Source of the DNA: Rhizodiscina lignyota
Taxonomy: Eukaryota; Ascomycota; Dothideomycetes; Aulographales; Rhizodiscinaceae
Length of the DNA: 64,000 nt
Direction: 5' to 3'
Assembly: GCA_010015805.1 (NCBI GenBank)
Contig: ML978130.1
Location: 372,001-436,000, forward strand
Position 1 is the stretch's first letter, and each line of letters starts with the position of its first letter. The notes beneath the pieces are model-generated. The model ran no database searches and had not been told where the DNA came from. It was given only the letters and a program-made list of their open reading frames with translations. The position numbers and the translations under genes were made by a program. This document shows positions 1-64,000 of the stretch, in pieces.

Positions 1-1
1 C

Positions 2-1189
2 ATATTCATTACGAGGATGCTCGGACTCCGATATATCTGGGTCGACTCGATGTGCATCATCCAAGATGACCCAGCAGACAAAGAGAAGGAACTGAAGGCG
101 ATGGCGCAGATATATAGAGATGCCTTTGTCACCATCTCTGCCGCCAGTACAAAGAGCTGTCAGGATGGTTTCCTGGCGAGGAGAAAGCCAAAGGCGTCTC
201 ATTATCCGCGGTTCACTCTACCGTACTGTGCGTGGGACGATGAGTCAAAGATTGGTAGCGTCGTTCTGCAACAGCAGTTCTACCATGACTTTCTTACCGA
301 ACCCATAAACAAACGGGCGTGGACTCTGCAGGAACGACTGTTGAGCCCGCGAATCCTCATATACGGTACTCATGAACTCTGGTGGCAATGTCAAGCTGAG
401 CAGCTTAGCAACGGCGGAACAGGCAAGTTCTACGATCCAGGCGCGGAACGTCTCTTGTCAGCCTTCTTCCAGCATGATAAGGAGACATTAACACACAAAG
501 AGTGGTGGTACTCTTGGGTCGATACCGTAATTGACTACACGCACCGGGAGCTCAGCTTCGAAGAGGATAAGCTAGTCGCGATATCCGCCATTGCCTCTCA
601 GTTCCAAGCCGTCCAGAGCAACGACTACCTCGCCGGATTATGGAAATCAACTCTGCTGATGGACCTCACGTGGATGATCGACCCATCAAAGAGTCAGCCT
701 CTGAAACCCCGACCATCTAAGTATGTGGCTCCCTCTTGGTCATGGGCCGCTGTGCAGGGAACAGTCTCATTTGCCTCATCCTGGAGCTCGGAGAACGAAG
801 CATCATATGCGGAAGTGTCGCGATGCGAAACCACCTTGTCAACTAATGAGCTCCCGACTGGTAGAGTCACTGCTGGCTTTTTGGAGGCTCGAGCAAAAGT
901 CAAAGAGGCGAGATGGAGATCACGAACGACCGACCTGCTCGATTATGAACCTTATGATCAGTCCAAAACAATTGGCAGGGCCTGGATGGACGCAGAGGAA
1001 GAGAAGCCAGAGAGACTCTTTTGTATCAGACTCGAGCGGAATGTCGGGCTTATCGTGACAGAGCAGAGTCCGTGTGTATTCCAGCGAGTGGGCTTCTTTG
1101 AGATAATTGGAGAGTCGAGTGAAGAGAGCGTTGCTCTCACGGATAAATGGTTCGAACAATGTGACACGCAGATAATTACGATAATTTAA
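2..1189 (+). CDS. HET-domain protein, 5' truncated by the window edge
   Basis: The reading frame is open from the first bases to a TAA at 1187-1189. It starts inside the HET domain with the diagnostic LGLRYIWVDSMCIIQDD, followed by MAQIYRDAFVTISAAS, a 'RAWTLQERLLSPRILIYG' segment and a C-terminal 'PSWSWA' motif. These are the conserved blocks of fungal heterokaryon-incompatibility (HET) proteins, which act in non-self recognition and cell death. About the first third of a normal HET protein is missing because it lies outside the window, so the ATG at 17 is internal and not the start. No frame break is seen in the visible part. The assignment to the HET family is secure; its recognition partner is unknown. 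Confidence 0.9.
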   Translation: MFITRMLGLRYIWVDSMCIIQDDPADKEKELKAMAQIYRDAFVTISAASTKSCQDGFLARRKPKASHYPRFTLPYCAWDDESKIGSVVLQQQFYHDFLTEPINKRAWTLQERLLSPRILIYGTHELWWQCQAEQLSNGGTGKFYDPGAERLLSAFFQHDKETLTHKEWWYSWVDTVIDYTHRELSFEEDKLVAISAIASQFQAVQSNDYLAGLWKSTLLMDLTWMIDPSKSQPLKPRPSKYVAPSWSWAAVQGTVSFASSWSSENEASYAEVSRCETTLSTNELPTGRVTAGFLEARAKVKEARWRSRTTDLLDYEPYDQSKTIGRAWMDAEEEKPERLFCIRLERNVGLIVTEQSPCVFQRVGFFEIIGESSEESVALTDKWFEQCDTQIITII

Positions 1190-1629
1190 GCATAACTGAA
1201 GGAGAGCGAGAGGAATGTGCAGAACAGATTAGATCTTTTTATGGAATTAATCCACATGGCTGCCTCAAGGGTAGTAAAATTGTTACCCGCCGGGTAAGTT
1301 ACGATAGCCTAAGGGCGAGGAGCTTTTGTATCTTACTTCAACGTAAGCGAGATTATCTCTGAAAGCTTAATTCTACATTCTCTAAAGTATAGATACGAAT
1401 ATCATATTAAGAAACCTTTATCTTCTTTTCCTGGTTATGGATGCTGTTCTCTGTCCTGAAAGTTGCGATTAACTTTGTCACTCTCCAGCTTGCATCCAAC
1501 AAGTCTCGCCGAGGTATGTAATCACGAGCCCCGCAAGCTTCAACGCAGTCGCTCTTTGTATGCTAATGGAGCACTTCTGACTTGAATTCCTGTTAATCAA
1601 GGTCCAGAAACAGCTTCACGAGCCAAAGC
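1190..1629. other. intergenic, promoter of the first CoA ligase
   Basis: No coding frame is supported. It holds a perfect 15-bp palindrome (separate entry) about 330 bp before the ligase start. Confidence 0.6.
1283..1297. promoter_or_regulatory. perfect palindrome TTACCCG-C-CGGGTAA
   Basis: Two 7-bp arms around one centre base contain CCG-N-CGG, the kind of everted CGG pair bound by Zn2Cys6 dimers. It lies upstream of the ligase at 1630. Function is inferred only; a few odd-centred palindromes of this length are expected by chance in 64 kb. Confidence 0.35.
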
Positions 1630-3397
1630 ATGGCTCCTAAAATATATTACGCCCCAAGATATTACTCGATACCCAATTTGGACCTCTTGTCCATTCTTTT
1701 CGGTCAGTACTACACCGGAGGATCTATGCAGGCTAATATCTCACAGTACGTAGATCCAAATGAACATTGTTTGTCAAAAAACGATGCTAAAATACACATT
1801 GATGCCGCCAATACTGCCAACTATCTCACTAAAGCCGGTTGCCGCAAACTACTAGAACAATTTGCATACAGTTTCCGCAATAAATTCGGCATCGGAGCAT
1901 CTGGTCATTCAAAAGATGTCATTGTCGGATTTTCCACTCTGCAAATTCTGCTCCCTATTGCATTCTACGGAACAATAGCTGCTGGCGGCATTTTCTCATG
2001 CGCAAGTCATTCCTTCACTGCGCCCGAACTTGCTCGGCAAATCAATCAAGGCGAAGCAAAAGTCGTGCTATGCAGTGCGGACCTCAAAGACATAGCAGTG
2101 GAAGCGGCGAAGTCATGTGGATTGGGCCTTGATAGAGTTCTCGTTCTGGATTCGACGCATGGCGCTTGGAGTTTCAAGTCGGTCGACGGGAAAATCGACT
2201 GTTGGGCAGAGAAACGTCTCACGTGGAAGAGAATTACCGATCCACAGGAGCTGGAAGACAGCATCATCAATTTGCTCTATTCTTCAGGTACCACCGGAGT
2301 CCCGAAAGGTAAGAGGACATGAGACCATTTGAATGAGAACAGGCCTAACAGGAGCAGCCGTCATGCTTTCGAACAAGATGATGGTCTCGCAGATATACAT
2401 CGCAGGGCAGACAGCTAGAGAATGGGCAACTCCGAGGGTCCTCTCTGGTGAACTGAAGCTGGGAGAAAATCGGACGATTGCTCATCTACCAGCTGCTCAC
2501 ATCGCTGGTGTAGCTGGATACTTCGTGGGTCCGATGTACTCTGGCGCATCATGCTACTGGATGAAGAAGTATGAGTGGAAAAAGTTCATCGAATACAACA
2601 GACAGCACCGGATAACCTCGTTTTTCACCGTGCCTGCGATCTGGGCCCGAATTGCTAAATCTCCGGATGTCACAGACCACTTCGATTCGCTGGTGGGTGG
2701 CGCTGGCGGAGCGGCGCCAATGGATGCGGACCTTTGCAACTCGGCTGGCAAGCGCTCTGGCATACAGCTCGTTGGGACGTATGGGATGAGCGAAACGACA
2801 GGCTCCGTATTAACGCTTCTGCCAGGCGTACTCGATGATACAGGAAGTGTTGGAACCATGCATCCGAATACCATATTCCTACTCGTCGACGATGACGGGA
2901 ACGATGTTGCCGAAGGCCAACCGGGTGAGCTATGGGTGAAGGGTCCGACATTGACGAAAGGATATTACAGAAATCCAGAAGCGACGAAAGCGGCATTCGT
3001 GGATGGATGGTACTGCACCGGAGATATCATTCAACAGCGAAGTAATGGGCTCTGGTATGTCACGGATCGTAAGAAAGAGCTCATCAAGTATAAGGGACTC
3101 CAGGTAGCGCCTGCTGAGCTTGAGGGTCTGCTGTTATCACATCCATTGATTGACGATGTCGCGGTCATCGGAGTCCCTGGTGATGGCACAGAAGTTCCGC
3201 GAGCTTATGTTGTTGCGAATAGAGACAACATCTCTGAGGAGGACATAAAGAACTTTGTCAAGGGGAAGCTCGCAGATTACAAGCAGCTCCGCGGAGGGGT
3301 GACGTACATTGACTGTATACCCAGGAACGCAGTTGGGAAGATTCTTAGGAGAGAACTGAGGGACATGGCAAAGAAGGAGACTCGAGCCCGATTATGA
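1630..3397 (+). CDS. AMP-binding acyl/aryl-CoA ligase (4CL/luciferase-like), PTS1 ARL
   Basis: Adenylate-forming ligase, about 574 aa, in two exons (1630-2308 and 2352-3397). The 43-bp intron interrupts the P-loop LLYSSGTTGVPKG, and joining the exons restores its continuation AAVMLSNK. Later core motifs are YGMSETTGS, GWYCTGD, the hinge 'DRKKELIKYKGLQVAP' and the C-terminal lysine motif 'RNAVGKILRREL'. The protein ends ARL, a plausible peroxisomal PTS1. The family activates a carboxylate with ATP and transfers it to CoA; in fungi, peroxisomal members handle fatty, phenylpropanoid or other aryl acids. It is convergent with the deacetylase gene, 194 bp away. A second ligase follows at 8358. The intron is short but the join is clean. 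The substrate cannot be read from the sequence. Confidence 0.88.
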
Positions 3398-3591
3398 TAT
3401 TCTGATCATAGCTTTTATTTGTTGTAGAGAAATAGCTGTTTCATGAACGTGATCGGTTCTGTGCCGAAATCCGTATCGCCTTATGGATTATCAGCCCCCA
3501 AGAATGAGCGAGTCCGATAAGCTGAATAAGCTGTATAAGCCATAAATCATTAGTATCTTCCGGGTGAGGGAGCTGGATCCATCTGCAGCAA

Positions 3592-5184
3592 TCAGAGTCT
3601 CGCCTTCTGCTGTTGCGCGCTCAGCCAGTCTCGGGCGATCTCCTCATGTGTACAGAACTTCACCTGATCACCCCATCCCTTCAACCAAGTCATGATCCTT
3701 TCCGACATTCCAATAATATGCGCCATACCACTAGTGTCCGGATGCATCAAAATCGGGAAGACGAAGTCTTCATTACTGTTCTCCCAGAGCCAGGTAAACT
3801 TGTCCTTCCACATTTGTTCAATTACCCGCGTCGCGACATATCCATGACTGTTAGGAGTATGTGGAAGATACTGTAGCGGCATCATATCTTCGTTGTACCA
3901 ACCGCAGGGGACCTCGACGAGAGGGTGCACGCCCTGTTGTGGGTACGCTTCGTGGTCAGATGCAAGAACTGTGGGGTGGAGCCAGGAAGATGCTGGTTGC
4001 GAGAAATCGATCGTCTTAATCGGTGGGTCATTCGGAGTCCAATATGGCTGAGAGTCGTGGTGATTCATCGAAGTGTCGTAAAGGAAATTGCGTTCACGTA
4101 GCAATTCCACGGTCGTCTCGCGGATCGTGTACATCGGAGCGCGATAACCGCGAGGTTTCTTGCCAGTGATTTGAGTGCAGACTTCGATGCACTTATCAAG
4201 TACATCGCGCTCTTGATCTAGCGTCATTTGATATATGCCTTCGTGAGAATAGCCATGAAGTCCAACCTCGGCGCCGGATGCGACGACTTTTTTGACACTT
4301 TCGGGAAACGTCTCCATTGTGTGGCCAGGAATGAACCAGGTGACTTTATCCGCGATCTGGAGCTTTTCCAGAACTCCAAGTAAGCGGATGGATCCCACAC
4401 GGCCCGAAAAGATGCCCGAGCTGTAGTCTGCCATGTTGTTGTCCGGGTGGCATCCTGTTCCAAGCCAATGAGAGACTGCATCAAAGTCGAATGAGAGAGC
4501 AACCTTGACACGTCGACCACCTTTCTTGGACAGCTGCATTGGAATAGACGTTGCTGTATCGCTTGTAGATCCAGCCGCTGTACTTAGCACTTGATATTCG
4601 CAGTCCATCGGCATACCTGCATTCACAGGAGCCATATCCTGCGGACAAGCGCTCATAACGATAACAACATCGACTTCCGCCTTGAACACCACGTATTGAC
4701 CTTTCTCACTCACTGGCGCTTGCGTATCAAGTCCGCCACGCTGATTGACAGGAACATTCATGAAGAGATTCAGCGGATCTGGAGTCCACGCATCTGGGAT
4801 TGCAATTGCTGGGTGATCGGTCTTCAGCGTCGTATGCAGATTATGCGAACAGTTATCGTGCCATCCTTGAGCTCCAAGCATCCGGTATCGTTCCGAATCG
4901 CAGGCAGACCATAACATATCATGTACACCTGGCGTCGTGTCCTCGATGAGCGTCACCATTGGTTTGCGCTTACTGCTCACGAGTGTGTCGTTGACGCTCA
5001 GAGAAATCTTGGAGAGTACGGTGCGGCAGTGGACCATAGAGAGATAGTCGAATGCATCGTTGGGATTAAAGGCCCAGAAGTCAACCACTTGCTTGCCGTA
5101 CGTGTTGATGATTTTGATGGACTCGCCCTTGCGGACCAGTACAGAGACGGACTTGCGGGCTGGAATGATGCCTGATTGAGACAT
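3592..5184 (-). CDS. DUF1989 - NodB polysaccharide-deacetylase fusion, C-terminus ARL
   Basis: Single exon, 530 aa. Residues about 5-205 form a DUF1989 (urea-carboxylase-associated) domain with 'DTTPGVHDMLWSACD', 'WHDNCSHNL' and 'SACPQDMAPVN'. Residues about 225-520 form a NodB/CE4 deacetylase-like domain: SFDFDAVSHW at about 231, the HGYSH metal pair (H310, H314) and GYRAPMY at about 347. It resembles the amidase-type NodB branch (PuuE/PgdA-like) more than chitin deacetylases. DUF1989 pairs in bacteria include carboxyguanidine deiminase; NodB enzymes hydrolyse C-N bonds in amides. A role in nitrogen release from a small amide or ureide is therefore an inference. There is no signal peptide, and the end KARL fits PTS1, so the peroxisome is more likely than the cell wall. 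Start chosen at the only ATG before the first conserved block. Confidence 0.88.
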   Translation of the reverse strand: MSQSGIIPARKSVSVLVRKGESIKIINTYGKQVVDFWAFNPNDAFDYLSMVHCRTVLSKISLSVNDTLVSSKRKPMVTLIEDTTPGVHDMLWSACDSERYRMLGAQGWHDNCSHNLHTTLKTDHPAIAIPDAWTPDPLNLFMNVPVNQRGGLDTQAPVSEKGQYVVFKAEVDVVIVMSACPQDMAPVNAGMPMDCEYQVLSTAAGSTSDTATSIPMQLSKKGGRRVKVALSFDFDAVSHWLGTGCHPDNNMADYSSGIFSGRVGSIRLLGVLEKLQIADKVTWFIPGHTMETFPESVKKVVASGAEVGLHGYSHEGIYQMTLDQERDVLDKCIEVCTQITGKKPRGYRAPMYTIRETTVELLRERNFLYDTSMNHHDSQPYWTPNDPPIKTIDFSQPASSWLHPTVLASDHEAYPQQGVHPLVEVPCGWYNEDMMPLQYLPHTPNSHGYVATRVIEQMWKDKFTWLWENSNEDFVFPILMHPDTSGMAHIIGMSERIMTWLKGWGDQVKFCTHEEIARDWLSAQQQKARL

Positions 5185-6633
5185 TCTGATGTGAAGAGAC
5201 TAACGAGATTTTACTTGTTTAAAGCTCGGTCGGGAATTGAGATTGTCGGTTGTCAGCCGAATGAAGTATGACGCAGGATGGAGGCCGCCCAATTTTCTCA
5301 GATTTGCAGGCCGCACTTCAAGCACGGGAGTCCACCAACTGTTAACGAATCCAAGGAATTTAGAAGCCAGTTGCGTGTGCAAGCAGTATTTATGCTGATG
5401 CCAAAGAAATGCAAATCATGCTTCAACCTGGCATCAAAGAGGGGTCAAACAGCTCGGCGACTCAGGAGCTCGACGTGGAAAAGACAGCGGAGATGAACTG
5501 CTGATTGAATATAGATGTAGCCTTGCACTGTGAACATTGTCCAGTCAAACCGACGACCCCGATGATCCCGGAATGATAAGATGGAAATATCACCGATAGA
5601 CTGCACAAAGCTCTTACATAAAAAATATGAGAGAGAATTCGTAAGCGGCCGGCCGAAGACTGTCGTGCGGTGGTTAGCCCTGATGTGTACGAAGATAGAC
5701 ATTTGGAAGATTTCAATCTGGAACAGCATCTTCATGAGTATAATGCTCCAGCTTCGCTCCCGCAAAGAGTAAACGTTCCATTGTATGTCGCTGCTTTAGG
5801 CGGGGCACGTCCCAGGAGTCAGAAGTCAGAAAGAGCCCAGAACGATAGCTTGTTGCGGGGTTCTTGAGCCGCAGCACATATCACTCTACAGTATATCAAA
5901 ATGACTGGTCGTACACAATAACCTGAGTTGAAGAAAAGACGGAAAGATCGAGAGGGAAAAGACTGCGCTGAGAACGCAGGACACGAGGGTAAACTCCCGC
6001 ACTTATGCCGGAATTTACCCGAGAAACCCCCTCCAAAGGGGAAAAATCCCCCGAGCACTGCGAAAGCAATCTCGTTGGCGTTGAAAATGCGTTCTATGAA
6101 TGTAAAATGGAGTGCTCTTGCTTTTGCCTTTCTTTTGCCTTACTATGAACCACTACAGTCGTACGGGGTATTTCAAGCCCAGTCAAAAGATTTAAATCGC
6201 GCTTCTGAACTTTCCGAGACGTCGGCTAGACCTTACGAGCGCTTGATATTTTAATCAAAATCTGGCTAGATACAGTTGAGTTCGTCTGTCCGCACATAAT
6301 TCGCTTCTGTCTGCCACATATCACTTTGTATGTTTGAGAATTGAGGATTTGCCAAAGCCAGTGCAATTGGTGTTCCCGTAACGCGGCTACAAACCGGAGA
6401 TGAGCCGCACTGTTTGGGTGGAGCGCACCCAGAACTTAGGTGGCTTGTTCCCTCCCGACGGCCTAGCTTCTTTCTCTTTGTACCCACCTCCCCGCTTGAG
6501 GGATGCTTCAAGAGCGGAGAAAAGGCCGCGACATTGAACTTCAATACATTTAAATATTGCCCCCTATTCTTCACTAATTTCTTCACCCTTTCACCTTCTG
6601 TTAAAGTATTGACTGTTCGTAGAAAAGGCAGAC
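5185..6633. other. intergenic, divergent promoter region (deacetylase / alcohol dehydrogenase)
   Basis: 1.4 kb between two divergent genes. Short open frames here have no recognisable domain, and I support no gene. It contains the inverted repeat at 5987-6020. Confidence 0.6.
5987..6020. repeat. inverted repeat GGGTAAA ... TTTACCC
   Basis: Seven-base arms (5987-5993 and 6014-6020) flank 20 bases. The GGGTAA half matches the arms of the palindrome at 1283-1297. Possible shared regulator site; weak evidence. Confidence 0.3.
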
Positions 6634-7858
6634 ATGGGCTCAGATAACATCCCAGAGCGCATGCTCGCGGCACAGGTCACTGAGGCAAGCAAATTTATGG
6701 TCGAAATTGGATATTTATAGTTCCTACTCTAATTCATACAAAAGTACAACAAACCGTACACAATTCATGAGATCGCTGTGCCCAAGAACCTTGACCCCCA
6801 GGATATCCTCGTCAAGGTTGCCGTCGCCTCATTATGTCACACAGATAACATGGTTATTGCTGGTCAATTCTTTACGCAACTCCCATGCACGGCATCGCAT
6901 GAGGGTTCAGGAACAGTAAGATCTTCACGCAATAGCAAATATCTCAACATTCAAGCGTAAAGCTGATACGACTCGAGAATAGGTCGTCTTGACAGGTTCT
7001 GAAGTGAAAAACTTCAAACCTGGCGATCGCGTCATGTGCGCCATTCCTTATCACCAATGTGGCATATGCAACGACTGTCAATCCGCCAGTGCCCAGTACT
7101 GCGCGAAGCAGAGCCTGACAGGCGTCAAACGCGACGGTTGTTTCGCAGAGTACGTTGTCGTAGACGGCCGGACGAGTATTAAGCTGCCGGACCGCGTGAG
7201 CTTCGAGACGGCGGCGCCAATGGCGTGTGCGGGACTCACGATTTTCAGAGGCGTGTTGCAGAGCGAATGTCATGCCGGTGAGTGGATGGGCATTGTCGGC
7301 GCTGGCGGCTCATTGGGGCACTTGGGGATTCAGTTTGCGAAGGCGATGGGTATCATGGTTGTGGGGGTTGATGCGAGGGACGAGGGGTTAGCATTAGCAA
7401 AAGAGACGGGCGCAGATATCGTTGTCGATGCTCGAAAGGGTGCAGAGCAAGTTGTAAAGGAAGTCGAGGCTGTCACCGGAGGCGAAGGTTGCAAGAGCAC
7501 GCTGATGGTGAGCGACGCAGATGGAGCCGTCGCACTTGGGTGCAAGATCACACGCATGCACGGGACATTGGTCCAAATTGCGCAGCCCGAGACGATCAGT
7601 ATACCGTTCCACGAAGTCGTCTTCAGAGATATCAAGATTCATGGGAGCTTGATGTCGTCTGTCGCTGAGGCAACACGGATGCTGGATGTAGTGGCTGAAC
7701 ATGGTGTGAGTGTTGAGAAGAACGTGTTCCATGGGCTGCACGAAATTCCGAAGTTGATGGATCTTGCGCACGGAGGGAAGATGAAGGGGAAAGGCATGAT
7801 TGTCGTGGATCAGGAGCAGATTGATAGGCAGAACAGTCAAGGTTTGAAGCTTTCTTGA
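6634..7858 (+). CDS. zinc-dependent alcohol dehydrogenase (MDR family)
   Basis: Three exons (6634-6684, 6745-6915, 6983-7858) give 365 aa. Exon 1 reads MGSDNIPERMLAAQVTE and exon 2 continues YNKPYTIHEI, which fits the family only if the first intron uses a GC donor (gcaagc, 6685) and an AG acceptor (6744); a CTAAT branch site lies at about 6730. Catalytic zinc ligands are Cys48 and His69-Glu70 (SHEGSG). The structural zinc lobe is C100-x2-C-x2-C-x7-C114 (CGICNDC...C). The Rossmann motif is GAGGSLGHLG. The family oxidises alcohols with NAD(P); the fungal ADH1 class is the closest. There is no targeting signal, so it is probably cytosolic. It lies between two CoA ligases, so an alcohol-aldehyde-acid-CoA route is a reasonable guess. 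Confidence 0.9.
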
Positions 7859-8357
7859 GGCAGCGTGGTATTGTATGGCATAGGCAACTCGAAAATCTAT
7901 TTCACAGGACGCTGAGCAGGGCTTACGATCACTGTCAAAAGACATCTAACCTTGAAAGGCATAATTGCGGGTACTCTTCTCCGCCACGCGCCCCTGTCTC
8001 ATCAGATGCAGCACGTACCTCGCTGCTTTGTTCCGCCACCCCCACAGCTTGAGGCATGATTCAACTGTCGTATGGGAGGCTGAGGGTTTCTCTGACTCGT
8101 GCCTCGCTCCTTTCTCCACACCCCGCAATCCGGTACAAACCCTCGCCATTCTCCAGGAAATCGTGACCTCCACCGAGGATATTGCGTGCGAGTAGTATGT
8201 ACCGAAGGGGACCAGAAAATACCGATAAGTATATCCTGTCTTCGGCAACACCATATCTTTGCTGCAGTCATTCATTCCACTGTTCAATTCTAAACCTAGA
8301 ATGTTTCTCTACCTCATGGCGGTCTAACTTTAGCTGACTCTCTGCCCATTCCTCAAT
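7859..8357. other. intergenic, promoter of the second CoA ligase
   Basis: No supported gene; the open frames are short and lack motifs. Confidence 0.6.
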
Positions 8358-10272
8358 ATGGACGTCCTTAAGCCGGACTACACGCGTTTCCTCGGTCCAG
8401 AGTCTCCAGATCCTGTCAAAACGAAATACCAACCTCATGCTCGCCCGATTTTCTCCTCTCCATACGGCCCATTCCCGCCAACGCCTCCAGATCTCAATGT
8501 TCATGAATTGTGCTTTCCGCCTCAGAATCCTCTCCCTCCAGACTACCCTCTATTCATCAATGCTGTGACAGATGAGCGTGTCACACTCCACCAATTCTAT
8601 CATCGCGTCTGCGCTTTGGCGAGGGTCTTACAACACGATGGGCCGAATCCGCTGAAGCTTGACAGGAGTCCTGTTGACGACAAGGAGGATGGAGAGATCA
8701 TGGGACTTTTCTCAAGAAACCATATTCATTACCCGATGCTCGCACACGCATGTTTCCGATCTGAGATTGTCTTTGGCGGCATCAGCCCGTCAAGCACTCC
8801 GTATGAGTTGTGGTGGGTGCTGCGGAAAATGCAAATCACCAGCTTTGTATGCCATGAGACCCTGCTGCATGTTTTTGAAGAAGCGCTGAAGCTGGGGAGC
8901 GGCGAAGGAGATAAGGGCTCGAATCTGCGTCTCGTTCTAGATCCGCACAAGGTTATCGTGCTCAGCGACAATCCTGAATTGGACACAGTATCTGGATATC
9001 CAACGGTAGAAAGTCTAGTTCGGATGGGCTCTAAACTTCCTGAAATACCACGCAGACTACATGGAGGCAACAAGCTATGCTTTCTTTTCCAGTCCTCAGG
9101 CACCTCAGGTCTTCCAAAGGCAATGATGATATGCCACAAGAACGCTGTGCACACCGCTATGCAGGGTATGATAACTGCCACTCAATCTGCACGATTCGCC
9201 GGAGTGGAGCCACTGCAGCCGCAACGTGTACTGGGAGTCGTCCCCGCCTACCACTCGTACGGAATGATCCTCTGGATTCTGAGAGTCAATCTACAGCAGC
9301 TAACGAACGTCATGCTGCCGAAGTGGGACGTCGAACTCGCTCTACGAAGTATTCAGAAATACAAGCTCACCATGTTGCCTTTGGTCCCACCATTGGTGCG
9401 GCAACTAGCACAGAGCCCACTAACAGCGAAATACGATTTGAGCAGTGTAACGACATGTTCTAGTGGATCGGCCTATCTGCCATCGGATGTGGCGTACCAA
9501 TTGGCGGAGAAATTACCTCAAGGGGCAAGTCATCCAATTCCGAGCGGGTATGGGTTGAGCGAAGCCGCAAGCATCGCCAGTCCGGCAGCGCCTGGTATCT
9601 TTGGTCTTCCAGAGTCGAAGCCTGGAACCATTGGATTCCTCTTACCTGGTATGGATGCGCGAGTGGTGGATCCAGATACGCTGAAAGATGTATCAAAGGG
9701 ACAGAAAGGCGAACTATGGACGCGAGGAAATGTTGTCACCCCAGGATATTTCAAGGATCCAAAAGCGACAGCGGATATATTTAGTGAGCCGGGTTGGCTG
9801 AGAACGGGCGATTTGGTAATGCGCGATGAGGACGATCGGATCATCTACCTTGACCGATTAAAAGAGATGATTAAGGTCAAAGGGTTACAGGTCGCAGCTA
9901 CTGAAGTAGAAGATACGCTGCTCGATCATCCTGAAGGTTTCGTGAGAGATGCATGCGTTGCTGGCATCGATAATGGACGAGGCGATGGGAGTCTGTTCGT
10001 AAGAGCCTGGGTGGTCTTGTCAGCTGAGGGGAAGAAACAACCAGACGAAGCTGTGGCGAGGAAGCTAAAGGAGCATGTGGAGTCACGCTTGAGCCGGCAC
10101 AAATGGCTCACAGGAGGGATTGAGATTGTCGATGCGGTGAGTATTGTTGGTCGGGTGGAATCGAATCCATTCTGACTTGTACAAGATACCGAGAACGCCA
10201 TCTGGGAAGATGTTGAGAAGGGAGATGAGGGACATGTACTATGCGCGTTTGAAGGAGAAGAGCAAGTTGTAA
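8358..10272 (+). CDS. AMP-binding acyl/aryl-CoA ligase with canonical PTS1 (SKL)
   Basis: Two exons (8358-10136 and 10186-10272), 621 aa. Motifs in order: LFQSSGTSGLPKAMM (P-loop), YGLSEAAS, 'GWLRTGDLVMRDEDD', 'DRLKEMIKVKGLQVA'. The single 49-bp intron sits before the last 28 codons and has a CTGAC branch site. Without it the frame ends in 'RVESNPF'. With it the protein ends with the conserved lysine motif 'PRTPSGKMLRREMRD' and the tail KEKSKL. SKL is the canonical peroxisomal signal, so a matrix peroxisomal CoA ligase is well supported. It probably shares a pathway with the ARL-ended ligase at 1630, but the two are clearly diverged in their N-terminal halves and not recent duplicates. The substrate is unknown; 4-coumarate-CoA-ligase-like aryl acids or medium-chain acids are the usual choices. 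Confidence 0.9.
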
Positions 10273-10358
10273 TACTGAATACTGAGTCTCACCTCCTCTC
10301 AGAGGAGCACGATCAATTGCGGCTCCTCGGAGGTAATTATCGGGTTGAGACGAGAACT

Positions 10359-10858
10359 TCAGCCCCTTCTCCTACTGTATGTTCCGCGTGTTCGCGGAGT
10401 GCTTTGGGCCTCCTCGTCATAATCATCCGCTCGCAGATAGTGCTCTTGCGCCCACACCGCCTCGTCTCTTCCTCCACGAGCCTCTTTCAGGTACTTAGAG
10501 AACGCATTGGACATTTCCACAACTTGCTCGAAGTGATCTCTTTTAAGATTGATTTTGGCGGCATGCTTCTGATTGGCGTCGTACTCTGCGAGCGTAACTG
10601 CGGTCTGAAAACCTGCTTGGAGTGAGCTCGAGCTGATGCACTGGGCAGAAATCTGAAGTCCTACAGTTTCGAATATCCCTCCCGTTCCAATCCAAATCTT
10701 TCACTATCGGATCTCTCAGAACGAAGTCTCGTGCATCGTCATCAATCTCCATATTCGTCCTATCTTTCTTCAATTTGGCAAAGTTATTATTCTATAACTT
10801 TTGCCTTTCCTTCTCACTGAAGCCCTTGTAATGAAGATAGATGATAATGACTGAGGTT
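10359..10858 (-). pseudogene. C-terminal relic of an AAA+ ATPase (DUF7025-AAA type)
   Basis: On the minus strand the tail of a fungal AAA+ ATPase is readable. It begins 'IYLHYKGFSEKERQKL', then meets an in-frame TAG (10792-10794) where the family has Trp. It continues 'NNNFAKLKKDRTNMEIDDD', 'KDLDWNGRDIRN', a 52-bp intron, 'FQTAVTLAEYDANQKHAA' and 'RDHFEQVVEMSNAFSKYL', and stops at 10359. The GRDIRN...FQTA...DHF..VV pattern is typical of the arginine-finger/lid region of these proteins. The Walker A and B parts are not found upstream, where unrelated sequence runs to the transporter. The TGG-to-TAG change is the direction that RIP or simple decay gives. I read it as a truncated, dead copy. Confidence 0.75.
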
Positions 10859-21677: not shown

Positions 21678-23081
21678 TTACGCATCACGATGGTCGCGTC
21701 TGGGCTCCTTCGGGTCGATTCCGCTCGCGGCATCGAACTCCTTGTCGACAAAGTCCTTCGCAGACGTCCTCGCAGTGTCCTCCATTCGTGAAACTCTCGC
21801 TCCAGCAGCCGCTCCGGTATCAGAAACTGCTCTCCTGGTGGCCTCTTCTTGTTGCGATACTGCTCGTTTGGCATGATCCTCAATGTCTTTCCCGATCTGG
21901 CCAATTTCCTTCGATGTCTCATGTACTTGGCTTGTTATCTCACTCTTCTTCTGTTCCGCCATCCGCTTCCCGTGGGTTTCGATTTCTTTCTCCAGGTGGC
22001 CGATTTCTTGGATCTTGTCCTCGAGCCTGCTTTTTAGCCCTTTCACATTATCGAACATATCATGGCTGAAGTGCTGTACTCTGTTCATTGCCGTATTCGC
22101 TTGCAGCTCTTTCTCTTCGAACCACTCCCTTCCGTAAGATTCAATCCCCTTCTCAAGGTCCTTGGCCTCTCGGCTCTTGTTGTCAATCTTGCTTCTTATA
22201 TCCATCATCCCGTTTAACATTTTGGAGCGCGTTTGTTGTACTTCATGATGTGCATCGGATTGGAAGCGAGCGAGTTCGGGACCAGGAGTATGTGTGATCG
22301 GACCCGCCTTCAAGTGGCCAACACTGACAAATCGGTCCGGAGTATTCGCTTCGATATCAGCCCGTACCTCCTCGTACATCCTCCGGATGATATTGACCTC
22401 TTCATGAACGCTGATGTCAGTATGCGAGCAGCTAAAGTCGCGCTCCCGCTGCTCAATATACTCCCTCACTTTACCCCACTCATGCTGAAAGTACTTCAAC
22501 CGGTTCGGAAGACCAGAACCTTTCAGATATGTGAGGAATCCGGCAATGACAATGTTGATTGCACCTAACACTGTAACCGCCGAGTGGCTACCATTTGAGG
22601 CGCCCAAGGCCGTCAGTGCGCCTGCAACGATTATTTGAAGCCCGAGACAACCGGAAATGAGAGCGGAGAAGAGTTTATACTGTCTCTTTGACTTGATTTC
22701 GAGGTCGTAGACAGTTGCATAAATGCCCATGTTTGGCGCCGGTCTATGGCCTGAGGTGACTACCGGACGATGATTGGGGTTGAATCCATGTGGTGCTTTG
22801 AACGATTTGTCCTGCCAAACTGCGAGTCGTGTTAGCTTGTTTGAGCTGTTAAACGCAAAGCTTGCGCTGTTGGCATTGCCCGACTTACTCCCAACTAGTA
22901 TGCGAAACTCTATCAGCTTTTCACTGGGTTCCATTGGCTCGATGTTGTAAAAATGTGACGAGCGACGATCATCCATTACTCCCCCAGCAGATTCTCGTTG
23001 GATCGTATCTACATCGCCTGGATTCCTTGCGTCGGCCCTGTCGCTGAGAGTGCGCGAGATGAAGTTCCGTACTCCGTGCAT
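21678..23081 (-). CDS. SLATT-domain two-TM protein with long coiled-coil tail
   Basis: Two exons (22889-23081, 21678-22819) give 444 aa. The 69-bp intron is in frame and easily missed: it has GTAAGT, a GCTAACAC branch site and GCAG, and its removal makes the fungal SLATT motif FRILVGI. Residues about 96-195 are the SLATT core: 'GIYATVYDLEIKSKRQYKL', TM1 (113-137, ending ALTALGA), TM2 (145-164, VTVLGAINIVIAG), then 'GLPNRLKYFQHEWGKVREYIE'. Residues 260-425 are a highly charged predicted coiled coil with three copies of an (E/G)K-x-IE-x-(H/Y) motif (at 287, 341 and 374). In bacteria SLATT domains are membrane effectors of nucleotide-signalling conflict systems; the fungal branch is uncharacterised. 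A HET gene lies upstream on the same strand. It may be a membrane-acting effector, but that is inference. Confidence 0.85.
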   Translation of the reverse strand: MHGVRNFISRTLSDRADARNPGDVDTIQRESAGGVMDDRRSSHFYNIEPMEPSEKLIEFRILVGSKSGNANSASFAFNSSNKLTRLAVWQDKSFKAPHGFNPNHRPVVTSGHRPAPNMGIYATVYDLEIKSKRQYKLFSALISGCLGLQIIVAGALTALGASNGSHSAVTVLGAINIVIAGFLTYLKGSGLPNRLKYFQHEWGKVREYIEQRERDFSCSHTDISVHEEVNIIRRMYEEVRADIEANTPDRFVSVGHLKAGPITHTPGPELARFQSDAHHEVQQTRSKMLNGMMDIRSKIDNKSREAKDLEKGIESYGREWFEEKELQANTAMNRVQHFSHDMFDNVKGLKSRLEDKIQEIGHLEKEIETHGKRMAEQKKSEITSQVHETSKEIGQIGKDIEDHAKRAVSQQEEATRRAVSDTGAAAGARVSRMEDTARTSAKDFVDKEFDAASGIDPKEPRRDHRDA

Positions 23082-24497
23082 GGTGGTGAGGGTATCTGAT
23101 GTGCTGAATTATTCGGAGTGCAAGCTCTTGATGTACATGTATAAAATTTATTATCCTGTGTCATGCGAGCAAGTCCATGACGGACGCGGTACGGACAAAT
23201 AGAGAGGTGTTCACAAGACAAAGGAGAAACATGGGAAAAATGAAAAGACATGGCGTTCAACTTTCGGATGCAGCGCAAGATATTCTACGCGCGAAGAGTC
23301 TCGCGTATGTACTGCAGGTTTAGTAGTTGGCGATGGCTGGCTGATGAAGGCTTCATGGCTCCAATCATCCACGACAATGCCTGCAAAGGGCCAGGGCGTG
23401 ATCCGCACAGGATGCTCACGCGAACGGCTTTGGAGGATCGGAAGGGCCTGATGAGGAAAACACAATGAACAACCGCTACCCCTCCTTCCCATTTAAACGG
23501 AAATCGCATATAAGTGCCGAGGGCTTTTGGACAGCCAATGCACAAGCAATGCGGGCCCACCCTTTCCGGGTTTGCACGGAGACGTTGGAGGCTTTTGCGC
23601 GTCGGTTAGACAGCGGATGGCTTGATAATCCCTGCTAACATCATCCATTGGGAATTTTTCGGGGGTTGACCGACATCTGTCAAAGCTGTCAAAGGCGCTT
23701 GGCTGGCAGCTGAAATAAGACGTCATGTTGCTCGGAGACTCCGTAGACAAGGAATAGACACCGGCCGGTTCTACATGAGCTGCAACTTAAGAAAGCGTAG
23801 ACGCACCTCCTGCTGTACCAGTCGGACCACGAGACCACCATCTCAGTGAAGATCTCCAGGGTCGAAGAAGTGATTGACCGCTCATTGAGGTCTTGCTAGA
23901 GACTGCAGTCTCCTTCAATTAGCCAGCTGAAAGTTCGTGATCATCTTCATTCAAAGACATGGATAAAGGGCATGCTGTTCTAGAATCCAGCCAGAACGAG
24001 GGATGGAGTTGAGGTGTGGAAGTGACCGATAGAAAAATGGCCCGAAGCGGTTAGTAGCCCCAAGATACGAATCCAATTACCGCTATTCCATAAGAAGGCG
24101 CTGGACCCTTGCCAGAAGACAGGCTTAAGCGCCGACGTGCAGACGTAGAGCCACTGTAGCTTAAGATAGGGTCCAAGTCGAATTGCAAATCGAAGAGGTC
24201 GCGATGCTTGGCACGTGCTGAGCGGTCTCGCGGGGCTTGGGGCAATGGGCATTTCAAGAAAGTGCACAGCGGCAGAGCCGGAATCTCGCCTACCCATGCA
24301 ATCATTCCAGGGGTCCTAAAATCCGTACTGTCGAAAACCAAAAGATGATGCAGCAATTGAAAGGGGCAATGCCAGAGGACCCGGTACCAAACTCTGTAAT
24401 AAATGCCCGTGAAGCGAGTAAGTCGTTGGCGAAACTCCCCTTCTACGAAGTCTTTAACATTTCTAGATGAAATCATTTACATTCTTCAAACAGGGCT
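23082..24497. other. intergenic between SLATT and HET genes
   Basis: 1.4 kb with only short, motif-free frames. It holds the SLATT promoter and the end of the HET gene. No gene supported. Confidence 0.55.
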
Positions 24498-26603
24498 CTA
24501 TATAATCTTCATTGTCTGCTTCGTAAACCCCATTTCTATTAGGGCCTCCGCGTTCAATTTGTTAGGCCTCGCTACCCCTATCCGCACGTATGCAGAAGCA
24601 TTGCTCTTCCATTGCAATATTAACGCCAGCTGGAACGGACTGTGATAAAATACAGAATACAGCTGAGGGAAGTCAATAATCGGCATAAGTATCACGTTAA
24701 TCTCTTTATCGGAAACACTCGCTCGATCGTCAGGGAAAACGTCATCGGAAGGAATTGTAAATGACTGTCGGTTACGGAGTTCGCACCCCCCTCGTCTTGA
24801 GACATTCTTCATTCCGGAGGGTTTGGGAATGTCCACATTCAATCCGTAGTGCTTGCGGAACGTCGCTGCCATTGTTAGGCCGCTGAGGACAATAGTGCCT
24901 TGCTGATTGCCGTTGTAAGCGTCAATGGAAGACTTGACGTCGACTTCCAGAACCTCGGCGACTAGTTGTGTACCAGGATGATGTGTACGATAGTAGCGGA
25001 TCGGTCCATCTATACTTGCCCAGCTCCAAGAAGGAGCTCGCACTTGTCCTGAATCCCGGCTTGTTTCCGAATCTTCGTCGATGCACCACACAATATCCCA
25101 CAGGAGATGCTTTCGAAAGAACCCAGCAAGGTATTCATCCCCCCACGCCTCAGCAAGGAATCGCGCGACACCGGCTAGAGCACTGAACTTGTCCTTTGAG
25201 GGGAACGTGAGCGCGCATTTTGTGTATTGTTCCGTAATGGATTGCCAGGAACCTGATTTGCTCCGATGAGCCTGGAGACATTCCTTTTCGACATTGCCGG
25301 GATCCTCGAGTAGTAACGAAAATGGTCGAAGGCTGTGATAATTTATAACGTCTACTGGTAATCCACTTGGAATTGATTCGCTTGCAAGATTGACTTCTGC
25401 GCATTCCCAGTATATCTGCTTGGCGCCGAAATGCAAAACTCGTGGTGCTAATAGCCGCTCCTGAAATACCCATCCTCGCTTTGCTAGGGGCAAATGGGTA
25501 AGTGCGTGGACGCCACAGGATCTTAAAGGGCAGACGATGTAGTTGGCCTTCTTTGAACAAAACCCGTGCCATGAAATCTGGATGTGTCCGATGTGATTCG
25601 GAGTTCTGGAAACAAAGCAGCCGTCCAGAGGCGTTTTCCCACGATCTGCAGAGATGTTGATAACGCAATTGCGATATATCTCTGGCATTTCGCAGACATG
25701 GTCATTCCAATCCGTAGACGATCCCTGGCCGGACTGTAAGATGCACAGGCTGTCGATCCAGAGGTACCGAAGCCCGAGATATTTTGTGACATGCATGGCG
25801 TCTATAAACGTTTGGGGAATGCTCTCAAAAGTGATGCCTTGCTTCAACTGGCCTTCATTTCCTGTGGTGAGGGTGAGAAATTTAGTATCTGTACCCCAGC
25901 AGTGACTCAGTGTCGCATAAGGTCGGTCGGAAGGTTCAGAGCTTCGACTGACGAGTCGGGGCTGTGGTCCTGATACGTCAACTAATCGCCTAGGTTGAAA
26001 CAGCCTTTTCGGCCAAGACTTGGGCTTTGGCGAGATAGGCCCAAGACAAGTCTTGTGTTGTTCCTGGCAAGTTGTCAACCACTGCAAGGCGAGGTCCAAG
26101 ACCCCGGAATGTCCAGTTGAAAGGAAGGTATTTGGAGACCTTTCAACTAGCTTAACATCATCCCATCTTTCTTGATCTCCGAAAGTAGAGCGATCCTCTG
26201 GTTTCGGTATGCTCTCATCCTGACTCATCGGGCAGTGGTCCGCAGGTATTAGAGCGATTGTCAAATGGAGAAAGTTGCGATCTCCGCTAGTTTTTGAATG
26301 ATGGGAACCGAATATACGTAAATAACGCGCTGCAGGGGCTTGAAGTCCTTGAATTCGTCCATCAGGTACCCATTTTACGTCCGGTGGCGCAGCGTCATTG
26401 ACATGGTGAAATTCGTAGCTTAAAAACTTATGTAGCGAAGATAGAGAGTCAGGATCTCCATCTTGTTCATAAAACTCGTCGTATAGATCGACGCAAATCC
26501 GACAGCTAGCAAGCGCTGCGAGTCGAAGGTCTTTGGGGTCGACATGATGAGTGCCTCTCAGCTCTGTCTTTTTAAGCACCGACAGACAGACCTGGCACAG
26601 CAT
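24498..26603 (-). CDS. HET-domain protein, intact
   Basis: Single uninterrupted exon, 701 aa, full length. The N-terminus has a Cys-rich opening (MLCQVCLSVLKK...SCRICVDLYDEF) common in long HET proteins. The HET domain follows at about residues 235-395: 'YATLSHCWGTDTKFLTL', 'IPQTFIDAMHVTKYLGLRYL', 'WIDSLCILQ', 'MPEIYRNCVINISAD', then 'KRGWVFQERLLAPRVLHFG', 'IYWECAEVN' and 'APSWSWASIDGPI'. The domain triggers programmed cell death or growth arrest in fungal non-self recognition; no NACHT, WD or ankyrin partner domain is attached. It is the only undamaged, fully contained HET gene of three in the window. It lies 1.4 kb upstream of the SLATT gene on the same strand, so the two could be co-inherited partners, though not co-transcribed. 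Confidence 0.92.
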   Translation of the reverse strand: MLCQVCLSVLKKTELRGTHHVDPKDLRLAALASCRICVDLYDEFYEQDGDPDSLSSLHKFLSYEFHHVNDAAPPDVKWVPDGRIQGLQAPAARYLRIFGSHHSKTSGDRNFLHLTIALIPADHCPMSQDESIPKPEDRSTFGDQERWDDVKLVERSPNTFLSTGHSGVLDLALQWLTTCQEQHKTCLGPISPKPKSWPKRLFQPRRLVDVSGPQPRLVSRSSEPSDRPYATLSHCWGTDTKFLTLTTGNEGQLKQGITFESIPQTFIDAMHVTKYLGLRYLWIDSLCILQSGQGSSTDWNDHVCEMPEIYRNCVINISADRGKTPLDGCFVSRTPNHIGHIQISWHGFCSKKANYIVCPLRSCGVHALTHLPLAKRGWVFQERLLAPRVLHFGAKQIYWECAEVNLASESIPSGLPVDVINYHSLRPFSLLLEDPGNVEKECLQAHRSKSGSWQSITEQYTKCALTFPSKDKFSALAGVARFLAEAWGDEYLAGFFRKHLLWDIVWCIDEDSETSRDSGQVRAPSWSWASIDGPIRYYRTHHPGTQLVAEVLEVDVKSSIDAYNGNQQGTIVLSGLTMAATFRKHYGLNVDIPKPSGMKNVSRRGGCELRNRQSFTIPSDDVFPDDRASVSDKEINVILMPIIDFPQLYSVFYHSPFQLALILQWKSNASAYVRIGVARPNKLNAEALIEMGFTKQTMKII

Positions 26604-26941
26604 TTTGATAGGATTTCGATGCGTGTGGACAAATGCGACACAGAAGGAGGCGTGAAAACATCTAGAAACAATTGTAACTGAAGAAAGAAAAGAGAAATCC
26701 AGGGCTTCAGGCGGGGGCTGTGAGGCTATGTTTCAGCCTGACTGCGGCAGAGCAGGCTGCCTGCTGCGTGAACGGCACTCAACAGTGCCTGAGGCCAAGC
26801 ATCCATCTCATGAGTGACAACTCAGTTTGGTCTGTGTCAAAGCCATGACTACTCCATAACGACGGCAAAGTGGATGCTGAACCGAAGTCCGGGTAATCTG
26901 GATTTCAGGGTCCCGAAGCGAAGATCAGACGCCAATGCCCC
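26604..26941. other. intergenic
   Basis: Promoter side of the intact HET gene. Nothing else seen. Confidence 0.5.
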
Positions 26942-27325
26942 GTGATCTTGCGGCCAGCTCTACCCCGAGGGCCGAAGGGGTATGGCGTAGTCTGCTCCCC
27001 TAACTCGAGGAGATCACTCCTCCCATCACTAATATTCATTCGTGATCTCGTAATTATAGATTCTGCGTCACACCAACGGTCGTGTACAGCGTGTATACGC
27101 TCAAAGCGTAAACGTGACCTCCAGTTACTAAGCTGTTCCAGGTGTAAGTCGCGAAATAAGACGTGTCATTACGTCAACCAGCTAATAAGGACTGTTGGAC
27201 GGCCCATGGCATCCGGCTATCTAGTCCCCTCATCTCCCAATCCGATGAATCGAGCTTCCATATCTCCAACGCCAATTCTGTGTCGAATGGACCCTCCTAG
27301 GTGCAAGACCATTAAGGCGCGCTGA
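26942..27325 (+). pseudogene. relic of a Zn2Cys6 regulator, third cysteine lost
   Basis: The segment 'SASHQRSCTACIRSKRKR' followed by 'DLQLLSCSRCKSRNKTC' and 'HYVNQ' (27062 onward) lines up with the fungal Zn2Cys6 finger: C-x2-C...C-x2-C-x6-C are present, but the third cysteine (normally KRKCD) is Arg, codon CGT at 27113-27115. One zinc ligand is missing, so the binuclear cluster should not form. The frame ends soon after at 27325, and no middle-homology domain follows; the frame starting at 27329 has no recognisable motif. I read it as a decaying transcription-factor gene. The start at 26942 is only the open frame edge. Confidence 0.55.
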
Positions 27326-27675
27326 AGAATGGAGCTTCTTACTCCTCGATTGCAAAGTGCGGAGAATGAGGTTCAAGGGCCGGTTGAGTGCTTACACAAT
27401 GAAATGGGGGAATTCCTGGCCTTATTTCGACTGCGCTTAGATGAGAGAACGTTAGGCCTGGAAGGCTCATTATGCTTGATAAGAAGACAAAAAGTACGCA
27501 TGATACTGGAGGTTTTATGTACTCTGGACATTTCAACGAGGTGCGATAGCATAATTCTTGTTGATTTGCAGTGGCCAAGCGCATGGATGCAAGCCTGAAG
27601 CCAAATTGCATTGAATCATCGTCATGAAAACTATCAGAATGCTATCCCTCTACTCCGGTGCCGTTATCCTGCGCT
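27326..27675. other. intergenic
   Basis: 3' flank of the metalloprotease gene. An 89-codon frame on the plus strand (27329-27598) has no motif and is not called. Confidence 0.4.
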
Positions 27676-28653
27676 CTATATTTGCGATCTTCTCTTGTTG
27701 GGTCCTGTCGGTCGAATGAACGGGTTGATGGTCACCGCATTCCCGGGCCCTCGACTCCAGTCGAAACATCTCATTGGCGTCGTTGTCTCTCCAGCGCTTA
27801 CGGCTAGGGCGAAGTACATGTACGAGTCCGCATTGAGCTTCGCCGTTGGCGCAGCATCGTCGCTGGGGAACTTGTTCGCCGCCGCCTTTCCTGCCGCTTC
27901 GTCTGAGCGCAGCCTGTTGGCCGCTTTAATGCCATAGCCGTAGTCCTTGAAGTCAATCGATCCGTATACGTGCGTGAGCTCGTGGACCAGCAGGGTCGCC
28001 CACGTCTTCTCAAACCTGGACAGCGAGTCGCCGGCCGACGGGCTCAGTGTGTCTAGCGCGACGTGGTCCTCAAAGGCTCCGGGACATATGACAATGTTGT
28101 ATCCTTCGTGGAACCCGTCATCTAATTCGGACTGGAAGAGCAAGTCGTTCGGATCGGTGAGGCGCTTGCCCCATGCGAATGTATTAATTTTATTTCTCTT
28201 ATCAGTCGCGCAATTGGTGCCTAGATCGTCGCATGTTATAAAAACGTTGATGCTGCCGTCGATAATATCTTGGTATATGCCTGTTGAGCTGATGTCAGTC
28301 TTCTAGTTGCTCTTCACTGTCGAGTTACTGTGAGGATCCTTACCGACTATGTCTTGAGTGTTAGTCTGCGCCCCACTGCCCCAAAGGACATTGCGGAGTG
28401 GTGCCCAGAACACTGGCGCAACGCCACCTGGAAAGCCATCGGCACCGCCGGCAAATGGGTCATTGCGGGCTGTAAGTAAGTCACGCGCTTGAGTGACCAG
28501 GCGGATCGCTGCCTTGAGACCGTTGGTGATATCCTGAGTCTTCTGAGAACAGCTCTCGTCGATGGTATAGGCACTTGGGAAGGGGTCTCCGAGAGCAGCG
28601 AGGGATGTGATAACCATGGCGGCTATCACGCCTAACGTAAACATGCGTGCCAT
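27676..28653 (-). CDS. secreted aspzincin-like metalloprotease (M35-type)
   Basis: Two exons (28344-28653, 27676-28280), 304 aa; the 63-bp intron splits a glycine codon between 'TNTQDIV' and 'IYQDIIDG'. The start at 28653 gives a clean signal peptide (MARMFTLGVIAAMVITSLAA); an ATG at 28686 would place charged and aromatic residues before it. The zinc motif HELTH spans residues 203-207 (TWATLLVHELTHVYG), followed by the Asp-bearing 'DFKDYGYGIKAANRL', the third-ligand block of aspzincins, and 'LNADSYMYFALAVSA', which the family also has. Cysteines at 'ESCSQK', 'FITCDD', 'TNCATD', 'VICPG' and 'MRCFDW' suggest disulfides. It should be an extracellular protease; the linker 'SDEAAGKAAANKF' after the zinc site is unusual for classical deuterolysin, so it belongs to the broader 'putative peptidase' group. 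Confidence 0.85.
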
Positions 28654-30246
28654 CTTGAGAGGGTATTTGAACCAATGCCAAGCCAAAGAAGAAAAAAGGA
28701 GGGAGGGAGAGAAGCAAAAAGGGAGTAAAGTGGTGGAAACGAAAGCCTTGGCTAGTGCGAAGAGAAAACTCTATCCTACGACGTAGAATGAGTGTGTGGA
28801 AGAGGTTTTGGAACGAAGACAGCGACCAAGATAAGCTGGGAATATCGCGAAGATATTTGAGAAGCTTGCCGATATTGCGGGCTACTTCGTGGCGAACGCA
28901 CGTGTGAGACTTCTGATAAGTTGATTGTCAGCTTAAGTACTCCACCTGGGCCAGGAGTTGGTCTCTCAGAATGAGATGATCTAAAAACATCGCTCAATGG
29001 CAGTGCTCTGACCGTATCACAAGTAGCTACGAGAATAGCAATACGGATTGCCGGGCTTTCTGTCTGCGGAAAGAGACTGTACGAAGACCGGGGCAGAGTG
29101 GTCTGCGCGTGCAATTGACATGTACTATTCTTAGCTGCCTGAAGGTGGCGTAAATGAGATTGAAACCGTTGGCTATGGGTGGTGAGTATTTCCGCGAGGA
29201 AAGGCGTGGTGAGTAGTATGAAATGAATGACAAAGCGGCCAGCCGGCTTTCCTACTGTGGAGTAGGAGTAAAACTTAGCTCAGCGTCAAAGGGCATAGAT
29301 GCAAGTGATTGGCCGCCAGTGCGAGAATCAAACGTTAGTGAGAGTTGTACGAAATGAGGCATTTCCGGCTGAGATGACAGACCCAAGGCGTTACGAGTAA
29401 TGATCAAAGACTGCAAAAGCACACGGAGAAACAAGCGCAATACTACGTTTATCGCACTCGGGAGAACTAGATACCGACAGATACGGCCTACCAGTCTTGC
29501 AGAGGAGGAGGATGGTGCTTGATTCATGGCTGCGGCACGGAGACCCGATTGTCAGTGGTATTGTCGCGAACTTAACAAACTTCTCCTTTTAACAAATGTT
29601 AAATGGACTACGACGTTAGTGTGATTACCACACAAGCAACAGCGGCTCTATACGGGTCCGGTCAGTACACAATCTCCATCATCTCGTTGGTTGTGGAGGC
29701 GGACGCGCTGCGCTGTGCAAATAAGCTTTGATGTGACCCCCCTGCTCTTCTCTTCCCTGCCGCTCTGCCGACAAAGGTGTCCTCACCTCTCCTTACTCCT
29801 CTGGCTACACGTGCATACACACTAATGAGGTTATAGAAGCGCGGATACTACAACTCTACGACAAATACACGGAAATGTCACGCCAGCGGAGCTCAAGCTA
29901 TCTCCTTTAACAAATAGCGCCCCTAATGCGACCTCATGCACCACTGCATTTCAGTAGCAGGTTTGTCCACGGTCCCACAAGGGCGTCCGTTTGGGGCTTT
30001 ACACGCGCTCCAGTATGGTTTCGCTTATCGTAAGGCTGTCGCTGTGGGATTGGGTTTCAGAATCGCCACAGCTCCAAAAATATATCTCGACTCAACATCA
30101 CCAAACTCATACGATATAGGGCCGTACAATAAGTAGACTGAACATTCTACACTCACAATGCATATCCATCCACTTCTGCGCAGGCAACGTTTGCATGTCA
30201 ATTCCCACTCAGTAGACCCGTTGCTAGGCTACTTTTCCATTCCAAG
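28654..30246. other. intergenic
   Basis: 1.6 kb between divergent secreted-protein genes. Minus-strand frames at 28776-29114 and 29252-29527 show no domain, signal peptide or conserved pattern. No gene supported. Confidence 0.5.
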
Positions 30247-32026
30247 ATGGCGCCCTCTTTCTTTCGTTTCATCTTTCTTTGCTTCCTGTATCTGAGCAGT
30301 TCATCTCTATCGCTCGCACAAAGGACACCAAGAACACTTGGTTTCCGGCAGCTGCCAGTATTTACGAACAGTTCTACCACCTCCAACCAGACGTCGACGA
30401 CTAACGATGGCCTGCCACCTCCAACAGACTTACCTTCTCTGACTACTTTGATTACCGTCTTCCAAGGAATTACTGTAACAGATGCTGTGAGTCTTGTTAT
30501 ACCTCCCACACGATTGAAATCTTTCTAATGCACTGCGAAGCTTACCATCGAAACCTTGTCGGGGGTGCCGGAAGGCACCACCACTACAAGCAAGGACGGA
30601 ATTACCTTTCCAATCATCATTGGGCCTGGTGGCATTGTTGCTGGTAGGTCCTCAGTGTCGGAGTAATGTTCGATCCGCAAGCAACTGACGTAACGCAGAG
30701 CCCGTTGACCCCGCGGGTCTTCCACCCGGCTTTCCTCCAATTCCGCCTCCAGGAAGTGGTAATAATGGTAATAATGGTAACGACGGCAACGCTGGCAACG
30801 ATGGCAACGATGGCAACGATGGCAACGATGGTAATGATGGTAACGATGGTAATGATGGTAATGATGGTAATGATGGCAACCCGTCGACAGCCAGCAGCAC
30901 GCAGACCACCGAAACGCAATCCTCGACCTGCTCTGACGCCACTGTCACCGATGTCTCCGTGTCCTGCGTCCAGGTTACTGGTGCGTCAACGGCCTTCTGC
31001 ACGACCGCCCAGATAACAACGAGCGGCTGCTCCATTCAAGCGACGACGACGACAGTCACTTCAACAATTTCGATCACAGAAGATGATACCTTGCTCGGCG
31101 ACTCCGATCCCCAGCCCGCGAATGCCAGTCTCGCGGACGAGACAACCTCGTTCCCGACGGAAGAGAGGACAATTGACGCACCCGGCATCACTTTCAGCAC
31201 ACCGGCCTCGAATACCTCCGGCCCCATTTCGCTGACTACTATCACGACCAACGGCCAAACATCGATATGCAGCGACGCCGGCGTGCCTGGCATCGGCCAG
31301 GTCTGTCACGGTTCAATCCCAGTCTCCGCCCTCCCAACTTTTTCGCTCAACACTACATCTTCCACGCCCACGGATCCCACCGGTCCTACTATCACTACTA
31401 CTACTACTACAGAACCCGCCATCGTGAATGCAACGCTCTCCACTATTTCCCTCACAATGACTACAGATCCGCCTCCAACGACAACTCCAGTCACGACAAC
31501 TCCCGACATGACAGCCACTGACGCCCCAACTAGTACTACTGAGGTGGCGACGGCGCTGCCTAGCTTCTGCGGAGGCCAAATCTTCGAAGAATCCCCGTTC
31601 GATGTCCCCTTCTTCAGGATGGTCGGCGCAGACGGAAATGTATACGCTATTCAAGCCTTCCTGCTACTGATGGCCGGCAACATGTGCTCAGGGAGCTGTT
31701 CGGTCCCCAGCCAGATACCACCGGCTTCTGGATCCGCCTCTGGCGACGGCACTAACTGCCACATCTTCGTGAAGTTCGCGCAGAATCTCGCTGGCCAGGT
31801 TTTGATGATCTCGAACACCGACGGAAATACCTGCAGCACAGACGTCGATACGATTATCAGCGATTGCATAGTCCAGCCATCCACATCGTCCGGCCTGTAT
31901 GGAGGGACCCTCGGAACCTCCTCCGGCGCGATCTACGAGGTGAACTTGTTCCCGGCAGATGTCGCAGACGCTCAACAGTTCATTGGAAATCTCCAGCCGA
32001 TACCGTTGGCGGAAGCAACAAATTAA
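30247..32026 (+). CDS. secreted Ser/Thr-rich protein with Gly-Asn-Asp repeat
   Basis: Three exons (30247-30486, 30541-30643, 30699-32026) give 556 aa. MAPSFFRFIFLCFLYLSSSS...LAQ is a signal peptide. After an N-terminal Thr-rich part and 'VPEGTTTTSKDGITFPIIIG' comes a Pro-Gly bridge and about 40 residues of near-perfect GND triplets. Next is a Cys/Thr block (CSDATVTDVSVSC, TAFCTTAQITTSGCS) of the type found in fungal cell-wall and chitinase-linked proteins. A very Thr-rich region rich in TTT and PTTT follows, and then a C-terminal globular part with 'FCGGQIFEESPFDVPFF' and six further cysteines. No GPI tail is obvious. It is probably an O-glycosylated wall-associated or secreted protein with no known activity. 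The triplet repeat should vary in length between strains. Confidence 0.75.
30758..30880 (+). repeat. 9-bp minisatellite encoding Gly-Asn-Asp
   Basis: About 13.7 copies of GGyAAyGAy in frame with the host gene. Early copies vary (GNN, GNA); later ones are uniform GND. Confidence 0.95.
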
Positions 32027-32585
32027 GATGTTGCGCCACTTTATTTATATTACTCCAAGGTAGAGGATTCTCTGTAGTTTACAGCAATCAATTGCATATC
32101 TTACTATATCATTTCTTTCTTCTCAGCATGGGAAAGTCGTAGCTCGCGGTAGGAAGCGAAGTGCTCGGTGCCAAGACGCGTAAGAGCGGCCGGTCTGAAG
32201 TCACGGGATTGCAGGGCTCTATTAGGATAAGGGAGTGCCAAGAGATCGAGATCTTCAAGATCTGCAATCGCTCCATCGTTGCCGCCTCAGCGTTCCCAAA
32301 ACCGGGAACTTGGAGGGTTTGGAAATATTGCCAACGTCATTGGAGTGGAAATGTCTGCGCCTTACCCATTTCTGCCCCCCGATTCCACACTTTCGGAGCT
32401 ATTACGACGTTCCGCCATGTCTAAAGATGCTGCCGCCGTTTTCCCACCCTCTCACCTTCACAGTCCCCAAACACGCGACCGTTACGCAGACACGTCGCGC
32501 AAGCCGCGTTTGCGCGGAACCTCCCACCTAATATACCGACGCGCTTCGACCCTCCCTGTTCCGATGCACTATCGCGCAACATGTA
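32027..32585. other. intergenic, promoter of the DUF3292-like gene
   Basis: Short motif-free frames only; CT/CCC-rich toward the gene start. Confidence 0.5.
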
Positions 32586-34598
32586 ATGGCGCGTTTAAAT
32601 AAGATTCCCCATCATGCTAAGGCGCTTCTGCCGCCAAAGCTACGACAATCACTCCAATCCGGAAGACCCGATCAGCAGCACCTTTCGAGGGACGAACTCG
32701 ACGGCGACCTTGACGATACGTCGCAAACCTCGGATGGTGAAAGCAGGGGAATTGGCGGCAAGGCTAGAGAGCTCGGGCGTCGCTCAAAATATGAGGTTAA
32801 GAAGGCACTGCACATGGACACCAGTAGGGAGAGCATCGAACAAGAGCCAAATGGTGCTGTACGCGATCTGCACGAGAACCCAGCGTTCAACCCGCAGAAG
32901 ATCTTCGAAGAGGCGCCAGCGACAGTCGGCAGCACTCTGGATAAAACTCTTGGGACCGCGCACGTCATCAAGAAGGTTCTCACCAATCCAAAAGACTCTG
33001 TGAGGCATAAGATTGCAAAGAAACTGGCCATTCAAAACCAACCGCATCTGTCGCAGCGAGCTGATGCTACGTTAGTGAATGCCTATGCGGAGTTGAGCCA
33101 AGCAGAAACCACTCAAAGCGAGGACGGTGCAGAGGATGACATTGAGGGTCTTCGGGCTGCGGTGGATGGGGTGGAGGAGCACAGAGCGGCGATCAAAGTG
33201 GCCTGGACCACTAGCAGATTCGTCAACGGCGTGAGAGCTGTGCCTCGCCGACCATATGCATATCCTCAAACGGCAGATTATTGGGAGCACGACGCAAATG
33301 GACAACGAACGCGCTTCCAGTCGGAAGTATACATTGCTCACATGCTACGTTACTCGCATCAGGATTGCTGCGTTCAATATATCGACGAGGTGGATGAGCC
33401 CAAGTTCAACCAGGAGATATTAACAAGGCATCTGGAAAGATGCGTAACTGCTTCAAATCCGTGGCAAACCTGGTTCATGGGCTTAAGACGACTTTATCAA
33501 TGGGAAGAGCCGAATAAAACCGCGGCATGGTTCGGAACTTGGGCTCTAATCTGGTATAGCAACCGTGTGGTCTCCTTCATCATGTTCTGGGCTATCTTCA
33601 TTGTCATCCGTAATCGGCTGAATTCGTCATCACATCAGTCGCTGAAGGAGTCGCATGAGCGCGCTCTCGACAGGACTGCGGGTGCGTTCAAATTCGGCGA
33701 GTTTGTGAATCGACACGGTCAGGGGAAATGGCTGGATCAAATGATTGAACAGTGTGGACCAATGCTCCAAATGCAGATCGGAGACATTGCAGACCACCTT
33801 GAAATCATGACAAACTTCTACGAGTGGAAGAATCCTCGCATGACGATGTGTACACTGTTCCTCCTTTGTACTATGGGAGCTGTGGGTAATCTGACGAGTA
33901 CGGATTGGGCAATGAGGATCATAAACATGCTCATCATCCTCTATTTCTTCCTCGGACGCCCCATCGCAAGTCTTCACCCCAAGTACCGCCACTTGGTCAA
34001 TCCAATCAAATGGTTTTTCTGGGACATCCCCACACATGCGGAGTGGTCTTTCCAATACCTTCGAGACAATGCGCGAAAGATTTACAATGAACGGATGCGG
34101 CAATCGATTGATTGGGCCCGCGTTGCCGATGAGGACAAACAGCATGGTCTCGTGGATGCCGAAGATGTGGACGTGTGTGCATTCAGCTGCACGTGGCACG
34201 GTATTCCTGGCAATCTGGTACTGACAGTCTCTGGCCTACGGTTCAATCGCTCCATGCCAGCTAAGTGTCTCTGGAGCCATTCCTACTTCGAGCTCCGCGA
34301 AATGCGCAAACTGGACAGGGGGATTCTCAAGAGCATTACGAAGATGAAGAGGCCTAAGGCTCTTGAAGTGATCATCTCTGACGGTTCTTGCATATTGCTA
34401 GAAGGAATGAAGATGAGGGACCAAGCTTTCAATATGATCATTGGATTTTCGGGACTACGATGGAAGCAGCTAGCATTTACCTCGCCGGATAGAGAATGCG
34501 AGTGTCAAAATGGGGCGGCTTGTGAGGAGCAGGCATCAACTAAGGGTCAAGTTGGATCTGAGGATGACTTGGAGGATGAATTCTATGATGCACAATGA
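32586..34598 (+). CDS. DUF3292-like protein with membrane segments and GRAM/PH-like C-terminus
   Basis: Single exon, 670 aa. The first 150 residues are hydrophilic and include 'AHVIKKVLTNPKDSVRHKIA'. A hydrophobic hairpin follows (WALIWYSNRVVSFIMFWAIF, about 315-340), then an amphipathic middle 'GQGKWLDQMIEQCGPMLQMQ', two more membrane segments (MCTLFLLCTMGAVGNL; IINMLIILYFFLGRPIASL) and, at about 525-645, a fold-like region 'FSCTWHGIPGNLVLTVSGL...LWSHSYFELREMRK' that resembles a GRAM/PH domain. The tail is acidic. The layout, two reticulon-like hairpins plus a lipid-binding-like domain, recalls peroxin-30 or ER-shaping proteins, but that is a comparison of architecture only. DUF3292 members are conserved across filamentous ascomycetes and lack an assigned function. 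Confidence 0.7.
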   Translation: MARLNKIPHHAKALLPPKLRQSLQSGRPDQQHLSRDELDGDLDDTSQTSDGESRGIGGKARELGRRSKYEVKKALHMDTSRESIEQEPNGAVRDLHENPAFNPQKIFEEAPATVGSTLDKTLGTAHVIKKVLTNPKDSVRHKIAKKLAIQNQPHLSQRADATLVNAYAELSQAETTQSEDGAEDDIEGLRAAVDGVEEHRAAIKVAWTTSRFVNGVRAVPRRPYAYPQTADYWEHDANGQRTRFQSEVYIAHMLRYSHQDCCVQYIDEVDEPKFNQEILTRHLERCVTASNPWQTWFMGLRRLYQWEEPNKTAAWFGTWALIWYSNRVVSFIMFWAIFIVIRNRLNSSSHQSLKESHERALDRTAGAFKFGEFVNRHGQGKWLDQMIEQCGPMLQMQIGDIADHLEIMTNFYEWKNPRMTMCTLFLLCTMGAVGNLTSTDWAMRIINMLIILYFFLGRPIASLHPKYRHLVNPIKWFFWDIPTHAEWSFQYLRDNARKIYNERMRQSIDWARVADEDKQHGLVDAEDVDVCAFSCTWHGIPGNLVLTVSGLRFNRSMPAKCLWSHSYFELREMRKLDRGILKSITKMKRPKALEVIISDGSCILLEGMKMRDQAFNMIIGFSGLRWKQLAFTSPDRECECQNGAACEEQASTKGQVGSEDDLEDEFYDAQ

Positions 34599-35055
34599 AA
34601 AGCATGCTTCATGCGACCATGTATGGGAAAGGGCGTTCTACGGTTTCTCTTCTGGACGGTCAAGATACCCATTAGAAGGCAACGCTGCAACAAGACATAT
34701 CTTTACATATTTCAGACCATCCCGAGAATTTCTACTCTGTGCAGAAGTGATGCCAAACCCTAGGCCCTCGAGGCAGTTGAACTCCCAAGTCGCATGCATT
34801 TGCTAGGTGTTCAAACTAACTGCGCTAACAATTGCAGACTGTGTTAGTGTCCTGAAGCGAATATATGACACAATGCATAGCTGTACAAACACACGGAGAT
34901 ACCCACTTTGCTACAGTCATCGCCTTCTCTTCCATATCAGGATATAAAAAGCCTTCCCAGCACCTACTTCATTCAACTCAACTCATATAACAATACCGCA
35001 CCGCCGCACCTTCAACAACATCCTTGAACACGCTCTTGCCGGCAAACGGTGAAAG
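34599..35055. other. intergenic, promoter of the small Cys-rich gene
   Basis: No other gene seen. Contains a TATA-like box at 34941-34950. Confidence 0.5.
34941..34950 (+). promoter_or_regulatory. TATA-like box GATATAAAAA
   Basis: About 105 bp upstream of the ATG at 35056, a suitable distance for a fungal TATA promoter with a short leader. Confidence 0.45.
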
Positions 35056-35316
35056 ATGTGTGAGATCACCACTTACAACGGAGCGAAATGCGGACATAAG
35101 CTCAGGGAAAGCTACCTCAGAAAGAGAGGCGACAAATGTCCAATTCCAACTTGTGAACAGCCGACGTTCATAGCGATCAATTACGCCGACTATTGTTGGA
35201 GATGCGAGGAAGCACAGAAGCGCGGAGAAGCTCAAGGCGCAGACAGCAAGGAGGAAGACTCGAACAAACAGCAAGCCGAAAGCTCTGAGCAACAGAAAAA
35301 AGAGCAGCAAACATAG
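35056..35316 (+). CDS. small cysteine-rich protein
   Basis: 86 aa, single exon. The N-terminal half holds CEITTYNGAKCGHK...CPIPTCEQP...YCWRCEEA, with cysteines at residues 2, 12, 28, 33, 47 and 50 plus a conserved-looking CGH. This spacing is typical of the many small fungal proteins with a zinc-ribbon-like or knuckle fold. The second half is Glu/Gln/Lys-rich and probably disordered. There is no signal peptide, so it should be intracellular and not an effector. The good TATA box and the compact 5' leader support a real gene. No function is known. Confidence 0.6.
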   Translation: MCEITTYNGAKCGHKLRESYLRKRGDKCPIPTCEQPTFIAINYADYCWRCEEAQKRGEAQGADSKEEDSNKQQAESSEQQKKEQQT

Positions 35317-36239
35317 TAGCATCGGCCCAACACCGTCTGTCCTCGATTCCGAACAAACTTTCTACACTCGGAAAACTCCCTGAGAAGTTGCACAATTTGG
35401 TCGGCGGAAAGAACTCGTGCCGCAAGAAGATGTTCTGTGTAACTTGGTCTCGAGATACTAATAGATCAAACCCATCATAATTCCTCATATTTCCCTTGCT
35501 CTTGTCGAGGGCCCTCACATGTGACTTTGAAATTTGAACTTTCCCTGGATAAACACCTCGGTCGCTTGAGAACACATCCACAGAGCTCTCGGCATTGGCA
35601 AGCCTTTCAGTATAACTAAGACGGATTCCACTGCGAACTCATTGAGCAATCAATGGCAGAAATGCAAACAAAGCTCCCATAATGTCATGCCAGCGTTGTG
35701 ATTTTCCGCTCACTGATCCTGAGTGGTAGTACCATATACGTCGAATATAGAGGCCGTCTTGCAAGCATCACTTCACTCCATAGGAGCAGAGTACGATCCT
35801 TGATCGCAACGGGGGAAAATCAATGGCGCCGGTCAAATCTGCAGATTGTACTCGCGTCCTCTGCCTCATCACTCTGGATATAAGGATATATAACGCAAGT
35901 AAGCAGTCAGAAGAAAATTGCGAGATCTTGAAGAGGAAATAGGTAATGTGACAGGGTGGGGCTTGACAAATCCTTTTTAGGAATCCCGGTTTCGCCGAAG
36001 ATCAGGGGACGAAGACACGAGTCACTTCCACGAAATAACATCCATTAAATGACTTTTGCATTAGGTATATCTTCCATTTCTTAAGTTCTTTGAGCCGCCC
36101 TCCTCATCAATCGACGTAATCCGAGGTCTCTTCCCAGGGGTCTCTGTCCGTATGTTATCAATTTCAGCCTGCGCCGTACCTCATCCAGCTTCCACGTAGG
36201 CGTCACTCTCTCGAAGCTCTAGGCTCTAATCAGTACAGC
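35317..36239. other. intergenic
   Basis: A 134-codon minus-strand frame (35177-35581) overlaps the small gene antisense and has no motif. Nothing supported; the right end is the SDR promoter. Confidence 0.5.
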
Positions 36240-37079
36240 ATGCCGACAAAGACTGTACTTGTGACGGGCTGTAGCGCCGGTGGAATCGGGGACGCTCTCG
36301 TACGCGAATTCCATTCACGGGGACTAAATGTCTTTGCGGCAGCTCGCAATGTGTCCAAAATGGCCGAACTCAAAGAAATCGGCATCAACATCCTGGAAAT
36401 GGACGTCACTTCTTCCGCATCAATTGAAGCCGCAGTAGAGATCATCAAGCAGCAGACTGATAATGGGCTTGATTTGCTCATTAACAACGCCGGTGTCAAT
36501 CACGTTCTTCCGTTCTCGGACTGCAGCATCGATGATTTCAGACGGGTTATCGACACCAATGTCATCGGCCTCTTGGCTGTCACGCATGCTTTCTTGCCGC
36601 TGCTGATCAAGGCGAAAGGCACAGTAGCATCAATAGGAAGTGTGAACGAGGTCTTCAATCCCCCATACCAGGTAGCGTACAACGCGAGCAAAGCAGCAGT
36701 CTCCACGATTGGCGACACACTCCGCGTGGAGCTCGCACCACTTGGCGTCAAGGTTGTCACAATCATGACTGGCGCCGTGAAGAGCCAGTTGTTCGAGAAC
36801 CAGGACGCGAAGAATAAGCTACCTGAAGGAAGCTTGTACGCTCTTCTCAAAGAGCGCATTGAGAAGCGGGATTTCTTAGATCACTCCGACTGGACACCAG
36901 CGGCGGATTATGCGAAGGATGTTGCTAACGACCTTCTGGTAGAGAAGCCGAAGCCCGTGCTCTGGCGGGGAGTGCACTCGTCTGTTGCATGGTGGATAAG
37001 CCTCTTAGGTTGGACAGGGATGATGGACGAGCCAATGCTGAAGAGAACTGGATTGAAGGGCCTGAAGGCTCCGAGTTGA
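36240..37079 (+). CDS. short-chain dehydrogenase, AYR1-like
   Basis: Single exon, 279 aa. The cofactor loop is TGCSAGGIG (residues 9-17), then NNAG (about 85-88), the catalytic Ser in 'VASIGSVNEV', and YNASK (Tyr-x3-Lys). The fold core is complete and is followed by a hydrophobic C-terminal segment 'VAWWISLLGWTGMMDEPM'. This C-terminal anchor and the TGCSxGGIG form of the glycine loop are typical of 1-acyl-dihydroxyacetone-phosphate reductase (AYR1) and its fungal paralogues, NADPH-dependent reductases at lipid droplets or the ER. A paralogue with a different ketone substrate is equally possible. No introns and no obvious operon-like partner. Confidence 0.88.
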   Translation: MPTKTVLVTGCSAGGIGDALVREFHSRGLNVFAAARNVSKMAELKEIGINILEMDVTSSASIEAAVEIIKQQTDNGLDLLINNAGVNHVLPFSDCSIDDFRRVIDTNVIGLLAVTHAFLPLLIKAKGTVASIGSVNEVFNPPYQVAYNASKAAVSTIGDTLRVELAPLGVKVVTIMTGAVKSQLFENQDAKNKLPEGSLYALLKERIEKRDFLDHSDWTPAADYAKDVANDLLVEKPKPVLWRGVHSSVAWWISLLGWTGMMDEPMLKRTGLKGLKAPS

Positions 37080-37635
37080 GCAAGTCTAGCAGAGCAGCTA
37101 CCTCATTTCCAGCGTACAACTATGCAAGAAATGTCTTATTTCCTAGTTTGTTCAAGCTCTGTAAATTAACCGCCCCTGATGCAGGAGGATATGTTCGATT
37201 ACACGCGGAGGCTCCGTCTGTGTTGCCGCATACTTGTGAAAATGAGGATATCGAACTATACGGGTTACTTAGGCTCTTAGTTCAGATATAGAAGAGCTTG
37301 TATTCCCCAAATCTGAGCTTCTCCATGCACTGTGTTCTTGAGAGAATAAGAAGAGCAAGTCATCTCGCCGCGACGAGTGTAATGAGACCGAAACTGCGTC
37401 CGGCACAATTTTGGTTTGCGAAGTGGATCGCAGAAGAGAAGAACAATTAAAAAAGAGAGGGCGCTCTCATAATTCCGGCGGACCCGGCACTGCCACTCTC
37501 TACGAAAGAATAAGTGTATATAAACAAATGTCTATTATTACGAGCTTAAAGTAAGTTTAAGCGTTTCGCTCTATTTCTTTAATCTATCGAAGAATGCTCT
37601 AGCGTATTAAAGTATGTCTATTATATCATGAGAAT
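37080..37635. other. intergenic (convergent 3' ends)
   Basis: A+T-rich. Nothing beyond the two 3' flanks is recognised. Confidence 0.55.
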
Positions 37636-39508
37636 CTAAGAATACTGTTCCACGATCCTAGCTGCAGCTAGCTCCGCGATGCCATACACCATGGTCTGCA
37701 GATGCGCTGAAGGCTGTATAGGAATGACTGACGAGTCCACGATCCTAAGATTGCTTGTGCCGTACACGAGCAGATTCGGATCCACGACTCCGCCGTCGCT
37801 CTTTGGCAACATGGCGCAGGTCCCGAGCGGATGGTAAATACTCAGCGTCGTGTTGCGCGCAAACTCCTCCCACTGCGCGTCGGTCTGCACGGCCATTCCT
37901 GGCTCGTACTCTTCCTGCCATGTGTATCGTAGAGCTGGCGTCTCTGCGATCTTACGACTGAACTTGGTTGCTTGAGTGATGGCTTCCACGTCGTAACTCT
38001 TGCTGAGGTACTTGGGATCGATTACCGGCTTGCCGGCTGGGCTCGTCGAGTTAACGTGAACTGACCCGCGCGAGAATGGGTGCATGATGATACTGATCAG
38101 GGTGAAGAAGTGCGAGTCGTAGTCCGGCGAACCGACCGGAGGCGGGCCTTTGACGCCAGTGTAGCCATCAGAAAAGATGACTTCAACTTCAGGCACTTGA
38201 TTCCCAAGCGAGGAATTGGTGTAGTACTGCAACTTCCTCTGATCAATGACATTGCCGGGCTCGGCTGATTGCTTGGCGAGACTGATGATGTAGCTGTCGT
38301 TGCCTCCCAGGGCTTGCTTCCAAGTCGCGTACATGTAACCTGACCCAGTATAGTCGTACTCGGACACCTTGTCCTGCTCCCATAGTGCTAGCTGCTGAGC
38401 AGCGTACGTGGCGTTGGTGCGAAGCTCGTCGAAAGAAGTGTAGTTGTCTTTGAGCTTATACGAGTTCTGGACGCGGATGTGATCCTGCAGGTTTTCGCCA
38501 ACTCCGGTGAGATTGAGCACAGTGGCGATTCCCGCAGCTGAGAGCACAGCTGGCTGTCCGATACCTGAGAGTTCCAGAAGCTGTGGGGATGAAAAGGCTC
38601 CTGCAGACAGGATGACCTCTTTGTTGGCCTTGATCTGGGTGCCATTGATCATGACGCCTGTAGCCACAATTGACTTCCCTGACTTTTTCGTCGTAATCTT
38701 TGAGACTGTGCTGTTGACCATGACGTGCAGATTGGACCCGGCCAACAGCAGATACTCGGGGGCATACGATCGTGTGTAGTTGGAGGCCCGGAGGTTGCTC
38801 GGCTGGTACATGACACCAATCGGATTGCCATCAAGCGAGTTAAGATTGTGCGGGATTCCAAGACTCTGCAACGCCGGGATGAAGCCTTGTTGCTGGGCTG
38901 GAATGATCCGGTTGATTAATGTTTGGATGGGTCCGCCCTGGCCGACGCCCTTGCCACCGTACTCGGTCTCATCTTCTTTGGTGTTTTGAAAGTTCTCAAC
39001 CTTGAGCATGGCCGCGATGAAGTTCTTCCAGTTCCATCCTGCGTTTCCGAGAGCTTGCCAGGCGTCGTAGTCGGGGGTGCTCCCTCGATCCCATGTCATC
39101 AGATTCAGCGCAGAGCTTCCACCGAGCACTTTGCCACGGTCTGCCCCGATGACGCGGTCGAGAAGATTGGGCTGCGGCACAGTCGTAAAGTTCCAGTCGA
39201 GCGGCCCTCCAAGAGTGCTCCCCTTCCTTCCTGGAACATTGATGCCCTGGTTGTCTGGTTGGGCTGGCCCTGCTTCGACGACCAGTATACAATCATTGGA
39301 AAGGCCGTTGGAGAGGCGCGCAGCCAGAGCCAAGCCAGCAGTGCCGCCGCCGACGATTACCTGGACAACGAGTTAGATGGGATGCTCGTCTTGGTTTTCA
39401 ATTGTCTAGACGCACGAAGTCATACTCAGTAGAAGACTGGCACGCCTTGGCAGACACAAGGCCAGCTGCGGCGAACGCGAGAGCAAGGACACTCCACGAG
39501 GAACGCAT
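37636..39508 (-). CDS. secreted GMC-family FAD oxidoreductase
   Basis: Two exons (39416-39508, 37636-39360), 605 aa. Exon 1 encodes a signal peptide (MRSSWSVLALAFAAAGLVSA) and ends in YDF; the 55-bp intron has a CTAAC branch site, and exon 2 starts VIVGGGTAGLALAARL, the FAD dinucleotide-binding motif. GMC signatures follow: 'GKVLGGSSALNLMTWDRG' and 'ILSAGAFSSPQLLELSGIG'. The catalytic His is in YHPLGTCAM, with the C-terminal 'IVDSSVIPIQPSAHLQTMVY' holding the second active-site position. Many N-x-S/T sites fit secretion. The family includes glucose oxidase, aryl-alcohol oxidase and glucose dehydrogenase; the substrate loop does not settle which. It is divergent from the rhodopsin-domain gene, 1 kb away. 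Confidence 0.92.
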
Positions 39509-40546
39509 GCTTGCTGCAGCGGAGGGCGTGTACAGTCCCAACAGAAGGGAGCAAGTCACCTCCAAACCTGCAGACGTGCTGTAGTAGTGTTGGGGGTAAC
39601 AGGTTCGATGCAGGAACGCAGACGGGTCTCATGCATTGTTATGGGAACCATAAGTATGGTACTCGTACGAACTGCCGAATGGATATTTCTGGCTCGGCCG
39701 CTCAACCTGGTAGAAGGGCCATGGCCAATTGGCCACTCATGTCGGCGGCATCCACAGTCTGTGCAGTCTATAAAGAGCTTGGGACCTGGTGATCCCGCCC
39801 CGTACCTTCGACTCCGAAGAGCTGGGAGGCTGGAGCAGGGAATATCTAAGTGGCTAGGCCTGCACGAGCAGGACACTGGCCGGTGCCACGGGTCTAAGCC
39901 TCATGCGAAAGGTGTCATGTATATTAAGCCCATGCCATGTCGATAGGTTCGTCTTGTTGAGGTTTAACTGAGGCAATGCGCATGGTCCGAAATCTGCTTT
40001 ATTAGCTGCCAAGCAGCCAAGTTTTTAAGCTCCCGTCTGTTCACAGCACAGACCGGGTCGGGGACATAAATCATCTAGTATTCGACAGCAGAATATGCAG
40101 GAGAAGAGCAGGCGCGCCAGGCTAAGTGAGGTGTCGCAATCTCCGACCCCCGGTCAATCCTCCCCAGATCAATCCTCCCTGTATCCTGGGGTCTTCCACC
40201 GGGCCGCTTCCAAAGCACAACGATCCGAATCCGCCTGGGGAACGCTAAGTCGAGAAAGGGAGGATGAATGCCCATATACGATATGCCAGTAGGTAGGGCA
40301 GCAGTAAAACGCAACCCTATTACCACATGCCCGGAGACGTTGATGGATTGAGTTTGTTGAACCAGGTTTCATTAATAATGACCCCGAACGCCTCTTGTCC
40401 TGCGCCCCTAACAATCTTGAGATATCCTCGCGCCTCAGGCCTTTACGTCGATCTTTGTCTATAGAATGTAGACCTGCGCACTCATGGCCATTGTTGTCTC
40501 TGATTGACGGGCGCCACCTCGGTGTCGGACCTTTCAACAAGCAGGA
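39509..40546. other. intergenic, divergent promoter (GMC oxidoreductase / rhodopsin-domain protein)
   Basis: Overlapping frames on both strands (39556-39946) have no motif and no codon-use support. No gene called. Confidence 0.5.
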
Positions 40547-41938
40547 ATGGCTGGTGAAGCCAACAACGGCAACCCCGGACTCGTACTCTTGCTACTCGCC
40601 AGCATCCTCACCGTCTTCTCTATATTCTTCACTACTATCCGGATCGTCAGGCGGTACCAAAAGCGAGCGCTTGGCTGGGACGATTATACAATCTTACTTG
40701 CGACGATACTCGCAATTGGACGGACCGTTACTCAGATTGTCAGCGTACCGCGCGGCAACGGCAAGCATCGCAGCGAACTTTCTGTTGATGACTATCAGTT
40801 TGTCAATTTTTGCGGGTACGTCCATTTCTCTCGCCCTGGGTCATTCAGTTCTTTGCTAGCTACTCAATGATACGTCAGCCAATGTAGTCGTTTGGAGTAT
40901 GATTACGCAATGAATTGCTGATGGCTTCCTTTCAGATGGTTGACGCAGCTCTTGCTCTTCCCTATTTTGGGCCTAATCAAGACGTCAATCTGCATCCTCG
41001 TTTTGCGCATCAAGGACACCAAAGGCTTGCGCATAGCCCTATGGTGTGTCGTATTGGGCCTAATCTTGACCAATCTCCTGCCCGAAGTCATTCTGCTCGC
41101 AGAATGCAGTCCTGTCGATGCATACTGGAAAAGCGAGTCAACCAAGTGCTGGGACCCCAGGGTCCGGATCTACTCCATCTATCTGCAGACCGCATACTCG
41201 GTCGCAACGGACCTGATGTGTTCCTTGCTTCCAGTGTATGTTGTATGGGGTCTCAAGATGAACATTCGTAAAAAGGTTGGCATCGTTGGGCTCATGAGCC
41301 TTGGGTTAATGTAAGCATTGTGTCTATAGCCACACGTTTGGGAGTGCATGCTGACGACTTACAGCTCCACTGCCTTTGCTCTCGTGAGAGCGGCGAGCCT
41401 GGGCATTGTAACTACCGATCTCTCTTGGGAGTACTGCTGGGCTGCCATCTGGGGGGACATTGAAGTGAGTCGTCCTGCTGCTGAACGCTCTGGGCGGCTA
41501 TGTGCTGACTGTCTGCTCTCGCAGCTCCATCTTGGTATCATTGCTGCTGACCTCGCCGTCGTCTGGCGCATATTTTACCGCGTCGTTGGTGGAGGAGATA
41601 CTACTCGCTCCGACACTCCCGGCCACAGTCGTAGCGCTCTACGGTCCACACCACCGAAGCCATTGGGCCTGGAGAACCTCAATGGCTGGAACAGCGAGAA
41701 CTATGTCCAGATCAGCCATGGCAGAAGAGACTCGTCGCCTGTTAGCGACAACAGCAAATCGCCGTTTGGTATTCAGAAGGAGGTCGACTATACCGTGGTG
41801 GATACGAATAAGTCGGAGGAAGGTCATATTTATGAGATAGGCGATCCGAGGACCACTTATGAATTGGACCAATACCCACCAGCGCGGCTTGGGCCCACGC
41901 GACCATATCCAAATCTCCCTGCCGGGAGGGCGTTGTGA
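40547..41938 (+). CDS. fungal rhodopsin-domain integral membrane protein (Pth11-related)
   Basis: Four exons (40547-40815, 40936-41310, 41365-41464, 41525-41938), 385 aa. The N-terminal helix is followed by the hallmark 'RYQKRALGWDDYTILLA' (WDDY) and, after intron 1, 'WLTQLLLFPILGLIKTSICI' and 'LRIKDTKGLRIA'. Next come 'CSPVDAYWKS...KCWD', with the conserved cysteine pair, then 'TDLMCSLLPVYVVWGLKMN' and the last helices ending 'GDIELHLGIIAADLAVVW'. About seven TM segments are visible. There is no N-terminal CFEM domain. The C-terminal 120 residues are cytosolic and disordered. The family is widespread in filamentous ascomycetes and includes receptor-like Pth11 relatives; ligand and signalling are unknown here. 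Intron 1 (120 bp) is longer than the others. Confidence 0.88.
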
Positions 41939-43285
41939 CGAATAGTGTACAAAAGCATCTTGTTTTGAAATGTTACAAAATGACACGGGAAAGCGCCTCG
42001 TTAACTGGTTACGAAATGGGAAGGGCATTTAATGAGGCCTCGGACAGCTCGCGGGCGAAGCGGCGAATTCGGAAGTATAGTCAGCCGGGAGGAAGACAGA
42101 GCTCTCATGCCCAGGCAGGTCAGAGTAGTTATTTATTTGCTCAGAAGGGCATTCTAACATCATGTTCGATTCACCCGACTGGCACAAGCTCTTTTTGTTG
42201 GTCAGTGACCGCAGCTATTTCATCGGCGTCGGTCGTTGATTTGCGCTCGCAAAGAAGCACCAACTCAATCTCAGATTCCTTTCTACGTAGGATCTACTTG
42301 GCTCGAACCTGAGTCCATCGAGATGCCGAGAAGAACCTTCTCTGGCTCGAGGTGTACTAAAGACGAACGATGCTTGTTGGTATGTACGCTGCGGGGATCG
42401 AAAACCGACTCCACGTCTCCTCGTAGTGATCCATGGGACCGAGAGCTCGGTCGCTAGAGTAGTGAGGTAACTTGAGCTGCGAAGGACAGAGAACTTATGG
42501 AGGCTGATATTGTCCTGTCGTCGACTTTGCAGTCAGGTGATGTACCTCGAAACAATTAGCAAATCAAATCGTTGAAGACTCCAAAAACATGCGTCTAAGA
42601 ACCTGGCCCGGGGTGGTCATGTGCTTAGCTTTCTCTAAGTATGCATGCAAACCAGATCCTAGTCGAGCTGAGAAGAGACTTGATGTTATTGTTTTCTAAG
42701 TCAACGGGGCTGTATCGATGAACTAAACAGGATGTGGGCGCGGTCACTTTCTCCTCGTCCTCGATATGTAACAGGTATGAAAAGAAGTGGGCGGGCCAGG
42801 GGGCCGGGACGTTCGGAAAAGGGCAAATTCCTTGGGCCGACATACGATAGCTGCACGGACGATCCTTCGCCTCTGACGTCCAACCCTTCGTTAATTTCGA
42901 AATGCGAACTTTTGTTAATAAATTCAGTCTGCTCATCATTGCCTATGCTCCTTTCCGAACCCAGAGTGTCTAGATTTTGCAGTTTTGCCGTCATTGCGTT
43001 CAGCTCCAAGCCCTCTCGTATTGTATCCCAGGCTTCCAAACCCTTTCTTGGAAGGCGTAAATAGGCCAAATGAGTCTGGACATATCTTTCAGAATGGGCC
43101 TTGGCTTGTGAACGATCTTCTTCAAAAGCCTGAGGCCTCGATCTAGTCCCATTTATGTCCTGCGCTTAATCGAGATCTACAGAAGTTGGCGACCCGAGTA
43201 ATGCATTTTACCGTACAGCACTAGTAACAGAGATCCGGACTCCAGCAGTGGTGTGAATGTATCCACACCAGCAAGAGGTTCAAAC
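41939..43285. other. intergenic
   Basis: 1.35 kb; the open frames (for example 41935-42312 plus, 42701-43069 minus) show no domain or signal peptide. Right end is the promoter of the second UPC2-like gene. Confidence 0.5.
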
Positions 43286-44641
43286 ATGCCGGTTCTCCTT
43301 CGGTCCAAAGATGCTCCCGGCCGCAAACGGAGGGCGCACGCGAAGTCAAGACGCGGTTGTGGAAACTGCAAACTCCGGAGAGTCAAGGTATGTGCAGCTT
43401 CATTTAGGTAGCACGACTATTTCACCCTCGTGGCGTGTGCCAGTTGATGAATCGTATGAGTAGTGCGATGAATTAAAGCCTAGTTGCATGAACTGTATGA
43501 GCTTTGGTGTTTCATGCAATTATGCTCAAAACTCCTCGAGCCTCGAACTTGCGGGGGAAAGCGTCTTCCAACTCCAGACCCATTCCCCACAATCGTTATC
43601 TCTAAATGAGACAATGCGGAACATGATCAACAAGTCTCTCATGCAGGTATCTCCTGCAGGCGGCGTCGACGTTTACCAGTTAACTGAAGACGACCTCCAA
43701 GTACTCGAGAGATGTCAAGCTCGGACGATATCATCGTTAGCCGAAGAAAAAACCGTCCATATATACCGAGCTGAGGGGTTGAAACTTACGTGCTGTGTAA
43801 GTGACATAAGCGTTTATGCTCCTAGGTATTTGCACTGATGGGAAGATATGTCTAGCATCCATTCCTGATGCATGCCACATTAGCGATTGCCATGATGCAC
43901 GAGCGAGTCATGGCCGGGAAGACGTTCAAAGAACAGAGTACGGCGGAGATCTATCACTCGTATCAAGCTACAGCGACATTCAGAAGCAAGCTGTCGGGGC
44001 CTCTTACGCCTTCAGAACGTGATGCTCTGTGGATTGCTACTGTTCTCTTAAGTACAATGTCCCTTGCCTCCATTGATGCTACAGCACCTGAAGAAGCATG
44101 GCCGCTCATGTCCTCTTTTCCCACCGATCTCGACTGGTTGGAGATGATCCAAGGGAAGAACGTAGTCTGGAAAATTGCAGATCTTGCAAGACCGGACAGT
44201 GCTGTTGGGCGCATGGTGATCGGATTTAAGGACTCCAGACTGCAGGCTGTTGCGAAAGATGCAAGCGGGCTGCAAGCTCTACCGCAGGAGCTCCTAGAAC
44301 TACTCGGCCTCGACACATGTGTGGTAACCAAGAACAACCCGTACTATCGCGCCGCTCTTTGTCTTGGAAATCTATTCGGAGAGGAATGCAATATTGCGAC
44401 GCTTGCACTATTCTACGTTTGGATAATGTCCATGGAAGCGGAATTCAAACAGCTGCTGCGACGGAAAGACCCGCGTGCGCTTCTGCTTCTTGCATACTGG
44501 TTTAGAAAGGTCCGAAGCCGCCACGTCTGGTTTCTGTGGCAGAGATCTGTGCTGGAGTGTCAGGCAATCTGCACATACCTAGAGCAGAATCATTCTGATA
44601 TGCCACACCTGGAGAACTTGTTACTGGGACTGCGCTATTGA
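43286..44641 (+). CDS. Zn2Cys6 transcription factor, UPC2/sterol-uptake-control-like
   Basis: Three exons (43286-43387, 43464-43796, 43856-44641), 406 aa. Intron 1 interrupts the zinc cluster between 'RGCGNCKLRRVK' and 'CDELKPSCMNCMSFGVSC', a frequent intron position in this class. All six cysteines are present. The basic arm is 'GRKRRAHAKSRR'. Intron 2 must be removed to join 'IYRAEGLKLTCC' to 'HPFLMHATLAIAMMHERVM', which is the conserved start of the UPC2-like regulatory domain; the unspliced frame contains a TAG just before it. The C-terminus ends normally at 'LGLRY'. The family includes sterol regulators but most fungal members control secondary or transport genes. Together with the gene at 17414 it gives two diverged members of this subfamily in the window. 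Confidence 0.88.
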
Positions 44642-44750
44642 GTTGTGGGTGCGTGCGCGGAGAACAATAGCGACTCTCCCTCTAATCCCTGTTGACACAA
44701 CACACAATAGCTGTTGATTCCGCGGGCAATTAGGAGCTCGTTTCAGCTTT

Positions 44751-44760
44751 ACTATATAAA
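44751..44760 (+). promoter_or_regulatory. TATA box ACTATATAAA
   Basis: Strong TATA match about 175 bp upstream of the ATG at 44934, followed by a CT-rich stretch where transcription probably starts. Confidence 0.5.
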
Positions 44761-44864
44761 CTTTCCTCTCTTCCTCAACTCTCCTTCTCTCCTTCGTTGA
44801 ACTTGCAAACAAAATTGTGCTGGCCACATTTTTTTCTCACCAACTCTCATCACACAAACCAATT

Positions 44865-44933
44865 CTCACTACCAAACCTCCAAACACCTCACCTCCAACT
44901 CTCACCACCTCACCTCCAAACACCTCACCAACA
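44865..44933 (+). repeat. CACCTCACCTCCAA-type short repeats in the 5' leader
   Basis: The leader of the orphan gene contains several imperfect copies of CACCTC(A)CCTCCAA directly before the ATG. They are pyrimidine/CAC-rich and free of ATG, so scanning ribosomes would reach 44934. Confidence 0.7.
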
Positions 44934-45572
44934 ATGCTCTTCCTCATTCTCCGCGCCCTGGCTCCCATTGCCGTCGCCGATCTCGGCTTGTCCGAGTTCG
45001 GCAGGGCTGTGTTCGACTACCTCCTCCTCGCCCTCTTCCTCCTACGCCTCCTTCTGGCTTTCGGCTGGCCACTATCAAAGGCCATTCACTTTCTCGCTGC
45101 GGCTGGCAGCCGCTACGCCGTCGTCTACACTCTCGCCGCGCTCGGCATAACCATCTATCACGGCGACCCGACCCCCGAACACCACCACACTCCTCCTCCA
45201 CCACCACCACCAATCGACTACGACTACTTCGGAGAGGCAGAGTGCGATATGAGCGAGGAATTCATCAACGGGTACTTCTGCATCCAGCCTCCTCACTACC
45301 GCAACGTTCGCGTCAGCGGGTCGTGGTACCGCCTTCCGTCCATGTGCGACAGGGTCGGCTGCCGTCACCACGGCGCCGACAAGGTTGCATACGGAATGGG
45401 AGGGGGTAATGCGACCTTCGCTGATGAGGACCCGGTAGTGGGGAAGCTTCGCTTGCAGAGGCGGCCCATTGTCAACATGCGGACGAAGGAACGAGCACGC
45501 CGGCGCGCGTTGCTCGCGGGAGAGAGCAAGGCGTGGAGGGACGAGGACGTGATCCGCTGGATCCGCAACTAG
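44934..45572 (+). CDS. orphan membrane protein with polyproline stretch
   Basis: 212 aa, single exon. The start at 44934 follows a TATA box and an ATG-free leader; the frame is open upstream to 44817 but without any ATG. The N-terminus has hydrophobic segments (MLFLILRALAPIAVADLG; VFDYLLLALFLLRLLLAFGW; YAVVYTLAALGITIY), then His/Pro runs (EHHHTPPPPPPP), then a compact acidic/Cys part 'GEAECDMSEEFINGYFCIQP' and 'MCDRVGCRHHGADK', and a basic tail 'RTKERARRRALLAGESK'. I do not recognise the family. GC-rich third positions and a strong promoter argue that it is expressed. It is followed directly by the 110-bp repeat array. Confidence 0.6.
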   Translation: MLFLILRALAPIAVADLGLSEFGRAVFDYLLLALFLLRLLLAFGWPLSKAIHFLAAAGSRYAVVYTLAALGITIYHGDPTPEHHHTPPPPPPPIDYDYFGEAECDMSEEFINGYFCIQPPHYRNVRVSGSWYRLPSMCDRVGCRHHGADKVAYGMGGGNATFADEDPVVGKLRLQRRPIVNMRTKERARRRALLAGESKAWRDEDVIRWIRN

Positions 45573-45620
45573 TTAGATTTCCGGTGGTTGTTTTGTGGCG
45601 CTCGGTGGAGTTTTAGATTT

Positions 45621-46520
45621 GATTGAATTGAAACTCCGCAATCGCGTGCGGAGCTTGCTCTCTTGAACACTTTGACTTTACTATGATGCTTGAACTTGTG
45701 TGATGTCAGGATAGAAAGGATTCTATGCCTAATTGAATACAGCCTGCATACGTGGCTGTGGAGCCTGCCTCTGTCATACACTTTGCTTTCGCTGTAAAGC
45801 TTAAGGCTTTGCATTGTAATGGTGTAGCTGATACTGCGTATAATTGAATATAACCTGCGTATATCGCTGTGAAGCCTGCCCTTTATAAACAATTTGCCTA
45901 GTAGTAAGCTTAAGGCGCTACATCATAAAGCTCAACCGGATTCCCAATGCGATTGAATACTACCTCCATATACGCCGGCGAAGCATGCTCTCTGAAACTT
46001 CTTCGCCTAGCGTTGAAGCTCGAGTCTTGTATTGTAAAGGCCAACCGAACTCCAGATGAGATGGAATGCGACCTTTGATAGATATAGCGGCGAACCGTTC
46101 TCTGTATAAATAGTTTGCCTAGTAGCAAAGCTCAAGTCTGTATGATCAAAGTCAACTGAACTACCAGTAAGATTGAAAGCTAGACACCTTACCTTGTGAA
46201 GGTCAACTGGAATCCCAATATGATTGAATGCTACCTCCACACACAGCAATGAAGCATACCCTTCACAACCACCCTGGCACGGTGAAGCTTAAAGGCATTA
46301 TATTGCAAAGATTAAACGGACTCCACATGGGATTGAATACTACCTTCGCATACAGTGGCGAAGCATGCTCTGTATAACCGCTTTGCCTAGTAGTGAAGCT
46401 CAAGGTCTTATATTATAAAGGTTAACCAAACTCCCAGTAGGAAGGAATGCTACCTTTATACACAGTGGCGAAGCGTGCTCTTTATAAAATGTATCGCGAT
46501 GAGCTTCGAGTCTTCGCACG
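45621..46520. repeat. degenerate tandem repeat array, about 110-bp unit
   Basis: Units begin with an aligned GATTGAAT-like block at 45621, 45731, 45842, 45951, 46060, 46171, 46222, 46331 and 46441: spacings 110, 111, 109, 109, 111, 51, 109, 110. Conserved blocks in each full unit are GATTGAATRCTACCT, GAAGCRTGCTCT about 30 bp on, TTTGCCTAGTAGTGAAGCT, and a TTATATTATAAAGG-like block followed by YAACYGRACTCCCAGTA. The sixth unit has lost its middle. Copies differ at a fifth to a third of positions, so the array is old. 110 is not a multiple of three and stops occur in all frames, so it is not a coding repeat. Confidence 0.9.
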
Positions 46521-46522
46521 GC

Positions 46523-48007
46523 TTATAAAACAACACTTCCCATTCCAGCTCTCTCCAAGTCCTCAGCATCTGCGTTTGGACTTGGTAAGACGCCTTCCGC
46601 GAACTTCTCTCTCGCATCATCAAGGCGTCCATACGCTTTGGGATTCTTCTTCGGCTCTCCCCTACCTTCTGATTTGAACTGGTACCCGCGTACTCTTGGT
46701 CCTTGTCCTGTCGTATCCCGGAGCTCCGGTTCGTAGTACTTTTCAAATGCAGCTTTATCCTCTTCGAAAGTGTCTTTTGCAATGCTCTTTCTCACCCCCG
46801 CAAAGAACTGATCCAGAATGCGATGATTGTGAATCTGAAGGAGTACCCACGCAAGCATCTCCCGAGCTGAAAGAAGATGATGCAAGAATGCTCGATGGTG
46901 ATTTCTGCAGGAGTAGCATTCACAACTTGGCGCCAGAGGAGAAGTATCAGCAGCATGCTCATCAAGCCAACCGTCCGTTCCGAGTGGTTTCGGAGAGTTT
47001 CCGTTCACTTGGGAGGGAGGAGGAAATTCGAAATCGAGTGCAATACCGGCATCCGTCGCAGTGCCGATGAATGGTACAGTAAATATGTCAACACCCAACG
47101 AGATTTCGAGCAGGAGTTTCGTCGGACCGTTGGGTTCAGATAAGGCCAGTCGAGGCAATGCTGATAACTCTTGCGGTATATGAAGCAGAGATTCGGCATC
47201 ATATACCGTGAAACCCGAAACCTGATGTTTTAAATCATCGTCTAGGAGCTGATTTATGTAGTACGACTGAAGCTGGCTCTCGATCGGCAAGATTGGCGCA
47301 AAGATATGGGGAAGTGACCCTTTCTCTCCGTCGTCGTCTTGACAATATTGTATTAATGTTCTCGTCCACGCGCCTGTTCTATCTCCCATCTTGTCAATTC
47401 GTTTCGAGCTGATTTGTCCCTTATCATACATGATATCGGCTAATCCAACCGCAATATCGGGCTTTAACCGCTGAACAGCTGCCGCGTAGTCGGTGGCATC
47501 CACCTGTCGGAAACCAACCGATGTCAAAATCGACACTGCTGTATTTGTATTGGCTTTTGCACATGGCACTGGTGGCGTTCGTCGCGCTCCGAGGATGGTC
47601 AGGATGTCATGTGGAAGACCGCAGTAGCTCGTCAATGGGCTCGCATTGTTTAACGATGGGGTCTGGAATATCGGGGGAACTGCTTCAGGGGATTTCTCTA
47701 TAACTTGGAAACTTTAGCCAATGTCTATATCAGCCTGGAGTTCCAGGAAGGATTCGCAAAGCCTACAATCTTCCAGCGCAAGGTATACTCCACCAAGGCT
47801 CGTTTTCGCGTGGAGGTTGTCTGGTGAGAGATGCGGAACCACCCCCCGCGAAGTATTTCCAATGAAACAAGGTGTATCAATTATTTTCTTGCCCGGCAAT
47901 GCAAGCCTCCCAAGCCTTGGAGCAGCTGCAGTCGCCGCTTTGAGAATCGTAAAGGCGAGCATCTCGTCCGGGAGTTGAGTAAACTTTGCAGGAATCTGCG
48001 CGGCCAT
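46523..48007 (-). CDS. QTRT2: queuine tRNA-ribosyltransferase accessory subunit 2
   Basis: Two exons (47767-48007, 46523-47703), 473 aa. The 63-bp intron is a multiple of three and contains the in-frame TAA at 47714; removing it joins 'GGVYLALEDF' to 'IEKSPEAVPPIFQTPS'. Family motifs are 'GARRTPPVPCAKANTNTA', 'ILTSVGFRQVDATDY' and the zinc site CECYSCRNHH with a following 'LLSAREMLAWVLLQIHNH'. QTRT2 pairs with the catalytic QTRT1 to exchange guanine-34 for queuine in tRNAs with GUN anticodons; it is usually on the outer mitochondrial membrane. It lacks the catalytic Asp nucleophile of the QTRT1 subunit. It implies that this fungus can modify tRNA with salvaged queuine, which many yeasts cannot. 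It is divergent from the thymidylate kinase gene. Confidence 0.9.
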
Positions 48008-48283
48008 ATCGTCGAGTAGGACTTATGAGTCTTCTTGCCAATATTGAAGGCAAGACATCTAGCAAGAAATAGAATTTCCAATAAAAGATTTGCCCAGTAA
48101 ACTAAACTCTTTGGTGTCGTCTTCCTCCCTCACACTTTTCGAAGTCGCAAGCGCGGAAAATCTTTCATGCGGCGCTCACGACGCGTCGGATCGCGTTGCA
48201 CGCGTCTTTCCCTCAGACGCGAGTTTTCCTTCAATGTTCAAATTCGACACTAAACTTGATACCTAAGCGGCCCACCGCCATCA
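48008..48283. promoter_or_regulatory. 276-bp bidirectional promoter (QTRT2 / thymidylate kinase)
   Basis: Short region between two divergent starts. GC-rich with GACGCG/ACGCGT-like elements (about 48179-48230), including 'ACGACGCGTCGGATCGCG' and TTGCACGCGTC. ACGCGT is the MCB element that drives S-phase genes such as thymidylate kinase in yeasts, so cell-cycle control is plausible. Confidence 0.55.
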
Positions 48284-49039
48284 ATGACGCGAGGTACATT
48301 GATTGTGTTTGAAGGTCTCGACAAGGCGGGAAAGTCAACGCAATGTCAGCTCCTTGTTGAAAGTCTACAGAAGGCCCAGGGCCGCAACGTCAAGCATTTG
48401 CGTTTTCCGGGTGAGAACATCAAATGAAACTTAACAATGCGTTATTAATATATTTCATAGACAGGTCAACGCCGATTGGTAGTATGATAGATAGCTATCT
48501 TCGGGGTCAGAGTCATCAAGAAGATCACGTTATACATTTGCTCTTCTCTGCCAATCGCTGGGAACTCGCGTAAGATACTTCTCCCAATACTCCTTGCTTG
48601 CCAAGACTGAGTAAATTGTAGCTCTACCATCGAGAACGACATCAAGAACGGTACCGACGTGGTTATCGACAGGTATTACTATTCAGGCTGTGTCTATTCT
48701 GCGGCGAAGAACAACCCGTCCCTGGATCTTTATTGGGCGAGGCAACCCGAAGTCGGCCTTCCAAGGCCTGACGTCTGCCTGTTCCTTGATATCTCCGCTG
48801 ATAAAGCCGCTGCCCGTGGCGGGTACGGGGCAGAACGGTATGAGAGCAAACAGATGCAAGACCGTGTTCGAGAGCTCTTTGCCGTTCTGCAAAATTCACC
48901 GGAAAAAGAGGACTTTGTCAGAGTTGATGCCGGCCAGATCCTCGAGAAGGTAGAAGCCGACATTTTCAAGGCAGTAATGGCCGTGGTTAACCGGATTACT
49001 GTGGACCAACCACCGCTTAGAAAGGTTGAGCCTTGGTGA
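48284..49039 (+). CDS. CDC8: thymidylate kinase
   Basis: Three exons (48284-48410, 48461-48569, 48622-49039), 217 aa. The P-loop is [12 protein letters not shown] near the N-terminus. Exon 2 carries '[14 protein letters not shown]' and '[11 protein letters not shown]', and exon 3 '[18 protein letters not shown]' (the DRY/x-S-G motif), then '[20 protein letters not shown]' and the LID '[18 protein letters not shown]'. The enzyme phosphorylates dTMP to dTDP and is essential for dTTP supply. Introns of 50-52 bp have clear donors. The protein is full length. Shares a bidirectional promoter with QTRT2. Confidence 0.95.
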
Positions 49040-49118
49040 TGACTCGAGGTGTCGTATGATAATACCCATTGAGAGCCGCGACTTTGCTGTTGTCTCTCGG
49101 TTCGGTCCCGCTCTTGAT

Positions 49119-50523
49119 TCATGTTACAATCTCAGCATCGTCCCAGTCGCTCTTCTCTCCGGCCTTAACTGGTGTTGAAAGCCGATGAACAATGTCGGAA
49201 TCCGGTAACCAAGTGCCAGGGTCTTGATCGATTTCCATCGCTGACTCATGATTCAACCCGATGTTGTCCGAACCGTCTTCTTCAAGAAGATGACTGTTCT
49301 CCTCGAACGCCCGCTCCACTACAGACTTCCTGCTAGGAACCTTGAAGCCAGGCATATCGGACACGAACTCGTCCTCTTCATCATCTTCTTCAATACCACT
49401 CAGAAGCTTTTCCTTGGCTGCATGATCGGTAGCGGTACTCTGGGCGACCTGTGATCCTATAACTTGCTTTTCTCGAGTTTCGAATACAGCGTCCAGCACA
49501 TGTTGACCACGCGTCCTTAGACTTAAATCTTTCATCAGGTCGATCCATTGCAGTGTCGTTCCGCAGCTTTTACATTGGCCCGTGGTCGGCAATACGGCGC
49601 CATCTTGCCCCGCTTGCATTAAGAAATGTCCAGACAAACATCCAAGGTGTGACACTGCCTCACAGCTCTCCGAAGAACAAAGAATGGCAAGGTCCTCGTT
49701 TGGCTGGACTTCCTCTCGGCAAACGCTGCATTCATGGTGTATTCCGCCAACTAACGCATCTCGACTTCTTTTAAGCTGGTCTCGCATCGGTAGGTACGTT
49801 ACGTCTATCGATTCCACTCCCACAGACAGTCCCTGCGTATTGGCCGGGATCACCAAAGAGACTTTGATTCCTTTCCTGATCGAAGCTGGACACTGCTCAT
49901 CCCATCGAGTCCATACTTTGAAAACATCTTCGCTAAAGAAGTGAAGGTTCAGAGGCCAACGTTCAAAGCTCCTCATGCGCAGCAAGAGGTGAAGATTAGA
50001 CAATCTGCATTTGAGTGACATGGGTGGTCTCAAGCGCGCTGTGTACTTCTTGCCACCCTTCCTGGTTTTGGTGACGACCCGGGGATGGGTTATGCGTTCT
50101 GAATCCGGGATGTGCCGGCTATTATGCGGATTTTGCCAGGCCCATCTATAGTTGTGCGTCAGCAGATATTCCGCTAATTTATGTATCTTTATATTGCACT
50201 TGTGGGCGAGACACTGATCCCAGATGATTCAGTGAAGTTCCCCTTTGAAAAGGACAATTCCAAAAATGAATTTTAGAGGCTTAAAATATAACATACTCGA
50301 ATTGTAGCGCTGCAATTTTCGACGGGAATCCCGTTACCAGGCACACCATGTCCCATGGTCGGAATTTTTCCCAGCTCGTTTTCTTCGCACCGCCAACAGT
50401 GAGACCATTGTGCTGTTTTCGCCGACGTCTTGGATTTGGTGTGCTGCCGATATAGAGCGCAGCATGCTTCACCGTAGACCGTAACTGATAACAGCAATAG
50501 AATGCGGGGATCGGTCTATTCAT
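49119..50523 (-). CDS. SLX1: structure-specific endonuclease subunit SLX1
   Basis: Two exons (50297-50523, 49119-50145), 417 aa. Exon 1 is the GIY-YIG nuclease domain: '[19 protein letters not shown]' then '[14 protein letters not shown]', '[20 protein letters not shown]'. After a 151-bp intron the protein continues '[12 protein letters not shown]', then a basic stretch and at about residues 235-300 a RING/PHD-like zinc domain: [13 protein letters not shown]...[20 protein letters not shown]...CKSCG. The C-terminal 120 residues are acidic and disordered. SLX1 with SLX4 cuts branched DNA (5' flaps, Holliday junctions). The GIY form is CCY...LYIG and the catalytic Arg region is present. The intron is long for this window but the join restores the SLX1 consensus ALQFEWAWQN. 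Confidence 0.93.
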
Positions 50524-51273
50524 GGCTTCTGTTGATGTCTAAAGGTCTTAGCGGAACGTTGCAGTCATTGAAGCGGCCGAGAAGCGAGAACTGGATGAGT
50601 ATGAGAACTTGTCACGAAAGATAGGTTCTGAACGACCAGCAAGGAGGAAGAGGTCGAGCTATTTCAGACTAGTAGAAGAAACGGAACCCTGCGTCATGAG
50701 AAGATATCGAGTTGAGATAGGCAGCGTTCGATTGTTTACGTTGAAGACAAAATGGCGGGGCGACAGGGGGGAATTTCGGAATTTCTTCGGAGGACTGAAC
50801 AACCGATTTCCAACATTATGTAATCACCCAGTTTCCATTGAAAGTTCCAATTGAGGTCGTTGCAATTTTTATTGTCTCCTTTGTATTTAGCTTTGAATAA
50901 TTCGTCTACATCTTTCGCCTGAGCTGCTTACTTGGTGGATTGTCTACTTGGCTTGAGGCACCTACAATGTGCTCCGTTAAGGCCCATCCGCATGTCTTGA
51001 CCGCTTGACTTTACGATTGTATGGAGTAAGGCAGCAGCTTTTGGCACTCGGTTGATTACTTTATATTTGCCGCATATACATTCTCTTGCTACATTAGCGA
51101 TCAGTTACATCGCATTTCAAAGGAGGCTTTCGCTTTTTGCCAGATATATCCGATCCACAGCAAAGGATGCCCGCGTTGCCTCCTGGTCCGAACACTTTCG
51201 TATCGGATACCGCTCACACACTTGTGTCCCCATCACTTGATTCTTTGACTTTCAAGGAGAACCACTCGTCAAT
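50524..51273. other. intergenic, divergent promoter (SLX1 / DsbA-like)
   Basis: No supported gene; an 81-codon frame (50609-50854) has no motif. Confidence 0.55.
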
Positions 51274-52018
51274 ATGACCGTGATACAGATCGACGTCATT
51301 TCTGATATTGTTTGCGCAGTGGGTCACTGTTCCTCGTCTCTGGGACTAAATGGCGCATAGCAAGTGCTAACATTACGCGGCGGCTTAGTGGTGTTACATC
51401 GGCAAGCGCAGACTGGAAAGAGCCATATCCATATATCAGAAAACATATCCCGGAGGAAGTTCCGACGTGTTCTCCATCAATTGGCGGCCATACTATCTCA
51501 ATTACAACCCATCTCCGCATAGTGTCGACAAGAGCGAGTTGATGGACACCAGATTGAGTGGGATGAGTCCAGAGCAACGCGCCGCCCTGATTCAGCGAAT
51601 GGATCAAATAGGGCGCTCTGTTGGGATCGACTTCAAAGGTGGTGGCAAGATTGGAAGCACGCGTGATGCGCACCGCCTGATTCACCTCTGCCAAGCAAAG
51701 TCTGCGGAAGTTCAAAATGACCTCGTTGAAAGACTGTTCCAGGCTTATCATGAGCTCGAGAAAGACATCTCAGACCGCGACGTGCTTCACAAAATTGCTA
51801 CAGATGCAGGCGTCAACACGGTTGAAGTTGATGAATGGCTGGCCTCCGATTTAGGTGCAGACGTTGTCGATGATGAAGCTCAGAAGAATCGAGACACGGA
51901 AGCTTCAGGTGTACCAACATTCATCATTCAAGGCGTTCATCGGCTTGAAGGCGCACAGGATCCGTCGGACTTGATGGAGATATTTGTGAAGGTAAAAGAA
52001 GGAGAAACGCATCAATGA
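51274..52018 (+). CDS. DsbA-like thioredoxin-fold oxidoreductase (FrnE type), CAWC site
   Basis: Two exons (51274-51318, 51389-52018), 224 aa. Exon 1 encodes MTVIQIDVISDIVCA and exon 2 begins WCYIGKRRLERAISIY. The 70-bp intron has a GCTAAC branch site and falls inside the active site. The catalytic motif is thus C14-A-W-C17 instead of the usual C-P-W-C. The helical insert 'RLIHLCQAKSAEVQNDLVER' and the cis-Pro loop ASGVPTFIIQG are conserved. The family acts on thiols or, in related members, on chromene and polyketide-type substrates (2-hydroxychromene-2-carboxylate isomerase fold). It is intracellular: no signal peptide is seen. The Pro-to-Ala change should alter the redox potential of the first cysteine. 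Confidence 0.88.
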
Positions 52019-52154
52019 TAGTCGTTTCACTAAAAGCTGGGCAGTCACGCTGTGCTACGAGCTGCGTCATATCATCATCGATTGACTTGTTCATTGAACT
52101 ATATAAATGCCCGCTAGGACCTCGGGGGTAACGAGCATAAATGCAGCATTCACG

Positions 52155-53397
52155 CTAGATGCGTGAGAAGCCCGAACCAGCACCTGGGTGTTCTCCATAA
52201 ATATGCCGCACGAAATCGGCATCAGCGAGCCCCTCTGGCCAAGATTGAACATGCAGATCAGTGAGGTCGAACTCCATCGATTCCAGCTTCGCCTCCCATT
52301 GGGCCGCCAGAGAAGCCTCACCTGAACAGACCGGACAAGTCAAGTAGTTCATACGTGCGTCGGATCTGGATAGTTCAAACTGTTCAGTCACTAAGAGACG
52401 CTGTGTCCGAGGCTGCCTGTGCGGTATTGATTTGATCCTACCAGCGTCTGCGTGGACGTGCAGGCTAAACGGGGGCGTGTCGCCGTTTCCGGTCAGAGCA
52501 TAGGCAAAAGCGATGCGACCGTGAAATGTGCTTTCGACAAGCGCCAACCTTGCCTCGTCGTTCAGCATCTTGCTCTGCAACAGTGAGCAGAACGCTGCGG
52601 CAGACTGAACCGTCCGATCCCTCGCCTCCGGATATCCTAGAACACTCTGAAGCTTTATATTAATCGCAAGTCCCTTGAGGTTCTTGATCTTGCACATGTC
52701 AAATATTGACTTTGCATGCCTGTCCAAAAGGATCTGAGGTTCTGAAAATCTATGGGCCCAGTGTCCCTCCCACGGCAGCACTCGAACATCCGGCCAGTAA
52801 CGCAAATGAGTGTCTGACATAGTGAAGGCGAATGAGAGTATCAGCTCTTCCAGCTGCAAAGATTGTGCAGCAAAGTCCCCAAAGGCTATTGGCCAGTTCG
52901 GAGAGAGAAACTCCAGTGAGAGAGTCTTAATTTGAAGAAGATGTGCCGCAGGGAGATTACGCAGAAAATGCTCGGCAATCGTTGTGCTACGGATTCTGGA
53001 GTTTTTTCTCCCCCCAACAATCTGCTCCTCAGCCTCGCATTGTTGATCTACAAAATGAAAGGTATTTCTTTCATAAGGGAGCTTCGCAGCCTCGGCATAA
53101 ATCTGGCGGCAGGTGCGTAACAAGGCGACATTTGGTCGCGTTGGACTTTTGGTACGAGCAATGTCTGTGAAGGGCAGATTGCAATAATGGTATACAACTG
53201 TATTCAATTAGCTTTATATGAGAAGTGCTTCAGATGAATGTAAACGTACGTGCAGAGGTGTACTGCAGGTGACGGCAAATGCACTTCTGAAGGGTTCGCA
53301 CCGTTGGGCATGAAATCTCAAGCGCATCTCCAGATACGAGCGCATAATGATATACTATGTCGCGGAGTTCTCTGGGCAACGCAAGCAAAGACGACAT
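52155..53397 (-). CDS. F-box-like / DUF7730 protein
   Basis: Two exons (53250-53397, 52155-53197), 396 aa. Exon 1 starts MSSLLALPRELRDIVYHYAL, the fungal F-box-like opening, and the 52-bp intron joins 'HLQYTSA' to 'LVYHYCNLPFTDIART'. The following 'NVALLRTCRQIYAEAAKLPY' with 'ERNTFHF' is the diagnostic DUF7730 segment. The rest is a leucine-rich, repeat-poor region with 'AHLLQIKTLSLEFLS' and 'KSIFDMCKIKNLKGLAINIK'; a C-terminal CPVC motif (YLTCPVCSGE) is an extra. Proteins of this family are numerous in filamentous ascomycetes, presumably substrate adaptors, but none has a proven target. Without exon 1 the protein would lack its F-box-like start, so 53397 is preferred. Confidence 0.8.
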
Positions 53398-54209
53398 GTT
53401 GCCCAGAATGGAACCTTTTTATATATCGTGGTACGAGAGTCGAGTGTATTGGGGAACATGAGATGTAGTTGACAAGACGAAGAATGTGATGTTTCCCGCT
53501 TGCCAGGGGTGCATACCTCATACATGTAGGCAATGACGCTGCTTACTTGAATCGGTGGAACTCCATGCCTAGTGGAAATTTTAATGACATGAGCATCTTA
53601 CAGGAATTTGTAGTCTTTGAATGCTAAACGAACTCTGTCCAGCTCTGAAACCAATATGTTGGGGTTTGCCATTGATAGACGACTACTCCGTATGCTGAGC
53701 GTAGCGGTACGTTTTTCAGGTTAGATGAGAGCAGTAAAACTTCCAGCTCTATAAATAGAAGATGCATTCGCGTGATCCGACAATGGAATCGACAATTCTC
53801 CTCCATATATCTCATCGGCGCCGTATCTCACTGCGGAGGGCCTTGCATGAGGCAGGTTGCTGAGTCTTCCAACGAGATCTTTCGATGAGGGCACCGCTAA
53901 TTGATTGATGCTTGTCTCTAAAAGCCTCTTGAGTTTAACCCGCCATGATGTACTCCGTACCGCACTGCCGCTCATTTCAACAGCTCCAAGTTTCTTTTCC
54001 TGTATTAGATATTATCTCTATTGATCTGTCAAGGTGTATCCGAGACAGAAGGCATGGGACATACATGGCCTTTGCAACATATAACTATGCCTCCGATTGT
54101 GACTTTTTGTGCGCCCTCTTGCAAGGGGCCCATTAGGTTGCTTCATGGTGAACTCTATTTCCATGCCGCAATTGAGCCCGAGATGCATTCCCATCATCTC
54201 TCAGCAACA
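53398..54209. other. intergenic
   Basis: Between the DUF7730 promoter and the ERG7 3' end. No gene or repeat recognised. Confidence 0.5.
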
Positions 54210-56860
54210 TTACAACACCTCCACATCTCCGTATCTCTTCGCATACATCCCTAGCGCCCGGATCGGGAATATGAACTTGTAGTTCGGATACGAGATCATG
54301 CTGTGTCACTGATTAGCCCTTTCCTCTCACTCCACCACACGGTCTACTCACCAAGACTTATTAAACACCCCCTCAATCCCCTCCTGCAACCACTCCCCAT
54401 TGGCCTGCTGCCTCTCCATCAACAACTTAATCCCCCGCTTGAGCGCCCCCTTGCCCTGCACCTCATCATCCTCGTCCGGCCACCCCGCCTCCATCAACGC
54501 GATGCACGCCCACGCCGTATTAACGACCTGGGTGCCTTGCGGGTGCGGCACCCACTTGGCCGTCTCGCAGCTCTTGTAGCTCTCGCCCCAGCCTCCATCG
54601 GGATTCTGCTTCTCAACGAAGAAGCGACACGCCCTCCTCACGCGCTCCGAGTTGGCGTACCTCTCGCCCACACACGCGAGAGACTCCAACGCGAACATGC
54701 CCGCGTACGTGAAGCAGATGCCCCAGCTACCATACCAGCTCCCGTCCGGGCGCTGCGCTGCGCGGATGTACTTCAGCGCGCCGTCGAGGAACTTGTCAAT
54801 ATCTTCCTCTCTGTAGCAGCCCTTCACCTGGCTCTTCTCATCCGTGTGGTGCCCCTTGCCATAAAGCTTCTTAAACATGACCAAGGCGGTGACGCACGCC
54901 GTCGTGCACTCCGGATAATCGTACTCCACCATAATGCGACCGAACACCTCGGCTGCGTTGAGATACTCGAGCAGTTCGCTGCCACGTCGGTGCTCGTAGC
55001 TCGCGACGCCGCCGGTGCTGTTCTGCATGGTGAGGATGACGTCCACGGCGTCACGTAGCCTCTCGTCATCCACGAGTTTGGGGAAGCCGTCGAGGGCTTG
55101 TAGCATCATGACTGCTTTCATAGCCTCGCTAGTGCAGTCGCTGACCGTGTAGCCTTGCTCACGCGTGCTGAACGCCCACGCGCCTTTACGGGTGTGGCGG
55201 TAGCATAGGTCCTTCTCAACACATTCCTCACGAATCTGATGGTCATCTAGAAACTCCAGCGCCTTCGTCAGCATAGGTTTCCATTTCTTCTCCTGGGCGA
55301 GGCCGGCCTCAACGACGGCCTGTACAAGGAAGTTGGTGTCCCACGTCTGCACGCCGTTCGTGCCGTTGCAGAGCATGCCCTCGTCCTTGACCCACAGGAA
55401 CTCGGGGATGCGCTCGCGGTGGCGGCGCACTGAGTACGCGTCCGGTCCCTCCGTGATATAGCACGCCAGGAAATTCATTGGTGCATTGACGGGCGCCAGA
55501 TCTGCGTAATCGGTGTTCGCGTCTTCCATCTGGATGAGCTTCCACGTCCAGTCCTCGGCTTTCTGCTTGAGGGAGTCGGGGCGGAGATATGGGTCCCAGA
55601 CTTTGACGAGGAGCCAGTTGATGGCATTAAGGACCCACGTTTTGGGGTGGTAATTGTCGTAGGGGGAGATGTCGTTTCGGTGGGCGGAGAAGTCGATGCT
55701 GCTGTAGGGCTGCACGAAGAGTTCGTTGCGGAGGGATTGGATCACGGGGTCGGAGGAGGCGGATGGGTAGGTCCATTTCTTGCTTGCGATGTACGACATT
55801 GGGAGGAAGACTTGGCGGATGTGGATCCACCACCGCCAGGGGGAAATGGGGGTCCAGTCTGGTAGCAGCCTTTGATATCATTGTCAGTGCTTCCATCTGA
55901 CCAGACATTCACAATTGGAACATACCACAACTCAGCAGGTGCTGGATTCACGATACCCCACTCACAAACCCCCAGCACAGCCAACCACCACTTGCTCCAA
56001 TGCGGCCCATTTAGCACACCGCCCATCTCATGCAGTTTCGCCCTTGCCTTGACCATCCTCTCATCTTCCGCATCCGCGCCCAGCAGCCTCAGAATGGTAT
56101 AATTCATGCCCGTGCCAAACACCGACGTCACGCCCTCGATGTGCAGGCCCCAGCCACCATCCTCAGGGTGCTGCCGCGCGAAGAGGTAGTTCTTGATCTC
56201 GCTGGCATACGCAGGCGGGATGGGTGTCTGCGTCACATACCAAGTGATGACGATGCCGGGAAGGAGGAACATGGGGCCACCATATTCGCAGGCCCAATTT
56301 CCTGGTGGAAGTTGGAGGTGCTGAAAGAAGGAGAGGGCGTTGCGGGCATGATCGAGAGGAGTCTCTGGGGAGGGAAGGGTGGGAAGGCCCTGGATGGAGA
56401 TGGTCAGTTTGATGTTGGGGAGACGATGTGCAGTAAGTGATAAGGTAGATCAACGAATAGCATATGTTTGAGAGACTTCCAAAAAAGTTAAGAGAGGACA
56501 ACATGGCATCCAAAATGTGCCATCTCGCAAGATGAACTTGACATGAGCATGTCCGAAACAGAATCCACATACCGTCTCCAATCCCAACATATACCGATCC
56601 GCAATACTCTGCGGCCATTCCTTGCACTCCTCGTCGCTGTCCAGGTAATGCCATGTCTGCCTACCACGGTCGTCACGCAGCCTCCACCGTGAATAGTCCG
56701 TCTTCTCGTCTCTCGCCCTCTTGACTGAGTTCGTCACTGTATCTTGAGCTTTACGCTTCTTCGTGGGAGAGCTATTCGCGTGGACGGAAGTGCTGCCATT
56801 TGCATTGATGGGCGTGGACGATCTCGACGGTGTGGCGGATTGGGAGCGCGTGGTTACCAT
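54210..56860 (-). CDS. ERG7: lanosterol synthase (oxidosqualene cyclase)
   Basis: Four exons (56573-56860, 55926-56389, 54352-55869, 54210-54300) give 786 aa, normal for ERG7 with a short disordered N-terminal extension (MVTTRSQSATPSRSSTPIN). Joins restore 'YMLGLET|GLPTLPSPET', 'NPAPAEL|WLLPDWTPISPW' and 'GVFNKS|CMISYPNYKF'. Family features: 'GNWACEYGGPMFLLPGIVI', 'HPEDGGWGLHIEG', several QW repeats (for example 'PDGSWYGSWGICFTYAG' and 'NPDGGWGES') and the catalytic acid motif, here DCTSE (Asp495, codon 55137-55139), where most fungi and animals have DCTAE. The enzyme cyclises 2,3-oxidosqualene to lanosterol in the ER/lipid-droplet membrane, the committed step to ergosterol. The long first intron (183 bp) contains no extra conserved coding. 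Confidence 0.95.
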
Positions 56861-57567
56861 TTTCGCGGATTTTAGGGGTTGGTGAGGGGGATAAGAGGAG
56901 CAATTGAGTATATGCAGGAAGAAAGAAGAAATCGAGAGAGTAGAAATCTTACTCCGTACCTAATACGAAGTCAATTGAGCATTACGCGGCGGTGAGGGAT
57001 GGCCGATTCCAATTCGCGCGTTTCGTTTGTGCCTGGCGATCTTCTCGCTTTGACGCACGGAAGGTGGTTGGTCCAGAGATCCGAGACGGCATAAACATGA
57101 CCACCAACAGCGGGAATAACTCAATTCATACATTGCTCATGCACGCCAATTGATTTCTGAATTCATGTAGGTGCTACTGTCAGTCCATACGAAATGAATC
57201 CAGTAAAGTAGATAGATTGCTTTCCACGGGATTACATCTGAAAAAGGCGCAACACTGCGAAGCACCGGAACTAGTCGAGAGCTTCACATAGTGTCATCAA
57301 ATATTGTTAGATGCAGAGATATGATGTAGATTGCAATGCTCTCGATGCATTAATATTATAAAACGAACGTGCTTCAGCATTGGGTATCCAAAAGTCTCCT
57401 CTCATCGCAGCTGGTATTACCCAGTCGTCCCACAAAATCCCTGTCTTCCTGGAATAAGACAAGAAGACAAGCCAGTATTCCCTTAGAAATAAAGCAATGA
57501 CACCCGCAAGAGCGCCAAATAATGCAATCCATCCCTCGTCATTAGCCCCTCTTCAATGAACCAGGAC
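56861..57567. other. intergenic, ERG7 promoter
   Basis: No supported gene. Confidence 0.55.
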
Positions 57568-58740
57568 TCAATCACTCAAATCCGGGTTTGCAACGAACAG
57601 CCTGACCCCGCTCATAGTGGTGGTCCTCTCATCTACACTTCCTCTTCTCATTAGCTCATCCTGAGTACTCTTCCTCTTCTTCTCCACTTCCTCCCTCTCC
57701 TGTGCGCTTTTCTCCGGCATAGGTGCCAGCTGCCCGAAACTATTCTCTCTACTCCCACCACTCGAGCTCCCTTGCGAGAGGCCAGTTTTGGTAGGGTGAG
57801 AGAAGTACGATGCGGAAGCGGGGGCAGGTACCGGAGTCTCTTCGTCCAACCGCTCCATATCGACAGGACTGGAGCCCTGGCCTGATGGAGGCGTGGAGCT
57901 CGAGCTGTTCCGCTGCCCAGGAGCGAGGAACTGACTGCTTGCACCTCGTCGTTCTGAGCCCAGTGAGCTCCGTCCACTGCCCGTGCGTCTGTGGTATGCG
58001 GAACCTCCGACTCCAGAAGGGTATCCTCCATAGCTATCTTCGTCCGAGTCGCCTTCGACTTCGTTGGCGCTCAAACGCATAGGTACACCCACACCTGCCA
58101 TGTTGCCACCAGCAGCGACAGTCTTCTGCGCACCGTGGTGCCGTATTTTACTCCTCAGGCCTTGACTTTGCGTGTTTGTAGGTGTGCCGCCACGTCCGCT
58201 GAGGTATGAGCCTGAATTACGCCCGCCCACGACTTCCATCGTTGCGCGCATCTTGGCTTGTTTCTGTGCGGCAAGCACTCTTGCGTCCTCATGCTGTGCG
58301 CGCTCACTCCATACAGTGGCTTTTTGTTTGCGCATTAGTGCGACATATGACGTGGGCACAACAGAAGAGATGGATCCTCGTTCGCTGCCGGAGCGCCGGA
58401 GGGCTGATGGGGTTCGTACAGGAGCAATGGCAGGACCGGCACCGCCGGATGAGGATGTTGATGTGGTGGCGTTGGAGAGCGTTCGCCGGGCAGGCTGGCC
58501 TTGTATGAATTGGTTCATACTTGGCTGGGAGGGGTATGCAGACGCTGACTGCATGGACGCGGCTGCATATGAGGAAGGAAGAGCGGAGGAGGAGGAGGTT
58601 CGCGTTCGAGAGTGGAGAGTATCGTTGTTGCTGCTTGTTGGCACAGGCGGTGGCGGTGGAGGGTTTTTAGGAAGCGGTTTGCGGTGAGGGATGGCGTAAG
58701 GAACATTGTTCGTGGCATAAGTGTCCACCATTGCGGACAT
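57568..58740 (-). CDS. conserved disordered protein, function unknown
   Basis: Single exon, 390 aa, Ser/Pro/Gly/Arg-rich with a polyproline run near residue 28 (NPPPPPPVPT). One block looks conserved and ordered: residues about 122-165, 'SSVVPTSYVALMRKQKATVW' followed by 'SERAQHEDARVLAAQKQAKM'. The C-terminus has 'EVEKKRKSTQDELMRRGSVD' and ends 'GVRLFVANPDLSD'. The central block is helical and basic, resembling conserved segments of uncharacterised filamentous-fungal proteins I recall only loosely. No enzymatic motif, membrane segment or targeting signal is visible. Many SP and RS/RT sites make phosphoregulation likely. The frame is long in GC-rich DNA, but the mixed composition and conserved-looking block favour a true gene. 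Confidence 0.65.
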   Translation of the reverse strand: MSAMVDTYATNNVPYAIPHRKPLPKNPPPPPPVPTSSNNDTLHSRTRTSSSSALPSSYAAASMQSASAYPSQPSMNQFIQGQPARRTLSNATTSTSSSGGAGPAIAPVRTPSALRRSGSERGSISSVVPTSYVALMRKQKATVWSERAQHEDARVLAAQKQAKMRATMEVVGGRNSGSYLSGRGGTPTNTQSQGLRSKIRHHGAQKTVAAGGNMAGVGVPMRLSANEVEGDSDEDSYGGYPSGVGGSAYHRRTGSGRSSLGSERRGASSQFLAPGQRNSSSSTPPSGQGSSPVDMERLDEETPVPAPASASYFSHPTKTGLSQGSSSGGSRENSFGQLAPMPEKSAQEREEVEKKRKSTQDELMRRGSVDERTTTMSGVRLFVANPDLSD

Positions 58741-61197
58741 TTTAGGAATGTTTTACTGTTTGATGTTTGTGTGCCTGAGTCAGGTGGAGAGGGAGACAGA
58801 TCGATCTGTAAGACGTCGCACGGAGGGTGCTGCCCCTTAAGTCGCTCCCGCCCTTGAGGTTGGTGTGACGCAGGTCCCGAGGGAGCGAGGAGCGGAATTG
58901 AGGCTTGCAGTGGACAGTCTAGATTTTCGATCGGCTCAGTCTGCTAAATCGCTATTCCCCGGCGGCGTTGTTTCGCGGCGTGCGCGGCGGTCGCAGGGCT
59001 GTTTATACGGCGCGGTGGAGATGAGGAGCTCCTTTGGAACACGCTGAGGGCGAGGGGCGCTACTGCAATGCAGAACGGCCGGGCAGCTGGGATGCAGATT
59101 GACTGGCGCGTAGGCGAACGCTGCGATCTTCGCTGTCGTGCAGAGCGGGGTGATGCTCGCAGTATATCCGTACAGAGCAGAAGAGCTGTTCCACAATGTT
59201 GTGTCGAAGGGAGCGGTGACGGATGACGGCGAGTGCTTCGGGGCGCTTGCGCCTTAAGCAACGAAACGTGGATCCTCGCCGGGTCCGTGTGCGCGGGCGA
59301 CGATGAAAAGTGAAAACGCTGGCTGCAACGGCGTCAAGATGATCACTCCACTCTTCTCAGCCGCAATGGCACTGCCGAATGCAAGACAGGAGGGGCGTCA
59401 GAGTGCGCTTTTCGTAGGGCCAGCCAGCGGCGGGGCGCCGTGGGATTTTGCGAGATCTGGCGGCCGCTGACAGCGGATGATGGAAGACACGAGGCTAGCT
59501 GGCTGCTGCCAGTGCCAATGCTACGCTTCCCGGGCGCGCTTAAGAGTGCCTGGTCTGTGATAGTGAGGGCGAGCTGCTCGGCAGAGAGAAGCGAGGCGGA
59601 GGACAAGGCCACAGAGCCGCACGGCGCGGGAGGTCGGTGACAGAAGTATTCACAGCGGGTCAGGGAGAATTCTCCGTAGTGTGGTACGGGTCGCAATCAT
59701 TCCACTTTAATGGCTCGCCAAGCGTGACATCGTCGAGCGCGGATCCAACTTTATGACGTGAAATGACCAAGGCCAGAGTAACAAGAACCAAGGAAGCCCA
59801 GATCGCCGATTCGTGAGAGGTGCCAGTGCTCAGATCAACTCCTGCCCGCAAGAGCCTCAGAGGATTCGGAGGGCCATTTATCTAATCTCTAAACTACAGC
59901 TGCTTCTGCCCGTGCAAGGGAGCATTCTTGATTTCACCGGGCGCTGACTGCTCCGCGTGCAGATTCTCACGCGCTGAGGATTGCAGCGCTGCAGAAGCTG
60001 CAGCTAAGGCGAACGGCGCGCACATTGGCACATACGAGCGGAGTCGGGTCCGGCTGTCGCGCGAAGGCATGAGCTGCTCTTCGAATCTCATCGCGCAATG
60101 CTATCATGCCTCCCGGATCAGGAAATGGCGGAAGCTTCATCTCCCCCAATTCCGGCGATACCGGCGTGCCACTTCACCCTCAGCTCTCCGCTAGTCCACG
60201 CTGCAGTTCGGCAAGACGTTGAGCTTCTCGCCAGCAGCTCGTCCAGCCAGCCTTTCCAGCACGGTGGGACCACTTCTGAAACACATTTCGCATGCCACAG
60301 CTGTTTCGTCTCGCCATTGTGTGTCAATGGCCCTCGCATTCTCTCGTGCCACCGTGCCACCACGCCCCGCAGAGGCACCTTACGTGCCTACATATGCAGG
60401 GCCGGCCCCTCCCTCTCTTGTGTCTCCCCGCGCGCAAATGGGGATATCTCCCACTCACACGTTGGCCTCAACACTCTTCCACTCTTCTGCACGCCTTACT
60501 ATTTTAACGCCCCACCACGTTCTTCACATGGAGACACGAACTAACAGAATCGTAGGGCTGACGCGGACTTGGCACCACGGGGAGACTTATCCGCTCTTCG
60601 CGGTGATAATGCTTATGATGCTTCCGTCTACTTCCTGGGCGGGCCGTGCGAGGGGATCCGCGATATCGATTTCAAGGTTGGTGGGGAGATGTCGACACTC
60701 TTGTCCTTCGACGATAGCACCACACTCGTATCTGGCGTCGTAGCGATCAGCTTCCAATTGTCCGCGAATAGCCGTGATCATGCTATCAAACGGCAGTTGA
60801 GAAAGGAATCGTGAGCAATGCTGTCGACGCAGAAGGGCAATCATGCACTCCGCCTAAACAAACGAGCTCTGTCAAGAGAAAAGATGGTCAAACGCTTCAG
60901 CAATGACTGCCTGAAACTGTATCTTCACCGAAGCAAGTTTGAGCAAGCGTTCTTAAAATCATTTTCTTTCAAACTCTTTCACAGCTGTCCTGCTTGACGA
61001 ATTGAGAAGCAAATAGCGTTTGTCTGGTCTATCCTATTCCTCTTGTCCGGTTTCTTTCATATCATCATGCGTGCTTCCGCGTTTCCTGCGCCATCAAACC
61101 ATGCTACACTCATCATGGGGTATATCTATGTGGTTTCACGTCTTTCGTATCTTCCACAGAGCACCGTTCTTTTCTCTACAAGTCTTGAACAGCCATC
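58741..61197. other. 2.5-kb GC-rich stretch without a supported gene
   Basis: Divergent promoter region between the disordered-protein gene and the PHD gene. Many overlapping open frames (for example 59343-59696 minus; 60098-60544 and 60219-60743 plus) follow from the high GC content and lack motifs. I see no repeat, tRNA or TE remnant. Confidence 0.5.
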
Positions 61198-63162
61198 ATG
61201 GTATCCACCAGATCCAGCAACGTTGACACGGAGCTTCCACCCGACGAAATCAGTGAAGAGATGACCCCATCCGAAGAAACAGACTTTGATGGATGTGGAG
61301 ATGAGATTCCTTCAATGGAAGGAGATGTCCGCCCCCTCGATCTTCAGCATCCAGATTGGGCGAACAGATCACTGGAAGTCAGTGCTATCATCAGGCAAAC
61401 CACACGATGGACAAGGGACATGGTTTTCGAAGACAACCAGCAAATGAGGAGATCACTGTGAGTTCGCTCTTCAACACCTACTGACTTGGAGCTACGGACC
61501 TAACAATCTCGACAGCCATACACTGGAATCGCTGCTACGCGAACAGATGAGGCGGTCACCGCCACCTTGGGATGCCAACGATGGCACGGCAGAAGATTCA
61601 TTCAGAGTGCCTCTGCAGTCCCGCGATGATATGCCGGAGAGCGACAGACCCTGGTACGATGTCCTTGCGGCTCTGCATCGGCGCATTCCGGTGATATATC
61701 CGATGGACGCTGGGACCTTGGATCTCATCAGGGAGCTTTATCCCTCGCCAGACGCTGCTATGCACCACCTGGGCATTGCACTATGCGCCGCGGGTGCTTG
61801 TATGAGGCCTGATCGGGGTGGAGCGACGGTAGGATGTTCGAAGTGTCATCGCTATTACCATCATGAGTGCCATAGCGAGGAAAACTGCAAGGGTGAGTCC
61901 GAATAGCCAGTGTAAACGATGCCTAACAATTCATTTCCGTAGCTACAGCTTCTCCTAAGCCTGCTAACAATACCCCACCACTATTCGGCTCTATCAAAGA
62001 AGACGCATCTAAATGGCACACCACCACACCCGAATCTGAGCGCTGCGCCGGCTGCCAGCTCTGGGACAGCAGTGACCCGAACGACCAGATCGTTACCTGC
62101 AAGGGCACCGGCTGCAGCACTACGACCGGCCACATGCCCACGCAGTACCACCAATCGTGCGTTGACCCACCAATCCATCCCCATGAGATCGAAAATTGGT
62201 GGTGCGAGCGCTACGGGTGCATCGCGCCCGAAGACACCACCGTCGCCGCAAGCGACCAGAAAGCAAAGCGGAAACCACGCACCCGCGAACGCAGCGACGC
62301 GCCGACGCGGCAATGGCCTGTGCGGCGGATGCCGCGCAACCTCGCGCTGAGGGACGACGAGCGCGGGAAGCCGGTGGTGCGCGCAGCAAATGGGTTTTGG
62401 GAGGAGTGGGCTCGGCGCGGGAGCACGACGAGAGGTGCGGCGGGTGAGGAGGATAAGGCAGTGGACCATTGTGAGACGAAAGTTGTGATTCCGTACGAGA
62501 GTTGGAGGGAGCATCGGCCGCAGCCAGTTGCGCATCCGTGGGATGTGTACTTTCAGAGTGCTGGGGCGGGTGATGGGTCAGCGGCCGCACCGCTCACCGC
62601 AGCCGCTGGGCGACGCACTGGTGCAGAGGACAAGTCCAAGACTGGCGGTGAGACCAAAGCTAGCGACAAACCCACGTCCGACAATGAGGAAGCGACGATC
62701 GATGGATCTAAGACTCGCGACAAGCCGAAGACCGACGGTAAAGCCAAGGCTGATGGAAAATCCAAGCTCGACGACAAATCCGAGACTGCCGATAGATCCA
62801 AGACTGGCAAATCCAAGACTGCCCACGACGCCAAATATGGCGACAAGCCGAAGACTGACGGCAAATCCATGTCGAACAAGAGGGCCAAGGCCGACAATGA
62901 GCAGAAGAGAACGGATAACAGCCGCAAAGCTGGGCCGGCAAAGAGTGCTGCTGAAGAAGATGAAGTGAGCGAAGGACCAGAGGAGACAGAAGAAGAAAGC
63001 CACAAGAAGAGAAGGGACAGCAAGAGAAAGAGAGGCGGCACTGGCAAGTCAGCATCTTCACACGCTGAAAATTTGAGCTCCTCTTCTGGCTCTGAGTCGA
63101 ACGACGATCAGCCGAAGCGGAAGAAGGGCAAGTCTGAGAAGAGACAGGAAAGCCGACGTTAA
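61198..63162 (+). CDS. PHD-finger protein with lysine-rich tail
   Basis: Three exons (61198-61457, 61516-61892, 61943-63162), 618 aa. Exon 2 ends in a Cys/His cluster, 'CAAGACMRPDRGGATVGC' plus SKCHRYYHHECHSEENC. After the intron a second cluster follows: 'ERCAGCQLWDSSDPNDQIVT', then CKGTGC...YHQSCVDPP and 'NWWCERYGC', a C4HC3 arrangement typical of PHD fingers. Both look zinc-binding; PHD domains read histone H3 tails. From about residue 390 the chain becomes almost entirely Lys/Asp/Ser/Gly, with loose repeats of K(A/P)K(A/T)DGKSK, and ends in a basic tract with many KRKR signals. A nuclear chromatin protein is likely; its complex is not known. Confidence 0.8.
62620..62905 (+). repeat. degenerate Lys/Asp-rich coding repeat
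   Basis: Roughly 10-codon units of the form (D/G)KxKTxDGKSK repeat through the PHD gene tail. Copies are imperfect, and several begin with a TCCAAG/CCGAAG core. Confidence 0.6.
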
Positions 63163-63607
63163 GGAAGGAAGGCGGCTCGAAGAAGCGGAGCTGATGAGCG
63201 TGAGTCCGATGATGAAGGGAAGGGAGCGAGGGAAGAGGATGAGATCGAGAGAGCGGTGGACTTCAGAAGGAGAGTTGAAATTGACAAATTGAGATACAGG
63301 TGACGATTCAGATTGGCATTTCGGTTATGTAATCGGCGTTTTTCATAGACAATCAATAGACTGGGATTTCATAACTCTACAATGCGCATATCCCCTTATC
63401 CTCAATCATAACACACTCGTAACCCATGAGTCAGTGGAAATGCCGCAACTGGTCACATTGTTCCCACTGATGGAATTCAGTAGCGCGCGATCAATCATCA
63501 AGGTCCAAGGCACTATTGAAGAACCTCATCGAGCTGTGCTTTCGAACAAATATTAAACAAATATCTTAATCTGATCTACGCTTGACAAATTCAACACAGC
63601 ATCATCA
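63163..63607. other. intergenic (convergent 3' ends)
   Basis: 3' flanks of the PHD gene and the monooxygenase; nothing else recognised. Confidence 0.55.
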
Positions 63608-64000
63608 TCAGTTAGCTTTCTCAACTTTGAAGCCTTCCCAGGTTTCGAGCTTCTTCCGACACATAATCTCATATTGATCTATCCCGGCTGGGAACGTCAG
63701 CATCTGAGTCTTCTTTCCATAGATGTTGCCTCCATTCCACCACGAGTTCGTGTGCCTGACCAGCAACGGCTCGCACATTCTCTCAATCAGCGCCTTCCAC
63801 TCATCCTGTGCCCATTTCTCCGCTTCAACTGTCTTCGCGCCCTCAGCCTCAGCTCGCGAGATGACGTCGGCAACAAAGTCGACCTGGCATTCGAGAATGG
63901 TAGGTCCGTTGGAGAAGGCGGTTGGTGCTGTGGGGTTGATCAGTCAAAGCACTTCGGGATTTGCTTCATGGAGCTTCCGTGCATACCTTGCGGAGAGTAT
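63608..64000 (-). CDS. Baeyer-Villiger-type flavin monooxygenase, C-terminus only
   Basis: The final exon (63608-63927) and the end of the preceding one (63987-64000) are visible, joined across a 59-bp intron so that YSPQ|APTAFSNGPTILECQ reads through. The segment 'GPQAPTAFxNGP' and the end 'LTFPAGIDQYEIMCRKKL' ETWEGF are typical of fungal BVMO C-termini. The FAD and NADPH fingerprints lie off the right edge. The enzyme would insert oxygen into a ketone; substrate unknown. The gene is on the minus strand, so its start and most of the protein are beyond position 64000. Confidence 0.75.

Follow-up and report, generated by a model that had tools for sequence, protein, structure and literature searches.

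The stretch of DNA analysed here, a window of 64,000 nucleotides on contig C10 of Rhizodiscina lignyota (33.4 Mb in 29 contigs, the genome searched throughout), carries a run of similar blocks about 110 bp long between the converging ends of an orphan open reading frame and the QTRT2 gene. This raises the questions of whether the blocks constitute a genuine tandem array, how such an array came into being, and whether anything other than its manner of origin is needed to explain its nearly constant unit length.

A diverged tandem array between convergent genes

The array occupies 45624-46512 of the window, i.e., 889 of the 950 bp between the stop codons of the orphan ORF (44934-45572, plus strand) and QTRT2 (stop at 46523, minus strand), which converge upon it. 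Of its nine members, seven are full units (109-111 bp), the sixth is a 51-bp remnant and the ninth is truncated, with start-to-start spacings of 110, 111, 109, 110, 110, 51, 109 and 111 bp. The first-pass annotation had given nine units and one 51-bp unit at a spacing of 109-111 bp; the spacing stands, but the count does not, as the nine include the remnant. The members and their neighbours are as follows:

44934..45572, plus strand: orphan ORF of 212 aa, the left neighbour, ending 51 bp short of the array
45624..45733, plus strand: unit W1, the most diverged full unit (profile and register)
45734..45844, plus strand: unit W2 (profile and register)
45845..45953, plus strand: unit W3 (profile and register)
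45954..46063, plus strand: unit W4 (profile and register)
46064..46173, plus strand: unit W5 (profile and register)
46174..46224, plus strand: remnant W6 of 51 bp (58-bp gap against a full unit on contig C1)
46225..46333, plus strand: unit W7 (profile and register)
46334..46444, plus strand: unit W8 (profile and register)
46445..46512, plus strand: truncated last unit W9 (profile match reaching 46512-46515)
46523..46571, minus strand: coding end of QTRT2, present on contig C1 too, joined to the copied array (alignment)
46523..47635, minus strand: QTRT2 (PF01702), last exon as an open frame, right neighbour, 100% identical to the R. lignyota protein record

The orphan ORF is single-copy in the genome, has no Pfam match and retrieves only itself from the protein collection; it is either a lineage-specific gene or no gene. 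Directly upstream of its ATG, at 44859-44929 of the window, is a 36-bp repeat in two copies that are 88% alike.

The array is real: its homologous units run head to tail with a regular period, beyond chance expectation. Comparison of 45621-46520 with itself gives an identity of 0.374 at a lag of 109 and of 0.45 at a lag of 380, against a maximum of 0.335 at any lag from 20 to 399 in 200 mononucleotide shuffles of the same interval, such that this check, which the first-pass annotation had proposed, places the similarity at a lag of about 110 bp above every shuffle. In windows of 300 bp, identity within the array rises to 0.59 (lag 380, the strongest) and 0.467 (lag 109), the corresponding shuffle maxima being 0.36-0.38 (15 shuffles, one 10-kb stretch). 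Further, an nhmmer search seeded with a single unit recovers the remaining members, all called in register; the weakest, W1 (E=0.014) and the 51-bp remnant (E=0.056), both become stronger on iteration. The array escapes the second check proposed, Tandem Repeats Finder, at scores of at least 40, its units being too diverged. Because its gaps are lenient, a table of pairwise unit identities, in which shuffled pairs average 63%, is given no weight in arguing for homology. The lag of 380 corresponds to about four units minus the deleted stretch; the similarity at this lag hints at a later event, after the first multiplication, that duplicated a block of about four units.

A partial copy with a scrap of QTRT2 on contig C1

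One related locus was found in the genome, at about 3532148-3532882 of contig C1. The 900-bp array query gave two matches within 3532205-3532832 on that contig, and finer comparison extended the locus; a search with the contig C1 copy returned the same two loci only, and all eight matches of a consensus dimer lie inside the two arrays. A 34-place pattern allowing up to three mismatches, a scan that catches only part of the known units, gave six genome matches, all in the two arrays, and none with the reversed control; a gapped pattern without mismatches gave no genome matches. Because DNA search of the genome is weak near 70% identity (the arrays and consensus of a second family, described below, did not return the partner array 4.2 kb away), the mismatch-tolerant pattern scan is the main basis for the figure of two loci.

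The two arrays have their right ends in common: the truncated unit and, after it, the end of QTRT2, which on contig C1 is a scrap of about 48 bp of coding sequence reading DFERAGMGSVVS*, where the gene itself reads DLERAGMGSVVL*. Of the 59 proteins at the head of a list of 120, the query's own among them, many have a QTRT2 tail with a similar ...DLE..G... ending and some have unrelated tails; the scrap therefore belongs to QTRT2, and the copying ran from contig C10 to contig C1. The right-hand part of the array was thus carried as a copy from beside QTRT2 to contig C1. There, it is flanked by convergent ORFs, namely a putative transporter-like frame on the plus strand, so named from its sequence, and a 216-aa frame on the minus strand.

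RIP-like mutation of the two copies

Across the best-aligned 387 columns, the window and contig C1 copies share 305 identities and are separated by 77 substitutions and four small indel events (1-2 bp). Read from the window to contig C1, C>T and G>A make up 49 of the substitutions and the opposite transitions 11, with transversions accounting for the other 17. The C-site changes in this direction affect 33/54 CpA, 6/39 CpC, 6/24 CpG and 4/54 CpT sites (16/117 for all non-CpA sites); in the reverse direction, they affect 8/28 CpA sites and 3/103 sites in the other three contexts. The RIP indices of the contig C1 copy (product 1.6, substrate 0.71 and composite 0.89) lie beyond the thresholds stated in an excerpt of PMC7882544 (product >1.15, substrate <=0.75 and composite >0), and those of the window array (1.03, 1.3 and -0.27) do not pass them. 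Of 775 windows of 650 bp taken from 264 kb, i.e., the 64-kb window and the sample described below, a single one passes in full; it is L019:651-1300 (contig C1:1500651-1501300), with a product index of 1.87 and a substrate index of 0.63.

Going by these base changes, both copies show a CpA-biased C-to-T signature attributable to RIP, strong on contig C1 and less so in the window. When 43 C>T or G>A differences are polarised by W1-W5, these units agree with the window at 22 and with contig C1 at 15, with six ties, which would mildly favour change on contig C1. Genes for DNA methylases (PF00145), candidates for a RID-type RIP enzyme, are present at three places in the genome, and the distant relatives of one of them are named SAM-dependent or DNA cytosine-5 methyltransferases; we infer that a RIP enzyme lies behind the mutation.

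Unit length, unit number and conservation

On contig C1 the counterpart of the W6 remnant is a full unit, the alignment of the two showing a 58-bp gap. Beyond this point five units, counting the truncated one at the end, are present on contig C1 versus three in the window; hence, two loci of one genome differ in unit number, with two more units on contig C1 in the corresponding stretch. The first-pass annotation had entertained selection on spacing. With 58 bp of one unit missing, two units fewer and four indels of 1-2 bp relative to contig C1, such selection is therefore unsupported for the window array. Tandem copying leaves a near-constant unit length when substitutions outnumber indels, and selection on spacing is not needed to explain this near-constancy. 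Both the age of the array and the direction of the gain or loss of units are what we infer.

Old divergence with slow turnover, the other suggestion made at the outset, is supported. The units are weakly conserved: taken together, the 14 from the two loci give 8 invariant columns out of 116 and a mean column identity of 66%. The 'conserved islands' noted at first are present, but in the form given they are common to few units only: GATTGAATRCTACCT occurs at 45951, 46222 and 46331, and TTATATTATAAAGG is confined to the eighth unit.

A second family with a 110-bp period

As a base-rate control, 20 stretches of 10 kb (200 kb) were drawn from contig C1; adding the window and the 24 kb surrounding the contig C1 copy gives a survey of 288 kb. 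Self-similarity over 150 bp reaches at least 0.48 at 21 rows, 13 of which lie outside the arrays discussed here and repeat at a multiple of three, as for putative coding repeats. The remaining eight comprise the window array (three), the contig C1 copy (two), a two-copy 119-bp repeat in L017 and two arrays in the stretch L025. Two other repeats, both perhaps coding, are a two-copy repeat of 111 bp (37 codons) with 82% matches at L020:8240-8462 and a 9/18-bp tandem repeat, TGGTAACGA, of about 14 copies at 30757-30880 of the window, its period a multiple of three. The L025 arrays are:

contig C1:2704478-2704914, plus strand: array at about 4478-4914 of L025
contig C1:2700221-2700402, minus strand: array at 221-402 of L025

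Both have a period of 110 bp, and they are mutually inverted and related (BLAST E=9e-11); a mismatch-tolerant genome scan with their core gave four matches, there only, and none with the control. The four complete units differ from each other at 30-43 of 108 positions without gaps (28-40% diverged), and the two partial units carry gaps. The plus-strand array is located beyond the end (4047) of a 335-aa plus-strand ORF, with overlapping ORFs on both strands to its right, where the right-hand ORF is uncertain; the other is beyond the 3' end of a 456-aa minus-strand ORF. Short strings shared by eye had pointed to kinship between the window and L025 units, which we rejected upon the failure of both circular pairwise tests (p=0.06 forward and 0.31 for the reverse complement) and profile tests (p=0.55 and 0.25; 120 shuffles).

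A second family of this period within a 200-kb sample, showing no relation to the window unit in pairwise or profile tests and with four complete units that diverge this far free of gaps, would fit a window array drawn from a class in which the manner of production or upkeep holds the unit at about 110 bp, whatever its sequence. However, the families number only two, the window array does change its length (by the 58-bp deletion, two units and indels of 1-2 bp), the partial L025 units carry gaps, lags of 109 and 110 are not enriched in the 288 kb with the known arrays masked, and conservation lacks a 10-12-bp periodicity. We consider this origin of the window array unlikely. A genome-wide class of degenerate arrays with unrelated sequences beyond gene 3' ends, their period of about 110 bp set by a fixed-length process, appears similarly improbable, and we doubt that the period shared by the two families has a common cause.

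Mobile, coding and functional alternatives

As originally proposed, the unit is not a coding repeat: its period is no multiple of three, and the four array ORFs compared with Pfam have no match above the cut-off. A decayed coding repeat was likewise rejected, the matches of these frames (three on the minus strand and one on the plus strand) all being below the cut-off (DUF2408, E=0.0084; Npa1, E=0.016). Derivation of the unit from the end of QTRT2 or of the orphan gene was also discarded, since local alignment of flank to unit was no better than with shuffled sequence.

A relic of a transposable element, or of its internal tandem repeats, could account for the presence of a copy at a second locus, and for its RIP mutation, as seen in mobile DNA. 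Yet there are only two loci, the copied segment ends inside the QTRT2 coding sequence and not at an element end, and no Pfam domain exceeds the cut-off; the many copies, own termini and encoded proteins of transposable elements are absent from the array. Neither Pfam, Rfam nor the genome copy number of two loci points to the known transposon that the first-pass annotation had named as a competing explanation, and we regard such an origin as very improbable. A functional 3'-end or RNA element between convergent genes (a terminator, a small-RNA source or spaced binding sites) would suit the position between two gene ends at both loci, but it is highly unlikely given that the array has no Rfam match and no consensus RNA structure across 11 units (grounds on which an array of structured ncRNAs was also rejected), that its columns are weakly conserved and that one unit is mostly lost.

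A probable old minisatellite, copied and mutated

We are fairly confident that the array is an old degenerate minisatellite between gene ends, which is decaying and has been partly copied and RIPped. Long ago, a stretch of some 110 bp lying between convergent genes would have been multiplied in tandem, probably via unequal exchange or slippage, and a block of about four units may have been duplicated later, as the lag of 380 suggests. The array would then have decayed through substitutions, small indels, one 58-bp deletion and the gain or loss of whole units. Later still, its right-hand part and about 48 bp of the QTRT2 coding end were copied from contig C10 into the gap between convergent genes on contig C1, and RIP would then have mutated this copy and, less heavily, the original. 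No function of the array is seen, nor does this history require one. The failure of the window array to pass the RIP indices and the only mild polarising result are points against this history, and reading the array as a decaying minisatellite leaves the 110-bp period of the second family unexplained.

Like minisatellites or locus-specific satellites, the array has head-to-tail units of near-constant length with the most diverged full unit at its edge, a block similarity suggestive of multi-unit exchange, and a difference in unit number between two loci; unlike them, its window units are too diverged for Tandem Repeats Finder. It resembles RIP-mutated duplications of Pezizomycotina in the CpA-concentrated C-to-T changes on both copies, stronger in one, and departs from them in that the copied segment is below 0.8 kb and itself consists of tandem repeats. 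In contrast to centromeric or subtelomeric satellites, with their large arrays on many chromosomes, it is found at two short intergenic loci. No reports of such arrays were found among the literature titles and beginnings of abstracts listed.

Its wider interest would hinge on the 110-bp period of two apparently unrelated families in 288 kb being more than coincidental. For this genome, the locus offers a small case history of an old minisatellite, its partial copy and the RIP marks on both copies, in which the direction of copying can be told because the copy carried along a scrap of the neighbouring gene.
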